Assembly (NCBI RefSeq): GCF_011393335.1
Contig: NZ_CP049865.1
Coordinates: forward strand, 2,188,722 to 2,252,721
Reading direction: 5' to 3'
Source of the DNA: Propioniciclava coleopterorum
Lineage (GTDB): Bacteria; Actinomycetota; Actinomycetes; Propionibacteriales; Propionibacteriaceae
Length of the DNA stretch: 64,000 nucleotides
Under the pieces are notes generated by a model. It was not told the DNA's origin and made no database searches. It saw nothing but the letters and a program-made list of their open reading frames with translations. Shown piece by piece: positions 1 through 64,000 of the stretch. Numbering within the stretch: the stretch's first letter is position 1; the number at the start of each line of letters is the position of its first letter. The position numbers were made by a program, and so were the translations under genes.

Positions 1-584
1 GCCCCGGCGCCGTGCGGAACTCGCGCGTCGCCGAGCTCGTCACCGGCGCCGAGGCGTGGGTCGGCTTCGTCCTGCACGCCGACGACATGGCGCACGCCAC
101 GTCGCTGCTGGCGGGCGCCCCCGGGATCGGGGCGATCGCCGGGCGGGACGCCGACCGCCGGACGCCGAGCGGGGACCTGCTGCGCTGGACGTCGGCGATG
201 GGGCAGGAGTGGGAGTTCGGCACCGACGCGCCGTTCCTCATCACCTGGCCCGACGGCTCCCCGTCGCTCGACGCGACGGCCGGCGACCTGGTCGCCGTCG
301 TCGTCAACAGCCCCGAGGGGCGGCTGCCGGAGATCCTGCGACGCTGCGGGCACGCGCCGCGCTCCGAGGCGGGCGGCGCCGCGTTCTGGGACCTGGACGG
401 CGGCCCGACGCTGATCACGGTCGCGGACGGCCGGGCCGCGGGCGTGGTCGGGGCGGCGCTGCGGCGTCCGGACGCGGCCCCGGCCGACGTGGGGCCCGAC
501 GACGTGGCCTGGCTGCTGGGCCGGCCGAGCACCGGTGCCGTGACGTTCACGCCGCGCGGCGGTGTGGAGTGGGTGACGACGTGA
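1..584 (+). CDS. VOC / glyoxalase-like protein, 5' end cut by window edge
   Basis: The reading frame is open to the first bases of the window, so the true start lies upstream; about 190 residues are visible. The sequence resembles the C-terminal part of the glyoxalase_3 type of the vicinal-oxygen-chelate fold (a WVGFVLHADD segment introducing the second half, then alternating beta strands and a terminal VTFTPRGGVEWV strand). Family members are metal-dependent isomerases, dioxygenases or lyases, or have no known activity; nothing here identifies a substrate. The stop codon overlaps a GTGA just before the amidohydrolase start at 593, so the two genes are probably co-transcribed. Family assignment is moderate, function unknown. 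Confidence 0.65.
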   Translation, partial: PGAVRNSRVAELVTGAEAWVGFVLHADDMAHATSLLAGAPGIGAIAGRDADRRTPSGDLLRWTSAMGQEWEFGTDAPFLITWPDGSPSLDATAGDLVAVVVNSPEGRLPEILRRCGHAPRSEAGGAAFWDLDGGPTLITVADGRAAGVVGAALRRPDAAPADVGPDDVAWLLGRPSTGAVTFTPRGGVEWVTT

Positions 585-592
585 GGAGCGAC

Positions 593-1837
593 ATGCGCGA
601 CGCGACGATCCGGATCGGTGCGGGCTTCGACGGCCACCGGGAGGTGGACGGCCTCGACCTGCGCGTGCGCGACGGTCGGATCGTCGAGCGCGGCGCCGCC
701 GGGACGCTGGCCGGCGGCGAGGTGGTCGACCTGACCGACCACTACGTCACGCCCGGGCTGGTGGACGCCCACGTCCACCTCAACTCCCAGGGCGGCCGCT
801 CGCTGGCGCAGTGCCTCGCGACCCCGTACAGCCTGGAACTGTTCCAGGCCGTCGCCAACGGGCGCGAGCTGCTGCGCCACGGCGTCACAGCCGCGCGCGA
901 CCTCAGCGGGGTGCCGACCGGCTTCCGGGACGCCCTCGCGGCGGGCCTCGCGCCGGGGCCACGGCTCCGCGTCGCGGTGACGCCGCTGGGACGCACCGGC
1001 GGCCACGGCGACCGCTGGACGCGCAGCGGCGTCGACGCGATGCCCGAGCAGCCCGAGGTGCCCTCGGGGCTCGTCGACGGCCCGCTCGAGGTCAAGAAGC
1101 TCATCCGCGTGCTGATGCGCCTGGGCGTGGACTGCGTGAAGGTCTACGCGTCCGGCGGCGTCACCAGCAGCACCGAGTCGGCGCAGGCGGCCGGCCTGGA
1201 CGCCGAGGAACTCGACGCGGCGGTGCGCACCGCGGCCGAGGGTGGCCGCGCGGTCGCCTCGCACGCCACCTCGCTGGAGGGGGCCCGCCTCAGCGTCCGC
1301 GCCGGCGTCCACACCCTCGAGCACGGCATGTACCTCGACGACGACCTGGCCGCGGACATGGTCGCGCGCGGCACCTTCCTGGTGCCCACGCTCGTCGCGC
1401 CCCTCAGCCTGATCCGGCGCGGGGAGGCGGGCGACCCGGCCGTCCCCGCCGCGACGCTGGCCAAGGCGCGTGCCGTCGCCGACGACCACCGCGTCAGCCT
1501 GGCGCTCGCGCTGGCCCGCGGCGTCCGGATCGCGGTCGGTTCGGACGCGGGCTCGGTGCCCTACGGCAGCGGGACGCTGCAGGAGTGCGTCCTTCTGGCG
1601 GAGGCGGGGCTGGCGCCCGACGCCGTGCTGCGCGCCGTCACGACCGACGCTGCGGCCGCCGCCGGATTCTCCGGTGGCGAGGGGAGCCTCGACGTGGGCG
1701 CCCCGGCCGATCTGATCGCCTGGGACGCCTCCCCGATCGCCGACCCGGCCGTCCTCGGCGACCCGCGCCGGCAGACGCAGGTCCGGCAGGGCGGCGTCGT
1801 CGTCGCCGAGCGGGGCGCGCTGCGGCCCACGCCCTGA
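593..1837 (+). CDS. Metal-dependent amidohydrolase (imidazolonepropionase-like)
   Basis: A 414-residue member of the amidohydrolase superfamily, whose TIM-barrel metal enzymes cleave C-N or C-O bonds in cyclic or acyl substrates. Visible hallmarks are an N-terminal beta-sandwich segment, the strand-1 metal motif HVHLN after the YVTPGLVDAH lead-in, a possible metal-bridging lysine in CVKVYASGGV, conserved histidines in ASHATSLEGA and LEHGMYLD, and the strand-8 aspartate in GSDAGSVPYG. I chose ATG 593 because GAGGAG sits four bases upstream; GTG 581, overlapping the previous stop, is an alternative. It is the second gene of a catabolic operon continuing to 5518. Substrate unknown; a cyclic amide, lactone or dipeptide-like compound is possible. 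Confidence 0.85.
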   Translation: MRDATIRIGAGFDGHREVDGLDLRVRDGRIVERGAAGTLAGGEVVDLTDHYVTPGLVDAHVHLNSQGGRSLAQCLATPYSLELFQAVANGRELLRHGVTAARDLSGVPTGFRDALAAGLAPGPRLRVAVTPLGRTGGHGDRWTRSGVDAMPEQPEVPSGLVDGPLEVKKLIRVLMRLGVDCVKVYASGGVTSSTESAQAAGLDAEELDAAVRTAAEGGRAVASHATSLEGARLSVRAGVHTLEHGMYLDDDLAADMVARGTFLVPTLVAPLSLIRRGEAGDPAVPAATLAKARAVADDHRVSLALALARGVRIAVGSDAGSVPYGSGTLQECVLLAEAGLAPDAVLRAVTTDAAAAAGFSGGEGSLDVGAPADLIAWDASPIADPAVLGDPRRQTQVRQGGVVVAERGALRPTP

Positions 1838-1846
1838 CCCCACCCC

Positions 1847-1866
1847 GCGGCGCCGCCCGGCGCCGC
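1847..1866 (+). terminator. GC hairpin between amidohydrolase and MDR genes
   Basis: Perfect 8-bp inverted repeat (GCGGCGCC, loop GCCC, GGCGCCGC) starting 9 bases after the amidohydrolase stop. There is no T-tract, so it may be a weak terminator or a processing/stability hairpin separating the two parts of the operon. Confidence 0.4.
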
Positions 1867-1936
1867 GACCCGCCCCCTCACTCGACCACGCCGCGGCACA
1901 GGGGCCGCGCGCGTTCCCACCAGGAAAGGTTCGTCC

Positions 1937-2956
1937 ATGAAAGCGCTCGTCATCCAGCAGTCGGGGCCCATCCGGGAGTCCTGCGTGATCCAGGAGATCG
2001 ACCGTCCGGCCCCCGGGCCCGGGGAGGTCCTGGTGCAGGTGGAGGCGTCCACGTTCAACTACCACGACGTGTTCACCGTGCGCGGGATGCCGGGCATCAC
2101 GATCGGGTACCCGCGCGTCCCCGGCCTGGACGCCGCCGGGCGGGTCATCGCCGCCGGCGAGGGCGTGGACCCGGCCCTGGTCGGGACGCGCTGCGTCGTG
2201 TTCCCGCTGCACCCGACCAAGGGGCTGATGGGCGAGATGCTCGACGGCGGGATGGCCGAGTACCTCGTCGCGCACGCCGACCAGGTGCTGCCCATCTCCG
2301 AGGAGATGGACGCCGCGGAGGCCGCGTCGCTGGGCGTCGCGTACGGCACCGCCTACCGGATGCTGATCACCAAGAAGACGGTGAACCCCGGCGACCGCGT
2401 CCTCGTGTTGGGCGCCGCCGGCGGCGTCGGCGTGGCGGCCGTCCAGCTCTGCAAGGACCTGGGCGCGGAGGTGATCGCGGCCGTCGGCAGCGAGGACAAG
2501 GCCGAGGTGATGCGGGCCATCGGCGCCGACGCGGTCGTGAACTACCGCGAGCACGACTTCCGCAAGTGGGTCTTCGAGCACTACGGCAAGCCGTCGCGCC
2601 GCGACCCGGGCACCGGCCTGGACGTCGTGGTGAACTCCACCGGCGGCGACACCTGGGTCGACGGGCTGAAGTGCCTGCGCCGCGGCGGCCGGGTGGCCGT
2701 CTGCGGGGCCACCGCCGGGTTCGACCCGAAGGAGGACCTGCGCTTCGTGTGGACGTTCGAGCTGTCGATCGTCGGCTCGACGGGCTTCACCCGGCCCGAG
2801 GTCGAGGAGGTCATTCGGCTCACCGAGGCGGGGCGCCTGCGCCCCCTGGTCTCGACGCGCCTTCGGCTCGACGACGCGGTCGAGGGCCTGGCGATGCTCG
2901 AGGACCGCACCGCGATCGGCAAGGTCGCCATCCTCCCGGGCGGGGCGACGGCATGA
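1937..2956 (+). CDS. Zinc-free MDR family NADPH:quinone oxidoreductase-like protein
   Basis: A 339-residue medium-chain dehydrogenase/reductase. The N-terminal GroES-like domain lacks the cysteine ligands of zinc alcohol dehydrogenases (it has STFNYHD at the usual GxCxTD position), which points to the quinone-oxidoreductase/enoyl-reductase branch. The Rossmann half carries the nucleotide motif LGAAGGVGVAAVQL near residue 157, typical of NADPH-dependent quinone or 2-enoyl reductases. SD-like AGGAAAGG precedes ATG 1937. The stop overlaps the next start (ATGA), implying translational coupling with the thioesterase. In the operon it could reduce an unsaturated acyl or carbonyl intermediate; that role is inference. 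Confidence 0.85.
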   Translation: MKALVIQQSGPIRESCVIQEIDRPAPGPGEVLVQVEASTFNYHDVFTVRGMPGITIGYPRVPGLDAAGRVIAAGEGVDPALVGTRCVVFPLHPTKGLMGEMLDGGMAEYLVAHADQVLPISEEMDAAEAASLGVAYGTAYRMLITKKTVNPGDRVLVLGAAGGVGVAAVQLCKDLGAEVIAAVGSEDKAEVMRAIGADAVVNYREHDFRKWVFEHYGKPSRRDPGTGLDVVVNSTGGDTWVDGLKCLRRGGRVAVCGATAGFDPKEDLRFVWTFELSIVGSTGFTRPEVEEVIRLTEAGRLRPLVSTRLRLDDAVEGLAMLEDRTAIGKVAILPGGATA

Positions 2957-3369
2957 GCACGCTGGAGCACATCAACGGGCGGCTGGCCGCGTCGGAGTTC
3001 TACGCGAGCATGGGGCTGGTCGCGACCGACCTCGCGCCGGACCGCCTGGAACTGCGGGCCACGCTCGGCGCGCCGTACATCGTCGGCGGCGAGCAGGGGT
3101 TCGTCCACGGCGGCATCCTGGCGACCCTGCTCGACCTGACCGGCGACTGGGCACTGTTCGGGGCCGGCATGGCGCCCGGCCCGACCGTGACCCTGACCGT
3201 GAACTACCTGCGCCCGGTTCCCGCCGGGGCGGTGCGCTGCGTGGGCGAGGTGCTGCGGCTGGGACGGCGTCACGCCTTCTGCCGGGCGAGCATCCTGGCC
3301 GAGGACGGCACGCTGCTGTGCTTCGGCGAGGGCGTGTACGTGCCCGCGGCGGCCCCGGAGGAACCGTGA
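2953..3369 (+). CDS. PaaI-type hotdog-fold thioesterase
   Basis: 138 residues, the normal size of a single hotdog domain. It shows the PaaI/4HBT signature FVHGGILATLLDLTGDWA (HGG turn followed by the central helix with an acidic residue) and a C-terminal strand LTVNYLRPVPAGAV. Such enzymes hydrolyse acyl- or aryl-CoA thioesters, often to rescue CoA in aromatic or fatty-acid catabolism. ATGA overlap with the MDR gene upstream and TGATG overlap with the ligase downstream show tight coupling. Pairing with an acyl-CoA ligase suggests that the operon handles a CoA-activated organic acid. Confidence 0.85.
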   Translation: MSTLEHINGRLAASEFYASMGLVATDLAPDRLELRATLGAPYIVGGEQGFVHGGILATLLDLTGDWALFGAGMAPGPTVTLTVNYLRPVPAGAVRCVGEVLRLGRRHAFCRASILAEDGTLLCFGEGVYVPAAAPEEP

Positions 3370-4784
3370 TGTTCACCGGGCTGGTGGATCGGCGCCGCGG
3401 CGGCGCGACCGCGATCCTGGAGGCGGGCCAGAGCGGCTGGCGCCGCGTCAGCTACGACGAACTGCTGCGCGCGGCGGCGCTGCGCCGGGAGGGGCTGGCC
3501 CGGACGCTGCGCCCCGGCCAGCTGGTCTTCCTGCGCGGGAACAACTCCTCGGCGTGGCTGGCGAGCTTCCTGGCGGCGACGGACGCCGGCGCGGTGGTCG
3601 TCCCCCTGCCCGTCAGCACGCCCGAGCCCAAGGTTCGCGCGCTGGCCGAGCGGCTGGGGGTCACCGCGATGCTGGACGCCGCCCACGACTTCGCGCCGAC
3701 CCGGCTGCCGCACGCCGCCGACGCGCCGCCACCGCCCGCGGGCACGGCGGTTGTGCTGCTCTCCTCGGGCACGACGGGGGAGCCCAAGGGCATCTGCCTG
3801 GGCGCCGAGGGGTTGGCCTGGGGGATCCGCGCCGAGGCGCCCGCGAACCGGTTCGTGGGCCGCCCCCGGCTCGTCACCGGGCCGCTCAGCCACATGAACG
3901 GGCTGACCAACTCCCTGCGCACGCTGGCGGGTGGCGGCACGGTCGTCTACCCGGCCGACCTGTCCGGACGCGGCGTCGAGGACGCGCTCGTCCACGGGCG
4001 CGTGGAGGAGGTGCTCGCCGTCCCGGCGCTGTTCGCCAAGCTGCTCACCGAGGGCCGCGCCGGCGTCACGTTCCCGCTCGTGCAGCACGTGTCGCTGGGC
4101 TCCGCTGCGCCGTCGGAGGAACTCGCCGGCTTGATCGCGGCGGCCTTCCCCGAGGCGGTGGTCACGAACCGGTACGGCACGACCGAGGCGGGCTTCATCG
4201 TCTTCCAGTTCGACTCCGACGCGCCGTTGACGTCGCTGGGGCGGCCCGACCCGCGCGTCGAGGTCCGGCTGCGCGACGCGGCCGACGTCGAGGGCGGCAG
4301 CGAGGGCGTCCTGCAGGTGCGCTCGCCGCTGCGGGCCCTGGGTTACCTGGGCACGTCGGCGCCGTTCCCCCTGGAGGCCGACGGCTTCGTCGACACCGGG
4401 GACCGGTTCCGGGTCGGACCCGACGGCCGGTGGGCCTGGCTCGGACGCGCCGACGACATGGTCGACTGCGGCGGCCAGCTCATCTCCCTGGAGGAGGTGG
4501 CGCAGGCCGTGCGCAGCCACCCCGGCGTCCTCAACGCCCAGGCGGTCGCCGTGCCGTCGGCCACCAAGGCCAACAAGCCGGTGGTCTTCGTCGTCCCGCG
4601 GGGCGACGCGGCCCCGGGCGAGGAGGAACTGCGGGCCTGGGCGTCGCAACAGCTGGACCCCGTCGCGCTGCCGCGGCAGGTGTGGCTGCTGGACGCCCTG
4701 CCGGTGGGTGCCGCGGGCAAGGTCGACCTGGCCGCGCTGCGGCAGCGGGCGCTCGCGGAGGCCCGCCCCGAGGTGCGCCTGTGA
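3369..4784 (+). CDS. AMP-forming acyl-CoA synthetase / ligase
   Basis: A 471-residue class I adenylate-forming enzyme, slightly short for the family because its N-terminal region is compact. The P-loop-like motif LLSSGTTGEPKG lies at residues 131-141, followed by RYGTTEAG, the ribose-binding aspartate in FVDTGDRF, the hinge GRADDMVDCGG, and a C-terminal catalytic lysine in AAGKVDL. It should activate a carboxylic acid with ATP to an acyl-adenylate and then a CoA thioester. The hinge motif is atypical (VDCGG rather than IKSGG). Start ATG 3369 overlaps the previous stop by one base. Substrate cannot be read from sequence. Confidence 0.88.
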   Translation: MFTGLVDRRRGGATAILEAGQSGWRRVSYDELLRAAALRREGLARTLRPGQLVFLRGNNSSAWLASFLAATDAGAVVVPLPVSTPEPKVRALAERLGVTAMLDAAHDFAPTRLPHAADAPPPPAGTAVVLLSSGTTGEPKGICLGAEGLAWGIRAEAPANRFVGRPRLVTGPLSHMNGLTNSLRTLAGGGTVVYPADLSGRGVEDALVHGRVEEVLAVPALFAKLLTEGRAGVTFPLVQHVSLGSAAPSEELAGLIAAAFPEAVVTNRYGTTEAGFIVFQFDSDAPLTSLGRPDPRVEVRLRDAADVEGGSEGVLQVRSPLRALGYLGTSAPFPLEADGFVDTGDRFRVGPDGRWAWLGRADDMVDCGGQLISLEEVAQAVRSHPGVLNAQAVAVPSATKANKPVVFVVPRGDAAPGEEELRAWASQQLDPVALPRQVWLLDALPVGAAGKVDLAALRQRALAEARPEVRL

Positions 4785-5518
4785 TCGGCGCCACCTGGCT
4801 CGGGGTGGACGCCGGCGTCTGGCTCGTCGTCCTGGCGATGGTGCTCATCGGCGCCGTCGTCCAGGGCGTCGTCGGCTTCGGGCTCGGGATCGTGGCGGCG
4901 CCCATCGTCGCCGGGGTCGCGCCCGAGCTCATGCCGGGCGCCCTCATCGTCGCGTCGATGCCGCTGCCGCTGCTCACCCTGGGAGGGGAGTGGCGCTCGA
5001 TCGACTGGCGCGCCCTGGGCTGGCTCATGGTCGGGCGGCTGCCCGCGACCGCGGTCGGGGTGGCCCTCGTCGCGGTCATCCCGGTGCGGGCACTCCAGCT
5101 CATCGTCGCGGCGTCAGTGCTGCTGGCGCTGGGGTTGTCGCTGTTCCGGCTCGAGGTCCCGCGCAACCGCGGCACGCTGGCCGGCGCGGGCGCGGTGGCC
5201 GGCATCACCGGCACCACCTCGGCCATCGGCGGCCCGCCGCTGGCGATCGTCCTGCGCAACGACGAGCCGGCGCAGGCGCGGGCCACGATGGCGGTCTACT
5301 TCCTCGTGGGGGCGGTGCTGTCGCTGACCGGCCTGACGCTGACGGGCAGCATCGAGCCCTCCAGCCTGGCGATCGGGGCGCTGGGGACCCCGGCGGCCGT
5401 CTTCGGGTTCCTCGTGGCGCTCCGGCTGCGGCGCCACGTCGCGGGCGGCCGGTTCCGCACCGCCATCACCGCGGTGAGCGCGGTCGCGGCGGTCATCCTG
5501 CTCCTGCGGGCGCTGTAG
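4781..5518 (+). CDS. TauE/SafE-family membrane exporter
   Basis: 245 residues, almost entirely hydrophobic with about eight predicted membrane helices in two similar halves. The half-repeats contain [13 protein letters not shown] and a second copy around [14 protein letters not shown], both characteristic of the TauE/SafE (DUF81) family, which includes sulfite, sulfoacetate and related organic-anion exporters. GTG start overlaps the ligase stop (GTGA). As the last gene of the operon it probably exports an acidic product or by-product of the pathway encoded upstream; the ion is unknown. Confidence 0.85.
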
Positions 5519-5524
5519 CGCTCA

Positions 5525-5544
5525 GCGCGCCGGTCGCGGCGCGC
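5525..5544. terminator. Bidirectional hairpin between TauE and GntR genes
   Basis: Seven-bp perfect inverted repeat GCGCGCC / GGCGCGC with a six-base loop between two convergent genes. No T-tract on either strand, so the assignment rests on position and symmetry. Confidence 0.4.
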
Positions 5545-5590
5545 GGTGCCGCTGCGGCGGCTCGGCACCTCCTCGGCGCCCCGCGGCGGC

Positions 5591-6295
5591 TCAGTGCCCC
5601 TGCAGCAGCTTGGTGGCCATCAGCACGTGGTCGCGGGCCGCGACGGCGGCCGCCTCGGCGTCCCCGGCGTGGATGGCCTCGGCGATCCGGACGTGCTGGG
5701 CCCACGAGCGGGCCAGCTCGGCGGGGCTGTAGCCGGCCTCCACCTGGCGGTTGAAGGCCAGGATCGTGTTGCGGTCGGTGTCCTCGGCGAGCCGGGGCGA
5801 GTGGGCCGCCTCGAGGATCCGCCCGTGGAAGGACGCGTTGATGTGCACGCGCTCGTCGCCGCGGAGCTGGTCCGACTCCTCGTACCGGTGGGCCAGCGCC
5901 AGGATCGCGGCCTTCTCCTCGGGGGTGCCGCGGACCGCGGCCAGGTAGGCGGCGTGCGCCTCCAGCGCCGCGCGGACCTGGTAGATGTCCTCGATCTCCG
6001 TCACCGAGTGCCGCCGGACGACCCAGCGCCGCCGCTGCGAGACCACCAGGCCGTCGCGGGCCAGCCGCTGGACGGCCTCGCGCACCGGCGTCCGGCTGAC
6101 GCCGAGCCGCTCGGAGAGCTCGGCCTCGGCCAGCGCCTCCCCGGGCATCAGCTCCCCGGCGACGATCGCCTTCTTCAGCGCCGCGTACACCTTGGAGCTG
6201 GCGAGCAGGCCGGGGCCGCTCTCGCCGGTTTCGGGTCCAGACTCGTCCACGACGCCGACCCTATTGCACGGAGCCGCACCGCTGGGAGCAATCAT
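5591..6295 (-). CDS. GntR-family transcriptional regulator (FCD/FadR type)
   Basis: 234 residues. The N-terminal winged helix (ERLGVSRTPVREAVQRLARD) is the classic GntR DNA-binding signature; the all-helical C-terminal part with histidines such as HINASFHGRI and SWAQHVRIAEAI matches the FCD ligand-binding domain, which binds small organic acids or a metal. It is divergent from the 1-pyrroline-5-carboxylate dehydrogenase gene, with only 45 bases between the starts, and is probably its regulator and autoregulated. A -10 box TAAAGT (6308-6303) lies exactly seven bases before ATG 6295, so the mRNA is probably leaderless. Effector unknown; proline, glutamate or a related acid is plausible from context. 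Confidence 0.85.
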   Translation of the reverse strand: MIAPSGAAPCNRVGVVDESGPETGESGPGLLASSKVYAALKKAIVAGELMPGEALAEAELSERLGVSRTPVREAVQRLARDGLVVSQRRRWVVRRHSVTEIEDIYQVRAALEAHAAYLAAVRGTPEEKAAILALAHRYEESDQLRGDERVHINASFHGRILEAAHSPRLAEDTDRNTILAFNRQVEAGYSPAELARSWAQHVRIAEAIHAGDAEAAAVAARDHVLMATKLLQGH

Positions 6296-6315
6296 GTATG
6301 CAACTTTACATGCAA
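6293..6315. promoter_or_regulatory. Divergent GntR operator/promoter
   Basis: Inverted repeat CATGTA-N8-TACATG (6293-6312), also readable as two ATGCAA direct repeats one helical turn apart (6298, 6310). It covers the -10 box and start codon of the GntR gene and sits just upstream of the dehydrogenase gene, as expected for an autoregulated divergent switch. Binding by this GntR is inferred. Confidence 0.55.
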
Positions 6316-6340
6316 AGGGTCCGCCGGTCATGATGTCGGC

Positions 6341-7972
6341 ATGGATGGAGTGACCCGCGTGCCCCTGCCCGTCAACGAGCCGGTCCTGGGTTACGCCCCG
6401 GGCTCCCCCGAGCGCGCGGCCCTGGAGGCCAGCCTGGACGCGCTCGCGACCCGCGAGCCCGCGCTGCTGCCCGCCTGGATCGGCGGCCGCTTCGTCCCAG
6501 GGTCTGGGGAGCGGATCGACGTGACGATGCCGTCGGACCACGGTCACGTCCTCGGCTGGATCCGGGCGGCGGGCGCCGAGGACGCCCGCGCGGCGGTCGA
6601 CGCCGCGCTGGCCGCCGGGCCCGCGTGGGCGGACCTTCCCTTCGACGAGCGCGCCGCGGTCTTCCTGCGCGCCGCCGACCTGATCGCCGGGCCCTACCGC
6701 GCCGAGATCAACGCCGCCACCATGCTGGGCCAGGGCAAGACGGCCCAGCAGGCCGAGATCGACTCCGCCTGCGAGCTCGTCGACTTCCTGCGGTTCAACG
6801 TTGCCTACGCGCAGCGGATCATGGCCGAGCAGCCCGAGAGCGCGCCCGGGGTGTGGAACCGGATGGAGTACCGCCCCCTGGAGGGTTTCGTCTACGCGAT
6901 CACGCCGTTCAACTTCACCGCGATCGCGGGCAACCTCCCGACCTCGGCCGCGCTCCTGGGCAACCCCGTGGTGTGGAAGCCCGCCGTCACGCAGACCCTC
7001 GCGGCGTCGGTGTTCGCCCGCGTGCTGGCGCAGGCGGGCCTGCCCGGCGGCGTCATCAACATGCTGCCCGGGCATGGCCGCGAGATCTCCGACGTCCTGC
7101 TGGGCCACCGCGACCTGGCCGGCATCCACTTCACCGGCTCGACGCCCGTCTTCCAGTCGCTGTGGCGCCAGGTCGCCGACAACATCGCCGGCTACCGCTC
7201 CTACCCGCGCCTGGTCGGCGAGACCGGCGGCAAGGACTTCGTGGTCGCCCACCCGACCGCCGACCGGGCCGCGCTCGTCACCGCGCTCGTGCGCGGGGCC
7301 TTCGAGTACTCCGGGCAGAAGTGCTCGGCCGCGTCGCGGGCCTACATCGCCCGCTCGGTCTGGGACGACATCCGCGACGACCTCGTGGCGCGCACCGACG
7401 CCCTGGCCGTCGGCGACGTGCGCGACCTGACGAACTTCACCTCGGCGGTCATCGACGAGCGCTCGTTCCGCAAGCTGGCCGCCGTCATCGACGCCTGCCA
7501 CGCCGACCCGGGCATGGACGTCGTCGCCGGCGGCACCTACGACGACAGCGTCGGCTGGTTCGTGCGTCCCACGGTCGTCGTGGGGACCGACCCCGCCTCC
7601 GACCTGTTCACGACCGAGTTCTTCGGCCCCATCCTCGGCGTCCACGTCTACGAGGACGCCGACTTCGAAGCGGTGCTCGACCTCGTCGACGAGGCGTCGC
7701 CCTACGCGCTGACCGGGGCCGTCTTCGCGACCGACCGGGCGGCGGTGCTCGAGGCGTCCCGCCGGCTTCGCTTCACGGCGGGGAACTTCTACGTCAACGA
7801 CAAGCCGACCGGCGCGGTCGTCGGGCAGCAGCCCTTCGGCGGCGCCCGCGCGTCCGGCACCAACGACAAGGCCGGCTCGCTGTGGAACCTCATCCGGTGG
7901 GCCAGCCCGCGCGCCATCAAGGAGGCGCTGGTGCCGCCGACCAGCACCGGCTACCCGCACATGGAGGCCTGA
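6341..7972 (+). CDS. pruA: 1-pyrroline-5-carboxylate dehydrogenase (RocA/PruA type)
   Basis: A 543-residue aldehyde dehydrogenase matching monofunctional P5C dehydrogenase in length and motifs: EGFVYAITPFNFTAIAGNL, the general-base glutamate E294 in LVGETGGKDF, the nucleophile C328 in YSGQKCSAASRAY, and a C-terminal PFGGARASGTNDKAG segment typical of P5CDH. It oxidises glutamate gamma-semialdehyde to glutamate with NAD+, the second step of proline (and arginine/ornithine) catabolism. No proline dehydrogenase gene is nearby in this window. ATG 6341 was chosen as the first in-frame start after the operator. Likely controlled by the divergent GntR regulator. Confidence 0.93.
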   Translation: MDGVTRVPLPVNEPVLGYAPGSPERAALEASLDALATREPALLPAWIGGRFVPGSGERIDVTMPSDHGHVLGWIRAAGAEDARAAVDAALAAGPAWADLPFDERAAVFLRAADLIAGPYRAEINAATMLGQGKTAQQAEIDSACELVDFLRFNVAYAQRIMAEQPESAPGVWNRMEYRPLEGFVYAITPFNFTAIAGNLPTSAALLGNPVVWKPAVTQTLAASVFARVLAQAGLPGGVINMLPGHGREISDVLLGHRDLAGIHFTGSTPVFQSLWRQVADNIAGYRSYPRLVGETGGKDFVVAHPTADRAALVTALVRGAFEYSGQKCSAASRAYIARSVWDDIRDDLVARTDALAVGDVRDLTNFTSAVIDERSFRKLAAVIDACHADPGMDVVAGGTYDDSVGWFVRPTVVVGTDPASDLFTTEFFGPILGVHVYEDADFEAVLDLVDEASPYALTGAVFATDRAAVLEASRRLRFTAGNFYVNDKPTGAVVGQQPFGGARASGTNDKAGSLWNLIRWASPRAIKEALVPPTSTGYPHMEA

Positions 7973-8083
7973 ATCGGTCCGCCGCGCGGGGCGTCCGGAC
8001 CGGGAGGGCGGGCACCCGCGCACCGCCGGGTGGCCCTCGCTCGGGGTGCGGACGGCGTTGTCGCGGCCAAGCGCGGCAATCCG

Positions 8084-8112
8084 TTGACCCCAAGGTGATC
8101 GATCACTAACGT
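8084..8112 (+). promoter_or_regulatory. Promoter with palindromic operator upstream of Gfo/Idh operon
   Basis: TTGACC (-35, 8084-8089) and TAACGT (-10, 8107-8112) with a 17-base spacer. The spacer ends in the perfect 12-bp palindrome GTGATCGATCAC (8095-8106), which has the central CG common in LacI-family operators. A repressor bound here would occlude RNA polymerase. The regulator gene is not in the window. Confidence 0.65.
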
Positions 8113-8153
8113 CGCAGATCAGGACCAACATCCGCGATCGGAAGGCGATCATC

Positions 8154-9311
8154 ATGCTGCGCGTCGGCATCATCGGGACCGGCGGCATCTCGGCCGCCCA
8201 CATCAACGGCTACCTTGAGTTCGGCGATCGGTGCGAGATCGTCGGGCTGTGCGACATCGTCCCGGCCAAGGCCGAGGCCCGCAAGGAGGAGTTCGGCCTG
8301 ACGGGGGCGCGCGTCTACGACGACGCCGGCGCCATGCTCGCCGCCGAGGACCTCGACCTGGTCAGCATCGCCACCCCGCCCAACACGCACGCGCCGCTGG
8401 CGATCCAGGCGCTGCAGGCCGGCGTCAACGCGCTGGTGGAGAAGCCGATGGCGCCCTCGCTGGAGGAGTGCGACGCCATGCTGGCCGCCGCGGAGGCGTC
8501 CGGGAAGCTGCTCAGCGTGGTCGCCCAGAACCGGTTCCGCGACGATATGGCCACCCTCAAGGAGGCGCTCGAGTCGGGGCTGCTCGGCACCCTGTCGCAC
8601 GCCCAGATCAACTCGGTGTGGTCGCGCTCGCTGCCGTACTACGACCTGTGGTGGCGCGGCACGTGGGCGTCCGAGGGCGGCGGCTGCACCCTCAACCACG
8701 CCATCCACCACCTCGACCTGACGCTGTGGCTGCTCGGCCGCCCGAACGCGGTCACCGCGGTGCTGTCCAACGCCCAGCACGACAACGCCGAGGTCGAGGA
8801 CCTGTCGGTGGCGATCCTCGCCTACGACCGCGCGCTGGCCGAGGTCACCTCCTCGGTCGTCCACCACGGCGAGGACCAGCAGTCCATCATCATCCAGGGC
8901 CAGCATGCCCGGGTGGCGCAGCCGTGGCACGCGGCCGCCGACGCGCACCGGCCCAACGGCTTCCCGTCCGGCCCCAACACCGACCTGGTCGAGAAGCTGG
9001 ACGCCCTCGCCGAGGCCCACGAGCCGCTGCCGCACACCCGGCACGCCGGCCAGATCGGGGACGTCCTGGCCGCGCTGGCCGAGGGCCGCGAGCCGGCCAT
9101 CACCGCCGCCGACGGCCGCAACTCGATCGAGCTCGTCACCGCGATCTACGAGTCCGGCATCGAGCGCCGCACCGTCGATCTTCCGATCCCGCCCGAGGAT
9201 CCCTACTACTGCTCCGGCACGCTCGTCGAACGTGCGCCACACTTCTATGAGAAGTCCGCCTCGGTCAGCGACCTGGACGGCGAGATCACGGTGGGAGCAA
9301 CGCAGTCATGA
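8154..9311 (+). CDS. Gfo/Idh/MocA family oxidoreductase
   Basis: 385 residues. The N-terminal Rossmann fold begins RVGIIGTGGISAAH; the family motif with the catalytic lysine, ALVEKPMAPS, lies near residue 98; a downstream CTLNHAIHHLDL segment gives the histidines typical of the C-terminal alpha/beta domain. Members oxidise or reduce sugars, inositols or amino sugars with NAD(P). The C-terminal tail (PEDPYYCSGTLVERAPHF) is longer than minimal family members. It overlaps the next gene region and probably forms a two-gene operon with it. SD GGAAGG precedes ATG 8154. Substrate unknown, most likely a cyclitol or sugar derivative. Confidence 0.88.
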   Translation: MLRVGIIGTGGISAAHINGYLEFGDRCEIVGLCDIVPAKAEARKEEFGLTGARVYDDAGAMLAAEDLDLVSIATPPNTHAPLAIQALQAGVNALVEKPMAPSLEECDAMLAAAEASGKLLSVVAQNRFRDDMATLKEALESGLLGTLSHAQINSVWSRSLPYYDLWWRGTWASEGGGCTLNHAIHHLDLTLWLLGRPNAVTAVLSNAQHDNAEVEDLSVAILAYDRALAEVTSSVVHHGEDQQSIIIQGQHARVAQPWHAAADAHRPNGFPSGPNTDLVEKLDALAEAHEPLPHTRHAGQIGDVLAALAEGREPAITAADGRNSIELVTAIYESGIERRTVDLPIPPEDPYYCSGTLVERAPHFYEKSASVSDLDGEITVGATQS

Positions 9312-9340
9312 ACAACAACAACGCACAAGGAGCGATCTCC

Positions 9341-10420
9341 ATGGCCTCTGACGGGATGAACTACGCGCCCGCACCCATGCCCAAGCCCGTCGTCGAGCCC
9401 GGCGACTTCACCTTCTCGGTGGTCGGCCTGGACCACGGCCACATCTTCGGGATGACCGAGGGGCTGCTGGGCGCCGGCGCCACCCTGAAGTCGGTCTACG
9501 ATCCCGACCCGGCCAAGCTCGAGGCCTTCAAGGGCCTGTTCCCCGACGTCGAGGTGGCCCGCGCCGAGGAGGAGATCCTGGGCGACGATGCCGTGCAGCT
9601 CGTCGCGGGCGCCGCGGTCACCGCCGACCGGGCGCCGCTGGGCCTGCGCGTCATGGAGGCCGGCAAGGACTACTTCACCGACAAGGCGCCGCTGACCACC
9701 CTGGAGCAGTTGGCCGCGGTCCGCGAGACCACCGCCCGCACCGGCCAGAAGTACGCCGTCTACTACAGCGAGCGCATCCACGTCGAGGCCGCCGTCATGG
9801 CCGGCCAGCTCATCGAGCAGGACGCCATCGGCCGCGTCATCCAGGTGATGGGCATGGGCCCGCATCGCCTCAACGCGCCGTCGCGTCCGGACTGGTTCTT
9901 CGACAAGGAGCGCTACGGCGGCATCCTGTGCGACATCGGCTCGCACAACTTCGAGCAGATGCTGTACTTCACCGGCGCGAAGGACGCGACGGTCACCGAC
10001 TCCAACATCGCCAACTACGCGCACCCGGAGTACCCGGGTCTGGACGACTTCGGCGACGCCCACATCGTGATGGACAACGGCGCCTCGGGCTACGTCCGCG
10101 TCGACTGGTTCACCCCGGACGGCCTCAGCACCTGGGGCGACGGGCGCACCTTCATCCTCGGCACCGAGGGCTACATCGAGCTGCGCAAGTACGCCAACAT
10201 CACCACCGGCGAGGGCCCCGGCCACGTCTTCCTGGTCGACGGCAAGGGCGAGCACCACTTCAACGCCACCGGCAAGGTGGGCTACCCGTTCTTCGGTCAG
10301 CTCGTCCTCGACTCGCTGAACCGCACCGAGAACGCGATGACGCAGGAGCACGCGCTCAAGGCCGCCGAGCTGTCGGTCCAGGCCCAGCTCCAGGCGCGGG
10401 ACCTCACCCCGCGCGGCTGA
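9341..10420 (+). CDS. Second Gfo/Idh/MocA family oxidoreductase
   Basis: About 359 residues with a Gfo/Idh/MocA layout: an N-terminal nucleotide-binding domain starting FSVVGLDHGHIFG, which departs from the usual GxGxxG, a DYFTDKAPLTTLEQL segment at the place of the EKP motif (lysine kept, Glu-Lys-Pro altered), and GGILCDIGSHNFEQML in the second domain. I prefer ATG 9341 because AAGGAG lies eight bases upstream; ATG 9308 overlapping the previous stop (ATGA) would add eleven asparagine-rich residues. The altered nucleotide motif makes it a divergent branch, possibly acting with its neighbour on successive steps of one sugar pathway (inference). Confidence 0.85.
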   Translation: MASDGMNYAPAPMPKPVVEPGDFTFSVVGLDHGHIFGMTEGLLGAGATLKSVYDPDPAKLEAFKGLFPDVEVARAEEEILGDDAVQLVAGAAVTADRAPLGLRVMEAGKDYFTDKAPLTTLEQLAAVRETTARTGQKYAVYYSERIHVEAAVMAGQLIEQDAIGRVIQVMGMGPHRLNAPSRPDWFFDKERYGGILCDIGSHNFEQMLYFTGAKDATVTDSNIANYAHPEYPGLDDFGDAHIVMDNGASGYVRVDWFTPDGLSTWGDGRTFILGTEGYIELRKYANITTGEGPGHVFLVDGKGEHHFNATGKVGYPFFGQLVLDSLNRTENAMTQEHALKAAELSVQAQLQARDLTPRG

Positions 10421-10432
10421 GACCCCTCCACG

Positions 10433-10471
10433 CAGCGGTGCCCGCCTCCCCCGGGGAGGCGGGCACCGCTG
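10433..10471. terminator. Strong bidirectional terminator hairpin
   Basis: A 19-bp perfect inverted repeat (CAGCGGTGCCCGCCTCCCC with its complement) between the Gfo/Idh operon and a convergent small gene. The very long GC stem needs no T-tract in a high-GC actinobacterium. Confidence 0.85.
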
Positions 10472-10480
10472 TCGGTGTGA

Positions 10481-10642
10481 TCAGGACTTGTCGTCGTCCG
10501 AGGGGCCGGGGCCGAGCGGGATCGCGCCGGTGCCGTCCTGCTCCTCCTCGATGACCTCGGTCTCCTCGAGTTCCTCGACCGCGAGGTCCTCCTGCTTCTT
10601 GCGGAGGTCCTCGTCGTCCTGCGTGCGGTCCGGGTCGCTCAT
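10481..10642 (-). CDS. Small highly acidic protein of unknown function
   Basis: 53 residues, rich in Asp and Glu (for example DDEDLRKK and EELEETEVIEEEQD), no hydrophobic core and no recognisable domain, so probably intrinsically disordered and cytosolic. It is well supported as a gene: AAGGAGA lies just upstream of the ATG, a TATAGT -10 box is at 10723-10718 and a strong hairpin follows the stop. Similar short acidic proteins are common orphan genes in actinobacteria. Function unknown. Confidence 0.6.
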   Translation of the reverse strand: MSDPDRTQDDEDLRKKQEDLAVEELEETEVIEEEQDGTGAIPLGPGPSDDDKS

Positions 10643-10825
10643 GGGGTCTCTCCTTGCTGCTCGCTCGGATGCCGGGCGACCCGGGTGTCCAGGCCGCTTC
10701 CCGGCGGGGGTGCGGCCACTATAACCACGTCCGGTGCGCCACGTCAGGGGTGCCGAACCGGCCCTGAGCAGGGCGGGCGTCCGGACGCGCTGTCTGTTCG
10801 GCGTCCGGACGCCCCGCCTGTTCGA

Positions 10826-10846
10826 CGCCCCGGGCGAGCCGGGGCG
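10826..10846 (-). terminator. Terminator hairpin of the META lipoprotein gene
   Basis: Eight-bp perfect stem CGCCCCGG/CCGGGGCG with a five-base loop, 12 bases after the stop of the lipoprotein gene on the minus strand. Just beyond it lie two 12-bp palindromes GCGTCCGGACGC (10777-10788 and 10801-10812). Confidence 0.55.
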
Positions 10847-10857
10847 CGCCGGCGAGG

Positions 10858-11646
10858 TCAGCCGCGGCGGGCCGTCACCATGGTCGCGCCGCCCTCGGCG
10901 AGCCGCAGGGTGTCGCCCTCGATCTGGTACGAGGTCGCCTTCTCCAGGGCCGCGGCGAACTGCTGCTCCTGCTGCATGACGCCCTCGGGGGCGGGGCACA
11001 TCTTGCGCGTCGTGGCGAGCGGCCCGAGCTTGATCGTGCCGTCGGAGAACGTCGCCGCGCCGTTGATGGCGTTGCAGCCGGCGTTGGCCGAGACGGAGTC
11101 GCCGGTGAAGGCCACCGTCACCTCGGTGTCGACGATCGGGCTGGTCACCCCACCCGCGCCGTTGTTGAACCCGGTGACGACCCATTTGGTTCCGTCGAGG
11201 TCCTGGGAGGTCACGGCGAACGCGAGGATCGCCTTGCCGGACGCGTCACGCAGTTCGAGGCGGTCGAAGCGGGCGGCGTAGGTGCGGACCTCCTTCAGCG
11301 CGCTGAGGAAGGCGGTCTCCTGGGTCATCACGTCGGGCGCGCACGCCATCATCGTGGAGGTGGCGTCCCCGACCGTGAGGGTGTCGCCGTGCAGCGTGAA
11401 CGACGCCTGGTAGCGGTTGCACCCGGCGCTGCCGCTCACGCGGCCGTCCGCGCCGAACAGCGCGGTGACGGTGGACCCGGCGACGGGGGCGGCGCCGCGC
11501 AGGTCCTCCAGCACCCAGGAGGTGCCTCGGGGGTCGCTGTTGGCGGCGTCCGGCCGCGGCGTGCCCGCGGGGACCGCGTCGTACGCGCACCCCGTCAGCA
11601 GCAGCGGCAGCGCGCACAGCGCGACCCAGAATGTACGGATGGTCAT
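10858..11646 (-). CDS. Lipoprotein with two META (HslJ-like) domains
   Basis: 262 residues. The signal peptide ends in the lipobox LLTGC (Cys20), so the mature protein is lipid-anchored outside the membrane. Two META-type domains follow: the first from WVLEDLRG to residue ~130 with SGSAGCNRYQASF and MMACAPDVM; the second from TKWVVTGFNN with SANAGCNAINGAA and KMCPAPEGVM. The conserved cysteine pairs in each domain are typical of HslJ/META proteins, some of which are heat-shock or motility-related; biochemical function is unknown for most. Transcribed alone with its own terminator. Confidence 0.85.
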   Translation of the reverse strand: MTIRTFWVALCALPLLLTGCAYDAVPAGTPRPDAANSDPRGTSWVLEDLRGAAPVAGSTVTALFGADGRVSGSAGCNRYQASFTLHGDTLTVGDATSTMMACAPDVMTQETAFLSALKEVRTYAARFDRLELRDASGKAILAFAVTSQDLDGTKWVVTGFNNGAGGVTSPIVDTEVTVAFTGDSVSANAGCNAINGAATFSDGTIKLGPLATTRKMCPAPEGVMQQEQQFAAALEKATSYQIEGDTLRLAEGGATMVTARRG

Positions 11647-11730
11647 GAGGCCCTCCCGGTCTCGTCGTCGGCGCGCCTGTTCGCCCCGTTGCGCTGCGCG
11701 TCGTCCGTCCAGTTTAGTGGCGGACGGATC

Positions 11731-12225
11731 TCAGGGCCGCATCAGCGTCAGCAACTCGCGGGCCCAGGCGGCGGCCTTGGCCGTGTCGACGTGGTCCTGG
11801 CTGCCCTTGCCCAGCACCGCCAGAAGCAGGCGCTGGAAGAAGCCGACCTCCTCCTTGACGTAGCGGCCCGCGAAACTCTCCGACGCCGCGGCGTCGACGG
11901 ACTCGACGGCCGGCCGGTTGTAGCCCAGCGCCTCCTCGCGCTTGCTGGGATCGGCGGCGTTCAGGCACGTGTTGAACACCGCGACCTTCGTGGCCAGCAG
12001 GGCGGCCTGGTGGGCGTCCAGCCAGGCGGACGCCTCGGGGTACCACACCGTCGCGTTGATGCCCGAACCCACCACCACGAGGTCGGCGCCGTCGATCGTC
12101 GGGGCGTCGGCGAGCGAGGCGAGCCGGACGCGGTGGCCGCCCTGGCGGAGCGGCGCCTCCAGCGCGCGGGCGATGTCGTGGGCGGCACCGCTGCGGGTGG
12201 CGTAGGCGATCAGGACGGAACCCAT
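11731..12225 (-). CDS. Flavodoxin-domain protein (HemG-like)
   Basis: 164 residues with the flavodoxin fold: the phosphate-binding loop is YATRSGAAHDIA at residues 8-19, the usual T/SxTGxT being SGA here, followed by VVVGSGINATVWYPEA, the second FMN-binding loop. The tail FFQRLLLAVLGKG resembles the C-terminus of protoporphyrinogen IX dehydrogenase HemG and related menaquinone-dependent flavodoxins. It could be an FMN electron carrier or oxidoreductase. A TAGTGT -10 box seven bases upstream of the ATG implies a leaderless mRNA and overlaps an inverted repeat, so expression is probably repressor-controlled. HemG activity is not established. Confidence 0.78.
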   Translation of the reverse strand: MGSVLIAYATRSGAAHDIARALEAPLRQGGHRVRLASLADAPTIDGADLVVVGSGINATVWYPEASAWLDAHQAALLATKVAVFNTCLNAADPSKREEALGYNRPAVESVDAAASESFAGRYVKEEVGFFQRLLLAVLGKGSQDHVDTAKAAAWARELLTLMRP

Positions 12226-12232
12226 GATTCCT

Positions 12233-12249
12233 ACACTACAGGCTGTAGT
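12233..12249 (-). promoter_or_regulatory. Inverted-repeat operator overlapping flavodoxin -10
   Basis: ACTACA-GGC-TGTAGT (12235-12249) overlaps the -10 box TAGTGT (12238-12233), ten bases before the start codon. The TACTACA/TGTAGTA style recalls BlaI/MecI/CopY-type operators, but the regulator is not identified. Confidence 0.5.
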
Positions 12250-12286
12250 AATGCCGAGGCGAGTCGGGTTTCCTTCCCGGCGTCGC

Positions 12287-14464
12287 TCAGTCGACCGCCT
12301 CCACCAGGTGCAGCACGGCGTTCTCGGGGAACATCAGGGGGGCCGCCACGCCCGCGCCGGCGAGCGCGGCGCCGGTCAGGACGACGCCCTCGCCGTCGCC
12401 CCACCACGCGGGCGGGCGGAGTGCGGGCGGCCGGCCGGCCAGCAGCGGACGCACCCGGTAGCGGCGGTCGGCGTCCAGCCCGGGCAGGCGCAGGCGTCCG
12501 GGCAGGGCGGTGTCGGGGGAGGCGACCAGCGCGTGGCTGAACACCGCCCGGGAGCGGTCCGGCGCGACGACCCCGCCGGCCAGGATCGCGGGGTCGGGGT
12601 GGTCGATCCGGATCAGGTCGCCGCGGAGCAGCAGCCCGCGTTCGCGCTTGTAGAAGGCGATCCACTCGGCGAGCTCGGCCCGATCCTCGGGGCCGGCCGT
12701 GCGCAGGTCCCACTCGATGCCCAGGTGGCCGAACACGGCCGTGGCCGCGCGGAAGTTTAGGGTGTGCGAGCGGCCCGTCGTGTGCGAGGTGCCGCTGGCG
12801 ATGTGGGAGCCCATCATCTCCGGGGGGACGAGCTGGGTCGTGCCGCGCAGCATCCGCTGGCGGTCGAGCGGGTCGATGCAGTCCGACACCCAGACCCGAT
12901 CGGTGCGCGCGAGCACCCCCAGGTCGACGCGGGCGCCCCCGGAGGAGCACGACTCGATCTCCAGGCGCGGGTGGGCCGCCCGCAGGTCGTCCATCAGCCG
13001 GTAGGCCGCCAGGGTCTGCGCGTGCACGCCCGGGCGTCCGGACGGCTGGGTGCCCGCGTCGATCAGGTCGCGGTTGTGGTCCCACTTGATGTAGTCGAGG
13101 TCGTACTCGGCGATCACGGCGCTCATCGCGTCCCGGACGTGGGCGTAGCACTCCGCGATGCCCAGGTTCAGCACCTGCTGCTGCCGCGACGGGATCGGCG
13201 TGCGTCCGCCGGTGGCCATCACCCACTCGGGATGCGCCCGCGCGACGTCGGAGTCGAGGTTCACCATCTCCGGCTCGAACCACAGCCCGAACTGCATCCC
13301 CAGCCCGCGGACGTGATCCACGAGCGGGTGCAGGCCCTGGGGCCAGACGTCCGGGGACACGAACCAGTCCCCGAGCCCGGCCGTGTCGTCGCGCCGCGCC
13401 CCGAACCAGCCGTCGTCCAGCACGTAGCGCTCGACCCCGACCGAGGCCGCGATGTCGGCCAGCTCCAGCAGCGGCTCCAGGGCGTGGTCGAAGTAGACCG
13501 CCTCCCACACGTTGAGCGTCACCGGACGCGCGGCGTCCGGGTGCCCGGGGCGGGCGCGCATGAACCGGTGGAACCGGCGCGCCACGGCGTCCAGCCCCCG
13601 GCCGTGGGAGCCGTGCAGCCAGGGCGAGGTGTAGCTCGCGCCCGGTTCGAGGACGACCTCGCCGGGCAGCAGCAGCTCGCCGCCGCCCAGGACGCGCTCG
13701 CCCGTCAGGACGCGTTCGGCGTAGTGGGTGTGGTTCCCGCTCCAGCCGACGTGGACGCCCCACACGTCGCCGCCGGCGAATCCGAAGCCTGGGCTGCCGG
13801 CGTGCAGGACGGTCGCCGCGTCCGCGCCGGTGCGGCCGTGGCGTCCCTCGCGCAGGTGGGTGCCGAGGGTGAACGCCCGCCGCTGCGGGACCCGCTCCTT
13901 GCCCCAGCGTCCGCCGTAGTCGAGCAGTTCGTCCGCCTCCGCGGGCACCGGGTAGGCCAGGGTGAGGTCGTCGAGCTGGTAGGCGTCCGTCCCGGTGTTG
14001 GTCAGAATGGCGCGGCTGCGCAGCAGGCCGCCGGCCGCCAGCTCGACGGTGAGCGACAGCCCCAGCCCGGACGCCTCGTCGCCGGCCTCCACCTCCAGGT
14101 GGCGTCCGGTGGCCAAGGTCGGCGCATCGGATCCGTCCGCCGCGAGGGGAGCGCCGTCGAGGGTGAGGCCGGTGACCGCGAAGCGCGGCGACCAGTCGCG
14201 CCCCGCGCGCGACCCGCTGATCCCGGGGCGTCCGACCCAGCCGGTGTGCGCCTCGGGCAGCAGGGCCAGCCGCGGTGGCGTGTCGGGCAGGTTGGGGCCG
14301 GGCGGCGGAACCGCCGCGGCCGCGACGGCCGCCGCGTCCGCGGGGCTCAGATCGCCCAGGTCGGCTCCCCAGTGCAGGATCGCGGGCAGGCGTCCGGCCG
14401 TGAGATCGAGGAGGACGGCGACGTCGTCGCCGCGCAGCAGGACGGACGTGTGGTGCGCGGTCAT
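12287..14464 (-). CDS. GH36 alpha-galactosidase
   Basis: 725 residues, the full length of GH36 group I enzymes: N-terminal beta-supersandwich, central TIM barrel, C-terminal beta-sandwich. The nucleophile motif YIKWDHNRD (Asp462), the substrate-binding SCSSGGARVDLG and the acid/base motif VWVSDCIDP (Asp528) are all intact, as are YVLDDGWFGARRDD and GLWFEPEMV. It hydrolyses terminal alpha-1,6-galactosides such as melibiose and raffinose. No signal peptide, so it acts in the cytosol on imported sugar. No transporter is adjacent; the decayed SorC/transketolase remnants directly upstream suggest a sugar locus that lost genes. Confidence 0.95.
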   Translation of the reverse strand: MTAHHTSVLLRGDDVAVLLDLTAGRLPAILHWGADLGDLSPADAAAVAAAAVPPPGPNLPDTPPRLALLPEAHTGWVGRPGISGSRAGRDWSPRFAVTGLTLDGAPLAADGSDAPTLATGRHLEVEAGDEASGLGLSLTVELAAGGLLRSRAILTNTGTDAYQLDDLTLAYPVPAEADELLDYGGRWGKERVPQRRAFTLGTHLREGRHGRTGADAATVLHAGSPGFGFAGGDVWGVHVGWSGNHTHYAERVLTGERVLGGGELLLPGEVVLEPGASYTSPWLHGSHGRGLDAVARRFHRFMRARPGHPDAARPVTLNVWEAVYFDHALEPLLELADIAASVGVERYVLDDGWFGARRDDTAGLGDWFVSPDVWPQGLHPLVDHVRGLGMQFGLWFEPEMVNLDSDVARAHPEWVMATGGRTPIPSRQQQVLNLGIAECYAHVRDAMSAVIAEYDLDYIKWDHNRDLIDAGTQPSGRPGVHAQTLAAYRLMDDLRAAHPRLEIESCSSGGARVDLGVLARTDRVWVSDCIDPLDRQRMLRGTTQLVPPEMMGSHIASGTSHTTGRSHTLNFRAATAVFGHLGIEWDLRTAGPEDRAELAEWIAFYKRERGLLLRGDLIRIDHPDPAILAGGVVAPDRSRAVFSHALVASPDTALPGRLRLPGLDADRRYRVRPLLAGRPPALRPPAWWGDGEGVVLTGAALAGAGVAAPLMFPENAVLHLVEAVD

Positions 14465-14679
14465 GGCACCACTCTTGCGGGGCGACGCCCCCGGTTCCAG
14501 CGGGTTCCGCCGGATTGCCGCGCCAGTCCCGCGCGTGGGGGACGCGTCCGCACCGGGCCACGCCCGGCCGGGCTCCGGCGCCGGCCCGAGGGCATCCGGC
14601 GGCGAGCAGACGCCCTGCGCCCGGTTCCCCCGCCGGGTCGGTGCGCCGGGTCGGTCATCCGGCGCGGGCGCGGGCCCGA

Positions 14680-15009
14680 TCAGTCGGCGACGAGCGCGGA
14701 CGCGGTGTCGACGTCGGTGATCAGCGTGGTGACCCAGCCGCCCAGCAGCGCGGCCCGGATCGCTTCGACCTTGCGCGGGCCCCCGGCGGCGGCCACGCGG
14801 CGGGGGACGCGGCGCAGTTGGGCCTCGGTGATCCCTGCGATCTGGGCGTCCACGTCGGCGTTCAGGGCGCGCCCCTGCCCGTCGAAGTACCGGAAGCAGA
14901 TGTCGCCCACGCCGCCCAGCCGCTGCACCCGGTCGGCGACGCCGTCCAGGATCGTGCCGCTGTCGCGCAGCAGCGGCGAGGGCTCGACGCTGCCGATGCC
15001 GACCAGCGC
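14680..15009 (-). pseudogene. SorC-family regulator remnant, C-terminal third only
   Basis: About 109 codons matching the end of the SorC/DeoR-type sugar-binding domain: ALVGIGSVEPSPLLRDSG, then VGDICFRYFDGQGR, ITEAQLRRVPRRVAAAGG, KVEAIRAALLGGW and TDVDTASALV. Full-length proteins have about 310-320 residues, with an N-terminal helix-turn-helix; here the first two thirds are absent because the frame runs, at about 15009, straight into transketolase sequence coded on the other strand. Without DNA-binding and most of the effector domain it cannot act as a regulator. SorC proteins usually control pentose, polyol or dihydroxyacetone genes. Confidence 0.85.
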
Positions 15010-15561
15010 CTGCCCAACATGACGGTGGTCGTGCCCGCCGATCCGGCGCAGACCGCCGCGGTGCTGCGCTGGGCCCACGGCCACGACGGCCCGGTCTACG
15101 TCCGGATCGCGCGGGAGCCCGTGCCGGCGATCTTCGACACCGACCACGTCTTCCGTCCCGGCCGGGTCGACGTGGTGCGCGAGGGGAGCGACGTGACCCT
15201 CGTGGCCAACGGCATCGTGCTGCACCGCACCCTGGCCGCCGCCGAGGCGCTGGCCGCGGAGGGTGTCGAGGCGCGGGTGCTGGCCGCCGCGTCGGTCAAA
15301 CCGCTGGACGACGCGGCGATCCTCGCCGCCGCGCGCGAGACCGGCGCCATCGTCACCGTCGAGGAGGGTTACGCCGCCGGCGGGCTGGGCGGCGCCGTCA
15401 GCGAACTGGTGGCCCGCGAGGCGTCCGCCCCGGTGCGGGTGCTCGGCTTCGGCGACGCCTTCGCCGCGACCGGCTCGGTGGACTGGCTGCTCGCCCAGGC
15501 CGGCCTCACGCCGGCCGGGATCGCCGCCGCGGCGCGCGATCTGCTGCGGGTGGCCGCCTGA
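15010..15561 (+). pseudogene. Transketolase C-terminal subunit remnant, 5' half missing
   Basis: The frame begins abruptly with RLPNMTVVVPADPAQT, an internal part of the pyrimidine-binding domain, and continues through PVYVRIAREPVP, the C-terminal transketolase domain VTLVANGIVLHRTL, VEEGYAAGGLGGAV and a normal end. About 183 of roughly 310 residues of a split-transketolase TktC subunit remain; the thiamine-contacting N-terminal half and a partner TktN gene are missing. ATG 15019 could in principle start a fragment but no good SD is visible. Divergent to the SorC remnant; both lose their 5' ends at the same point, as one deletion would produce. Confidence 0.85.
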
Positions 15562-15587
15562 GGGCGCCGACGTCGGTCAGGAGGCGT

Positions 15588-16513
15588 TCAGTCCAGCGCG
15601 AGGCGCCGCGCCATCACCGGGATCAGCGCGTCGCGGAACCGGCGCCGGAACGTTCCCAACTCCTCCAGGCCGGGCGGAGCCGGACGCCGCCCCGCGTCGG
15701 CGAGGAACGCCATGGCCCCCAGCAGCGCGTCCGTGAGGACCTGCGGCGATACGCCCCGTGCGGCCAGCCAGGCGTCGGTGACCTCGCCGGGGTCGAAGGT
15801 CGCGCCCTGGCCGTACGCGGTCGCCGTGAGCAGGCAGGCGTCCAGGTGCGCCGTGCCGCGGGCCGCCCACGGCCAGTCCAGGATCCAGGCCCGCCCGTCG
15901 GCCAGCAGGGTGTTGTCGGAGCGGGCGTCCACGACGCAGAGCCGGTCCCCGTCGCTGCGGGGCAGGGCATCGAGCGCGAGTCGGTCGAGCTCCGGAAGGT
16001 GCGCGGCGATCCACGGATCGAGGTCGGGATCGGGATCGTGGATCAGCCGGGTGAACCCCGCGTAGTCGGATCCCAGCATCTCCGAGGCGGCTGGCAGGTC
16101 GAGAGCGGACGCGTCGACGGCGCCGACCGCTCCGAGGGCGTCCAGGGTCGCTTCGAAGTCGGGGAGCAGCCAGGGGATCTCCGGCTGCCGGCCGTCCACG
16201 TCCTCGAAGAGCAGCACCACCCAGCCGTCCAGTTCGGTCGTCGCGAGCATGCGCGGCGCCGGGACGCCCGCGGGCAGCAGCGCGTTCACCCGCGCCTCGG
16301 TGCGGTAGAGCGCCGCCGAACCTCGTTCTGGCTCGGGTGAACGGCCTTGCAGAACGCCCGACGGCCGTCGGCGAGCCGCAGCCGCTCGGCCGCTCCCGGT
16401 GAGAAGCCCCCGGTCTGGGGCAGGTGTTCGACGACCGCGCCGCCCAGGGCGGACTCCACCCAGGCGTGGACCGGCCCGGGGAGGTCCTGGTATCCGATGC
16501 GTCGCGTGAACAC
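15588..16513 (-). pseudogene. Aminoglycoside-phosphotransferase-fold protein, frameshifted
   Basis: Two adjacent frames encode one APH/choline-kinase-like protein. Frame one (from ATG 16513) gives RRIGYQDLPGPVHAWVE to FCKAVHPSQNE; frame two continues GSAALYRTEARVNALL through LLFEDVDGRQP and the catalytic loop CVVDARSDNTLL to the C-terminus. The total is 926 bases, one short of a multiple of three; restoring one G in the GG at about 16322 (GAGGTTCG) joins the frames. The catalytic His of HxD is replaced (VVD) while Asp and Asn are kept, and ILDWPWAARG supplies the second metal Asp. Substrate unknown. Real pseudogene or consensus error cannot be told apart here. Confidence 0.8.
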
Positions 16514-16605
16514 ACCGGCACGCTACCGGCTGCGCGGCGGATCGCCGGTGGCGGGCGGGGCGCGTCGTTAGGGTGGACGCCGACGCCGACACCAGGAGGA
16601 AGCGC

Positions 16606-17238
16606 GTGGACCCGCAGCAGCTCGAATCGATCGCCGCGATGCTCGGGGTGGTGGGGCGCCTGCACCGCGAGCCCCCGGGCGACACCGAACTCGGCCTGCT
16701 GCGCGCGCTCGTCGACCAGTGGCCGCTCGACGCGGCCCCCGACTCCGACGCCGGCCTGGAGCTGTGGCGCGCCTCCGCGGACGCGGGGGAGGACGCCGCG
16801 CAGATCCGCGCCGACCACGACCGGCTCTACGGCGTCGCCGCCAAGGCTGTGGTCGCCCCCTTCGAATCGGTGCAGCGCGAGAAGGACCGGCTGGTGTTCG
16901 GCCAGGCCACCCACCAGGTGCGGGACGCCTACGCGCGGCTGGGGCTGCAGGCGCCCGAGCTCAACCGCGAGCCCGACGACCACGTCGGGCTGGAGCTCGA
17001 CTTCCTGTCCCAGGCTCTGCTGCTGGCCCGCGACGCCGCCGACGCGGGGGACGCCGCCGCCTCGGCCCGCATCCTCGACGCGGCGGCGGACTTCCTGCGC
17101 GAGCATCCGCGCGCCTGGGTGCCGGACGTGATGGCCACGGTGCGGGACGAGGCCGACACCGCGTTCATGCGGGGCCTGGCGCTGCTGACGCGCGCGGTGT
17201 TGGACGCCGCCGATCGCTCGCTGCCGGCGCGCGATTGA
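16606..17238 (+). CDS. TorD/DmsD-type molybdoenzyme chaperone
   Basis: 210 residues, all-helical, with the TorD-family pattern: an N-terminal helix, an ADHDRLYGVAAKAVVAPFESV segment typical of NarJ/TorD/DmsD (Y and P-x-E region), the core EPDDHVGLELDFLSQAL that carries the conserved D-H-x-x-x-E-L-x-F/M motif, and FLREHPRAWVPDV near the end. Such chaperones bind the twin-arginine leader of molybdoenzymes until cofactor is inserted. GTG 16606 has AGGAGGA five bases upstream; TAGGGT at 16569 is a fitting -10. It lies 1 kb from dmsA with a TetR gene in between and is the likely DmsA leader chaperone. Confidence 0.85.
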   Translation: MDPQQLESIAAMLGVVGRLHREPPGDTELGLLRALVDQWPLDAAPDSDAGLELWRASADAGEDAAQIRADHDRLYGVAAKAVVAPFESVQREKDRLVFGQATHQVRDAYARLGLQAPELNREPDDHVGLELDFLSQALLLARDAADAGDAAASARILDAAADFLREHPRAWVPDVMATVRDEADTAFMRGLALLTRAVLDAADRSLPARD

Positions 17239-17242
17239 GGCC

Positions 17243-17272
17243 GCCGGCGCACCGCCCGGTGGGCGCGCCGGC
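17243..17272. terminator. Bidirectional hairpin between TorD and TetR genes
   Basis: GCCGGCGC (17243-17250) pairs perfectly with GCGCCGGC (17265-17272), with an inner ACCG/CGGT pairing. It lies between convergent genes just after the chaperone stop. Confidence 0.6.
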
Positions 17273-17337
17273 TCGGGTGCGTCGGCCCTTGGGTCGGCCC
17301 AGATCGAGGGGCCGCGGCTCAGGTCAGTCCGCTTCGA

Positions 17338-18033
17338 TCAGTCCGGCTCGGGTCCTGCCCGCTCCGGGGCGGCCGGCAGGGCCTTGCGTCGTCCGGTCGC
17401 CGAGCGGGAGCGGCGCAGCGTGATCGACCCGTCCGCGTCCGGACGCGCCAGCTGCCACGGCGGCGCCAGCGTCAGGTAGACCTCGACGACGTCCTCGGGT
17501 GGGTCGGTCATGCCGGTGACGATCCACGCGTGGATCACCGCGACCATGCTGTGGGCCTGCTGGCTGATCGCCATCGCCGTCCACAGCGGCGGCACCGGTG
17601 GGCCGGTCAGCAGTGCCGTCATGGCGTGGACGTAGCGGCTGGACGCCTCCTCGAAGTAGTTCGTCAGGGCGCCCGACACGGTCGACTCCTGCGACGTGAT
17701 GACCTCGTAGACGGCGCGGTGGTCGCGCACGTGCTCGAGCAGCCCCTGGTAGATCTGGCGCCACAGGCCGACGTAGTCGGCGCCGGCGTGGCTCATCTGC
17801 TCGGCCAGCGCGTCCAGCCGGGGCCGGAGCTCGGCCACCAGGGTCTCGGCGAGCAGGGCGGCCGGCGACGCGCCGTGGGCGTAGAAGGTGGCGCGCGACA
17901 CCCCGGCCGCCGTGGCGAGCTCCGCGACGGTGATGGTCTCGGCGGGTCGGGTGGCGGCCAGGTCCAGGAGCGCGGCGATCAACTGCTGGCGCACGCGCCG
18001 GTAGCGCGGGTCGTCGGCGGGGGTCCGGCTCAC
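17338..18033 (-). CDS. TetR-family transcriptional regulator
   Basis: 231 residues. The N-terminal helix-turn-helix ITVAELATAAGVSRATFYAH is a typical TetR DNA-binding domain; the helical C-terminal part (FEEASSRYVHAMTALL and neighbours) has no assignable ligand. GTG 18033 is chosen for the SD-like GAGAGGA seven bases upstream. The gene is divergent from dmsA with 218 bases between them that hold a large inverted repeat (18176-18215), so it may control the DMSO-reductase operon, although the operator lies about 140 bases from its own start. Serine/lysine/arginine-rich tail (RRSRSATGRRK) is unusual. Confidence 0.8.
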   Translation of the reverse strand: MSRTPADDPRYRRVRQQLIAALLDLAATRPAETITVAELATAAGVSRATFYAHGASPAALLAETLVAELRPRLDALAEQMSHAGADYVGLWRQIYQGLLEHVRDHRAVYEVITSQESTVSGALTNYFEEASSRYVHAMTALLTGPPVPPLWTAMAISQQAHSMVAVIHAWIVTGMTDPPEDVVEVYLTLAPPWQLARPDADGSITLRRSRSATGRRKALPAAPERAGPEPD

Positions 18034-18175
18034 GGCGTTGTCCTCTCGTGTACGGGCCGACAGTAGCCGGGTGGTTGAACCGCCAACGACACCGTTGCCG
18101 GTGCGTCGGCGCACGGCGTCCCGGTCGGCCATCCGTCACGGTCGTCGGGACGGAAAATGCGGTTTTGCGACACGG

Positions 18176-18215
18176 CTATTCGACACCTGCACTATAGTGG
18201 ACAGTTGTCGAATAG
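18176..18215 (+). promoter_or_regulatory. Nested palindromes at the dmsA promoter
   Basis: Perfect 10-bp inverted repeat CTATTCGACA (18176-18185) / TGTCGAATAG (18206-18215) enclosing a second perfect palindrome CACTATAGTG (18190-18199). The inner one contains the only good -10 box, TATAGT (18193-18198); TTGCGA at 18165 is a possible -35 at an over-long 22-base spacing, which suggests activator dependence. The outer arms flank the -10 and predicted start site. Confidence 0.65.
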
Positions 18216-18251
18216 GGCCGCGATCCGACGGCCCGGAGGGGGACGGACCGC

Positions 18252-20831
18252 ATGACCGACGAGGCCGTGATCCACGCCGAGGGGGCGCCGCACGAGCAGG
18301 CGCGGGGCCTGAGCCGCCGCTCGCTCGTGCAGTGGTCGGCAGCCGTGGGCGGGACGACCGCCCTGGTGACGCTGATGCCGAAGAACACCGCGAACGCCGC
18401 CGGACCGGGCGCCGGGGCCGAGGCCGGTTCGGAGTTCGTCTGGTCCGCGTGCACCGTGAACTGCGGTTCGCGGTGCCCCCTGCGCCTGGAGGTGAAGGAC
18501 GGCACCATCCTGCGCGTCCTGCCCGACGACACCGGCTCGGACGAACTCGGCGACCAGCAGGTGCGCGCGTGCGTCCGCGGCCGCGCCATCCGCCACCGGA
18601 TCTACAACCCCGACCGCCTCAAGAAGCCGATGAAGCGCAAGCCCGGCACCAAGCGCGGCGAGGAGCAGTGGGAGACCATCTCCTGGGACCAGGCGCTGGA
18701 CGAGATCGCCGACAAGATGAAGGACATCAAGGCCAAGCACGGCAATGAGTCCATCTACATCAACTACGGCACCGGCACGCTCGGCTCGACCATGGCCCGC
18801 TCCTGGCCGCCGGAGCGCACCGCCTTCGCCCGCCTCATGAACACGTGGGGCGGCTACCTGGACCACTACTCCGACTACTCGACCACGCAGATCACCGCGG
18901 CCTACCCGTACTTCTACGGCGGCTGGCAGTCGTCCAACTCCTTCGACGACGCCCGGAACGCCCGGCTGCAGGTCATGTTCGGCAACAACCCGCTCGAGAC
19001 CCGGATGTCCGGCGGCGGGCACACGTTCGTGAGCCAGCAGATCAAGCGCGATCACGGCGTCCGCACGATCATCATCGACCCGCGCTACTCCGAGACGGCC
19101 GCGGTGATCGGCGACGAGTGGGTGCCGCTGCGTCCGGGTACCGACGCCGCCCTGATCGCGGGCATGATCCACGTGATGCTGGCCGAGAACCTGCACGACC
19201 AGGCCTTCCTCGACCGCTACTGCGTCGGCTTCGACGAGCACACGCTGCCCGAGGGGGCACCCGCGCACGGTTCCTACCGCTCCTACGTGGAGGGCGCGGG
19301 CCCCGACGGCATCGCGAAGACGCCGGAGTGGGCCTCCGCGATCACCGGCATCCCCGCCGCGCGGATCGTGCAGCTGGCCCGCGACATCGCCGGCGCCAAG
19401 CCGTGCGCGATCACGCAGGGCTGGGGCCCGCAACGCCACGCCAACGGCGAGAACACCGCCCGCGCGATCTTCATGCTCGCCTGCGTGACCGGCAACATCG
19501 GCATCCCCGGCGGCGGCACCGGCGGCCGCGAGGGGTCGGCCGGCCTGTCGATCGTCACCCCGTTCAACGACGGCCTGAAGAACCCCTCCAACAAGATCAT
19601 CTCGGTGTTCTCGTGGCTCGACGCAGTCGAGCACGGCGAGAAGATGGACACGTTCAACGCCGGTGTCTGCGAGAAGCCGGCCCCCGGCGTCCGCGCGGCG
19701 AAGGTCCCGGTCGACGCGGAGGGCAACCCCACCAACACCAGGCTCGAGACCCCGATCAAGATGGTGTGGCAGTACTCGGGCAACTCGGTGGTCAACCAGA
19801 CAGGCGACAACAACCTGTCGGTGGAGATGCTGCAGGACGACACGCTGGCCGAGCTGATCGTCGTGTGCGACATCCAGTACACGGTCTCCGCGCGCTACGC
19901 CGACTACATCCTGCCGGGCACCTCGGCCGCCGAGGAGGACGACATCCACCCGGGCGAGAACGGCGGGCCGATGGCGTACGGCATCGTGTCGTCGCAGGCG
20001 ATCGAGCCGCTGTACGAGTGCCGCAACATCTACGACATCTGCACCGACCTGGCCAAGCGGCTGGGCACCGAGGCCGCCTTCACCGAGGGCAAGAGCCGCG
20101 AGCAGTGGCTGCGCGACACCATCGCGGCGAGCCGGGTCAAGGATCCCAAGCTGCCCGACTACGACACCTGGAAGAGCCAGGGCATGTACCGGCGCAACGC
20201 CGGTCCGTCCATCGCGATGGCGAAGTACCGCAGCGACCCGGACGCCAACCCGCTGCCCACCCCGTCGGGGAAGATCGAGATCTACTCCGGACGGCTCGCG
20301 GCGATGGCGAAGGCGTGGGAGTTCGGGGTGTTCCGGCCCAAGCTCCCCGGCGACCAGCTCACGGCGCTGCCCGAGTACGTCGACTCGTGGGAGAGCGGCG
20401 AGGCGGCCCGCGACTCCGACCAGCATCCGCTGCAGGTCATCGGCCACCACTACAAGGGGCGGACGCACTCCACCTACGGCAACGTCGACTGGCTGCAGGA
20501 GGCGCACCCGCAGACCGCGTGGCTCAACAACCTGGACGCCGCCGCGCGCGGCATCGCCAACGGCGACGAGGTGTTCGTGTTCAACGACCGCGGCACCGTG
20601 AAGCTGCAGGCCCGCGTGACCGAGCGGATCATGCCCGGCGTGGTGTCGATCCCCCAGGGCGCCTGGTACGACCCGAAGCCGGCCTCGGCGGTCGCCCCGC
20701 CGCCCGGCGCGAACAAGGACAAGCCCGTCGACGTCGCGGGCAGCGTCAACTCGCTGACGTCGCTGCACCCCTCGCCGCTGGCCAAGGGCAACGCGGTGCA
20801 CACGACCCTCGCCCAAGTGGTGAAGAGCTAA
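18252..20831 (+). CDS. dmsA: Anaerobic dimethyl sulfoxide reductase catalytic subunit A
   Basis: 859 residues, close to E. coli DmsA in length and motifs. A twin-arginine leader (SRRSLVQ, residues 21-27) indicates folded export. The FS0 [4Fe-4S] site is C67-x3-C71-x3-C75-x31-C107. Molybdo-bis-PGD domain motifs include NYGTGTLGSTMARSWPP, HYSDYSTTQ (Ser210 aligns with the Mo-ligating serine of DmsA as I recall it), FGNNPLETRMSGGG, IIIDPRYSETA and the C-terminal GHHYKGRTHSTYGNVDWL. It reduces DMSO and related S- and N-oxides on the outer face of the membrane with electrons from DmsB. First gene of dmsABC. Confidence 0.95.
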   Translation: MTDEAVIHAEGAPHEQARGLSRRSLVQWSAAVGGTTALVTLMPKNTANAAGPGAGAEAGSEFVWSACTVNCGSRCPLRLEVKDGTILRVLPDDTGSDELGDQQVRACVRGRAIRHRIYNPDRLKKPMKRKPGTKRGEEQWETISWDQALDEIADKMKDIKAKHGNESIYINYGTGTLGSTMARSWPPERTAFARLMNTWGGYLDHYSDYSTTQITAAYPYFYGGWQSSNSFDDARNARLQVMFGNNPLETRMSGGGHTFVSQQIKRDHGVRTIIIDPRYSETAAVIGDEWVPLRPGTDAALIAGMIHVMLAENLHDQAFLDRYCVGFDEHTLPEGAPAHGSYRSYVEGAGPDGIAKTPEWASAITGIPAARIVQLARDIAGAKPCAITQGWGPQRHANGENTARAIFMLACVTGNIGIPGGGTGGREGSAGLSIVTPFNDGLKNPSNKIISVFSWLDAVEHGEKMDTFNAGVCEKPAPGVRAAKVPVDAEGNPTNTRLETPIKMVWQYSGNSVVNQTGDNNLSVEMLQDDTLAELIVVCDIQYTVSARYADYILPGTSAAEEDDIHPGENGGPMAYGIVSSQAIEPLYECRNIYDICTDLAKRLGTEAAFTEGKSREQWLRDTIAASRVKDPKLPDYDTWKSQGMYRRNAGPSIAMAKYRSDPDANPLPTPSGKIEIYSGRLAAMAKAWEFGVFRPKLPGDQLTALPEYVDSWESGEAARDSDQHPLQVIGHHYKGRTHSTYGNVDWLQEAHPQTAWLNNLDAAARGIANGDEVFVFNDRGTVKLQARVTERIMPGVVSIPQGAWYDPKPASAVAPPPGANKDKPVDVAGSVNSLTSLHPSPLAKGNAVHTTLAQVVKS

Positions 20832-20846
20832 GAGGATTCAGGACAG

Positions 20847-21485
20847 ATGGCAGAGAACTTCACCCAGGCCGGCGCCCAGTACGGCTTCTACTTCGACCAG
20901 ACGCTGTGCACCGGCTGCAAGGCGTGCCAGGTCAGCTGCGTGGACAAGCACGACCTGCCCACCGGCGTCCTGTGGCGGCGGGTCGCCGAGTACTCCGGAG
21001 GCACGTGGCGCGTGGACGGCACCACCGCGACCCCGAGCATCTTCACGTACTACTCGTCGGTGGCCTGCAACCACTGCGAGAACCCGATCTGCATGCAGGT
21101 GTGCCCGACGACGGCGATGACCCGGCGCGACGACGGCACGGTGTACGTCGACGACTCCAAGTGCGTCGGCTGCCGCTACTGCGAGTGGGCCTGCCCCTAC
21201 GGCGCGCCCCAGTTCAACGCGGACACCGGGCACATGACCAAGTGCGACCTGTGTCACGACTACCGCTCCGAGGGCAAGGCCCCCGCCTGCGTCTCAGGCT
21301 GCCCCTCCCGCGCCCTCGACTTCGGCCCGATCGAGGAACTGCGCCGCGCGCACGGCACCGAGGCGGGCATCGCCCCGCTGCCCAACCCGGCGATCACCGA
21401 GCCGCACCTGGTGATCACCCCGCACCGCAACGCCCAGCCGTGGGACAACGCCACGGGTCACATCGCGAATCCCGGAGAACTGTGA
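20847..21485 (+). CDS. dmsB: DMSO reductase iron-sulfur subunit B
   Basis: 212 residues with four cysteine clusters for four [4Fe-4S] centres: CTGCKACQVSC, CNHCENPICMQVCP, CVGCRYCEWACPYGAP and CDLCHDYRSEGKAPACVSGCP. This is the standard DmsB ferredoxin-like electron wire between the membrane anchor DmsC and the catalytic subunit; DmsB normally travels with DmsA as one Tat cargo and has no leader of its own, as here. The gene follows dmsA by 15 bases and its stop overlaps the dmsC start (TGATG). Confidence 0.96.
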   Translation: MAENFTQAGAQYGFYFDQTLCTGCKACQVSCVDKHDLPTGVLWRRVAEYSGGTWRVDGTTATPSIFTYYSSVACNHCENPICMQVCPTTAMTRRDDGTVYVDDSKCVGCRYCEWACPYGAPQFNADTGHMTKCDLCHDYRSEGKAPACVSGCPSRALDFGPIEELRRAHGTEAGIAPLPNPAITEPHLVITPHRNAQPWDNATGHIANPGEL

Positions 21486-22515
21486 TGAACGCTCATGACC
21501 TCCCGATGGTGCTTTTCACCGTCATCTCGCAGCTGTGCGTGGGGACCTTCCTCACGCTCGGCGTGATCAAGATCGTGGCGGCCGGACGCCACTCGGCCCC
21601 GTGGTCGAGCGCGTCGTGCAGCCCGTCCTGTACGCCATCGGCCCCGCCATGGTGTTCGGCCTGGCGGTGTCGATGCTCCACATGAACGACATCACCAACA
21701 CGTTCAACGTGATCCGGCACTGGGATTCGTCCTGGCTGTCGCGCGAGATCCTGTTCGGCGTCTCGTTCGCGGCCTTCGGCTTCCTGTTCGCCCTGATGGA
21801 GTGGTTCAACTGGGGCAGCCCGATCATGCGGAACACCGTGGCCGCGGTCGCGGCCGCCCTCGGCGTCGGCCTCGTGCTCGCCGAGTCGATGATCTACTAC
21901 TCGCTGGTCACCGTGCCCGCCTGGCACTCCTGGATGGTGCCGTTCTCGTTCTTCGCGACCACGATCATGCTGGGCGCCCTCGCCGTGGGCGCCGCGCTGA
22001 TGGTCACCGCGTGGGTGCGGTCGCGCCGCGCCGACGCCGCGCGTCCGGATTCGCCCGCCACGATCGCGGAGGACCTCAAGCCCGAGGGCTCGACCGGAGG
22101 CGGCCTGGCGCTGCAGATCCGGCGCCGCGTCCAGCAGATCAACGCGCCCACCAACCTCGAGGAGTGGACGCTGTCGGTGGGGGTCGTGCGGTGGATCGCG
22201 TTCGTGTCCGCGGCCGTCGCCGTGGCGCTGCTCGTGGCCTACCCGGTCTTCATCGGCCAACTGGCCCAGGGCGGCCCCGCCGCGCAGGCGTCGCTGGGGA
22301 TCCTGATGGGCGGCACGCTCGTCGTCCGGCTGGCCCTGTTGGCCCTGGTCGCGGTCGCGCTCGGGTTCTTCGTGTACCGGATGGCCGCCTCGGCGAAACT
22401 GGCGACCGCCCGTACGCTGGTCGTGCTGGTGATCGGGGCCTTCGCGCTCGCGCTGACCAGCGAACTGCTCGGCCGCTTCCTGCACTACGCGATCATGGTG
22501 CGGATCGGCCTGTGA
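21485..22515 (+). pseudogene. dmsC: DMSO reductase membrane anchor dmsC, frameshifted at a C-run
   Basis: The first 38 codons give LPMVLFTVISQLCVGTFLTL, the expected first DmsC helix; the rest, in another frame, gives VVQPVLYAIGPAMVFGLAVS, LHMNDITNTFNVIRHW and five to seven further membrane helices to the stop at 22515. Length is 1031 bases, one short of a multiple of three; a fifth C in CCCC (21597-21600) restores SAPVVERVV. DmsC anchors DmsAB and oxidises menaquinol. Because dmsA, dmsB and the downstream chaperone are intact, a consensus error or a recent/reversible slip is likelier than old decay. Confidence 0.85.
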
Positions 22516-22535
22516 CCGACCAATTGGAGGCTCGC

Positions 22536-23105
22536 GTGACGGACGTGACGGCGATGGGTGTCGCCGCGGCGGGGTTCGCCCTGTCGCAGGTCGTGCTGGC
22601 CCCGCCCGAACGCGGCTTCCTGCTCCGGATGCGCGACTCGCGCGCCCGGCGCTCCTGGCCGCTGCACGACGCGGCGTCCGAGGCGGGGCTCGCCCTGGTC
22701 GGCCAGGGGTTCGAGGCCCAGGGCGTCCGCGAGGACTGGGGCCGGCTGCTCGGCCCCGGCGCCGAGGTGGACGCCCTGCTCCCGGACGCCGCCGCGCTGG
22801 TGGAGCTCTACGACGCGCTCGGCGTCCCGGCCGAGCAGCGCGCGGGCGTCCCGGACGGCCACGTCGGGCTGGCCCTGATGGGGCTGGCGCACGGGGTGGC
22901 CCGGCGCGCCCAGGTCGAGATCGAGGGCGACGTCGCGGAGGCCGAGCGGCTGCGCGGCCTGACCGCGGACCTGCTGCTGCGGGTGCGGAACGGCGTCACC
23001 GCGGCCGCCGACGCCGTGGGCGCCGGAGCCGACTCCACCTTCTACCGCGCCGTCCCGCTCTGGATCGCCGGCTACCTCGACGCCGTCGCCGAGCAGACGG
23101 CCTAG
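22536..23105 (+). CDS. TorD/DmsD-like chaperone, second copy
   Basis: 189 residues, helical, in the standard dmsD position just after dmsC. It keeps DGHVGLALMGLAHGVARRA, which occupies the place of the TorD D-H-x-x-x-E-L motif but with Glu replaced by Ala, and a late STFYRAVPLWIAGYLD helix. GTG 22536 is preferred because TTGGAGG lies five bases upstream; GTG 22512 would overlap the dmsC stop. With the chaperone at 16606 the locus has two members, possibly one for the DmsA leader and one for assembly of other subunits (inference). Weaker family match than the first copy. Confidence 0.7.
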   Translation: MTDVTAMGVAAAGFALSQVVLAPPERGFLLRMRDSRARRSWPLHDAASEAGLALVGQGFEAQGVREDWGRLLGPGAEVDALLPDAAALVELYDALGVPAEQRAGVPDGHVGLALMGLAHGVARRAQVEIEGDVAEAERLRGLTADLLLRVRNGVTAAADAVGAGADSTFYRAVPLWIAGYLDAVAEQTA

Positions 23106-23115
23106 CGACGCCGCG

Positions 23116-24210
23116 ATGACCGCAGAGCCGGACCTCACGCGTCCGATGCTGCGATGGCTGACGTCCATCGACCTCCCGGCCCGCGTCCTCGTGGTGTGCG
23201 CCCACGGCGGGGCCGGCTTCGTGCCGGCGACCGAGGCGCTCGTCCGCCTCGACGGCTGCGTCGCGGACGCCGGCATCGGCCTGCCCGCCCAACTGCTGGC
23301 CTGCGGGGTGGCGCGCGTCGGCGTCCTGCCGTGCGTCGAGGACCCCGCCCGCGGCGCCGCGCAGGTGGCGAGCTGGGCGGAGGTGCTGCCCGACGTCGCC
23401 GCCGCGGATCCCGTCCCGACGCCGCGTCGCCGCATCCGGCGGCCGGCCAGCGGCCCGGTCTACGAGTTGGGCCGCCCGCAGGTGTCGCGGCGGTTCGCGT
23501 TCGGCCTGGGCGCCGCGCACGGGCTCCCGTTCGCGCTCGCCGACGAGGAGCCCCAGCGGGTGGTGGCCTCCCTGCGTCTGCTGGAGGAGCAGGGGCGCGC
23601 CCGGTTCGCGCGTCCCGCGACCCCGGCCGCTGCCGTTCCCGTCGACCCGTCGGCGTCCGGCGAGGTCCTGGCCGCGACCGCCGCCGACCGGCAGTTGACC
23701 GGCGAGGACCGGATCGAAACCGTCGACCCGCTTCCCCCGGTGGACGACCACCCCGCGACTCCCGCGGACCAGCCTTGCGCGGCCGTCGACCAGCCCGGTT
23801 CCCATCCGGACGCGCCAGGGGCGACCGGCCGGCGCGCCGAGCCCGGCAGCAGCGCGGTCGCGCTGGCGGCGTCCGGGTGCGTGGCGTGCGGAGTGTGCGT
23901 GCGGGCGTGTCCGCACGACGCGCTGGACCTGGCCCACGAGGCCGACCGCAGCGTCCTCACGCAGATCCCCGAGCGCTGCTCGGGCGAGCAGGCGTGCGTC
24001 CGGCTGTGCCCGCACGACGCGCTCAGCGTCGCCGGCGCGTTCAGCCTGTTCGACCTGGCCCGCACCCCGACGGCGGAGCTGGCCGTGGTCGCGACCGCCG
24101 GCTGCAAGCGCTGCGGCGCGCGCCACCCGGCCGCCGAGGGCGAGCTGTGCCCGCCGTGCGCGTTCCGGTCCCGCAACGCGTTCGGCCACATGCCCGTCCA
24201 GCCCCGCTAG
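23116..24210 (+). CDS. 4Fe-4S ferredoxin-type protein of the dms locus
   Basis: 364 residues, unusual architecture. An N-terminal region (to ~110) has a VLVVCAHGGAGFV strand-loop and two or three cysteines but no domain I can name; a proline/alanine/aspartate-rich linker follows (~170-245); the C-terminal part has two ferredoxin motifs, CVACGVCVRACP and CSGEQACVRLCP, and then a zinc-ribbon-like CKRCGARHP...CPPC pair. It follows the chaperone by 10 bases and ends the operon. It may shuttle electrons or assist Fe-S loading of DmsAB; neither is shown by sequence. Confidence 0.75.
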   Translation: MTAEPDLTRPMLRWLTSIDLPARVLVVCAHGGAGFVPATEALVRLDGCVADAGIGLPAQLLACGVARVGVLPCVEDPARGAAQVASWAEVLPDVAAADPVPTPRRRIRRPASGPVYELGRPQVSRRFAFGLGAAHGLPFALADEEPQRVVASLRLLEEQGRARFARPATPAAAVPVDPSASGEVLAATAADRQLTGEDRIETVDPLPPVDDHPATPADQPCAAVDQPGSHPDAPGATGRRAEPGSSAVALAASGCVACGVCVRACPHDALDLAHEADRSVLTQIPERCSGEQACVRLCPHDALSVAGAFSLFDLARTPTAELAVVATAGCKRCGARHPAAEGELCPPCAFRSRNAFGHMPVQPR

Positions 24211-24343
24211 GCCGAACCCGGCGACCTGGACCCGTCCCTCGCCGCGGGCCCGCCGGCGGGCAGCTGAGAGTCCCGAGCCGGCGTCCTGAGCCGCGCGGGT
24301 GGCGATGCTTCCCGATCGACGGGGCGGGCGGTAGGTTCCGCGC

Positions 24344-25662
24344 ATGCGTCGATGGTTGCCGCGCATCCTGCTCGGGGTGCTGCTCCTGCTCGTGATCGCC
24401 GTGGTCGGCGCGTACTGGTACGCCCGGCCGCTGCTGCTGACCGGCACCGGCTACGCCGCCCACAACGCCTGCGCCGTGACGCACCTGGCGGGACGCGACG
24501 ACCCGGCGTCCGACCTGCCGCCGAACCCGCTGGTGCCCTACCTGTCGGTGACGGTGACCGACGACGGAGCGTCCGCGAGCGTGCTGGGCGTCCTGGCGAC
24601 GCAGAAGGCGTGGTTCACGCCCGGCTTCGGCTGCACGCTGGCCGCGCAGCGCCCCGACCTGGGGAGTGCCACGCCGGCGTCCGCGGGGCGGGGCTGCCCG
24701 GCGGGGCATCCGTGGCGGCCGTGGACGCGGCGATCGGGCGGGCGTTCGGCGACGACCTGGACGCCGCGGCGCGGGCCGGGCTGGGCACCCGCGGCGTCGT
24801 CGTCCTCAAGGACGGCCGGGTGGTGGGCGAGCGGTACGCCGACGGCTTCACCGCCGACACGCCGCAGCTCGGCTGGTCGATGAGCAAGAGCGTCACCAAC
24901 CTGCTCGCCGGACGCCTCGCGCTGGAGGGGACCGTCGCCCCGCAGGACCACGACCTGCCGCAACTCCCCGGCGACAAGGCCGCCATCACCGTCGACGACC
25001 TGATGCGGATGACCAGCGGCCTGTCGTGGGACGAGACCTACGACCTGGGCACCCCGATCACCCGGATGCTGTTCATGGAGCCCGACATGGGCTCCTACGT
25101 CGCCTCGCTCCCCGTCGCCCACGCGCCCGGGGCCTACCAGCAGTACTCCAGCGGCAGCACCACGCTGCTGTGCGACGTGCTCGGGGAGAAGGCCGGCGCG
25201 AAGGCCGACCTGCCGCGCCGCGAGCTGCTGGCGCCGCTGGGGCTGAGCCGCGCCACCTGGGAGCCCGACGCGTCCGGGACGCCGGTGTGCGGTTCCTACC
25301 TGTGGGCCACGCCCCGGGAGTGGGCGACGATCGGGTGGTTCGCCCTGAACGACGGGGTGTGGAACGGGCGGCGGATGCTGCCCGAGGGCTGGATGGCGCG
25401 CTCCACCACCGCCGAGCCGGTCGAGCAGACCCAGGAGGACGAGGGCTACGGGGCCGGCTGGTGGCTCAACACCCGCCCCGACGGCTCGCCCGTCGCGCCC
25501 GGGCTCCCCGCGGACGCCTACCGCGCCGTCGGCCACGACGGCCAGCGCGTCTACGTGGTGCCCTCCGAGGGCCTCGTGGTGGTGCGGATGGGCTTCAGCC
25601 CGTCGGCCGACGACCTGCGCACCGACGCCCTGGTCGCGGACGTGATCGCCGCCCTGCGCTGA
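24344..25662 (+). pseudogene. Serine hydrolase / beta-lactamase family protein, frameshifted
   Basis: Frame one (ATG 24344) gives a single N-terminal membrane helix (LLGVLLLLVIAVVGAYWY) and ~115 residues to PDLGSATPAS; frame two gives the class C beta-lactamase-like domain: the S-x-x-K nucleophile motif WSMSKSVTN, the Y-x-N-equivalent QQYSSGSTTLL and a late GHDGQRVYVVP. The total of 1319 bases is one short of a codon multiple; one extra G in GGGG at 24685-24688 or 24690-24693 joins the halves as SAGAGLPGGASVAAVD. Likely a membrane-tethered penicillin-binding-like amidase or esterase. TAGGTT six bases before the ATG suggests a leaderless mRNA. Confidence 0.8.
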
Positions 25663-25666
25663 CCCG

Positions 25667-26116
25667 TCAGGCCGGTGGGGTCGCCCGGGCGGCCAGCAGG
25701 TCCAGGCCGATGGTGACCACGTCGGCGACCGACGGCAGGGCGTCCACCTCGGCGCGCGGGAGCCACTCGGCCCGGTCGGTGGAGCCGGCCACCTCGGTGG
25801 TGCCCAGCGCGCCGCCCACGATGCGGGCGGTGTAGAACAGCCGGACGCCCTTGCGGGGGCGGGGCCGCTCGGTGTCGATCCAGGTCGAGGTGCCCAGGAA
25901 GCCGTTCAGCTCGACGTGGTAGCCGCTCTCCTCGTGGACCTCCCGGACGACGCCGTCCTCGACCGCCTCGGCGAACTCGATGCCGCCGCCGGGCAGCGAC
26001 CAGGCGGCGAGTTCGGGGCGAGCCTCGCCGTTCCACCAGCTCAGCAGGACGCGGTCCGCCGGATCGACGATGACGGCGTAGCCGGCGACCCGGGTGTCGT
26101 ACTCGGTGAAGTCCAT
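25667..26116 (-). CDS. NUDIX hydrolase
   Basis: 149 residues, a single NUDIX domain. The catalytic box GGGIEFAEAVEDGVVREVHEESGY matches Gx5Ex7REUxEExGU completely, so Mg-dependent cleavage of a nucleoside diphosphate linked to another group is expected. The preceding YAVIVDPADRVLLSWW strand is typical of the MutT/ADP-ribose pyrophosphatase branch. A TAGCGT -10 box (26128-26123) six bases before the ATG indicates a leaderless mRNA. Substrate not predictable. Confidence 0.9.
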   Translation of the reverse strand: MDFTEYDTRVAGYAVIVDPADRVLLSWWNGEARPELAAWSLPGGGIEFAEAVEDGVVREVHEESGYHVELNGFLGTSTWIDTERPRPRKGVRLFYTARIVGGALGTTEVAGSTDRAEWLPRAEVDALPSVADVVTIGLDLLAARATPPA

Positions 26117-26125
26117 CCCGCCACG

Positions 26126-26812
26126 CTAACGCGAGCCTCCGCCCTCCGCCGTGGCGCGCGGGCCCGCGGGGCCGGCGGGGTCGCCGGTCAGGCGCGCCAC
26201 GAGCGGGTCGTTGACCCGGCGCGTGAAGAACTCGATGAGCGGGCCGTTGAAGAACGCGGTCATCACGGTGCCCAGCCCGACGGGCCCCCCGGCGACGGCG
26301 GCCGCGACGAGGAACGCCAGGTCCTGCGGGACGCGGACGGCCTTGTACGACCAACCGGTGCGTTCGACGACCATCGGGGCGAGGGCGTCGTACGGGGCGA
26401 TCCCCACGTCGGCGCTCATGTAGGCGGAGGCGCCGAAGTCGAAGATCATGATGCCGACGAGGAAGTACACGATGGCGGTCAGCGGCCGCCCGTCGTGGGG
26501 CAGGATCGGCTGCAGGACGCCCGTGAAGAAGTCGATGAAGAACCCCGTCAGCACCATGTTGATGATCGTCCCGATCCCGATGAACGAGCGGCCCCAGATC
26601 AGCACCGGGAGGAAGAGCGCCGCGTTCGCCAGGAGCTGGAACGGCCCCAACCCCCAGCCCAGCAGCGCTCCGACGCCGGCGTTGAAGGCGGTGTAGGGGT
26701 CGACGCCGACCCCGCCCACGCGCAGGATCGCGGCGCCCAGGCCGAGGATCACCACGCCCGCCAGCGCGTAGAGCGGACGCACGACGCGGCCTCGATTCGG
26801 GTCCTGGGCCAT
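26126..26812 (-). CDS. YczE/YitT-like integral membrane protein
   Basis: 228 residues with about five hydrophobic helices. Features recall the YczE/YitT group: VDPYTAFNAGVGALLGW after helix one, IGTIINMVLTGFFIDFF, DVGIAPYDALAPMVVERTG and GLGTVMTAFFNGPLIEFF. The repeated aliphatic-x-P-Y-D/T pattern is the family trademark. The transported compound, if any, is unknown. It is divergent from the zinc dehydrogenase gene at 26915. Confidence 0.75.
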   Translation of the reverse strand: MAQDPNRGRVVRPLYALAGVVILGLGAAILRVGGVGVDPYTAFNAGVGALLGWGLGPFQLLANAALFLPVLIWGRSFIGIGTIINMVLTGFFIDFFTGVLQPILPHDGRPLTAIVYFLVGIMIFDFGASAYMSADVGIAPYDALAPMVVERTGWSYKAVRVPQDLAFLVAAAVAGGPVGLGTVMTAFFNGPLIEFFTRRVNDPLVARLTGDPAGPAGPRATAEGGGSR

Positions 26813-26914
26813 GGTTGAACTCCTGGGGTGGGGGAGATCGGTGCTGCCTGCCCAGCATCCTAGGACGGCGTTGTGGGGGTATCCAGAGCGCGGACGCCGA
26901 CCTAGCGTGGGGGC

Positions 26915-27967
26915 ATGCAGGCACTGACGATCAGCCCCGGAACCGCCCAGTCGCTCCGGCTCGACGAGATCGACGCACCCCCGGTCCCCGACGGCGAGGT
27001 GCTCGTCGACGGCCTGCTCCTGGGCGTCTGCGGTACCGACCGGGAACTCGCCGACGGCGAGTACGGGTGGGCGCCGCCGGGTCGGGACCGGCTCATCATC
27101 GGCCACGAGTCCCTCGGCCGGGTCGCCCAGGCGCCGCCCGGCTCCGGGTTCGAGCCCGGTGACCTCGTGGCCGGCGTGGTCCGCCGGCCAGACCCGGTGC
27201 CGTGCGGCGCGTGCGCCCACGGTGAGTTCGACTTCTGCCGCAACGGGCGCTACACCGAGCGCGGCATCAAGGAACTGGACGGCTTCGGCGTCCAGCGCTG
27301 GACGTCCGCCCCGGAGTACCTGGTGAAGCTCGATCCGGCGCTCGGGCGGGCGGGCGTCCTGATGGAGCCCTGCTCCGTGGTGGCCAAGGCGTGGGACCAG
27401 GTCGACCGGATCGGCGGCCGCGCCTGGTTCGAACCCCGGACGGCCGTCGTCTGCGGCGCGGGGCCCGTGGGGCTGCTCGCCGCGCTGCTGGGCGTCCAGC
27501 GGGGGCTCGACGTCCACGTCCTCGACGTGGTGACGGCGGGGCCCAAGCCAGGGCTGGTCGCGGACCTGGGCGCCACCTACCACACGGCCGGTCTGGACAC
27601 CCTGCTGGACGAGGTCCGCGTGGACGTGGTGATCGAGACGACGGGCGTCCCGGCCGTCCTCGCGGCGGCCCTGCGGAATGCGACGCCCTACGCGCTCACG
27701 TGCCTGCTCGGCATGCACGACCCCGAGCCGCCCGTCGCCCTCGATCTGGCGACCGTCGGCAGGGACGCGGTGCTGGGCAACACCGTCGTGGTGGGATCGG
27801 TCAACGCCAACGTAGCCCACTGGCGCGCCGCCGCGCAGGCCCTCGGGGAGGCCGACTGCTCCTGGCTGCTGCGGCTCCTCAACCGCACCGTCCCCCTCTC
27901 GCGCGCGCCGGAGGCCTTCGTGCCCCAGCCCGACGACGTGAAGGTGGTCATCGACCTCCAGCCCTGA
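26915..27967 (+). CDS. Zinc-dependent MDR, glucose dehydrogenase-like
   Basis: 350 residues. Catalytic-zinc ligands are visible in GVCGTDRELADGEYG and IIGHESLGRV, with partial structural-zinc cysteines in VPCGACAHGEFDFC; the Rossmann motif is CGAGPVGLLAALLG. The layout (GTDRE, then RYTERGIKELDGFGVQRW) matches the glucose/galactose dehydrogenase group (Glucose_dehyd_C). It should oxidise an aldose to the lactone with NAD(P)+. TAGCGT (26903-26908) six bases upstream of the ATG predicts a leaderless mRNA. Confidence 0.85.
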   Translation: MQALTISPGTAQSLRLDEIDAPPVPDGEVLVDGLLLGVCGTDRELADGEYGWAPPGRDRLIIGHESLGRVAQAPPGSGFEPGDLVAGVVRRPDPVPCGACAHGEFDFCRNGRYTERGIKELDGFGVQRWTSAPEYLVKLDPALGRAGVLMEPCSVVAKAWDQVDRIGGRAWFEPRTAVVCGAGPVGLLAALLGVQRGLDVHVLDVVTAGPKPGLVADLGATYHTAGLDTLLDEVRVDVVIETTGVPAVLAAALRNATPYALTCLLGMHDPEPPVALDLATVGRDAVLGNTVVVGSVNANVAHWRAAAQALGEADCSWLLRLLNRTVPLSRAPEAFVPQPDDVKVVIDLQP

Positions 27968-28030
27968 GGACGCCCCCTCCGGCGTGCCCGCGGGGCGCTA
28001 GCGTTGCCCCGACACCTAGAAGGAGCGACG

Positions 28031-29073
<1,043 letters not shown>

Positions 29074-29074
<1 letters not shown>

Positions 29075-29128
29075 GGCCGGGGCCGGACGCCGAGCGGGCG
29101 CGCCCACCGATCCGCTCGGCCCCGGCCT
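29074..29128. terminator. Long bidirectional terminator
   Basis: AGGCCGGGGCCG (29074-29085) pairs with CGGCCCCGGCCT (29117-29128); an inner CGAGCGG/CCGCTCG pairing fills the loop. It lies between convergent genes and starts at the aldo/keto reductase stop. Confidence 0.75.
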
Positions 29129-29161
29129 GACCCCGGACGCGTCGCGCCCGGGCGGCGCCGA

Positions 29162-30766
29162 TCAGGCGGTGCTCCACGCGGTGGACCGGTCGCGGCCGGC
29201 CGCGATCAGCATCTCGGCCAGCGCCGTGGAGAGCCAGTACGCCGGGAACTCGAGGTGGACGCCGGTGTCGAAGGTCACCGTCCCGTCGCCGAGTTCGAGC
29301 CGCAGGCCGTCGAAGCCGTCCGCGTGCCAGATCTGCGAGGCCGGAAACCACCGGGCCCCCGGCGCCGCCATCGCCTCGGCGCGCGGGGCGCGGACCACCG
29401 CGCGGACCCGCTCGAACGGGCTCGGACCCGCAGCGGCCGGCAGCACCAGCACCCCGTCGCCGTGGACGAACGCGTCCAGGACGACCCCGCGGTCGATCCG
29501 GCCGTCCTCGACGGGGTTCAGCCCGGCCGAGGCGGCCAGGAAGCGTTCGTCCGGGTCGCGGGGGAGCCGCAGGTCCTCGTCGCCGTGGTGCGCGGCGATG
29601 AACGCCCTCAGCGGCTCGTTGCTGGAACCGGAGACCGCGTCCCGCAACGCCTCGGCCAGCCCGGGCGGGTCGTCCCACACCACGTGGTCGTCGCCGCCGA
29701 GGGACCAGTCGATCCGCAGCGCCCGCACGCCGAGCGCGACCCGGCTCGCGGTCAGCAGTTCCCACTCGAAGTCGGCGCCGACGAACGCCGGGTCGGTCAG
29801 CACCGAGCGCGGCGTGGGCTCCTGGCCGCCGTCCAGGATCTCCTCCATGCTCAGCCACTTCAGCTGGTCCCCCGCCCGCTGTGCGACCTCGTCCCAGCCG
29901 ACCGCCGGGTACGGGGCGACCAGCAGGCCGTCCTCCAGGTCGGTCAGGGACGCGAGGCCGCGGTCGAGCAGGTCGACGGCGAGTTCGCCGCGGGGCGCGA
30001 AGCCGCCCGGGCTCGCGGCCAGGATCCGCTGGTGCGCCTCCGCCATGGACGCCCGCGCCCGGCCGTGGTCGAACAGGTCGAGCCGCATCCGGGTCTCCGC
30101 CCCGTGCTCGGCGGCGCGGGCCAGGACGGCGCGGGCGTCCGTCAGGGCGGTGCGGGGCGCGATCCGGCCGGCCGCGCGGGTGGCGCGCTCCTCGCGGGCG
30201 TGCTCGCCGGTGCCGGCGATGGCGCGGTACACCGCGGCCCGCAGCTTCAGGATCCAGCCGAGATCCGCCCGGGCGGCGCGCTGGGTGAGCCGCTCGCCGA
30301 ACGGGTCGGTCCCGCCGCCGGCCGCGCTGAGTTCGGCGGTCAGCAGCGCCCGGAACTGGTCGGTGGTCAGCAGGGCCAGCGTCGGCACGCCGACCCGGAG
30401 CAGGCCGCGGTCGTGATCGACGCGCAGCGCCGGTTCGCCGTCGAGCGCCAGGCGCTCGGGCGGTGCGACGCGGGCGGCGCGCGCCGCCTCGGTCAGGGTG
30501 TCGCGGAGCCGGGGGTGCGGCGTCGGGTCGAGCGGGGTGTCGATCTGGACGGGCGGTGGCCCGTCCCCCTCGCCGCGGCGGGGGAACGCGAGCCCGAGCA
30601 CGATGAGCGCCAGGACCAGGCAGACGGTGCGCACGAACGGCCCCCAGCCGAGGCCCAGCTCGAGCCACAGCCCCAGCGCGGCGATCCCGCCGGCGATCAG
30701 CACCGGGATCAGGAACTGGACGACCGAGGCGACGGTGAGCCGCACGCGGCTCGGGCCTGAAGGCAT
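29162..30766 (-). CDS. Membrane protein related to M48 peptidases, apparently inactive
   Basis: 534 residues: two N-terminal membrane helices (VVQFLIPVLIAGGIAALGLW and TVCLVLALIVLGLAF), then a cytosolic region. The segment RGLLRVGVPTLALLTTDQFRALLTAELSAAGG lines up with the part of M48 metallopeptidases that precedes and includes the HExxH helix, but the histidines are gone (AELSA). A later AREERATRAAG resembles the ExxxD region, also altered. A C-terminal half of ~300 residues has no domain I recognise. Most likely a pseudo-protease; the M48 relation is moderate. Start ATG 30766 has GGAGTC-type SD upstream. Confidence 0.6.
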   Translation of the reverse strand: MPSGPSRVRLTVASVVQFLIPVLIAGGIAALGLWLELGLGWGPFVRTVCLVLALIVLGLAFPRRGEGDGPPPVQIDTPLDPTPHPRLRDTLTEAARAARVAPPERLALDGEPALRVDHDRGLLRVGVPTLALLTTDQFRALLTAELSAAGGGTDPFGERLTQRAARADLGWILKLRAAVYRAIAGTGEHAREERATRAAGRIAPRTALTDARAVLARAAEHGAETRMRLDLFDHGRARASMAEAHQRILAASPGGFAPRGELAVDLLDRGLASLTDLEDGLLVAPYPAVGWDEVAQRAGDQLKWLSMEEILDGGQEPTPRSVLTDPAFVGADFEWELLTASRVALGVRALRIDWSLGGDDHVVWDDPPGLAEALRDAVSGSSNEPLRAFIAAHHGDEDLRLPRDPDERFLAASAGLNPVEDGRIDRGVVLDAFVHGDGVLVLPAAAGPSPFERVRAVVRAPRAEAMAAPGARWFPASQIWHADGFDGLRLELGDGTVTFDTGVHLEFPAYWLSTALAEMLIAAGRDRSTAWSTA

Positions 30767-30834
30767 GACGGGACTCCTCGGGAGGGGGCGGTGGCACCGC
30801 AGAGGCTATCGCCCCGGCGAGCCGATGCCGGTGG

Positions 30835-32121
30835 TCATTCCGGGGCGCGGGGAAGCTCGCGACGCGATCCGTAGGCGCTCAGCAGGAACGGCAGCGCGGA
30901 GAGGGCCTGCACCAGCGCGCCGACCCACAGCGTCTCGCGGGCGCCGATCAGCGAGCCCAGGCCCCCGGCCAGCAGCGCCCCGAGCGGCATGATGCCCCAC
31001 ACCACGAACCGGATCGACGCGTTCATCCGCCCCAGCAGGCGCGGCGGGCACAGCCGCTGCCGCGCCGTGACCTGCACCATGTTGTAGCTGACGACGCAGA
31101 AGCTCAGCACCACCTCCGCGACGGAGAGGACGACGATCGCACGGGTGACGTCCAGCCCCGCGGCGACCGGGAACAGCGCCGTCGCGACGGCCGCCAGCGC
31201 CATCGACAGCCGCAGCATGACGCCCTCGCCGAGACGCTCGGCCAGGCGCGCCGCGAGCAGCGACCCGATGATTCCGCCCACCGCACCCGCGGTGAACAGG
31301 ACGCCGAGCATCGCCGGGGGCGCGCCGACGTCCCGGAGCACGACCAGCGTCAGCAGGGTGAAGACGATCGTCGAGCCGAGGTTGGACAACCCGGTCGTCG
31401 TGACGAGCAGCCGCAGCAACGGCTGGGACGCCACGAACGCGATGCCCTCCCGGATCTCCACGAACAGGTTCTGCCGCTCGGACGCCGGAGCCGGGACCTC
31501 GTCGTCCCGGATGAACCCCAGCAGGAACGCTGACAGCGCGAACCCGATCGCGTTGGCCAGCATGAGGAAGGGGGCGGCGATCACGGCGAGCAGCCCGCCG
31601 GCGACGCCGGGGCCGCCCAGCCGCGCGACCTGCGCGACGCCCTCCAGGACGCCGTTGGCGCGCCCCACCTGCGCGCTGGGCACCAGGATCGGCAGGTAGC
31701 TCTGGTAGCCGACGTCGAAGAACACCGTGGCGACCCCGACCACGCCGGCGATGACGTAGAGGTGCCAGATGTGCAGGACGCCGGTCGCCCACAGCACGGG
31801 GATGGCGCAGATGGCGAGCGCGCGCACCCAGTCCGCCACGATCATCACCCGCCGCTTGCGCATCCGGTCGACCCAGCCGCCCGCGAGCAGGCCCACCAGG
31901 AGGAAGGCCGCGGTGTTGGCGGCGTTGAGGTAGCCCATCTCGGCCTCGGTGGCGTGCAGAAGCGTCACGGCGATGACCGGCATGGCGAGCAGTTCGAACT
32001 GGAAGCCGAACTGGCTCAGCGCCTGGCCGGCGAGCAGCAGTCGGAAGCCGGGGTGGCGCAGCGGGGATCCCGGATCCCGGCCGGGCGCCGGCGGCGAGGC
32101 GGGCGTGGACACGGCGTCCAT
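30835..32121 (-). CDS. MFS transporter, EntS-like exporter
   Basis: 428 residues with about twelve membrane helices and the MFS loop motif GGWVDRMRKRRVMIVADWVRA between helices 2 and 3. Overall order (FRLLLAGQALSQFGFQFE at the start, YNMVQVTARQRLCPPRLLGRMNASIRF in the later loop) resembles the MFS_3/enterobactin-exporter group, common as siderophore or drug efflux pumps. No biosynthetic cluster is adjacent, so the cargo is unknown. GGAAGG precedes the ATG. Confidence 0.88.
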   Translation of the reverse strand: MDAVSTPASPPAPGRDPGSPLRHPGFRLLLAGQALSQFGFQFELLAMPVIAVTLLHATEAEMGYLNAANTAAFLLVGLLAGGWVDRMRKRRVMIVADWVRALAICAIPVLWATGVLHIWHLYVIAGVVGVATVFFDVGYQSYLPILVPSAQVGRANGVLEGVAQVARLGGPGVAGGLLAVIAAPFLMLANAIGFALSAFLLGFIRDDEVPAPASERQNLFVEIREGIAFVASQPLLRLLVTTTGLSNLGSTIVFTLLTLVVLRDVGAPPAMLGVLFTAGAVGGIIGSLLAARLAERLGEGVMLRLSMALAAVATALFPVAAGLDVTRAIVVLSVAEVVLSFCVVSYNMVQVTARQRLCPPRLLGRMNASIRFVVWGIMPLGALLAGGLGSLIGARETLWVGALVQALSALPFLLSAYGSRRELPRAPE

Positions 32122-32192
32122 CCTTCCACGGCGGCGGGGCCGGAGCGTGGGCGAGGCGCCGCCCGAACGCCGTCCCGGGTAGCGTCGGGGGC

Positions 32193-32948
32193 ATGCTGAA
32201 CGTGGACGGCCTGCTCAACCTGCGCGACCTCGGCGGGACCCCGACCCGGGACGGGGCGGTCGTGTTGCCCGGGCGGCTGTGGCGCTCGGAGAACCAGACG
32301 CTGCTGGAGCCGTCCGCCCTGGCGGCCCTGCAGGAGGCCGGGCTGAGCGACGTGATCGACCTGCGCAGCAACTTCGAGGCGCAGAACTCGCCGTCGCCGT
32401 TCGTGCGGCGTCCCGGGGTGACCTACCACCACCACAGCTACTTCGCCGGCGACTCCGATGCCGCGGTGCTGGCCAAGGCGCTGCCGTGGGAGGGCAAACA
32501 GCAGCAGATCCGCACCGGGGACGAGAATGCCGACACCTACCTCGACTACGTCCACGAGCGGCCCGACTCGGTGCTCGCCGCGGTCCGCGCGATCGCCCAC
32601 GCGCCCGGCGCCGCGCTGGTGCACTGCGCCGTCGGCAAGGACCGCACCGGGTTCACCGTGGCGCTGGCGCTGGGCGCCGTCGGGGTGGCCGACGACCTGA
32701 TCGTCGAGGACTACGCCCGGACCACCGCCGTCATCTGGGAGGTGGCGCAGCGGCTGTGGCAGGACCCGACCTACGCGCACCGCACCAACGCGGTCACCGC
32801 CGAGCACCTCGCCGCCCGGCCCGAGTCGATGCGCGCCGTGCTGGGCTACCTGGACGCCGAGCACGGGGGCGTGGCGCCGCTGCTGCGCGGGCTCGGCTGG
32901 ACCGACGCCGACCAGGACGCCCTGGCCGCCCACCTGCTCGGCTCCTAG
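32193..32948 (+). CDS. Tyrosine/serine protein phosphatase (PtpB-like)
   Basis: 251 residues with the P-loop HCAVGKDRTG (Cys145, Arg151), matching Cx5R of the Y_phosphatase3/PtpB group, whose P-loop often carries K-D-R. N-terminal LRDLGGTPTRDG and LWRSENQTLLEP are family-typical. Expected to dephosphorylate phosphotyrosine, phosphoserine or phosphoinositides. TAGCGT (32180-32185) seven bases before the ATG implies a leaderless mRNA. No signal peptide. Confidence 0.9.
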   Translation: MLNVDGLLNLRDLGGTPTRDGAVVLPGRLWRSENQTLLEPSALAALQEAGLSDVIDLRSNFEAQNSPSPFVRRPGVTYHHHSYFAGDSDAAVLAKALPWEGKQQQIRTGDENADTYLDYVHERPDSVLAAVRAIAHAPGAALVHCAVGKDRTGFTVALALGAVGVADDLIVEDYARTTAVIWEVAQRLWQDPTYAHRTNAVTAEHLAARPESMRAVLGYLDAEHGGVAPLLRGLGWTDADQDALAAHLLGS

Positions 32949-32957
32949 CCCCCCGGC

Positions 32958-33323
32958 TCAGAGGAGCGCGTCCAGGACGCCGTAGACCATCAGGCCCAGG
33001 AAGAACGCGACCACCGCGGACGCGACCATCGCCAGCGGCAGCACCACCCCCTGGACGAGGCGGCCCTCGCGGAGGTCCTCGGCGGTGTCCAGGGACGCCG
33101 CGGAGAACGTGGTGAAGCCGCCCAGCAGGCCCGCGGCCAGGACGGGATGCTGCTCGATGCCGCCCGGGATGCTCACGACCAGCGCCATCGCGAACGCGCC
33201 GATCACGTTGGTGACGAAGGTCGCGACCCGCGACGTCTTCCCGGCGCGCACGTGCAGCAGCGTGAGGGAGTAGCGCAGCACCGCGCCCACCCCGCCGGCC
33301 AGGGCGACCCACAGCCAGGTCAT
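32958..33323 (-). CDS. crcB: Fluoride channel CrcB/Fluc, second subunit
   Basis: 121 residues, four membrane helices. Family hallmarks are GGVGAVLRYSLTLL, TFVTNVIGAFAMAL (the conserved Asn of the pore) and LGGFTTFSAASLDT. Fluc channels export fluoride; when two copies sit side by side they form a heterodimer. ATG 33323 overlaps the stop of the other copy (ATGA). No fluoride riboswitch is visible upstream of the pair. Confidence 0.93.
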   Translation of the reverse strand: MTWLWVALAGGVGAVLRYSLTLLHVRAGKTSRVATFVTNVIGAFAMALVVSIPGGIEQHPVLAAGLLGGFTTFSAASLDTAEDLREGRLVQGVVLPLAMVASAVVAFFLGLMVYGVLDALL

Positions 33324-33769
33324 CCGCGGGACCTCCCCAGCGCGTGCCCCACGGCCAGCCCCGCCAGGGCCGCCGCGACGCCCGCGACGATCTGCCCCAG
33401 GACGAACCAGACGAGCCAGCCGGTCGCGGAGTCCCCGTAGCCGACGGCCGCGGAGAAGGCGTCCAGCGTGAACGCGCTGTAGGTGGTGAAGCCGCCCAGC
33501 ACGCCGGTGCCCAGCAGCAGGCGCCACTCGGCGGCGCCCAGCCGGTCCGAGCGCGGCGGCGCGGCCGCCAGCACGCCGATCAGGAACGACCCCAGCACGT
33601 TCGCGACGAGGACCGCGTAGCCGGGCGGGTGGGCCGCGTCGTAGGGGAGCGCCAGGCTCAGCAGATACCGCGCCAGGGTGCCCACGGCGCCGCCGACGAA
33701 GACGAGCCCGAACCGCGCGGGCAGCCCGGGATCGGTCCGCACCGTCAGCGCCGCCCCGCCCGGGGGCAC
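33320..33769 (-). CDS. crcB: Fluoride channel CrcB/Fluc, first subunit
   Basis: 149 residues (GTG start, N-terminus uncertain by ~15 residues). It shows GGAVGTLARYLLSL, VLVANVLGSFLIGV and LGGFTTYSAFTLDAF, the same Fluc signatures as the copy downstream, and four membrane helices. Together they should form the heterodimeric fluoride exporter. Located just downstream of the ether-lipid genes on the same strand, 32 bases after the alkyl-DHAP synthase stop. Confidence 0.92.
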   Translation of the reverse strand: MPPGGAALTVRTDPGLPARFGLVFVGGAVGTLARYLLSLALPYDAAHPPGYAVLVANVLGSFLIGVLAAAPPRSDRLGAAEWRLLLGTGVLGGFTTYSAFTLDAFSAAVGYGDSATGWLVWFVLGQIVAGVAAALAGLAVGHALGRSRG

Positions 33770-33801
33770 CGGGGCGTCCGAGCGGGGTGGCGGGGATCAC
33801 G

Positions 33802-35508
33802 TCAGTCGAGCGCGTCGAACAGCGAGATCGCGGGGTCGATGATCTTGCCCGGGTTGAGGTTGCGGCCCGGGTCGGTCGCGTCGAACAGCGAGCGCATGAT
33901 CGCCACGCCCTCGGCGGAGACCACCTGCTCCATCCAGGGGGCGTGCTCCATCCCGACGCCGTGGTGGTGCGACAGCGTCCCGCCGTTGTCGACGAAGGCC
34001 TGCTGGATCGAGGTCTTCAGCAGCGCGTACTCGGCGTCGGGGTTGTCGCCGACCTTGAACGCGAAGGTGAAGTACAGGCAGGCGCCCACGTGGTAGGAGT
34101 GCGACAGGTGGCACATCACCCAGCCCTTGCGTCCCAGCTGCTGGTAGGCCTTCTCGGCGGCCGCGTACACGGCGCGGTGGATGCCGTTGAGCTTCGACCA
34201 GGGCGCGGCCGTCTCGGACACGTCGCCCATGACGTCCTGCTCCAGCAGGAAGTCCCGCAGGTAGGGGGTGTCGAACTTCTTCTGGTCGTAGAGCGCGCCG
34301 GGGCCGGTCCCCAGCACCAGGGCGCCGTGCGTCTTCGCGATCTTGTCCACCGCCTTGCGGCGGCGGGCGACGTCCTCGGCGGACCCCTCGAAGCAGACGT
34401 AGCTGATGCACATCTGGTCGGTGTCCCAGCCGCGCTTGCGCATCAGCGCCCACAGGCCCTTCTGCCCGGCGGCCTCCACCTTCTTCTTCACGGTCGTGGC
34501 GGCCTTCTGGGTGGCCAGGGAGAAGCCGGTCTCGTTGCCGTCGGAGATCCGCACGAAGGTCGTGGGGATCTCCTCGTCGGAGATCTGCCGGATCGCGGCG
34601 ACCGCGGTCTTCCACTCGGGGTACATGTAGGCCACGACGGTGCGCTCGGCGGGCAGGCGGTGCACCTGCACCCACAGCTCGGTGATGACGCCGAGGCGTC
34701 CCTCCGAGCCGATGAACATCTCGCGCAGCGACGGCCCGGTCGACTCGCTGGGGACCGGCTTGAGCGACACGGTGCCCGAGGGACGCACCACGGTCATGCC
34801 GCGGACGATGTCGGCGATGTCGCCGTACTTGTCCGACTGCATGCCCGAGGAGCGCGTCGCGGCCCAGCCGCCGACGGTGGAGTGGGTGAACGAGTCGGGC
34901 ATGTGGCCCAGCGTCCAGCCGCGGTCGTTGAGCGCCTCCTCCAGCGCGGGGCCCTGCATGCCGCCGCCGACGCGGGCCAGCCCGGCCTCCTCGTCGAGCT
35001 CGTACAGGCCGGCCAGCAGCCCGGTGTCGAGCGACACGATCGGACGCCGCTCCGCCGGGTCGAGCTGCAGCGAGCGGGCGATGTTCGTGCCGCCGCCGTA
35101 GGGCACGACGACGGCGTCCTGCTCCACGGCCGCCGCGAGGACGGCCGCGACCTCGGCGTCCGTGCGCGGGTAGACGACCACCTCGGGCAGCCGGCCGTAG
35201 TCGCCGCGGGACACGTGCAGCAGTTCGGTGACCGAGCTGCCGTGGCCGTGGACGACCCGCTCGTGGGCGTCGGTGGTGACCTGGTCGGCGTCGGTGGCCG
35301 CGACGAGCGCCTCGAGCAGCGCGCCGGGGACCTCGGACTCGGCCACCGTGGCGGGGTCGAACGCGATGGTGTCGATCTTGCGGGGACGCAGGTCGATGTT
35401 GAGCGCCTTCTTCACGAACGGCGCGAAGGCGGGCTTGTTGAGGTAGTTGAAGAACACACCCTCCTCGCCCCAACCCCACCACTTCATGTGCTTGACGTCG
35501 GGCTTCAT
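33802..35508 (-). CDS. Alkyldihydroxyacetonephosphate synthase homologue (FAD)
   Basis: 568 residues. The PCMH-type FAD domain shows VVVYPRTDAEVAAVL and VVPYGGGTNIARSL; the C-terminal cap shows the features that set alkyl-DHAP synthase (AGPS) apart from other VAO flavoenzymes: SHSYHVGACLYFTF with the active-site tyrosine (Tyr472) and the triple-histidine motif LSHHHGVG (His514-516). AGPS replaces the acyl chain of acyl-DHAP by a fatty alcohol, creating the glycerol ether bond. It is ATGA-coupled to the SDR gene upstream and divergent from a fatty acyl-CoA reductase, the enzyme that would supply the alcohol. Confidence 0.85.
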   Translation of the reverse strand: MKPDVKHMKWWGWGEEGVFFNYLNKPAFAPFVKKALNIDLRPRKIDTIAFDPATVAESEVPGALLEALVAATDADQVTTDAHERVVHGHGSSVTELLHVSRGDYGRLPEVVVYPRTDAEVAAVLAAAVEQDAVVVPYGGGTNIARSLQLDPAERRPIVSLDTGLLAGLYELDEEAGLARVGGGMQGPALEEALNDRGWTLGHMPDSFTHSTVGGWAATRSSGMQSDKYGDIADIVRGMTVVRPSGTVSLKPVPSESTGPSLREMFIGSEGRLGVITELWVQVHRLPAERTVVAYMYPEWKTAVAAIRQISDEEIPTTFVRISDGNETGFSLATQKAATTVKKKVEAAGQKGLWALMRKRGWDTDQMCISYVCFEGSAEDVARRRKAVDKIAKTHGALVLGTGPGALYDQKKFDTPYLRDFLLEQDVMGDVSETAAPWSKLNGIHRAVYAAAEKAYQQLGRKGWVMCHLSHSYHVGACLYFTFAFKVGDNPDAEYALLKTSIQQAFVDNGGTLSHHHGVGMEHAPWMEQVVSAEGVAIMRSLFDATDPGRNLNPGKIIDPAISLFDALD

Positions 35509-36295
35509 GCTTCTCCTTCGGAAACTCGTCGCGTGGTTCGGCGTCCGGAGATCGCCGAGGAGATCGAACGCATGGCGCCGCCGGGCAGCAGGCGCAGGAC
35601 GCCGGCCAGCACCTTGTACCGCAGCGACGGGACGGAGACGACCGCGCCGCGCGCCGCGTCCCGCAGCGCCTCGCGCGCCACCTGGTCGGGGCTGAGCCAC
35701 AGGGCGGCGGGCACCTTCGAGCGCTTCGCCCGGCCGCCGCGGGCGTGGAACTCCGTGCGCACCCAGCCCGGCAGCACCGCCGTGACGTTCACGCCCGTCC
35801 CCGCGAGCTCGTTGGCCAGCACCTCGGTGATCGCGAGCGCGTACGCCTTGAGCGCGGAGTAGGAGTCCTGCCGGGTCAGCGCCGAGACCGACACCACGGT
35901 GATGATGCTGCCCTGCCCGCGCTCGATCATCGCGGGGCCGCGGCGGACGCCAGGACGCGGGGCGTGCGGCCCATCGCCTCGTACGCCCGGTCGGCCAGCT
36001 CGTCGTCGCCGCCGACCAGCGGCGTCTTGAGCGAGAAGCCCGCGTTGTTGATGAGGAGGTCGAAGTCCCCGGTCCGCAACCGGTCGGCGACCCGCTCGAC
36101 GTCGTCGCGGTCGCTGAGGTCGGCCGCCAGGGTGTCCACCCGGACGCCGAAGGCGTGGGAGAGGTCCGCGGCGACGGTGCGCAGGCGGTCGACGTCGCGG
36201 GCGACCAGCACCAGGGGGCGGCCCTCGCGCGCCAGGGCGCGGGCGAAGGCGAGCCCGATGCCGGACGTCCCACCGGTGATGAGCGCTGCCCGCAT
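35505..36295 (-). pseudogene. Short-chain dehydrogenase/reductase, frameshifted at a G-run
   Basis: Frame one (ATG 36295) gives the nucleotide motif TGGTSGIGLAFARAL, an Asp-containing beta-4 and DLLINNAGFSLKTP; frame two gives IERGQGSIITVVSVSAL, the Y-x3-K pair in SYSALKAYALA, VLPGWVRTEFH and a normal end. The gene is 791 bases, one short of a codon multiple; a fifth G in GGGG (35934-35937, CCCC on the coding strand) restores AAPAMIERG. It overlaps the alkyl-DHAP synthase start (ATGA) and would suit the reductase that converts alkyl/acyl-DHAP to the glycerol-3-phosphate derivative. Confidence 0.82.
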
Positions 36296-36362
36296 GGGAA
36301 GTCACGCTACATTACGCTGCTCGTGCTGAAGCATCCCCGTGGTGCTTTTGGAAGGAGCACCC

Positions 36363-38588
36363 GTGCCGACCCAACCCGTGAACGTGCTGCTGACCGGAGT
36401 GACCGGATTCCTCGGCCAGGCTGTCCTGGAGCGACTGCTGTCCTCGACCGACGCCCGCATCACCTGCGTCATCCGTCCGCGCGGCGCCCAGAGCGGCCGC
36501 GCCCGGCTGGACCGGCTCCTGCGCAAGCCCGTCTTCGCGCCCTGGCGCAAGGCCGTCGGCGACGCCGAGGCCCAGCGGATCTTCGCCGAGCGGACCGACG
36601 TCCTCGAGGGCGACCTCTCCACCCTGGAGCGCATCGACGTGCCGGTCGACGTGGTGGTGCACTCGGCGTCGACGGTGTCCTTCGACGCCCCGATCGACGA
36701 GTCCTTCGCCAACAACGTCGGCGGCCCGGAGGCGCTCTACGCGGCGCTGACCGCGTCCGGGCAGGACCCGCACGTCATCCACGTGTCGACCTGCTACGTC
36801 GGCGGCATCGCCAAGGGCCTGCGGCCGGAGGCGTCCGTGGACCACGACGTGGACTGGCGCGCGGAACTGGAGGCCGCGAAGGTCGCCCGCGCCGAGGCCG
36901 AGGCCGCCTCCCGCACGCCGGAGAAGCTGCAGGAGTTCATCGACCAGGCCACGGCCGCGCACGGCAAGCAGGGCCCCAAGACGGTGGCGCGCGCCTCGGA
37001 GCAGGCCCGCGCCGACTGGATCACCGCCCGGATGGTCGAGCTGGGACGCACCCGCGCCCGCTCGGTGGGCTGGACCGACGTCTACACGTTCAGCAAGGCG
37101 CTGGGGGAGCGGGTCGCGGAGCAGGAGTGGGCGGCCAAGGGCCACCGGCTCTCGATCGTGCGCCCCGCGATCATCGAGTCCGCGCTGCGGCACCCGACCC
37201 CGGGCTGGATCGACGGCTTCAAGGTCGCCGACCCGCTGATCATGGCCTACGCCAAGGGCAGCCTGCCCGAGTTCCCGGGGCTGCCCGACTCGGTGCTCGA
37301 CGTCATCCCGGTCGACTACGTGGTCAACGTGGTGCTGGCGCTCGCACGCCTGGGCCACCAGGGCCCCGAGCGCTCCGACGTCGGCTACTTCCAGGTCTGC
37401 TCGGGTGCGTCCAACCCGCTGCCGTTCCACCGGATGTACTCCGAGGTGCGCGCCTACTTCCTCCAGCACCCGCTGGAGGACGACAAGGGCCGCCCGATCA
37501 TCGTCCCGACGTGGCGGTTCCCCGCGAACAACGCCGCCGAGCGCTCGCTGCGCCTCAAGGAGCGGCTGTCGGCGCTGGGCTCCCGGATCGGCGAGGCCCT
37601 GCCCTCCACGGCGTGGACCAGGCAGTGGAGCAGCAGCCTGTCCCGCATGGAGCGCGGGCTGGGGTCGCTGCGCACCTACGTGGACCTGTACCAGAGCTAC
37701 ACGCGCACCGAGATGCTGTTCGACGACCAGCAGACCCGCGCGCTGGGCGCCAAGCTGCCCGACGGCACCCCCGACGACGAGACCTTCGACGTGCGCGACA
37801 TCGACTGGACGCACTACTGGCAGGACGTGCACCTGCCCGCCATGACGTCCCTGGCGAAGGTGCACGCCCGGGCCTCCAGCGCCCGCAAGGCGTCCCGCTC
37901 CAAGGCGCGGGCGCTCGAATCCGGCACCGACGTGCTGGCCGTGTTCGACCTCGAGGGCACCCTGCTGCCGAGCTCGCTCGTGACCCAGTACCTCTCGATC
38001 ATGCGGTTCATCCGGCCGCTGGCCCAGTTCCCGGCCGAGTTCGCCGACCTCGTCGGCAAGACCAACGTCTACCTCAAGGCCGAACGCCGCGACCGCGGCG
38101 AGTTCGTGCGGGCGTTCAGCCGGCGCTACGCCGGGACGCGGGTCGCCGACATCGAGCGGGCGGTCGACGGCCCGTGGGGCGACGCGCTGCTGCGCTCGCT
38201 GCGTCCGGGGGCGCTGTCCCGGATCGAGGAGCACCGGGCGGCCGGGCACCGCACGGTGCTGGTCACGGGCTCGCTCGACCTGTTCGCCGCCCCCCTGGCG
38301 TCGCTGTTCGACGACGTCGTGGCGTCCCGGATGGAGGTCGCCGACGGCGTCCTGACCGGGTACCTGGCGACGCCGCCGCTCGTGGACGAGGCCCGCGCCC
38401 AGTGGCTGAAGGACTACGCCGCCCGGCACGGGCTGGACCTGAGCCGCTCGCACGGGTACGGCGACTCGGTGGCCGACGTCAGCTGGCTGCAGTTGCTCGG
38501 GCGTCCGGTCGCGGTGAACCCCGACCTGCAGCTGTACCGCGCGGCGAGCCGTGCCTACTGGCCGATCGAGGACTGGAAGCACGCCTGA
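36363..38588 (+). CDS. Fatty acyl-CoA reductase fused to HAD-IB hydrolase domain
   Basis: 741 residues. The N-terminal extended-SDR half has NVLLTGVTGFLGQAVLERLL (residues 8-27), VVVHSASTVSF and the catalytic pair Y241-x3-K245, typical of alcohol-forming fatty acyl-CoA reductases of the male-sterility type. The C-terminal half is a HAD-IB domain: VFDLEGTLLP (Asp529, with Glu531 where the second Asp normally stands), LVTGSLDLF and GYGDSVADVSWL. GTG 36363 is preferred: GAAGGAG lies five bases upstream. It should reduce acyl-CoA to fatty alcohol; the HAD part may act on a lipid phosphate. Divergent from the SDR/alkyl-DHAP synthase genes by 67 bases. Confidence 0.88.
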   Translation: MPTQPVNVLLTGVTGFLGQAVLERLLSSTDARITCVIRPRGAQSGRARLDRLLRKPVFAPWRKAVGDAEAQRIFAERTDVLEGDLSTLERIDVPVDVVVHSASTVSFDAPIDESFANNVGGPEALYAALTASGQDPHVIHVSTCYVGGIAKGLRPEASVDHDVDWRAELEAAKVARAEAEAASRTPEKLQEFIDQATAAHGKQGPKTVARASEQARADWITARMVELGRTRARSVGWTDVYTFSKALGERVAEQEWAAKGHRLSIVRPAIIESALRHPTPGWIDGFKVADPLIMAYAKGSLPEFPGLPDSVLDVIPVDYVVNVVLALARLGHQGPERSDVGYFQVCSGASNPLPFHRMYSEVRAYFLQHPLEDDKGRPIIVPTWRFPANNAAERSLRLKERLSALGSRIGEALPSTAWTRQWSSSLSRMERGLGSLRTYVDLYQSYTRTEMLFDDQQTRALGAKLPDGTPDDETFDVRDIDWTHYWQDVHLPAMTSLAKVHARASSARKASRSKARALESGTDVLAVFDLEGTLLPSSLVTQYLSIMRFIRPLAQFPAEFADLVGKTNVYLKAERRDRGEFVRAFSRRYAGTRVADIERAVDGPWGDALLRSLRPGALSRIEEHRAAGHRTVLVTGSLDLFAAPLASLFDDVVASRMEVADGVLTGYLATPPLVDEARAQWLKDYAARHGLDLSRSHGYGDSVADVSWLQLLGRPVAVNPDLQLYRAASRAYWPIEDWKHA

Positions 38589-38653
38589 GCGGCGAAGTGC
38601 CCGTACCTCGGCGGGTGAGGCGACCCTTACCCCGCCGCGGTTAGGATGAGCCC

Positions 38654-39535
38654 GTGGCTCGATCCCGGATCACGGACGCCCAGTTGTTGGCGCACGTCAA
38701 CAAGCTCGGCGACGAACACCCCCCGATTCGTCTCGACTCCGTCGACTACACGGTGAACAACCCCGACGTCCTGCGCACCCGGTTCGCGGGCGTCCTGGAC
38801 TACCTCGCCCGTGTGGAGTTGGAGGTCGAGCGCAACGTCCTGGAACTGCTGACGATCATGCCGAACCCGTCCGAGGCGGATCGGGTGTTCTACTCCGACG
38901 TCTGGTACGACCAGGAGATCGCGCACGGCCAGATCCTCGACGAGCTCAAGCGCCGCATCGACCTGCCCGAGGCGGAGCCGCAGCTGGCCGTCGGGTTCGC
39001 GGTGCAGGCGCTGGGCGCCCTGGCGCGCTTCGAGCCGATCCAGGACGTCGCCCGCACCATCTACTACTTCACGGGCGCCTCGACCGAGCGGCAGGCCGTC
39101 CTGGCCTACAACGCGCTGTCGACGCAGCTGGACGAGCTGGGGGAGAAGGCCGTCCGCGAGACGATCATCAACCAGATCAAGCGGCAGGAGCCCGGCCACT
39201 TCGCGTTCTACCGGATGAGCGCCGAGAAGATCATGACCGACGGCACCCTGCGTCCGTGGCAGGTGTTCCTCGCCCGTCTGCTGCGCGAGCGTTCCTACGA
39301 GTTGGTGGGCACCCACAACGACCCGGTGCACCAGGCCACGATGGGCGAGGTGATCGACGTGCTGGGCTTCGACGGCCAACTCGAGGCCTTCGCCAAGGAG
39401 ATCGGACGCCTCGAGGCGAAGCTGCTGTGGGCCAACAAACAGGGCATGGAGTTCCCGCCCTACGTGCTGCGCGCCCTGCGCGAGAGCGTCGAGCTGTACC
39501 GCGAGCAGGGTTCCTTCGCGGCGCGGCTCTCCTAA
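38654..39535 (+). CDS. Four-helix di-iron (ferritin-like) protein
   Basis: 293 residues without a name I can assign. A full ferritin-like ligand set is readable: E55 or E57 in helix 1 (ARVELEVERN), E88-x2-H91 in helix 2 (YDQEIAHGQIL), E145 in helix 3 (GASTERQAVLAYN) and E179-x2-H182 in helix 4 (KRQEPGHFAFY). This E, ExxH, E, ExxH order is that of di-iron oxygenases and desaturases such as acyl-ACP desaturases and AurF. No signal peptide. It lies 65 bases after the fatty acyl-CoA reductase but has its own -10 box TAGGAT six bases before GTG 38654. An oxygenase or desaturase acting on lipid is an inference. Confidence 0.7.
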   Translation: MARSRITDAQLLAHVNKLGDEHPPIRLDSVDYTVNNPDVLRTRFAGVLDYLARVELEVERNVLELLTIMPNPSEADRVFYSDVWYDQEIAHGQILDELKRRIDLPEAEPQLAVGFAVQALGALARFEPIQDVARTIYYFTGASTERQAVLAYNALSTQLDELGEKAVRETIINQIKRQEPGHFAFYRMSAEKIMTDGTLRPWQVFLARLLRERSYELVGTHNDPVHQATMGEVIDVLGFDGQLEAFAKEIGRLEAKLLWANKQGMEFPPYVLRALRESVELYREQGSFAARLS

Positions 39536-39567
39536 CGCTGGCGCGGAATCGTGGGCATGATGGACTC

Positions 39568-39933
39568 ATGACCGAGCACGATTCCCGCTGGATGTACCGG
39601 CAGACGATCGACGCGATGGTGGTGGCCTGCCTGCAGGGTCAGGGGCAGGTCTCCGCGGAACGCATCCGCGTCGGGGTCTGGAATCCGAACGCGGACGACG
39701 AGACCGACCCCAACCAGGTGACGATGAATGCGCTGCTCCGCTCGATGGAGGAGAGGCACCGCCAGGCGCTGGCCGTGCTCTTCGCCGAGGAGTTCGCCTC
39801 CGGCATCTTCAACGCCCTCACCGTGCTGGCGGCCGCCCGGATCGAGCCCTTCACCCAGGGCTACGAGGGCGAGCCGTCCGACGACTTCCTGGGCCGCATC
39901 GACGGCTCGGAGTGGCCGACCGAGGCGCACTGA
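39568..39933 (+). CDS. Hypothetical cytosolic protein
   Basis: 121 residues, mixed composition, no signal peptide, no membrane helix and no recognisable motif; a helix-rich centre (ALLRSMEERHRQALAVLFAE) is followed by an acidic tail. The codon composition matches its neighbours and it lies 32 bases after the di-iron gene on the same strand, so it is probably a real gene in the same region. Function unknown. Confidence 0.65.
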   Translation: MTEHDSRWMYRQTIDAMVVACLQGQGQVSAERIRVGVWNPNADDETDPNQVTMNALLRSMEERHRQALAVLFAEEFASGIFNALTVLAAARIEPFTQGYEGEPSDDFLGRIDGSEWPTEAH

Positions 39934-39944
39934 TCCTGCCGGAA

Positions 39945-39998
39945 CCCGGACGCCGCGTGCTGCGCGAGGTCGGAAGACCTGCGGTGTGGGCGTCCGGG
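39945..39998. terminator. Compound hairpin between convergent genes
   Basis: Ten-bp perfect arms CCCGGACGCC (39945-39954) and GGCGTCCGGG (39989-39998), with a smaller perfect hairpin AGGTC-GGAA-GACCT in the loop. It sits between the hypothetical gene and the convergent rarD gene. Confidence 0.65.
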
Positions 39999-40025
39999 CG
40001 ATCGACGGGCGTCGCGGCGGTCCGG

Positions 40026-40964
40026 CTAGCGCGGGGCGGCCGAGCGGCGCGTCACGGAGCGCTGCGTCCGGTTGAACACCGACCACAGGAAGACGGCCGA
40101 GCCGCACCAGACCAGGATCAGCCCGAGCCAATACGACGGGGTGACCACCTGGCCGAACACGGTGATGCCGAGCAGGAACTGGATGGTGGGGCCGAGGTAC
40201 TGCAGGACGCCGACCACGCCGAGCGGCAGCCGCGGCGCGGCGACGGCGAACATCCACAGCGGCAGCGCCGTCAGGACGCCCGCGAGCACGAGGAGGCCCG
40301 TGTGCTGCGCGCCCACCCCGAAGGTGCTGGCGCCGGTCGCGGCCAGGAAGGTCCAGTAGCCCAGGGCCAGCGGCGACAGCACGCCGGACTCCAGGAACAG
40401 CCCCTCCAGCGCGGGCAGGGTGGCCCGCTTCTTCACCACGGCGTACAGGCCGAAGGTGGCGGCCAGGGTCAGCGAGACCCACAACCCCGCCCAGTTCTCC
40501 CACGCGATGACCACGACGCCGATGCCGGCCAGGATCGTCCCGATCAGGCCGCCGCGGCTCATCCGCTCGCCGAACAGGAAGACCCCCAGCACGATGTTGA
40601 CCAGCGGGTTGATGAAGTAGCCCAGGCTCGACTCCACGACGTGGTTGTTGTTCACCGCCCAGATGAACGTCAGCCAGTTGCCGCCGATCAGCAGCGACGC
40701 GGCCAGCGTCCAGCCCAGGCGTCCGCGGCCCAGCGCCCGGCGTACCCACCCCCACGGTCGGCGCAGCAGGAGCAGCACGATCCCGACGGCCGCCATGGAC
40801 CACAGCACGCGGTGCGCGAGGATCTCCAGCGGCCCCGCGGGCTTCAGGAGCGGGAAGAGCAGGGGGAAGAACCCCCAGATGACGTAGGCACCGACGCCGG
40901 CCAACAGGCCGGTGGCCTCCCCGCCCAGGCGAGGGGCGCCACGCGTCCCGGGATCAGATTGCAC
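40026..40964 (-). CDS. rarD: RarD-like EamA/DMT transporter
   Basis: 312 residues with ten predicted helices in two EamA halves. The signature GAYVIWGFFPLLFPLL and GGNWLTFIWAVNNNHVVESSLGYFINPL region is specific for RarD proteins. Members are linked to chloramphenicol tolerance in some bacteria; the substrate is unknown. A TAGAGT -10 box (40976-40971) six bases before GTG 40964 indicates a leaderless mRNA. Confidence 0.93.
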   Translation of the reverse strand: MQSDPGTRGAPRLGGEATGLLAGVGAYVIWGFFPLLFPLLKPAGPLEILAHRVLWSMAAVGIVLLLLRRPWGWVRRALGRGRLGWTLAASLLIGGNWLTFIWAVNNNHVVESSLGYFINPLVNIVLGVFLFGERMSRGGLIGTILAGIGVVVIAWENWAGLWVSLTLAATFGLYAVVKKRATLPALEGLFLESGVLSPLALGYWTFLAATGASTFGVGAQHTGLLVLAGVLTALPLWMFAVAAPRLPLGVVGVLQYLGPTIQFLLGITVFGQVVTPSYWLGLILVWCGSAVFLWSVFNRTQRSVTRRSAAPR

Positions 40965-41045
40965 GTGAGCACTCTAGGACTCATCGCGGCGCCCGACGCC
41001 CGGGCATCCGCTGTACAGCCCTCGGCGTCCCGCTAGGGTCGTTGC

Positions 41046-41621
41046 GTGCTGCTGTCTGATCGCGATATCGCCGCCCAGCTCGACGCCGGACGCGTCCGGC
41101 TCGACCCGTTCGAGCCACGGCTGATCCAGCCCTCCAGCGTCGACGTCCGGATGGACCGGTTCTTCCGGCTGTTCGACAACCACAAGTACCCCTTCATCGA
41201 CCCCGCCGAGGACCAGCCGGAGCTCACGCGGCTCGTGGAGGTGGACGCCGAGGAGCCCTTCATCCTGCACCCGGGCGAGTTCGTCCTGGCGTCCACCCTC
41301 GAACTGGTGACGCTGCCCGACGACATCGCCGCCCGCGTCGAGGGCAAGAGCTCGTTGGGCCGGCTCGGGCTGCTGACCCACGCGACGGCCGGGTTCATCG
41401 ACCCCGGGTTCACCGGCCACGTCACGCTGGAACTCAGCAACGTCGCGACCCTGCCCATCAAGCTGTGGCCGGGCATGCGCATCGGGCAGCTGTGCTTCTT
41501 CCAGCTGAGCTCGCCCGCCGAGCATCCCTACGGCTCCGCGCAGCGCGGATCGCACTACCAGGGGCAGCGGGGGCCGACCGCGTCGCGCAGCTTCGAGAAC
41601 TTCAGCCGGACGCGGACGTAG
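41046..41621 (+). CDS. dcd: dCTP deaminase (probably dUMP-forming)
   Basis: 191 residues, full length. It has [20 protein letters not shown], the active-site segment [26 protein letters not shown] (split here for description) and [14 protein letters not shown] at the end. Actinobacterial Dcd proteins of this type often combine dCTP deamination with dUTP hydrolysis, giving dUMP for thymidylate synthesis. TAGGGT (41034-41039) lies six bases before GTG 41046, so the transcript is leaderless; this supports the GTG start (MLLSDRDI). Confidence 0.95.
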
Positions 41622-41628
41622 CGGCGGA

Positions 41629-42228
41629 TCAGGCGGCCTCGAGCGCGGCGTCGGTGATGAGGCCGCGCAGCAGGACCTGCTCGTGCTCCTCGTACAGGTC
41701 GTCCGCGGCCGTCGTGCTCGGCCACAGGGACAGTTCCAGCAGCGCGTGCCCGTGCAGGGCGGCCCAGACGAGCATCAGGCGCCCCTCCTCGGTGCCGTCG
41801 CGCAGCAGACCGGCCCCCTCCAGGCGGGCGATCATGTCGCGCAGCGGCTGCAGCGTCTCGTCGGCGAGCGACGTGACGGCGCCCTGCTCGGGATGGCCGG
41901 CGAAGACCAGGCGGTACAGCGACGGGTGGGAGCGCGCCCAGTCGCGGTAGGCCCGCAGACCCCGCGCGAACGTCTCGACGGCGTCGCCGGTGGGATCGGC
42001 CGGCGGTTCCTGGGCGGCGACGAACGAGGCGCGGGCCACCCGGGTGACCTCCTTGATCAACGCGTCCTTACCCCCGAAGATGGAGTAGATCGCGTTGGTG
42101 GAGGTGTCGACCGAGGCGGCCAGTTCGCGCAGCGACATCTGCTCCGGGGACTCCTGCTGAAGGCGCTCGTAAGCAGCCGCGATCAGTCGATCGCGAAGGT
42201 CGTCCGGATAGGTGTTCAAGCGCGCCAT
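41629..42228 (-). CDS. TetR-family regulator with WHG-type C-terminal domain
   Basis: 199 residues. The N-terminal helix-turn-helix is MSLRELAASVDTSTNAIYSIF; the C-terminal region contains LMLVWAALHGHALLELSLW, the W-x-x-x-HG motif of the TetR_C_33 group. A TAGTGT -10 box (42240-42235) six bases before the ATG makes the mRNA leaderless. Convergent with dcd, seven bases apart. Target and ligand unknown; autoregulation is likely but no clear palindrome is seen. Confidence 0.88.
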   Translation of the reverse strand: MARLNTYPDDLRDRLIAAAYERLQQESPEQMSLRELAASVDTSTNAIYSIFGGKDALIKEVTRVARASFVAAQEPPADPTGDAVETFARGLRAYRDWARSHPSLYRLVFAGHPEQGAVTSLADETLQPLRDMIARLEGAGLLRDGTEEGRLMLVWAALHGHALLELSLWPSTTAADDLYEEHEQVLLRGLITDAALEAA

Positions 42229-42330
42229 GAGGCAACACTATAGGGGCAGGAGGCGTCACCGAGCCGTGACGTCTAGGGTTCGCGCGCCTTCACTTTCATT
42301 TGGCCCAGTTTCCACGTCTCCACTAGTGGG

Positions 42331-42394
42331 GCGGGGATTCGCCGCCCCGCTCAGTAAGCGGTCCCCGGCCGATTCGCGACCTCCCCGGGGGAGG
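42331..42394 (-). terminator. Two hairpins downstream of the kinase gene
   Basis: GCGGGG (42331-42336) pairs with CCCCGC (42345-42350), and CCTCCCC (42380-42386) with GGGGAGG (42388-42394). They lie in the 199-base gap between the kinase stop and the TetR start; no other feature is seen in that gap. Confidence 0.4.
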
Positions 42395-42427
42395 ATTCCT
42401 CTCCCTCGCGCAGGGTGGCCGCGACGG

Positions 42428-43318
42428 CTACACGGACTCGGTGAGCAGGGCGTCCAGCGCGCGGCGTCCGGCGATCTGGAGCGCCGTCCCGGCCTCGCAC
42501 TCCTGCGCCAGGATGAGCGCCAGGTGGAGCGCCCACGCGCGGGCCCGGCGCCACGTCGCCTCGTCGGTGGCGCCGCCCTGGCTGAGGCGGTCCAGGAAGA
42601 TCTCCCGCCCGGTGGCGTCGAAGGTGAGCCACGCGGTGGCCAGGTCGCAGGCCGGGTCGCCCGCGGTCATGTCGCCCCAGTCGATCACGGCCGACAGCTG
42701 GCCCTCGGCGCCGACGATGAGGTTCGCGGGGTGCAGATCGCCGTGCAGCCACACGTCGACGCCGTCGAACTCCGGGCCGGACGTCCAGGCCTCCCAGCGC
42801 AGGAGCAGAGCGGTGTGCTCCGGTTCGCGCGCGATCCGGCCCCGGGCGCGGGTGTCTGGTCCCTCCTGGGCCAGCGACATGCCGCGGACGGGGTTGAGCG
42901 GCGCGTGCGCGGGGGCGGGCACGTGCAGCGTCCACAGGAAGTCGGCGAGTTGCTCGGCGAAGGCCGTGCGGTCGGCGGGGGCGATGTCCGAGGCGCGGGG
43001 GCCGTCGAACCAGGGCGCCACCATCCAGGCGTAGGGGTACTCCTCGCTCGGGCGGCCGGCGAAGACGGGCTGGGGGATGGGCAGGGTCACCAGGGGTTCG
43101 ATGATCGGGAGCCACGTGATCTCGTTCTCGACCAGCGGCGCCGCCACGGCGCGCCGGGGCAGCCGGACGACGAGGGAGTCGCCCAGCCGGAAGATGGCGT
43201 TGTCCCAGCCGTTCTCGACCAGGGACAGGGGCAGGCCGGCCAGGGAGGGGCACTGCTGGGACAGCAGCCTCTCCACGAGGGCGGCGTCGATCATCACTTC
43301 TGCAACGGGGGTCGGCAC
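42428..43318 (-). CDS. Aminoglycoside-phosphotransferase-fold kinase
   Basis: 296 residues (GTG 43318; ATG 43294 is an alternative, eight residues shorter). The APH-fold is complete: ENGWDNAIFRLGDSLVVRLPRR in the N-lobe with the ATP-site lysine position taken by R, the catalytic loop WLHGDLHPANLIV and the metal motif AVIDWGDMTAGDPACDLA. Such proteins phosphorylate antibiotics, homoserine, fructosamine or other small molecules; sequence alone does not decide and no resistance claim is made. Unlike the relative at 15588 it is intact. Confidence 0.88.
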   Translation of the reverse strand: MPTPVAEVMIDAALVERLLSQQCPSLAGLPLSLVENGWDNAIFRLGDSLVVRLPRRAVAAPLVENEITWLPIIEPLVTLPIPQPVFAGRPSEEYPYAWMVAPWFDGPRASDIAPADRTAFAEQLADFLWTLHVPAPAHAPLNPVRGMSLAQEGPDTRARGRIAREPEHTALLLRWEAWTSGPEFDGVDVWLHGDLHPANLIVGAEGQLSAVIDWGDMTAGDPACDLATAWLTFDATGREIFLDRLSQGGATDEATWRRARAWALHLALILAQECEAGTALQIAGRRALDALLTESV

Positions 43319-43476
43319 GCTCTCTATTGCACGTGGCCGCCCCCGCGTCCTCCAAAACTGGACCGGGGGTTGCCGGGTGTTGTCCGGCGCGCGCGCGAGC
43401 GGGCGTGCACGCCGGCCCGCGGCCGCAGGCGCACGGAGGTGGGGACGGCCGTCCGGGTGCGGCATGCTTGGGGCCC

Positions 43477-44097
43477 ATGAGCGTGTTGGAGGACGCCCTC
43501 GCCGGGCACCGCGTCGTCGTGAGCCTGCCCGCCGGCGGCATCGCCGACTGGATCGCGGTCGCCGAGGTGCTGGTCCAGGAGGGCCTCAGGGCGTGGGCCT
43601 GGCCCGCCGACCAACTCGAGGTTCTGGGCGAGCTCACCTCCCTCTACGGGCGCCGCGCCCACATCGGGGTCGCCGGGGTGCTGAGCGACGAGCAGTTGGC
43701 CGCGGCCGCCGCTGCGGGCGCCCGGTTCTGGCTGTCGCCGCTGGCGGTGGACGCCGACCGCGCGGTCCCCCTGCCGTACCTGGCCGGCGCGCTGACGCCC
43801 AACGAGGTCGCCGCCGCCGCCCGGACGCGCGAGGCCGCCGTCCTCGTCACGCCGGCCGACGCGCTGGGCACCAGCTACGCCCGCACCCTCCCGGTGCTGG
43901 TCCCCGAGGTGGAGATCGTCCCGTGGGGCCGCCTCGAGCGGTACCAGTGCGAGATGTGGCTGGAGGCGGGCGCGAGCGCCGTCGTGGTGCAGGACGTGGT
44001 GGTGCGGCCGGAGCTCTCCGACGGGGTCAACGTCATCGACGAGGTGGGCCGCCGGGCCGCCTCGTTCGGACAACTCGTGGCAACAAACACCCCTTAG
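43477..44097 (+). CDS. KDPG-aldolase-like barrel without lysine
   Basis: 206 residues. The order VVVSLPAGGIADWIAVAEVLVQEGL, AHIGVAGVLSDEQLAAAAAAGARFWLSP, GALTPNEVAAAA and VLVTPADALGTSYARTL follows 2-keto-3-deoxy-6-phosphogluconate/4-hydroxy-2-oxoglutarate aldolase strand by strand. The Schiff-base lysine of the family (in KLFPA) is replaced (VLVTPAD), and the whole protein contains no lysine at all, so class I aldolase chemistry is excluded. It may be a binding protein or have another activity. ATG 43477 is chosen; the upstream 158 bases hold no other gene. Confidence 0.65.
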   Translation: MSVLEDALAGHRVVVSLPAGGIADWIAVAEVLVQEGLRAWAWPADQLEVLGELTSLYGRRAHIGVAGVLSDEQLAAAAAAGARFWLSPLAVDADRAVPLPYLAGALTPNEVAAAARTREAAVLVTPADALGTSYARTLPVLVPEVEIVPWGRLERYQCEMWLEAGASAVVVQDVVVRPELSDGVNVIDEVGRRAASFGQLVATNTP

Positions 44098-44108
44098 ACC
44101 TCCCTGAG

Positions 44109-44137
44109 TTGGTCCCTGAGAAAATCTCAGTTACCTT
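44109..44137 (+). promoter_or_regulatory. Promoter with palindrome upstream of cell-wall protein gene
   Basis: TTGGTC (44109-44114) and TACCTT (44132-44137) with a 17-base spacer. The spacer contains the palindrome CTGAGA-AAA-TCTCAG (44116-44130), so repressor control is likely. An SD (GGAG, 44171-44174) lies seven bases before ATG 44182. Confidence 0.6.
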
Positions 44138-44181
44138 GGGTGATGTCCTCAGTTTTGACTCATCAGTAACGGAGACATCAG

Positions 44182-45237
44182 ATGTACCAGCCCCGTCGCG
44201 CCGCCGATGTGAATGACGCCATCGCGCGCCCCGAGCCGGAGGGCTACGCAGCCACGTTCCGCTCCGCCCCGCGCCGTTCGGTGCGTTCCCGCTCGCAGCT
44301 CATGCGCACCCGGGTCGCCCCCGCCGCGGTGTCCGTCGCCCTGCTGGCGACGTCGGGTGCCTTCGCCCTGAACCTGAAGGCTTCCGAGCAGCCCGCCACC
44401 GCCGTGCCGGCTCCCGAGCGCGAGGACACCACCTCCCGTGATGCCTCCCGCCTGATCGAGTCCGAGGCGCCCGCCACCGAGGCTCCGGTCGAGGCCGCCG
44501 AGGAGGGGGAGACGCAGGGCGCCGAGGCGTTCGTCGCCGGCTCCTGGGCCTCCTCGTTCGGCACGGCCGCCGGCACCAAGTACGCGCAGAGCGCGCTGAC
44601 CGTGCACGCCCAGGCGTCCGACGCGTCGGCCTCGCTCGGCAGCGTCAAGGAGGGCGGCAAGGTCTCGGTCACCGACAAGGTCGTCTCCGGCTTCCGCCAG
44701 GTCGCCTTCAACGGCAAGGTCGGCTACGTCGCCGACGCCCAGCTCGGCGCGAAGGCCCCGGTCAAGGAGACCCCGAAGCCGACGCCGTCCGCGACGTCCG
44801 CCTCCGCGACGTCCGCCTCCGCGAAGGCCAGCAAGGCGCCCGCGTCCAAGGCTCCGGCCGGCGGCTCGAGCGAGGCCTACACCGGCGGCACCGAGTACAC
44901 CGGCAAGTCGGTGCTGGGCCTCAAGCCGCGCGCCATGGTGGTCTACAACGCGGTCACCGCGAAGTGGTCCTTCACCAGCATCGGCGGGTACCGCGCCAGC
45001 AGCCGCTCCAACCACCAGCTGGGCGGCGCCATCGACTTCATGACCTTCAAGGACTCCGCCAAGGGCTGGGCCGTGGCCAACTACGTGGTCGCCAACGCCG
45101 AGGCGTTCAAGGTCGATCACGTCATCTTCGAGCAGAAGATCTGGACGCCCTACCGGCCGTACTGGCGTCCGATGGAGGATCGCGGCAGCATCACCCAGAA
45201 CCACTACGACCACGTGCACGTCTCGGTCAAGCTCTGA
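44182..45237 (+). CDS. Secreted SH3b protein with M15-like/ARB-07466 C-terminal domain
   Basis: 351 residues. A basic N-terminal tail and one membrane helix (~45-63) are followed by an acidic linker, an SH3b-like domain (~120-190: YAQSALTVHAQASD to VGYVADAQLGAK), an Ala/Ser/Lys/Pro linker (~195-230) and a C-terminal domain (~240-351). The last contains SNHQLGGAIDF (His278, Asp285) and NHYDHVHVSV (His344, His346), the metal-ligand pattern of D,D-carboxypeptidase-like M15/ARB-07466 domains. It probably acts on or binds peptidoglycan outside the membrane. Strong own promoter and terminator, so monocistronic. Confidence 0.82.
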   Translation: MYQPRRAADVNDAIARPEPEGYAATFRSAPRRSVRSRSQLMRTRVAPAAVSVALLATSGAFALNLKASEQPATAVPAPEREDTTSRDASRLIESEAPATEAPVEAAEEGETQGAEAFVAGSWASSFGTAAGTKYAQSALTVHAQASDASASLGSVKEGGKVSVTDKVVSGFRQVAFNGKVGYVADAQLGAKAPVKETPKPTPSATSASATSASAKASKAPASKAPAGGSSEAYTGGTEYTGKSVLGLKPRAMVVYNAVTAKWSFTSIGGYRASSRSNHQLGGAIDFMTFKDSAKGWAVANYVVANAEAFKVDHVIFEQKIWTPYRPYWRPMEDRGSITQNHYDHVHVSVKL

Positions 45238-45253
45238 GCCTGCGTCGTCACGG

Positions 45254-45280
45254 CGGCCCGTCCCTTCGGGGCGGGCCGTT
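45254..45280 (+). terminator. Intrinsic terminator with TTCG tetraloop
   Basis: CGGCCCG-T-CCC, loop TTCG, GGG-CGGGCCG: a ten-pair stem with one bulged T, 16 bases after the stop of the cell-wall protein gene. Confidence 0.8.
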
Positions 45281-45352
45281 CCGCGTCGCAGGGCCGAGAA
45301 ACCGCCCGCGGGACGGCCGCCACGCGCTTGCCCGAGCCAATAGGCTTCCCCC

Positions 45353-47020
45353 ATGATCGATCCCACCAAGACGGACGCCTGGGCGACGCTGTCCGACCTG
45401 TACGAGGGGTTCACCCCCGACCTGCGCGGCTGGTTCGAGGCCGATCCGGGACGCGCGCGGGAGTTCACCCGCACCGCGGGCGACCTGTACGTCGACCTGT
45501 CCAAGAACCTGGTCAACCACGCGATCCTCGACACCCTGTGCCGCCTCGCCGACGAGGTGGGCCTCGGTGAGCGCCGCGACGCCATGCTGCGCGGCGACCG
45601 GATCAACGTGACCGAGGACCGCGCGGTGCTGCACACCGCGCTGCGGCGTCCCCGCGGCGACGTGCTGGAGGTGGACGGACACGACGTCGTCGCCGACGTG
45701 CACGAGGTGCTGGACCGGGTCTACGCCTTCGCCGACCAGGTCCGCTCGGGGGAGTGGACCGGCGTCACGGGCGAGTCGATCACCACGGTCGTCAACATCG
45801 GGATCGGCGGCTCCCACCTGGGGTCGGTCATGGTCTACGAGGCCCTGCTGCCCTACAAGCCCGAGGGCCTGGAGTGCCGTTTCGTCTCCAACGTCGACCC
45901 CAGCGACATCTACGAGAAGACCGTCGACCTGGATCCGACGCGGACGCTGTTCATCGTCGCGTCCAAGACGTTCACCACGCTGGAGACGATCACCAACGCG
46001 CGCCTGGCGCGGGAGTGGCTGCTGACCGGGCTGGTCGAGTCCGGCGCGATCGAGGACACCGACGCCGCCCGCGCCGAGGCGATCGCCAAGCACTTCGTCG
46101 CCGTGTCCACCGCGCTGGACAAGGTCGCCGAGTTCGGCATCGACCCCGCCAACGCGTTCGGGTTCTGGGACTGGGTCGGCGGCCGCTACTCGGTCGACTC
46201 GGCCGTGGGCACCGCCATCGCGGTCGCGATCGGGCCGGACAACTTCGCCGACTTCCTGGCGGGCTTCCACGCGATCGACGAGCACTTCGCGTCGGCGCCG
46301 TGGAAGGAGAACGTGCCGGCCCTGATGGGGCTGCTGAACATCTGGTACACCGACTTCTTCAACTGCCGCAGCCACGCCGTCCTGCCGTATGCGCAGTACC
46401 TGCACCGGTTCCCGGCCTACCTGCAGCAGCTCACGATGGAGTCCAACGGCAAGAGCGTCCAGGCCGACGGCGATCCCGTCACCACGGCGACCGGCGAGGT
46501 ATTCTGGGGCGAGCCCGGCACCAACGGCCAGCACGCGTTCTACCAACTCCTGCACCAGGGGACGCAGCTGATCCCGGCCGACTTCATCGCGGTGGCGACC
46601 CCGACGCGGGCGCTGCGCGACGGCGACCAGGACGTCTATGAGCTGCTCCTGGCGAACTTCTTCGCCCAGACCAAGGCGTTGGCGTTCGGCAAGACCGCCG
46701 CCGAGGTGCGCGCCGACGGGGTGGCGGAGGAGCTCGTGAGCGCGAAGGTGTTCTCGGGCAACCGCCCCTCGACGTCCATCATGGCGCCGGCCCTGACCCC
46801 CTCGGTGGTCGGCCAGCTCATCGCGCTGTACGAGCACATCACCTTCGTCGAGGGCGTCGTGTGGGGCATCAACAGCTTCGACCAGTGGGGCGTCGAGCTC
46901 GGCAAGGTGCTGGCCAAGCAGATCACGCCCGCGCTGTCGGGCGACGAGGCGGCCTTCGCCGAGTTGGACCCGTCCACGCAGGGGCTGATCTCCTACTACG
47001 AGTCGCACCGCGAGGGCTGA
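45353..47020 (+). CDS. pgi: Glucose-6-phosphate isomerase
   Basis: 555 residues, full length. Diagnostic segments are [46 protein letters not shown] (Pgi signature) and the C-terminal [13 protein letters not shown] with the catalytic lysine; the general-base Glu lies in GRYSV-downstream [20 protein letters not shown]. It interconverts glucose-6-P and fructose-6-P. TAGGCT (45341-45346) six bases before the ATG indicates a leaderless mRNA. Functionally linked to ppgK at 49.5-50.3 kb. Confidence 0.97.
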
Positions 47021-47024
47021 GTCC

Positions 47025-47705
47025 TTGGCCTCCCGGCAGCGGCGTCGTCGGCGTCCCGTGCTGCGTGTCCTCACGGTCGCGCTGTGCGTGGTCGCCCTCG
47101 GCGTGGGCTCGATCGCCGGGCCGGCGCTGTGGACGCGGTGGATGGCGCGCGACCGTGTCCTGACGCTCGCCCAGGCGCCGGCGCGCGACGTCGCGATCAT
47201 CTACGGCGCGGAGGTGTACCCCTCGGGCCGGCCGTCGCCGTACCTGCGGGCGCGGCTCGACCTCGGCGCCGCGCTGTACAAGGCCGGCAAGGCCAAGGCG
47301 TTGATCGTGTCGGGCGATGACGCGGCCTCCCACAACCGCGAGGCGACCAGCATGAAGAAGTACCTGGTCTCGGTCGGCGTGCCGGCGGCGAAGGTCGTCG
47401 AGGACGCCTACGGGCTGGACACCTACGACACGTGCGTCCGCGCCCGGGACGTGTTCGGGGTGACGTCGGCGCTGCTGGTCAGCCAGCGCTACCACCTGCA
47501 CCGAGCCGTGGCGACCTGCCGGGCGGTGGGTGTGGACGCCGTCGGCGTCGGCGACGTCTCGGTGAAGAAGACCTCCAAGCGCTGGGACGAGTTCGCCCGC
47601 CGCGAGTTGGGCGCCAACCTGAAGATGGTGTGGGACCTGGTCACCTCCCGCGCGCCGGTGCAGGAGCCCCCCAGCGACGCCGTGAAGCGGGCCCTGGCCG
47701 CCTGA
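47025..47705 (+). CDS. SanA/YdcF-like DUF218 membrane protein
   Basis: 226 residues. Very basic N-terminus, one membrane helix (VLTVALCVVALGVGSIAGPA), then the DUF218 domain: DVAIIYGAEVYPSGRPSPYLRARLDLGAALY, LIVSGDDAASHNREATSM, VEDAYGLDTYDTC and LLVSQRYHLHRA. These match SanA, a protein tied to envelope permeability and vancomycin sensitivity in enterobacteria; the acidic/basic groups suggest a catalytic pocket but the reaction is unknown. The start appears to be TTG 47025, five bases after pgi; a GTG further in is possible. Probably co-transcribed with pgi. Confidence 0.85.
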   Translation: MASRQRRRRRPVLRVLTVALCVVALGVGSIAGPALWTRWMARDRVLTLAQAPARDVAIIYGAEVYPSGRPSPYLRARLDLGAALYKAGKAKALIVSGDDAASHNREATSMKKYLVSVGVPAAKVVEDAYGLDTYDTCVRARDVFGVTSALLVSQRYHLHRAVATCRAVGVDAVGVGDVSVKKTSKRWDEFARRELGANLKMVWDLVTSRAPVQEPPSDAVKRALAA

Positions 47706-47817
47706 TCCCCGCGGCGCCGGCCGACCGACGCTCGCCTCGCCGCCCGCCCGCGGCGGGGCGGTGGCCGCCGCGCAACCCGGGTGCGGGTCGGCATCCGTCC
47801 TGTGGGATCATGGGGTA

Positions 47818-49452
47818 ATGCAATCCCTCGCCTCTCTGCTCTCGTCGCGGGTCGAGGCGGCCGCCGGAATCGACCCCGAGATGCGGCCCGCCACCAAGCC
47901 CCAGTTCGGCCACTTCCAGTCCAACGTGGCCCTGCGCCTGGCCAAGAGCGAGGGACGCCCGCCGCGCGAGGTCGCGGCGAGCCTGGTGGAGCGCATCGAC
48001 GTCGCCGACCTGTGCGAGCCGCTCGAGATCGCCGGCCCCGGCTTCATCAACTTCCGGATCCGGCCCGAGGTGCTGGCGCGGGCGGCGTCCGACCTGCTGG
48101 CCGACCCGCACACGGGCATCGACCAGGCCGAGACGCCGGCGCGGATCGTCATCGACTACAGCTCGCCGAACGTCGCCAAGCAGATGCACGTGGGGCACCT
48201 GCGCACGACCATCATCGGCGACTGCTTCAACCGCGTCCTGACCGCGACCGGCAACACGGTGATCCCGCAGAACCACATCGGGGACTGGGGCCGCCAGTTC
48301 GGCATGCTCATCGAGCAGGCCCTCGACGAGGAACTGGACCTGGACGGCCTGGACCTGGCCGGCGCCGAGGAGCTCTACAAGCGCGCCAACGCCCGGCTGA
48401 AGGCCGACGAGGGCTTCGCCGACCGGGCCCGCGCCCGCGTCGTCGCGCTGCAGGCCGGCGACGAGGAGACGCGCGCCATCTGGCAGCGGCTCATCGACGT
48501 GTCCAAGGTCGGCTTCAACGAGGCCTACGACCGGCTGGGCGTCCTGCTGACCGACGCCGACATCGCGGGGGAGTCGTCCTACAACGACCTGCTCGAGGGC
48601 GTCTGCGAGGACCTGGAGGCCCGCGGCATCGCCAAGATGGACGACGGCGCCCTGGTGGTCTTCGTCGACGGCTTCGACGCGCCCGCGATCCTGCGCAACA
48701 GCCACGGCGGCTACGGCTACGACGTCACGGACGTCGCCGCGCAGAAGTACCGCGTCGACGACCTGCACGCCGACCGCATGATCTACGTCACCGACGCCCG
48801 GCAGCACCACCACTTCGAGCTGGTGTTCGCGGTGGCGCGCAAGGCCGGCTACGTGCCGGACACGGTCTCGACCGAGCACGTCGGCTACGGCATGGTGCTC
48901 GGCGCGGACGGCCGTCCGTTCTCCACCCGCGAGGGCACCGCCGCCTACCTGATCGACCTGCTGGACGCCGCCGAGGAGCACACCACCCGCCCGGTGGCCC
49001 TGGCGGCGATCAAGTACGCCGACCTGTCCAACCAGCTGCAGAAGGACTACGTCTTCGACCCGGAGCGGATGACCGCCACCTCGGGCGACACCGGCCCCTA
49101 CCTGCAGTACGCGCACGCCCGAGCCAGCCGCATCCTGCGCAACGCCGCGGACCAGGGCATCGCCTGGGACCAGGTCACGGCGCTCACCGAGCCCGTCGAG
49201 CAGGCGCTCGCCCTGCAACTGAGCCGCTACGGCGAGATCGTCGCCGGCGTCGCCGCGGACCTGCAGCCGCACAAGCTGTGCACGTACCTGTTCGAGCTGG
49301 CCTCGACCATGAGCGTGTTCTACGAGCAGTGCCCCGTGCTGAAGTCCGACGGCGAGGTGCGTACGTCGCGCCTGGCGCTGTGCGCGACCACCCGCAAGGT
49401 GCTGGCCTCCGGCCTGGGCCTGCTCGGCATCGAGGCGCCCGACCAGATGTGA
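47818..49452 (+). CDS. argS: Arginyl-tRNA synthetase
   Basis: 544 residues. Class I synthetase with the HIGH motif in SPNVAKQMHVGHLRTT and the degenerate KMSKS region typical of ArgRS (GRPFSTREG). An N-terminal Add-1 type domain (FGHFQSNVALRLAKSEG) and a C-terminal anticodon-binding domain ending YEQCPVLKSD...RLALCATTRKVLASGLGLLGI complete it. Charges tRNA-Arg. ATG 47818 lacks an SD; the gene is probably leaderless or has a very short leader. Some residues between motifs are typical of the short bacterial ArgRS group. Confidence 0.96.
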   Translation: MQSLASLLSSRVEAAAGIDPEMRPATKPQFGHFQSNVALRLAKSEGRPPREVAASLVERIDVADLCEPLEIAGPGFINFRIRPEVLARAASDLLADPHTGIDQAETPARIVIDYSSPNVAKQMHVGHLRTTIIGDCFNRVLTATGNTVIPQNHIGDWGRQFGMLIEQALDEELDLDGLDLAGAEELYKRANARLKADEGFADRARARVVALQAGDEETRAIWQRLIDVSKVGFNEAYDRLGVLLTDADIAGESSYNDLLEGVCEDLEARGIAKMDDGALVVFVDGFDAPAILRNSHGGYGYDVTDVAAQKYRVDDLHADRMIYVTDARQHHHFELVFAVARKAGYVPDTVSTEHVGYGMVLGADGRPFSTREGTAAYLIDLLDAAEEHTTRPVALAAIKYADLSNQLQKDYVFDPERMTATSGDTGPYLQYAHARASRILRNAADQGIAWDQVTALTEPVEQALALQLSRYGEIVAGVAADLQPHKLCTYLFELASTMSVFYEQCPVLKSDGEVRTSRLALCATTRKVLASGLGLLGIEAPDQM

Positions 49453-49468
49453 GGACGCCCGCCGGCGC

Positions 49469-50271
49469 TCAGGAGCCGGACGCCTCCGCGGCGGCCTGCT
49501 CCTTGAGCGCGTCGGGGTGCTTGCGCCGCTGCTGGGCGAGGTAGGCGGCGCCCACGATGCCGGCGGCGTTGCGCAGTTCGGCGGGGATGATCTTCGTGTT
49601 CAGGTTCAGCAGCGGCAGGAACTTGTCGGCGTTCTTGCTCACGCCGCCCCCGACCACGATCAGGTCGGGCCAGGTGAGGAACTCCAGCTTCTCGTAGTAC
49701 TTCTGGAGTCGCGCGGCCCAGTCCTCGTAGCTGAGGTGCTGCTTGTCGCGCACCGACGCGGCTGCGAAGGACTCCGCGTCCTTGCCGTCGATCTCGATGT
49801 GCCCCAGCTCCGCGTTCGGGATGAGCACCCCGTTGTGGATGAGTGCGGTGCCGATGCCGGTGCCCAGGGTCGTCACGATGACCAGGCCGGGGTGCTTCTT
49901 GGCCGCCCCGTACCGCACCTCGGCGACGCCCGCGGCGTCCGCGTCGTTGACCAGCACGATGTCGCGACCCAGCAGGTCCTCGAAGATCTTCTCGGCGGGC
50001 GCATCCACCCAGGTGGGGTCGATGTTGGCCGCCGAGCGGGTGACGCCGTGCGTCACGACGGCGGGGACCGTGATGCCGATCGGGCCCTTACCCAGTTGGT
50101 CGGACAGCTGGTCGACGATCTGCTTCACGACGCCGGCGACCGCTTGGGGGTGGCGGGCTGCGGGGTGGGGATGCGGATCCGCTCGGTGGCGAACTCGCCC
50201 TTCTTGAGGTCGACGATGGCGCCCTTGATCCCGGAGCCACCGATGTCGATGCCCAGCGCGTGCTTCTTCAT
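49469..50271 (-). pseudogene. ppgK: Polyphosphate glucokinase, frameshifted at a C-run
   Basis: Frame one (ATG 50271) gives [20 protein letters not shown], the ROK-type phosphate-1 site, to [10 protein letters not shown]; frame two gives [36 protein letters not shown], the VTTLGTGIGTALIHNG phosphate-2 site and GHIEIDGKDAE. The gene is 803 bases, one short of a codon multiple; a sixth C in the CCCCC run (GGGGG at 50146-50150) gives [13 protein letters not shown]. PpgK phosphorylates glucose with polyphosphate or ATP and is the usual glucokinase of actinobacteria, so a genuine knock-out would be surprising. ATGA overlap with the PH-domain gene upstream. Confidence 0.87.
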
Positions 50272-52222
50272 GGACGCAGCCTAGCGAGGCTCCTGCGCGG
50301 GGAAGGGGCTTCCGTGGTCTGCCGAACAGTGTCCGGACGTAGTGCGGTCGAGGGCGTCCAGAGGTCGGCCTCCGCTTCGGACGCCTCGTGGGCCGGCGCG
50401 GCGAGCTGCCACGCGGCGCCCGAAGGGGGTGGCGAGGTGAGCTCCTGGTTGCGGGCCGCGCGGGCGGCGTCCATCTCCCCGAAGGCGAGCCGGCGCGCCT
50501 GGTCGGCCTGGAGATGCTTGATCCGCGTGCGGTCCAGCTGGCTGGCGGTCAGCGCGACCACGCTGGCCAGCCCGAGGCGGCGCTCGAAGGGGCCCTGGTG
50601 GAGTTGCATCGACTGGAGCCGGGCGTGCGGGATGATCGTCTGCTGCCGCTCGAACCAGCCGTCGCGCACGGCCACCACCCGGCTGTCGGCGGCGTACCCC
50701 AGCCACGACCACGACAGGGGCGAGAGCCAGCGGGCGCGGCGCGGCGTCCGGCGGAAGCGCAGGTCCTGCAGCCTCAGGTCGGGCCACAGGGCGGCGAGCG
50801 CCGTCTGGATCTGGCGCGGGTTGCCGATCGGCAGGTAGATGGTCGAGGCGTCCTGCGCGTCCTCGCCCGACGGCATGCCCAGCACGGTGAGGGTAAGGCG
50901 GGCGCGCTTCAGGGGCCGCCAGAACAGCGGCTGGCTGATCTTGACCGACTGGACGCGATGGGCCGGGATCGTGTGGCTGTGCAGCGTCGTGAGGCCGCGC
51001 GTGATGCGGATGCCGGCCGGCGTGACGGCGAGGGTGAAGTTGAACTGGCCGATCAGCCGTTTGGACAGGAAGCCGCCGATCGCGAGCAGCAACGGCACGA
51101 CGCCGACGCCGAGCGCGATGAGGGGCTGCTGCAGCCAGATCGAGATGCCGAGCGGGACGAGGAAGGCCAGCAGCAGGAACGGCAGCTCGGTGGAGAGCAG
51201 CGCGCCCAGGACGATCTCGCCGGGGTTCAGCCGGATGAGCACCTGGTCGCCCTGGCCGGTGTCGTCCCAGGCGGACGCCTCCCGGCGGGTGTCGCGGGTG
51301 GTGACGTGCTGCCGGTGCGCCCGCGCCATCAGGTAGTCGCGCACCTCGGTGGCCCGCTTGCGGGTGAGGAAGGACAGCTTGGTGGCGGGCTCGGAGCCGA
51401 CCTCGACCGACAGCTCCGCGAGGCCGAGCAGCCGGGCGGCCAGCGGCTGATTGATGTCGACCGACTGGATCCGGCTGTAGGCGATCCGCTTGCTCTCCTG
51501 GAACGCGCCGGTGTTCTCGACCCGGAGCTCCTGGTCGTCCATGACGAGCTTGGTCGTCCACCACGTCCAGTAGTTGGTGCCCAGCGTGACCAGCAGCGCG
51601 GCGATCAGGCCGAGCATCCACCACGGCGTCTGGGCCAGCAGCGGCCCGAGTTCGCCGATGTCCTCCCAGCGCAGGTTGCCCTGCGCGAGGGCGGAGATCA
51701 GCGCGTAGCCACCGGCCAGCACGAAGATCCACGCGCGGACCAGCGGGCTGAGCGGATGCATCCGCTCCTCGGTGCGGCCCTCGGGCACCTGGGCACCCGG
51801 CGGGCCCGCCGGGGTGTTGCCGGGCGGAGGGAAGGCGGCATGGCCGGGCTGAGGGAAGGGGGCGTGGCTGGGCGGCGGGTCGTAGCGGTAGTCGGGGCGT
51901 CCGGGCGGCGTCGGGTCGGGGTCGGGGCGTAGCGCGCGCCGTGGTCGGGTGCGTCGCCGTCGGCCTCGGCGGGCTCCGGCGCGAACCGGCGCGCGGGGTG
52001 CGGCTCGTCCTGGTCCTGGTGGTGGGGCGGCGCGGTGCGGACGCGGTCCCCGGTCGCGGGGTCGGTGTCGGGCGGGGTCGCGGTGCGGCGCGGGCGTTCC
52101 TCGCCCGCGGGGTCGGTGTCGGGCGGGGTCGCGGTGCGGCGCGGGCGTTCCTCGCCCGCGGGGTCGGGACCCTCGCGCGCGGGATCGCGCCGCGGGTCGT
52201 CGGGGAGGCCGGGCGTCGTCAC
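50268..52222 (-). pseudogene. YdbT-like PH-domain membrane protein, frameshifted
   Basis: GTG 52222 overlaps the stop of the preceding PH-domain gene (GTGA). The N-terminal ~100 residues are Pro/Asp/Arg-rich and disordered (PPDTDPA repeats, see the tandem repeat entry); the rest, in another frame, holds four membrane helices and bacterial PH (bPH2/YdbS-YdbT) domains with YSRIQSVDINQPLAARLLGL and IPAHRVQSVKISQPLFWRPL. The gene is 1955 bases, one short of a codon multiple; a fifth G in GGGG (51924-51927) restores ARYAPDPDPTPPGRPDY. YdbS/YdbT pairs are membrane proteins linked to envelope stress; role unknown. The stop overlaps the ppgK start. Confidence 0.8.
52055..52167. repeat. 51-bp tandem repeat in the ydbT-like gene
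   Basis: Two identical 51-base units (52055-52105 and 52106-52156) plus 11 bases of a third. The unit is in frame and encodes a 17-residue Pro/Arg/Thr/Asp-rich block beginning GEERPRRTATPP, within the disordered N-terminal region. Confidence 0.85.
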
Positions 52223-52776
52223 AGGCCCGACCCCTCGGCGTCGGAGAGTTCGATGATGAGGTCGCGCAGGGCGCGCGCCTCGTCGCCCGGCAGGCCCGGG
52301 ATGGTGGCGTTGGCGGCGAGGCTCGCCGTCACCACGTCGACGTTCGCGAGCCCGAAGGCGCGCAGCAGGGGACCCGAGGTGACGCGCACCATCTGGATGC
52401 GTCCGAACGGGATGATGCTCAGGTCGCGGAACCACAGGCCCTGGACGACGCACAGGTCCTTGTCGCGGCGGGCCCACCCGGTGGCGCGCACGACGCGTCC
52501 GGCGCGGACCCAGCGCCACAGCCACCACAGCAGGCCCACGCCGGCGACCACGAGCGGCGGCCAGGTGGGGAACGGGACGAACAGCCACGCGGCGACCGTG
52601 AGGGCGCCGAAGACGATCAGCGTCCCGATGGACAGCGAGATCCGGCGGACGGTCGCGAGCTTGGGCGACACGCGCCGCCAGGCCTCGGCCGGTGGCGCGA
52701 AGGGCTCGACGGCGCGCTCGGGCGAGCCGTCCAGGCTCGGATCCGGGACGAAGGCAGCGTCGGGACTGGTCTGCAT
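52219..52776 (-). CDS. YdbS-like PH-domain membrane protein
   Basis: 185 residues: a cytosolic N-terminus, two membrane helices (SIGTLIVFGALTVAAWLFV and LVVAGVGLLWWLWRWV), then one bacterial PH domain with CVVQGLWFRDLSIIPFGRIQMVRV, GPLLRAFGLANVDVVTAS and an acidic C-terminus. First gene of a YdbS/YdbT-like pair; its stop overlaps the partner's start (GTGA). TAGGCT (52788-52783) six bases before the ATG shows a leaderless operon promoter that also serves the PH partner and ppgK. Confidence 0.87.
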   Translation of the reverse strand: MQTSPDAAFVPDPSLDGSPERAVEPFAPPAEAWRRVSPKLATVRRISLSIGTLIVFGALTVAAWLFVPFPTWPPLVVAGVGLLWWLWRWVRAGRVVRATGWARRDKDLCVVQGLWFRDLSIIPFGRIQMVRVTSGPLLRAFGLANVDVVTASLAANATIPGLPGDEARALRDLIIELSDAEGSGL

Positions 52777-52812
52777 GGTTTCAGCCTACGGGGCGGGGCC
52801 GGGTGCGAGGGG

Positions 52813-53430
52813 TCAGGGCTTCGGCCCCTTCGCGTCGATCCCGCCGAACATGACGAGGCCCTTGAGCACGATCGTGGGGGCGCCCGGGGCGGGGTCGATC
52901 CGCTTCAGGTCGGTCCCGCCGAAGAGGGCGAGGGTCTCGTTGCGGACGTTGACGCCGGGCGGCACCACGATGTCCACGCCGCCGAACCCGCAGATGATGT
53001 TCATCTCGATCACGTCGGAGGCGAAGGTGGCGTTGCGGAAGTCGAACCGCGAGCCGCCGAACAGGGTCAGGTTGGAGATGTGGCGCCGCGCGCGCCAGCC
53101 GCCGGTGCGCTGCATCGAGCCGAACATCGCGAAGGTGGTGTCGGCGGCCTCGTCGGAGGTGCTGCCGTCCAGGCTCGGGGCGCCCGCGGAACTGAACGCG
53201 CCGACGGCGCGTCCCTGGTTGGTGCTGGGCACCAGGTCGGCGGTGAGCGCGCGCAGATCCTCGAAGGTCCTGGCCTCCATCGCCTGGGCGACCCGGGTGT
53301 CGTGTTCCTCGCGCGTGAGCCGGCCCTCCGCGTAGGCCGCCGAGAGGAGGTCGGAGACCATCGCGCGGTCGCTGTCGCCCGCGCGCATCCCGCCGGCGGG
53401 ACGCCGCTGCTCGGGTGCGTTGTCGATCAT
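52813..53430 (-). CDS. DUF1707 / LiaF-like protein
   Basis: 205 residues. N-terminal DUF1707 domain: MRAGDSDRAMVSDLLSAAYAEGRLTREEHDTRV, a short helical module common in actinobacteria and often fused to membrane or regulatory parts. The C-terminal ~90 residues form a LiaF-type beta-helix (NLTLFGGSRFDFRNATF, ICGFGGVDIVVPPGVNV, LALFGGTDLK), as in cell-wall stress sensors. No membrane helix is present. TACCGT (53442-53437) six bases before the ATG implies a leaderless mRNA. Close to the PH-domain operon, which also suggests envelope stress. Confidence 0.88.
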   Translation of the reverse strand: MIDNAPEQRRPAGGMRAGDSDRAMVSDLLSAAYAEGRLTREEHDTRVAQAMEARTFEDLRALTADLVPSTNQGRAVGAFSSAGAPSLDGSTSDEAADTTFAMFGSMQRTGGWRARRHISNLTLFGGSRFDFRNATFASDVIEMNIICGFGGVDIVVPPGVNVRNETLALFGGTDLKRIDPAPGAPTIVLKGLVMFGGIDAKGPKP

Positions 53431-53573
53431 GACAACACGGTAGGTCGCCGCGGGCGCCCACGGCAGGGCGCGGGACGCCAACCAGGGACGAATCGGGGAG
53501 TGCCCTGCAGGGCCGGACGACATGCGCGCGGCCCACCGGGGCCGCTATGATGCTCGGGTTGCCTCGGCGACGC

Positions 53574-53644
53574 GCGGGCGTAGCTCAATGGTAGAGCGCC
53601 AGCTTCCCAAGCTGGACACGCGGGTTCGATTCCCGTCGCCCGCT
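53574..53644 (+). tRNA. tRNA-Gly (anticodon CCC)
   Basis: Complete cloverleaf: acceptor GCGGGCG/CGCCCGC, D-arm with AGCTCAATGGTAGAGC, anticodon stem CCAGC/GCTGG with loop TTCCCAA (anticodon CCC at 53606-53608), and T-arm GCGGGTTCGATTCCCGT. The first seven bases pair fully with the 3' end. It decodes GGG. A TATGAT -10 box lies at 53546-53551. No CCA is encoded and no integrated element adjoins it. Confidence 0.95.
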
Positions 53645-53749
53645 CTCTTCATGCCCGGACGCCGTCTGCGGTGTGGCGCCGGTGTCGACTTCCGCCGGGG
53701 ATCCCCCTTCCGCCCGTTCGGGACTACCGTTCGTGGTGGGGTGGTCGCG

Positions 53750-54379
53750 ATGGCGCGGCGGCGTTTCCGGGGGCTCGTGGCGGTGGGTGCGCTGATGGTG
53801 CTCGTCGCTGGTTGCGCCGCGTCCGTCCCCCTCGCCGCGGACGTCGACCCGCCCGGCGTCGTGTCGGAGGCTGCGCCCACGGCGTCCACGGGCGCACGCG
53901 GGACGCAGGGGTCCGTCGCGATAGGCGGCCCGGGACTTGGCGCGGTCTCGATCGAGGTGGAGGCAGCGGTCTCCCGGTTCGCGAGCCCGACGCACCGCAT
54001 CCTGTGCGAGGTCGCGCGCGACCGCGCCGCCTGCACGCTGCCGCTCGGCATGAACCGGATCGGCGTGCCGTCGCCGGAGCGCGTCTGCCCGGGTGGTGTC
54101 GGCACCGTCTCCCGCGTCGAGATCTCGCCCACGGGCATGACGTTCCGGTGCGGGACCGTGTTCGGCCCGTGGGCCGAGCCCGCGACGTCCAGCACCCGGT
54201 GGGCCGACGGCCTCGACGTCGGCCTGACGGGCGGCATGGTGACGCTTCCCGACGGCTGGACGCTGGCCGCCCCCCGCGTCTACTGCTCCAGTGCCGACGC
54301 CGGGGTGACCTGCATCCACATCCCGACCGGCGAGGGCTTCCGCGTGGCGCCGGCCGGGGTGACGCGCGTGCACGTCTGA
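53750..54379 (+). CDS. Putative lipoprotein with DUF6636-like cysteine-rich domain
   Basis: 209 residues. Basic start, hydrophobic stretch and lipobox VLVAGC (about Cys22) indicate a lipid-anchored exported protein. After a Thr/Ala/Gly linker, the C-terminal region (~75-209) has FASPTHRILCEV, RAACTLPLG, ERVCPGGVG, FRCGTVFG, VYCSSADAGVTCIHIPTGEGFRV: paired cysteines and the final C-x-H-x-x-T-G-x-G-F pattern resemble DUF6636 proteins. Function unknown. ATG 53750 lies about 100 bases after the tRNA; GTG codons just upstream are possible starts. Confidence 0.7.
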   Translation: MARRRFRGLVAVGALMVLVAGCAASVPLAADVDPPGVVSEAAPTASTGARGTQGSVAIGGPGLGAVSIEVEAAVSRFASPTHRILCEVARDRAACTLPLGMNRIGVPSPERVCPGGVGTVSRVEISPTGMTFRCGTVFGPWAEPATSSTRWADGLDVGLTGGMVTLPDGWTLAAPRVYCSSADAGVTCIHIPTGEGFRVAPAGVTRVHV

Positions 54380-54452
54380 GTCGCGGGCCCGCCGCGTCGC
54401 GTCCGGGCGCGTCGCTAGGGTGGTGGGCCGAACCCCCGACCCAGGAGCCACC

Positions 54453-55037
54453 ATGACCGGACTGGACCTCGTCTACCGCCGCGACGACGACGGCGTGCTG
54501 CACTACCGCGATGCCTGGACCACCCCGGACGCCGTGATGCGGCACACCGGCAAGGTGGGCCACATCGGCGCCCTCCGGCCGCGCCGCACGAAGGACGCCG
54601 CGGCGGCGAAGCAGGCCCTGGCCGAGTTCGCGGCCGAGTCGGAGGCTCTGGGGTTCGCGCCGTTCCCCGAGGACGATCGCGCGTGGGTGGTCCTGCAGTA
54701 CTGGGCCGTCACTCCGGACTTCTCCCATGTTCAGGACGCCCGCATCATGTCGGACCTGTGGGACGCGCTGAGCGGCCACCTGCTGCGGCGCGGGCTGGGG
54801 GACTGCGACGGCTACGACGTCGGCGGCCACCCCGAGAACCCCGACCACGCCCGCTACGTGAAGGTCAACTGGTTCTGCCCGGTGGTGGACGCCGACCTGG
54901 GCGTCGCGGCGGTGCGCGGGTTCATCCGGGCCTTCCACGTCGGCTCGTCGGCCGTGATCGGGGTGCGCCCCACGCAGGACGCCGATTACGAGCTCGCCTA
55001 CTCCCCGCGCAAGAGCGACACCGGCTTCTGGATCTAG
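54453..55037 (+). CDS. Hypothetical protein
   Basis: 194 residues, no signal peptide or membrane helix. It looks like a compact mixed alpha/beta protein: LVYRRDDDGVLHYRDAWTT near the start, an alanine-rich helix (AAAAKQALAEFAAES), and LGDCDGYDVGGHPENPDHARYVKVNWFCPVV in the middle. No family recognised. CAGGAG lies upstream of ATG 54453, and TAGGGT (54416-54421) suits a -10 box, so it is a well-supported gene. Confidence 0.7.
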   Translation: MTGLDLVYRRDDDGVLHYRDAWTTPDAVMRHTGKVGHIGALRPRRTKDAAAAKQALAEFAAESEALGFAPFPEDDRAWVVLQYWAVTPDFSHVQDARIMSDLWDALSGHLLRRGLGDCDGYDVGGHPENPDHARYVKVNWFCPVVDADLGVAAVRGFIRAFHVGSSAVIGVRPTQDADYELAYSPRKSDTGFWI

Positions 55038-55110
55038 GGCCATCGGCACCGTCGCACCGGACGGGTGTCACGCGCGCCCCCAGCGTCGGGAACGCGAGCC
55101 CTCTCCCACT

Positions 55111-55154
55111 ACGACGAACGGCGCCGACCCGGCAGGGTCGGCGCCGTTCGTCGT
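55111..55154. terminator. Very long bidirectional terminator
   Basis: A 20-bp perfect stem (55111-55130 with 55135-55154) and a GGCA loop between the hypothetical gene and the convergent surface-protein gene. Confidence 0.92.
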
Positions 55155-55163
55155 CTGGCTCGA

Positions 55164-56924
55164 TCAGGCGTTGCGACCGGCGTAGGTCCCGGCGATCAGC
55201 AGGGTCGCGCCCAGGGTGATCGCCACCAGGGCCAGCCACGGCGCCGCGGCCGGGACGTCCGTGCCGGTCTGCGGCAGCACGTCGGTTCCGTCACCGGTGC
55301 CGGGCGTCGGCGTGGGCCCGCTCGGGGTGCCGGCGCTGGGGGTCGCGCTGGGCGACGTGACCGGTCCGGAACTCGGCTCGGGATCCGGCGTCGGGGACGC
55401 GGTGTCCGAGGGCTCCGGCGTGGGCGTCACCGTCGGATCCGGGGTGGGCGTGTCGCTTGGCGTCGGGGTCGGCGTCGGCGTGTCGCTCGGGGTGGGCGTG
55501 GGCGTCGGCGTGTCGCTCGGGGTGGGCGTGGGCGTCGGCGTGTCGCTCGGCGTCGGCGTCGGGGTGGGGGTCGGGGTCGGGGTTGGGGTGTCGCTGGGCG
55601 TGGGCGTGGGCGTCGGCGTGGGGGTGTCGCTGGGCGTGGGCGTGGGCGTCGGCGTGGGGGTGTCGCTGGGCGTGGGCGTGGGGGTCGGCGTGGGGGTGTC
55701 GCTGGGCGTGGGGGTGGGCGTCGGCGTGGGGGTGTCGCTGGGCGTCGGCGTCGGCGTGTCGCTCGGCGTGGGCGTCGGGCCGGGACGCTCGGCGCAGGGC
55801 AGCAGTCCGTTGAAGGTGTGGTGGTGGATCTCCCCGCCGCCCTGGCTCGTGATGTCGCGCGCCAGCCACTGGCCGTTGGTCGTGACGCCGGAGTTGAACG
55901 CCAGCGACGCGTCGGGCGCCCAGATCGCGCCGAGGGTGAGGCCGTCGACGCGCACCTCACCGGTGACCTGCGAGAGGTCCAGGAAGATCGAACGGGCGTA
56001 GTGCTGCTGGGCACTCTCGGACGGGGACCAGCCCTCGAACCGGAGTTCGCCCAGCGTGGTGGTGCCGGCGGGCACCCGGATGACGAGCGGCGCCTGCGCG
56101 GTCGGCGCGTAGCCGCCGGCGCGGTCGAGCTTGATCGTCCGGCCCGCGATCGCCGGCAGGTCGATGACGTTGGGCCGCGTGGTCGAGAACCCCGACACGA
56201 AGGCCATGCCGTGCTCCTCGGTGACGGTCACCCGGTTGACGAGGTCGGCGTCGGGGGCGTACATCGCGGCCAGGCACTGGTTGGTCCGCTCGATGCCGGC
56301 GCGCAGCCCGCCGAGGTAGGCGTCCACCCCGGACTCGGCCGTGGCGAGGGCGGCCACGTCGGCCCCCTCGAACGGGACGGCCTTCAGGTCGAGGATCCCG
56401 CCGGAGGCGTTGGCCACGCGCAGGAAGTCGCGGCCGGCGGCCGGGCCGACGCCACCGCCGCGTCGGCCCCCGGTGAGCCCGGCGACGTCCACGAGCTTGA
56501 CGGTGGCGACGGCCTCGTTCGAGGTGGGGGCGATCGAGCGGGAATCGTCACGGTTGGAGACGTCGAAGGCGCCGGAGCCCGCGAAGGAACCGGCGAGGAT
56601 GCGGACCGGGACGCCGTCCACGAGCGGAACGGTGTAGTCGGGTCGGCCGGCGGCCTTGTGGATGACCGGGTAGCCGTTCTGGTTCCCGGAGGCGATCGAG
56701 CCGAACACGGCGATCGAGCCCTCGAGCTCGGAGTTGGCCAGGCGGGCGTCGCCCAGCGACACCAGGGTGAAGCCGGCATTGGTCTCGAAGGGCTGGTACG
56801 TGGTGACCGCGGCCGAGGCCGGTGACCCGATCAGCACGGTCGCGCCCAGCACCCCGCCGGCGAGCGCCGTGGCCGCCATCGTCCTGCGCAGCCGCTCGGC
56901 GACGCGCCCCCTCTGCAAACCCAC
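55164..56924 (-). CDS. LPXTG surface protein with choice-of-anchor A domain
   Basis: 586 residues. Signal peptide to about residue 38 (VLIGSPASA). A choice-of-anchor A type domain fills ~40-390, with FNVSNRDDS-like and [29 protein letters not shown] segments. Then a low-complexity stalk of PTPTP/SDTP repeats, and a sortase signal LPQTG, a membrane helix and a short RNA tail: covalently wall-anchored. GTG 56924 is supported by GAGAGGG upstream. Its 305-base upstream region holds a terminator, an operator and a cobalamin riboswitch on the other strand (see separate entries), so its expression is probably conditional. Confidence 0.88.
55438..55788. repeat. Pro-Thr repeat tract of the surface protein
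   Basis: About ten copies of a Ser-Asp-Thr-Pro unit followed by variable numbers of Pro-Thr pairs; the most regular unit is 36 bases (12 residues). On the plus strand it reads as a GT-rich tandem array. Such stalks hold the domain away from the wall and vary in length by slippage. Confidence 0.9.
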
Positions 56925-56984
56925 GGTTGATCCCTCTCCTGGGTGGGTGCGTTCTCGCTGGGGGCGAAGCCGTCTGCGCACGAT

Positions 56985-57028
56985 TCAAAAAAAGAAAGAC
57001 CCCCTGCCGGCGCGTGCCGATCGGGGGT
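56985..57028 (-). terminator. Intrinsic terminator with T-tract upstream of the surface protein
   Basis: On the minus strand ACCCCC (57028-57023) pairs with GGGGGT (57004-56999) around an inner CGGC/GCCG stem, followed by CTTTCTTTTTTT (56998-56987). It is the only classical T-tract terminator in the window and lies about 60 bases before the surface-protein start codon, inside what should be its leader. Confidence 0.8.
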
Positions 57029-57078
57029 TGTCCCGGACATGTTAGGAAATTCGTCAACCCCGCTGCAAATCAGCGTAA

Positions 57079-57092
57079 TGAGAGCGCTCTCC
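57079..57092. promoter_or_regulatory. LacI-type operator candidate
   Basis: Perfect 12-bp palindrome GAGAGCGCTCTC (57080-57091), one mismatch from the 14-bp form TGAGAGCGCTCTCA. The central CG and the overall sequence resemble operators of actinobacterial sugar-responsive LacI repressors. It lies between a bidirectional -10 region (57111-57117) and the surface-protein leader. Confidence 0.55.
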
Positions 57093-57110
57093 GCGGTGGG
57101 AAAATTTCAC

Positions 57111-57117
57111 TATGCTA
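57111..57117. promoter_or_regulatory. Overlapping -10 boxes on both strands
   Basis: TATGCTA reads as TATGCT on the plus strand (start about 57123, the beginning of the riboswitch) and as TAGCAT on the minus strand (towards the surface-protein gene). No clear -35 on either strand. Confidence 0.4.
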
Positions 57118-57222
57118 CGCACGGTGGAGAGTTGTTTCTTGTGGCGGTGAGCCGGGGTGAATCCCCTTGTCCCGCGGCTGTGGCCGGTTGGAAAGAAACG
57201 TCAGGCGCAACTTGCCGGTCGG
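57118..57222 (+). promoter_or_regulatory. Cobalamin riboswitch, no downstream gene on its strand
   Basis: The B12-riboswitch core is readable on the plus strand: a CGGTGG 5' element, a closing helix GTTTCTT (57134-57140) with AAGAAAC (57193-57199), the P5 hairpin GGGG-TGAAT-CCCC, the B12-box-like TCCCGCGGCTGTGGCCGG and the 3' conserved part GTCAGGCGCAACTTGCC (compare GCCAGGAGACCTGCC). Matches are clear but not perfect (GGTGA for the usual GGGAA). The next bases on the same strand run into the 3' end of the antisense PemK-like gene, whose stop is at 57230, so no controlled gene follows. Confidence 0.72.
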
Positions 57223-57229
57223 TGGGCCG

Positions 57230-57805
57230 TCAGGGCAGGCGCCGGCGCATCTCGGCCACGACGACCTCGAAGGTCGCGCGGCTCACCGACACCGAGACGC
57301 GGCGCACGGCGTCGGGATCGACCCGGATCACGCGGTTGACGCGGACCTCGCTGGCCCGGCCCTGCGGATCCCAGGCACCGGTGCCGATGTCGACCCAGTA
57401 GCGGCCCTCCCGGGCCTCCTGCCGCGCGTCGCGGTCGTGGTCCACGCTGGTCATCTGCAACGCCAGCAGCCACGCCCCGTCGCGCCCGACCAGCAGCACC
57501 GGCCGATCCTTGCCGCGGGAGTGGTCCTCCTCGTAGGGGACCCAGGTCCACACGATCTCGCCGGGATCTGGCCGCTTGCCGGGCACCGGGACGTAGGCCA
57601 CCTCCGGCATGCCGCGGAAGTCCCCCGGGTAGCCGGACGCCGCGGGCGCCCCCGACGGGCGCCGGGGAGCGCCGGGAGATGTGGACCGCGGGCGGGGCGA
57701 CCGTCCGGCCGGCTTCTGGGTGTCGCGCAGCCAGGTCCGCAGCCCGGTGCGCAGGGTGTCGCCCAGGATGCGCCCCAGCGCGTCCATCAGTCCCCGGTTG
57801 CTCAT
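57230..57805 (-). CDS. PemK/MazF-like protein
   Basis: 191 residues. A basic, Pro/Ser/Arg-rich N-terminal ~85 residues precede the PemK/MazF-type beta-barrel: PDPGEIVWTWVPYEED, the signature KDRPVLLVGRDGAWLLALQMTS and a C-terminal VNRVIRVDPDAV. MazF-like toxins are mRNA interferases; the GEIVW(V) and KDRP motifs are present, but no antitoxin gene is adjacent. Actinobacterial solo members of this type are common and may not be toxins. Overlaps the upstream gene (ATGA). Confidence 0.8.
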   Translation of the reverse strand: MSNRGLMDALGRILGDTLRTGLRTWLRDTQKPAGRSPRPRSTSPGAPRRPSGAPAASGYPGDFRGMPEVAYVPVPGKRPDPGEIVWTWVPYEEDHSRGKDRPVLLVGRDGAWLLALQMTSVDHDRDARQEAREGRYWVDIGTGAWDPQGRASEVRVNRVIRVDPDAVRRVSVSVSRATFEVVVAEMRRRLP

Positions 57806-58422
57806 GCGAGGTACCGGGGCAGCGGCCCGTAGAAGATCGAGCGCTCGGCCGGGGGCGGCGGCGGCACCGGATGCCTGCGCGCATGCCAGGCGGCGAAGAA
57901 GGCGCGGGACGCGGGCAGCCAGATCGCCCCGGCGGCCGCGGCGATCGGGAGGATGCTCAGCGCCATCCAGAGGTTGCCGAGCAGCGACAGCAGGGAGACG
58001 CCGACCGCGACGAGCGCGGCGACGCGCGTCCAGCCGTAGCCCTGCCACGCGTAGTAGCCCGCGATGATCGCCCCCGCACTGACCAGCAGCGTCACGGCGA
58101 ACAGCCCGGTGACCATCGCGATCCGGATCAGCGACCCAGGCTCGGTCTCCACCACACCGTTGAGCCAGGCGGCGCCGGCGAACAGGTCGACGTCCTTGGA
58201 GCGGTAGAACGCCACCAGGACGCCGGCGACGACGGTCGCCACCCCGAGGTACGCGGCCACCACGGCGACCCAGATCGACCAGGGACGCCGGGGGTCTCCG
58301 CTCACCGGATGGATCGAGGTGTCGCGCGGGGCCTCGACGACGGCGATCGCGCCGGCGTCCGGGGCGGGCTCGACGGCCGACGCGGCGTCGTCGGCGCGGT
58401 GCTCGGCGGGCTCGGTCGACAT
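57802..58422 (-). CDS. Multi-pass membrane protein of unknown function
   Basis: 206 residues. An acidic, disordered N-terminal region (~45 residues) is followed by four or five membrane helices (WVAVVAAYLGVATVVAGVLV, LIRIAMVTGLFAVTLLVSAGAI, TRVAALVAVGVSLLSLLG, LSILPIAAAAGAIWL) and a short basic, Pro-rich tail. No family recognised. It overlaps the PemK-like gene (ATGA), so the two are coupled. TAGACT (58435-58430) seven bases before the ATG implies a leaderless mRNA. Confidence 0.75.
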   Translation of the reverse strand: MSTEPAEHRADDAASAVEPAPDAGAIAVVEAPRDTSIHPVSGDPRRPWSIWVAVVAAYLGVATVVAGVLVAFYRSKDVDLFAGAAWLNGVVETEPGSLIRIAMVTGLFAVTLLVSAGAIIAGYYAWQGYGWTRVAALVAVGVSLLSLLGNLWMALSILPIAAAAGAIWLPASRAFFAAWHARRHPVPPPPPAERSIFYGPLPRYLA

Positions 58423-58476
58423 GGCGCCCAGTCTAGGCGGCGGCGCGCCGACCGCGCCGCGGCGTCCCGTCGCGCG

Positions 58477-59073
58477 TCACCAGGGTTCGACCAGGTAGTG
58501 CTGCAGGGTGTGGCCGACCGGTCCCGCCAGCGTCCGGGCGGACGCCGCCGCGAGCGCGGGCAGCCGCAGGGTGTCCCGCCCGACGACCGCGCCCAGCAGG
58601 GCGGTCGCGGCGAGCTGGGCGCGCAGGACCGCGTTGGCGTGGCCGAAGTGCGTCGCCACGGGGACGAACACCTCGCGGGCGACCATCTCGGTCATGGCGC
58701 GGCTGCCGGTCACCTGGGCGGGCACCAAACCGCCCAGGTACTCCTCGTAGCCGGGCTGGTCGTGCAGTTCGAGGAAGATCCGAGCGGCCCGGCGTCCCAC
58801 CTGGTCCGGCGGGCCCCCGAGCACCTCGGTGAGGTGGTCGGCCGGGTCCCAGGTCGTCCCCATCACCGACAGGGTGAACAGGTCGACCTTCGAGGTGAAG
58901 TAGTGGTGGACGAGAGCCGGGTCGACGCCCGCCTCCCGCGCCACCGCGCGCAGGCTGACCTTGTCGTAGCCCTCCTGGTGGAACAATCGGGCCGCCGCGT
59001 TCCGGATCGTGCCCTTGGTGTCGTCGTGGCCGGGACGCCGTCCGCGCGGGCGCGCCGCCGCATTCGTGGCCAT
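58477..59073 (-). CDS. TetR-family regulator
   Basis: 198 residues. Helix-turn-helix VSLRAVAREAGVDPALVHHYF and the following SKVDLFTLSVMG match a large actinobacterial TetR group (TetR_C_11/AcrR-like) often controlling efflux or fatty-acid genes. GGAGCC precedes ATG 59073. It is transcribed in the same direction as the CoA-transferase upstream, from which a terminator hairpin separates it. Targets unknown. Confidence 0.85.
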   Translation of the reverse strand: MATNAAARPRGRRPGHDDTKGTIRNAAARLFHQEGYDKVSLRAVAREAGVDPALVHHYFTSKVDLFTLSVMGTTWDPADHLTEVLGGPPDQVGRRAARIFLELHDQPGYEEYLGGLVPAQVTGSRAMTEMVAREVFVPVATHFGHANAVLRAQLAATALLGAVVGRDTLRLPALAAASARTLAGPVGHTLQHYLVEPW

Positions 59074-59177
59074 GATGGCTCCTTCCCTGGCTCGTGGGGT
59101 TCCCGCCGATGGGAGTGGACACATGCTGCTCCGCGAAGGCGTCCACGCACAAGCCGAACCGTGCCCGGACGTGCTGA

Positions 59178-59215
59178 CGGGCGCCGCCACCGAACCGTAT
59201 CGGTGGCGACGCCCG
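59178..59215 (-). terminator. Terminator of the CoA-transferase gene
   Basis: CGGGCGCCGCCACCGA (59178-59193) pairs with TCGGTGGCGACGCCCG (59200-59215) with one C-A mismatch and a six-base loop, ten bases after the CoA-transferase stop. Confidence 0.8.
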
Positions 59216-59224
59216 CTGCGTGAA

Positions 59225-60733
59225 TCAGGCCTGCTTCATCGACCCGGTGTCGAGGAAGCGGCGGTGCCAGGCGTGCGCGCGACCGAGGTCGTGCGGGGTG
59301 TGCTCGGCGTTGGAGACGGCCGCGGCGTGCTCGATGTACTCCTTGAGCATCTCGCGGTAGTCCGGGTGGGCGCAGTTCTGGATGATCACCTTGGCGCGCT
59401 GCTTGGGCGACAGGCCACGCAGGTCGGCCACGCCCTGCTCGGTGATGATCACCTGGACGTCGTGCTCGGTGTGGTCGTGGTGGCTGACCATCGGCACGAT
59501 GGCGGAGATGTCGCCGCCCTTGGCCAGCGACGGCGACACGAACACCGAGATGTAGGCGTTGCGCGTGAAGTCCCCGGAGCCGCCGATGCCGTTCTGCATC
59601 TTCGAGCCCATGATGTGGGTGGAGTTCACGTTGCCGTAGATGTCGGCCTCGATCATGCCGTTGCAGGAGATGACGCCCATGCGGCGGATCGCCTCGGGGT
59701 TGTTCGAGATCTCCTGCGGGCGCAGCACGATGTGGTTGCGGTAGTGGGCCGCCTTGTCGTTCATGAGCTTCGCCGCGTCGGGCGAGAGCGAGAACGCGGT
59801 GGCGGACGCGACCAGCAGCTTGCCGGAGTCGATCATGTCGACCATGCCGTCCTGGATCACCTCGGTGTAGGAGGTGAGCCGTTCGAACGGGCCCTCGTTG
59901 AGGCCGACGAGCACCGCGTTGGCGATGTTGCCGACGCCGGACTGCATCGGGAGCAGATCCTTCGGCAGCCGGCCCTGGGTCACCTCGTTGCCGAGGAAGT
60001 CCAGGAGGTGCTCCGCGATCGTCTTGGACTCCTGGTCCAGCGGCTTGAACGGGGTGTTGCGGTCGGGGGAATCGGTCTCGACGACGGCGACGACGCGGTC
60101 CCAGTCGATGTCGAAGAACTTCGAGCCGATGCGGTCGCCGGGGGCGGTGATCGGAAGCGGGACGTTGTGGCCGGGCATCTTCATCGAGTAGACGTCGTGC
60201 ATGCCCTCGAGATCCTCGGACTGCCACGCGTTCACCTCGAGGATGATCTTGTCGGCCTTCTCCAGGTACACGTTGTTGTTGCCGATCGACGACGACGGCA
60301 CCGCGGTCCCGTCCTCGTTGATCTTCGTGACCTCGATGACGGCGGCGTCCAGGTTGCCCCAGAAGCCGTACCGCACCTGCGGGCCGGAGTGCGAGAGATG
60401 CACGTCGCTGTACTCGGAGACGCCGGCGTTGATCTTGCCGCGCATCACCGGATCGGACTGGTACGGCATGCGGGTGGAGATGCCGTCGACGGCGGCCAGG
60501 GCGCCGTCGTGCTCGGGGGCGGTGGACGCGCCGGTGTAGGACGCGATCTTGAAGGCCTCGCCCTTGTCATGGGCGGCTTGGATCTGCTCGGCGAGCGCCT
60601 CGGGAACGGCCTTGGGGTAGCCGGCGCCGGTGAACCCGGAGAAGCCGACGCGGTCGCCGTCCTTGATCTGCTTGGCGGCATCCTGCGCGGACATCACCTT
60701 GGCGCGAGCCTTGTCGTTGGCAATACGCGACAT
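59225..60733 (-). CDS. Succinyl-CoA:acetate CoA-transferase / acetyl-CoA hydrolase family
   Basis: 502 residues, the length of Cat1/AarC-type class I CoA-transferases. Key segments: VGFSGFTGAGYPKAVPEAL near the start, the GVGNIANAV loop, and SYTEVIQDG with the active-site glutamate (Glu291 here) that forms the glutamyl-CoA intermediate; later IITEQGVADLRGLSPKQRA. Such enzymes move CoA between succinyl-CoA and acetate (or propionate) and are central in propionibacterial fermentation and acetate use. ATG 60733 has AGGGAGG upstream. Monocistronic with its own terminator. Confidence 0.92.
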   Translation of the reverse strand: MSRIANDKARAKVMSAQDAAKQIKDGDRVGFSGFTGAGYPKAVPEALAEQIQAAHDKGEAFKIASYTGASTAPEHDGALAAVDGISTRMPYQSDPVMRGKINAGVSEYSDVHLSHSGPQVRYGFWGNLDAAVIEVTKINEDGTAVPSSSIGNNNVYLEKADKIILEVNAWQSEDLEGMHDVYSMKMPGHNVPLPITAPGDRIGSKFFDIDWDRVVAVVETDSPDRNTPFKPLDQESKTIAEHLLDFLGNEVTQGRLPKDLLPMQSGVGNIANAVLVGLNEGPFERLTSYTEVIQDGMVDMIDSGKLLVASATAFSLSPDAAKLMNDKAAHYRNHIVLRPQEISNNPEAIRRMGVISCNGMIEADIYGNVNSTHIMGSKMQNGIGGSGDFTRNAYISVFVSPSLAKGGDISAIVPMVSHHDHTEHDVQVIITEQGVADLRGLSPKQRAKVIIQNCAHPDYREMLKEYIEHAAAVSNAEHTPHDLGRAHAWHRRFLDTGSMKQA

Positions 60734-60890
60734 CTATTTCCTCCCTGAAATGACGCTCCTTGGCCGTCAGCCTAGCGGGGGTGGCCCGATGTCAGGCCTC
60801 AAATCGACCGGTCCGGGTGGCTCCGCCTCCGCGCCGAGATGAAAGCGCCCGAAAGGCGGACACGTATCCTGGTGAGGAAAGGGGGTCCGC

Positions 60891-61637
60891 GTGAAGCAGG
60901 ACGAGTCCACCCACCCCGCACCCGAGGCCGCCGGCGACGCGGAGCCCGGAGCGACGCCCGTAGCCCGACGCCGTCAGGTGCCGTTGTGGCTCGCGATCCT
61001 GGGCAACCTCGTCGTCGCCCTGGTGATCGTGTCGGTCGTGCAGGCGTTCCTCGTCCGGGTCCACAACGTGGCGTCCGGGTCCATGGAGCAGACCCTCGGC
61101 GTCAGCGACCGCGTCCTGTCCTCCGATCTGCCGTACCTGGCGTCCTCGCCGGCGGTCGGCGACATCGTCATCTTCGGCCACGGCGAGACCTGGAACGACG
61201 CCGGCCTGCCGCCCTCCGACGACGCGTTCGTCAACGCGGCCCGCGGGTTCGGCGACGTCACCGGGATCGGGACGTCGAGCCGCACGTACACCGTCAAGCG
61301 CGTGCTGGGGACCCCCGGCGACGTCGTGTCCTGCTGCGACGCCACCGGACGGATCGTCGTCAACGGCATGGCGATGGTCGAGCCCTACCTGTACGAGGAC
61401 CTGCCCTTCGAACTCGGCGTCCTCGACTGCAACTCGGCTCCCATGTCGCCGCGGTGCTTCGGCCCCGTCCCGGTGCCGCGCGACGGCTACCTGGTGATGG
61501 GCGACCACCGCTCGAACTCCGCGGATTCGGTCGCCGCCTGCCGCGGCACCCGCCGCACCGAGTGCGCCAAGTTCGTGCCCGCCGAGCGGATCACCGGCAA
61601 GGTCATCGCGAAGGCGTGGCCGCCCGGGCCGATCTAG
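60891..61637 (+). CDS. lepB: Signal peptidase I
   Basis: 248 residues. Cytosolic N-terminus, one membrane helix (LWLAILGNLVVALVIVSVVQAF), then the S26 peptidase domain: nucleophile Ser64 in NVASGSMEQTL, general-base Lys136 in TYTVKRVLGTPGDVV, and GYLVMGDHRSNSADS. It cleaves Sec (and Tat) signal peptides outside the membrane. GTG 60891 has an AAAGGGGG SD, and TATCCT (60865-60870) is a fitting -10. A 30-residue loop (SCCDATGRIVVNG...) carries a Cys pair, a common actinobacterial insertion. Confidence 0.94.
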   Translation: MKQDESTHPAPEAAGDAEPGATPVARRRQVPLWLAILGNLVVALVIVSVVQAFLVRVHNVASGSMEQTLGVSDRVLSSDLPYLASSPAVGDIVIFGHGETWNDAGLPPSDDAFVNAARGFGDVTGIGTSSRTYTVKRVLGTPGDVVSCCDATGRIVVNGMAMVEPYLYEDLPFELGVLDCNSAPMSPRCFGPVPVPRDGYLVMGDHRSNSADSVAACRGTRRTECAKFVPAERITGKVIAKAWPPGPI

Positions 61638-61670
61638 GCCATCCGCGGGACGCCGAACCGCACAGACATG

Positions 61671-61713
61671 CCGCAGGGGCGGTGTCCGAACCTCCCGGAC
61701 GCCGCCCCTGCGG
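61671..61713. terminator. Bidirectional terminator between lepB and mutarotase
   Basis: CCGCAGGGGCGGTGTCCG (61671-61688) pairs with CGGACGCCGCCCCTGCGG (61696-61713): an 18-pair stem with one T-G pair and a seven-base loop between convergent genes. Confidence 0.9.
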
Positions 61714-61726
61714 TGAAGCCGACCTG

Positions 61727-62590
61727 TCAGGCCAGGGTGATGCGCTGCTTGAGGTGGTGGGACTCGCCCGGACGCAGGGTCACCGGGTGGCCCAGGGCGT
61801 TGGCGGCCTCGATGCAGATCATCTGCTGCCACTCGTCGTCGCCGAAGTCGGGCATGGCGGCGGCCTTGTCGATCCAGGGGTTCCAGATGACCGTGTTCGC
61901 CGAGCCGGACTTGGTGATGACCAGGTCGCGCCCCAGCGCCGGGTCGTGGATCGTGACCTCGCCCGTGCTCTCGTACACCCGGTCGGTCTCGCCCGCGACG
62001 GTCAGGTCGCCGGACTGGACCTGGCCCTCCTCGCCGGTGACCTTGTCGAAGTAGGTGGCGCCGTCCAGGCCGCTGATCGAGATCTTCGTGACGTCCCCGA
62101 CGCGCAGGTACGTGTGCAGGGCCTCGTCGAAGGTGATGTCCTCGTCGCCGACGTTGTCGATCTGCAGTTCGAGGCCCAGGTACTCCGGGGTGAACTTCGC
62201 CCGGAACCAGGCCTCGTAGCGCTGCGGCCAGTTCGGCTGGTCGCCGCTCATCGACTCGTCGAGCGTGTACTCGACGATGAGGCGGCCGTCGCGGTCGAGG
62301 GTGTCCTTGACGTTGGACATGTGCCAGGTCTGGAGTCGGCCGAAGCCGTGGAGGGGCTGCAGGTCGCCGGAGCGTCCGGGGCCGAACCAGGGGAAGCAGA
62401 TCGGGACGCCGCCGCGGATGGGCTGGCTGTCGGCGAACCACGACTTCTCGCTCATCCAGATGACCGGCTCGGCACCGTCGGGTCGCCAGGACCAGACCTG
62501 GGCGCCCTGGTCGAAGATGCCGTAATGCCCGGACTGCCCCTGCGCGGCCTCGACGCCGCGAAGTGGATTGTCGGTGATCTCATGCGCCAT
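61727..62590 (-). CDS. Glucose-6-phosphate 1-epimerase (YeaD-like)
   Basis: 287 residues, aldose-1-epimerase fold. Features of the hexose-6-phosphate mutarotase branch: RGGVPICFPWFGPGRSG with the phosphate-contacting arginine, LHGFGRLQTWHM (catalytic His), FDEALHTYLRVGDV (catalytic His/Glu region) and a late ICIEAANALGHPVTLRPGE with the general-base Glu. It interconverts alpha and beta anomers of glucose-6-P, fitting with pgi and ppgK in the window. ATG 62590 follows an AGGAGG-type SD. Confidence 0.92.
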   Translation of the reverse strand: MAHEITDNPLRGVEAAQGQSGHYGIFDQGAQVWSWRPDGAEPVIWMSEKSWFADSQPIRGGVPICFPWFGPGRSGDLQPLHGFGRLQTWHMSNVKDTLDRDGRLIVEYTLDESMSGDQPNWPQRYEAWFRAKFTPEYLGLELQIDNVGDEDITFDEALHTYLRVGDVTKISISGLDGATYFDKVTGEEGQVQSGDLTVAGETDRVYESTGEVTIHDPALGRDLVITKSGSANTVIWNPWIDKAAAMPDFGDDEWQQMICIEAANALGHPVTLRPGESHHLKQRITLA

Positions 62591-62722
62591 CGGTAAGACC
62601 TCCTGCTGTCGTTATGACTTTCCCTGGAGCCTAGTCCGGGCGACCATCGCTGGGCGACCGGTTCGCCAAACTGTCGGCGCCGGATTGCGGGGCCGCATTC
62701 GGGCGGACGCCACCGTCCGGGT

Positions 62723-63997
62723 TCAGCCGCGAATCCGCCGGCATTCCAGGTAGAACCGCTTGTCACGGGCGTGTCCCATCGAGAATGTCTTGCGCGGGAA
62801 GGGCCCGTCCACGGCCACCGAGGCGAAGAAGTCCTCCTTGGCGATCGCCGGCAGCAGCACGCCGAGGGCGTCCGGACGCCGCCCCAGGTCGTCGACGACC
62901 TCGCCGTCGTGCACGTAGTCGGCCTCCGCGCCCGGATGCTCGGGCAGCCACCGGTCCAGGAAGGCCTGGACCGTGCCCACCGCCAGCTGGTGCGTGGGCG
63001 CCGTCGCCTCGACGACGCGGACGCCGTCGGCGTCCACGAGCGCGAACGCCTGCCCGGACGCCGCGGCGACCGCAACCTCCGCCGCCGCGGTGTCGGTGAC
63101 GGGCCGGACGGAGCCGCCGACCGCGGCGACCAGCGCCTCGGCCAGCCCGGGCGCCCCGGTCACGAGCCGGTGGATGGGCTCGAAGTGCAGCGACGGGTCG
63201 TGCAGGTTCACCAGCTCCACCAGCGCGTGCCGCCCGGGATGGTCCGGGCCCGCGCCCGCGGCCTTGAGCGCGGACCAGATCGTGGCGGCGGCCGCGAGCG
63301 AGTGGTTGCCGTCGCCGACCGCCAGCAGCAGCGGCGCGTCGGCGTCCAGGCCGTAGCGGGACGCGTACGCCTCCGGGGTGACGAGATCGGCCAGCGCCGC
63401 GAGGACGGCGTCCTGGACGCCGGCGTCGGCGATCAGCGCCCCGGCGATGTGACCCGAGCCGCCCATCAGGTCGGCGTCGTAGGCCGGCACCAGCCCGTCG
63501 CGGGCCGCGTCCACCGCGGCCAGGACCGTGCCGTCGGGGTCGTCGTACAGCACCAGCACGTGGGGGAGTTCGAGGTCGGCGTCCCGGCGGACCGCGATGC
63601 GCGGCGGCAGCCGGTCGATCACCGTCCCCTCGGTCGACCGGATCGGGCTGGTCGCCTGCGGGCTGAAGTCGTAGGCGTCCAGGTCGATCTCGACCAGCAG
63701 GCCCCGCTGGACGCCGCGGCTCACCTCGCGCTCCACCAGCACCAGCGCCTCGTGCTCGACGAACAGGCCGTCGGCCTCGTAGCGCCGCATCGCCTCCTGG
63801 CAGGCGGCGATCCGCGCCTCCACGTCGGCGGCGTGCAGGTGGAGCTCGGGCAGGATCATCCGCAGCGTGGAGGGCGCGTCCCCGACGGCCGCCTCCGCGG
63901 CGTCCCAGTAGTCGGGCTGCGCGGTGAACTGGTCGCAGGCGATCACCGCCCAGCGCGCCACATCGACGTCCGGACGCGGCAGCAGGACGAGCGGCAC
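62723..63997 (-). CDS. DUF1015 family protein, start near the window edge
   Basis: 424 residues. The start region VLLPRPDVDVARWAVIACDQFTAQ and the middle LLAVGDGNHSLAAAATIW are DUF1015 hallmarks (kinase-like family of unknown function, found next to serine and central metabolism genes in anaerobes); the end YVHDGEVVDDLG and FSMGHARDKRFYLECR is typical too. GTG 63997 would be the start; since it lies three bases from the window end, a few more residues upstream are possible. Function unknown. Confidence 0.8.
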   Translation of the reverse strand: MPLVLLPRPDVDVARWAVIACDQFTAQPDYWDAAEAAVGDAPSTLRMILPELHLHAADVEARIAACQEAMRRYEADGLFVEHEALVLVEREVSRGVQRGLLVEIDLDAYDFSPQATSPIRSTEGTVIDRLPPRIAVRRDADLELPHVLVLYDDPDGTVLAAVDAARDGLVPAYDADLMGGSGHIAGALIADAGVQDAVLAALADLVTPEAYASRYGLDADAPLLLAVGDGNHSLAAAATIWSALKAAGAGPDHPGRHALVELVNLHDPSLHFEPIHRLVTGAPGLAEALVAAVGGSVRPVTDTAAAEVAVAAASGQAFALVDADGVRVVEATAPTHQLAVGTVQAFLDRWLPEHPGAEADYVHDGEVVDDLGRRPDALGVLLPAIAKEDFFASVAVDGPFPRKTFSMGHARDKRFYLECRRIRG

Positions 63998-64000
63998 CCG

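Follow-up and report, generated by a model that had tools for sequence, protein, structure and literature searches.

The question raised by this locus is whether neighboring genes for a flavoprotein, an SDR and a fatty acyl-CoA reductase (FAR), located in the 64,000-nucleotide stretch of Propioniciclava coleopterorum DNA analyzed here (the window), act together in the synthesis of ether lipids. The initial annotation had proposed that they do, and our analysis supports this interpretation in part. We consider it probable that the locus encodes an aerobic-type, DHAP-based pathway to alkyl ether lipids that depends on alkyl-DHAP synthase (AGPS); many relatives add two genes, ferA and ferB, which are candidates for the formation of plasmalogens. 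This view is based on homology, on active-site residues and gene order, on co-occurrence, and on the finding that one strain for which dimethyl acetals have been published also has the gene block. In the proposed pathway, FAR would convert an acyl thioester to a fatty alcohol; a PlsC-type acyltransferase, whose gene lies elsewhere in the window genome, would form acyl-DHAP; AGPS would replace the acyl chain with the fatty alcohol to give alkyl-DHAP; and SDR would reduce the ketone to alkyl-G3P, which would then enter normal phospholipid synthesis. In relatives, the di-iron protein ferA and its ligand-depleted partner ferB may add the 1'-2' double bond, yielding plasmalogens. We infer all of these reactions, as well as the product in the window organism, from the sequences.

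The gene at 33802-35508 on the reverse strand encodes a 568-aa protein with the Pfam domains FAD_binding_4 and FAD-oxidase_C. Its closest solved relatives are two AGPS enzymes (the 2uuu/4bby pair), which match nearly the full chain, one from Dictyostelium (E 1.3e-95, residues 65-557 of 568) and one from guinea pig (E 3.5e-80, residues 25-548), whereas the next family, D-lactate dehydrogenase, matches residues 64-321 alone (3.1e-20). In a tree without named glycolate or lactate oxidases, the protein falls within a 100/99 clade (clade 1) on the AGPS side, and the more distant FAD-oxidase paralogues of the same genome, L004 and L006, branch off on long branches apart from it. The AGPS-like paralogue L002 groups with a long-branch row, and its placement is unsure. 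A grouping with lactate or glycolate oxidases, which the initial annotation had regarded as evidence against AGPS, was not found. The protein scored 118.5 bits against the curated GlcD (glycolate oxidase subunit) family, under the cut-off of 567.9; on this score, the solved relatives and the tree, we reject the identification as a glycolate or lactate oxidase.

Alignment with the eukaryotic enzymes placed Arg320, Arg418, Tyr479 and His514-516 at AGPS catalytic residues, and all of these were invariant in 78 of 78 rows. His514-516 correspond to guinea pig His615-617, Tyr479 to guinea pig Tyr578 and Dictyostelium Tyr508, and Thr211 to guinea pig Thr309; the available text of a study on Dictyostelium AGPS describes R352, Y508 and R447 as important (PMC3509576). 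Tyr472, taken at first as the active-site tyrosine, had to be discarded, as guinea pig numbering leads to Tyr479 and position 472 is Met in three Subtercola loci and Glu in Labedella. The triple histidine was located correctly but is not specific to AGPS, because the genome encodes a paralogue that also has the Arg/Tyr/HHH set and whose neighbors are an FGGY kinase and an SDR. The cluster that holds this paralogue looks catabolic, and thus the residues alone do not prove the AGPS reaction. This paralogue could be taken to suggest that the 33802 protein belongs to the hydroxy-acid or sugar-acid oxidases within this FAD superfamily and is encoded among unrelated lipid genes, as could the Pfam and NCBIfam labels, which name only FAD_binding_4/FAD-oxidase_C or, weakly, glcD. 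We regard this as very improbable in view of the solved relatives, the separation of clade 1 from L004 and L006, and the conserved linkage to FAR and PlsC described below. By sequence, tree and residues, the protein is an AGPS homologue.

The forward-strand gene at 36363-38588 encodes, as annotated, a probable fatty acyl-CoA reductase of 741 aa that carries a HAD-IB domain as a fusion (Pfam NAD_binding_4 and HAD). It starts with GTG, preceded by GGAAGGAG. The protein scored 162.9 bits for PF07993 (cut-off 20.1) and 25.7 bits, under the cut-off of 35.4, for PF03015 (the FAR C-terminal or Sterile domain), and its residues 7-512 match the solved fatty acyl-CoA reductase 7eoz (E 1.2e-42). The gene diverges from the SDR across 67 bases (36296-36362), and the AGPS and SDR genes overlap by ATGA at 35505-35508, both as described initially. 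No sigma-70-like promoter was found in 36200-36460.

The SDR itself, previously read as one intact gene at 35505-36295, turned out to be interrupted. The interval is 791 bases long, which is not a multiple of three, and contains in-frame stops. The N-terminal half (35927-36295, reverse strand), with TGxxxGIG and NNAG, runs into a premature stop that follows a one-base frameshift near 35933. The C-terminal half (35505-35930, reverse strand), with YxxxK, has its own frame, whose ATG overlaps the stop codon that closes the N-terminal one. Thus, all three motifs are present but split over two frames. The frameshift is defined relative to three sister loci in which the SDR is a single frame, those of Propioniciclava flava, P. 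sinopodophylli and another Propioniciclava contig. Among the 19 ORFs called at the P. flava locus, 16 match the window, and the SDR is the sole match split into two frames; the CrcB-like ORF of that locus shows a second, weaker match on an adjoining paralogue.

An acyltransferase was found neither by the initial annotation in the window nor by us among the window ORFs examined, but the genome does carry an orthologue of the operon PlsC at about 1.877 Mb, 0.35 Mb from the locus and beside a second, intact SDR. It scored 290 bits against a profile of operon PlsC proteins, compared with 38 or less for the other three candidates of the genome; four operon members scored 332-358 but belonged to the training set. 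Since the SDR beside AGPS is frameshifted, the one next to the unlinked acyltransferase probably takes over ketone reduction in the window strain. For the window itself, the analysis corrects the annotation and locates an acyltransferase. Alternatively, the locus may be decaying in this strain, with an SDR pseudogene, an acyltransferase elsewhere and little or no alkyl lipid from this route, any ether lipids being made by a PlsA-like reductive route. The frameshift agrees with this, as does a PlsA/Ger-like gene in the same genome (L164:2062-6399), whose 1445-aa product contains DUF2229 and two BadF/BadG stretches and could account for whatever ether lipids the organism may have; Ger and PlsA are reported not to be separable by homology alone, in the available text of PMC11868695. 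However, the AGPS and FAR-HAD frames are open, with 86-88% identity to P. flava, and the second SDR and the PlsC orthologue are in place. In addition, the indel of one base could reflect a sequencing error, or coupled translation could produce both halves. We regard decay as unlikely.

The gene neighborhood is conserved, in line with the check that had been suggested for it. We kept the best 80 of 373 relatives and counted neighbors in the 73 of these with at least 7.5 kb upstream, a count of presence inside the fetched locus and not proof of a single operon. FAR was present in 66, SDR in 72 and a PlsC-type acyltransferase in 69 of these 73 loci, with all three together in 63; both ferA and ferB were found in 45. 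As in the eukaryotic peroxisomal pathway (FAR1, GNPAT, AGPS, PexRAP and PEDS1, as outlined in the available part of PMC9131029), homologues of FAR, acyltransferase, AGPS and SDR thus occur in one block and the AGPS catalytic residues are conserved, whereas FAR is fused here to HAD and the acyltransferase is of PlsC type. The same source places the AGPS homologue of Myxococcus xanthus (MXAN_1676-1674 and elb operons) near FAR-like, acyltransferase and reductase proteins, and the HAD protein ElbB of the elb operon makes HAD common to both systems; the two differ in architecture, with a multidomain ElbD and the FAR-acyltransferase fusion MXAN_1675 in Myxococcus, where the desaturase is CarF (PMC9131029). 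The PlsA/PlsR anaerobic reductases also lead to alkenyl ethers and are reported in Propionibacteriales among others, and the window genome has its PlsA-like gene, but their route is a reduction that starts from diacyl lipids and uses unrelated proteins, according to the part of PMC9702350 available.

The relation of this block to plasmalogens is seen in Subtercola vilae DB165, which has the FAR/PlsC/AGPS/SDR block with ferA and ferB. Its fatty acids, as given in the available text of PMC5945732, include iso-C16:0 DMA (17.0%), a-15:0 DMA (3.2%) and a-17:0 DMA (1.9%), about 22% in sum, dimethyl acetals (DMA) being a plasmalogen signature. Our literature search on Kocuria, Propioniciclava and Microbacteriaceae yielded nothing usable besides this paper. 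The DB165 genome gave no match to PF09989 (PlsA domain) or PF10520 (PEDS1/CarF family), so another vinyl-ether-forming enzyme is needed there. PF09989 was matched in none of 8 relatives, in a search that was positive in 4 of 14 control genomes, which sets these relatives apart from PlsA/PlsR. PF10520, which would correspond to the eukaryotic last step, was matched neither in the window genome (0/1) nor in the relatives (0/8); the search can find the family, as 18 matching genomes among 396 from the phylum show, and no control genome matched in the narrower searches. Frondihabitans has been reported without dimethyl acetals.

The candidate for the vinyl-ether-forming enzyme is ferA, an acyl-ACP-desaturase-like di-iron protein, with ferB, a paralogue that has lost three ligands; we infer that the pair in relatives may be a plasmanyl desaturase inserting the 1'-2' double bond. 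The six-ligand E/ExxH/E/ExxH pattern was kept in 23 of 23 ferA rows, and the predicted ferA model matched castor stearoyl-ACP desaturase with VIA Z 18.7, next families reaching about 15.4. As compared with soluble acyl-ACP desaturases (castor, M. tuberculosis DesA2), ferA and the D38 protein described below share the fold in predicted models and the ligands, but identity is 12-14% and ferB lacks three ligands. The PF03405 score of ferA was 22.1 bits, just below the cut-off of 22.7, and sequence searches of solved structures gave just a designed helix bundle and, weakly, DesA2. ferA strongly co-occurs with AGPS in class and family samples, by statistics that ignore kinship and, for the class sample, with score cuts picked after the score gaps were seen; the two are also linked in the neighbor count. 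Somewhat below an even chance, in our view, is the reading that ferA/ferB form an ordinary acyl desaturase or hydroxylase, or an aldehyde oxygenase acting on the FAR product. This would fit a fold partly common to other di-iron oxidases (best Foldseek E 1.0e-3, a weak value), and ferA matches without clade-1 AGPS in 4 of 24 strong matches (class sample) and 7 of 44 (family sample); in two such genomes ferA is paired with ferB, and the fetched stretch contains neither FAR nor AGPS. The co-occurrence and linkage with AGPS speak against it, as does the DMA-containing Subtercola.

A plasmanyl desaturase role for ferA/ferB leads to a broader proposal, which we hold just short of even confidence: that aerobic actinobacteria make plasmalogens by the DHAP/AGPS route, with a new soluble di-iron desaturase, ferA plus ferB, replacing the membrane CarF/PEDS1 in the last step, and that Propioniciclava has the alkyl part with D38 in the ferA position and, within one cell, also a PlsA-like anaerobic route. 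In its available text, a 2023 review describes plasmalogens as absent from aerobic bacteria except myxobacteria (PMC10191378), and a 2020 paper, likewise in its available text, found dimethyl acetals in the aerobe Kineococcus surprising "at first sight" (PMC7472656). The FAR/PlsC/AGPS/SDR block with the di-iron pair offers a concrete, testable genetic basis for dimethyl acetals in aerobes; if the proposal is true, evolution has arrived at oxygen-dependent vinyl-ether formation through more than a single type of desaturase.

No match to ferA was obtained in the window genome at E 1e-15. Adjoining FAR-HAD, however, is D38 (38654-39535, forward strand), a distant relative of ferA and a predicted soluble di-iron protein of the acyl-ACP-desaturase fold. 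Its ligand pattern (E55, E88, H91, E145, E179 and H182) was kept in 28 of 28 rows, and its predicted model matched the castor enzyme with VIA Z 19.0 (next families about 15.4). D38 had no match to PF03405 or another desaturase Pfam family and no solved relative by sequence at E 0.1; its model gave a weak Foldseek E of 3.4e-3, and neither model had a match at E < 0.001. D38 was matched in 77 of 147 genomes from the order, 3 of the 77 through weak matches only. In 13 fetched regions from other Propionibacteriales genera, and in the same-genus region L155, neither AGPS nor FAR lies within about 6-10 kb of it, which weakens the case for D38 as a dedicated pathway gene. A part in the ether-lipid pathway is conceivable from its position, and D38 may or may not replace ferA in the window strain. 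In one other Propionibacteriaceae locus (L029), D38 lies beside AGPS, on the other side.

The window occupies C1:2188722-2252721 of a 3.67-Mb one-contig genome. It carries, as open reading frames with Pfam matches, an alkyl-DHAP synthase (AGPS)-like FAD protein of 568 aa on the minus strand (33802-35508) and a fatty acyl-CoA reductase fused to a HAD domain (FAR-HAD, 741 aa) on the plus strand (36363-38588). The gene following FAR-HAD on the same strand, encoding the predicted di-iron protein D38 (38654-39535), was absent from the initial annotation. When compared with solved structures, the flavoprotein matched best to the AGPS enzymes of Dictyostelium (1.3e-95) and guinea pig (3.5e-80), followed by a far weaker, partial-chain match to D-lactate dehydrogenase (3.1e-20), so that by sequence the protein is AGPS-like, as initially annotated. 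GlcD identity was rejected, with 118.5 bits against a model cut-off of 567.9. Immediately downstream of the AGPS gene, at 32958-33769, two neighbouring minus-strand ORFs resemble by eye a CrcB fluoride-channel pair.

On the alignment, Arg320, Arg418, Tyr479 and His514-516 of the window protein correspond to the guinea pig residues that we take to be Arg419, Arg515, Tyr578 and His615-617 (the chain numbering itself came from the alignment). With a constant offset of 3 relative to the chain index, R352, R447 and Y508, residues of importance in Dictyostelium AGPS (PMC3509576), fall in the same columns as the two arginines and the tyrosine. All of the aligned residues were invariant in the 78 rows examined, namely the window protein and every one of 77 locus proteins exceeding 500 aa. 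Tyr472, previously named as the active-site tyrosine, is replaced by Met in three Subtercola loci and by Glu in Labedella, and it is Tyr479 that aligns with Tyr578. The triple histidine had also been regarded as AGPS-specific; we found all of these Arg, Tyr and His residues in a paralogue of the window's genome (L163:3622-5082, tree row L002) and in 15 proteins sampled from clades 2 and 3, so that they mark a wider family, with the discrimination coming from gene context. This paralogue, which falls within the AGPS-like part of the tree, adjoins an FGGY kinase and a short-chain dehydrogenase/reductase (SDR), and appears catabolic.

The closest named relatives of the flavoprotein were those of Propioniciclava flava (86%) and P. 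sinopodophylli (79%), among the best 80 of 373 matches in a scan of named genomes. Since P. flava also shares the gene order of the window, we refer to the organism as Propioniciclava-like. In a tree of 42 proteins, in which some joins lie on long branches flagged in the output, the 22 clade-1 rows including the window formed one group (support 100/99). The Kocuria protein grouped with those of the window, P. flava and P. sinopodophylli (100/99), apart from the Microlunatus and G001 proteins of the same family as the window, suggesting horizontal transfer of the gene in either direction. Descent within the family is a possible alternative, as Nigerium, also of this family, is the next to join the Kocuria-Propioniciclava group, with weak support (91/67).

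The neighbourhood of the gene was examined by tblastn in the 80 fetched loci, the best 80 of 373 from that one scan, of which 70 contained FAR, 77 the SDR and 73 an acyltransferase of PlsC type (PF01553 in L031). Among the 73 of these best 80 loci having at least 7.5 kb upstream, FAR was present in 66, the SDR in 72, PlsC in 69 and all three in 63, in line with the conserved neighbourhood expected from the initial annotation. Two further genes, ferA, encoding an acyl-ACP-desaturase-like di-iron protein, and its ligand-depleted paralogue ferB, occurred in 47 and 46 of the same 73 loci, respectively, and all five genes together in 45. The commonest order, ferA-FARHAD-ferB divergent from SDR-PlsC-AGPS, was exact by called ORFs in 35 of the best 80 loci. 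FAR was lacking in 7 of the 73 loci and was present without ferA in 19, including those of P. flava and P. sinopodophylli.

The SDR of the window (35505-36295) cannot be read as the one intact gene initially described. Its span of 791 bases contains in-frame stops, and its two halves occupy different frames, the N-terminal one carrying the nucleotide-binding motif and NNAG and the C-terminal one YxxxK; both match Pfam adh_short. The gene is a single frame in three Propioniciclava relatives, alignment with which shows a one-base gap near 35,933. Of 19 ORFs predicted at the P. flava locus, 16 have a match in the window, and the SDR alone has its match split over two frames. The gap may be a real mutation or a sequencing error. 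Because the stop of the N-terminal half overlaps the opening Met of the C-terminal half as ATGA, the two pieces may also be made by coupled translation.

No PlsC gene was called between the SDR and AGPS genes in the Propioniciclava loci or Nigerium. The window's genome has four PF01553 matches, and one of these, L162:7665-8495 (ACYLTRANSFERASE), scored 290 bits against a profile of operon PlsC proteins, as compared with 332-358 bits for four operon members, which were in the training set, and at most 38 for the other three candidates. This candidate for the missing acyltransferase gene has an intact SDR gene (L162:8631-9407) directly upstream and also adjoins ORFs resembling by eye acetate kinase and phosphotransacetylase. 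As similar-looking ORFs precede SDR-PlsC-AGPS in Microlunatus kandeliicorticis, the genome seems to retain SDR and PlsC together in one place and FAR, SDR and AGPS in a second. The L162 SDR could compensate for the frameshifted copy, and is not its sister in a 24-row tree.

Judging from homology and context, FAR would convert a fatty acyl thioester to the alcohol, PlsC would convert DHAP to acyl-DHAP, AGPS would exchange the acyl for the alkyl group, and the SDR would reduce the ketone before ordinary phospholipid assembly. In genomes with ferA and ferB, we hypothesize an oxygen-dependent desaturation of the alkyl chain, yielding plasmalogens. HAD motif I of FAR-HAD (residues 528-534) reads FDLEGTL, and 64 of 69 rows, the window included, have FD-x-E-G-T with Glu for the usual second Asp, suggesting a modified phosphohydrolase. 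AGPS homologues of Actinobacteria have already been noted in metagenomes (PMC11868695). In the open-licence papers searched, no description was found of the FAR/PlsC/AGPS/SDR block or of a desaturase role for ferA/ferB.

FerA matched the desaturase family PF03405 weakly (22.1 bits, cut-off 22.7). The nearest structures to its AlphaFold model (mean pLDDT 83.8) were plant acyl-ACP desaturases, with a best Foldseek E of just 1.0e-3 (none below 0.001) and VIA Z scores of 18.7 for castor stearoyl-ACP desaturase (rmsd 3.2, 243 residues), 17.2 for DesA2 and 15.4 for the next family, R2-like oxidases. The D38 model (pLDDT 93.7) gave 3.4e-3 in Foldseek and a VIA Z of 19.0 (rmsd 3.5, 258 residues; next family 15.4), and the two proteins matched each other in profile alignment (E 2e-9, probability 96). 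All six positions of E/ExxH/E/ExxH are kept in 23/23 ferA and 28/28 D38 rows. Three ligands are lost in ferB (L031:6385-7206 and 44 others), with Lys/Arg at position 77 (45/45), a non-His, mostly aliphatic residue at position 80 (45/45) and Lys/Arg at position 171 (42/45), the other three being mostly retained; ferA and ferB may thus be a catalytic subunit and a metal-poor partner. In the Propioniciclava loci D38 adjoins FAR-HAD, and in an uncultured Propionibacteriaceae contig (L029:6113-9154) it is located past AGPS, on the side opposite to FAR-HAD, thus staying near the locus in another arrangement. Neither AGPS nor FAR was found near D38 in 13 regions fetched from other genera.

In a class-wide sample of 296 genomes, 35 had clade-1 AGPS, with the cut placed in the score gap from 612 to 328 bits, 24 had strong ferA (above 424 bits) and 20 had both (Fisher 5e-18); when all ferA matches at E 1e-15 were counted, 20 of 34 had AGPS (4e-13). 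In 150 genomes from the family to which G335 belongs, taken to be Microbacteriaceae, the numbers were 39, 44 and 37 (1e-25; AGPS E 1e-150, ferA E 1e-90). All these statistics ignore kinship. Counting against co-occurrence, ferA occurred without clade-1 AGPS in 4/24 (class) and 7/44 (family) genomes, and AGPS without ferA in 15/35 genomes of the class sample, the window's own included. The two AGPS genomes without ferA in the family sample were 85% and 77% complete. The fetched stretches of ferA-ferB pairs in G235 and G256 (L157, L158) contained no FAR or AGPS, so the pair may use another substrate, or the rest may have been lost.

The enzymes of other plasmalogen routes were searched for in eight relatives' genomes, including those of loci L085 (Subtercola vilae DB165) and L081 (S. 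boreus P27479). PF09989 matched none of the eight and 4 of 14 control genomes. PF10520, which includes plant FAD4-like enzymes besides CarF/PEDS1, also matched none of the eight; the search is able to detect this family, as 396 genomes of the phylum gave 18 with a match (17 above the cut-off; G592, G638, G687 and 15 others), none of them listed in the window's class. A 2022 review restricts true CarF homologues to a single myxobacterial suborder and Leptospira (PMC9131029). Dimethyl acetals (DMAs) are reported for S. vilae DB165 (iso-C16:0 DMA 17.0%, a-15:0 DMA 3.2%, a-17:0 DMA 1.9%) and listed for S. boreus (a strain other than P27479), S. frigoramans and S. lobariae, with low amounts in Agreia and none in Frondihabitans; oxygen relations go unmentioned in the text of that paper (PMC5945732). 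The anteiso-C15:0 DMA of Kineococcus was termed "at first sight" surprising and read as indicative of plasmalogens, and the same paper noted DMAs in the aerobic S. boreus and S. frigoramans (PMC7472656).

Also present in the window's genome is a PlsA/Ger-like protein of 1445 aa that combines DUF2229 with two BadF/BadG stretches (L164:2062-6399; G000:C1 about 666061-670398). Pls genes have been reported in Propionibacteriales by a review (PMC9702350). The 1445-aa protein may give the cell a second, anaerobic route to plasmalogens or alkyl ethers, and therefore any ether lipid found must be assigned to its route by gene deletion. The divergent ORF beside it looks TetR-like by eye.
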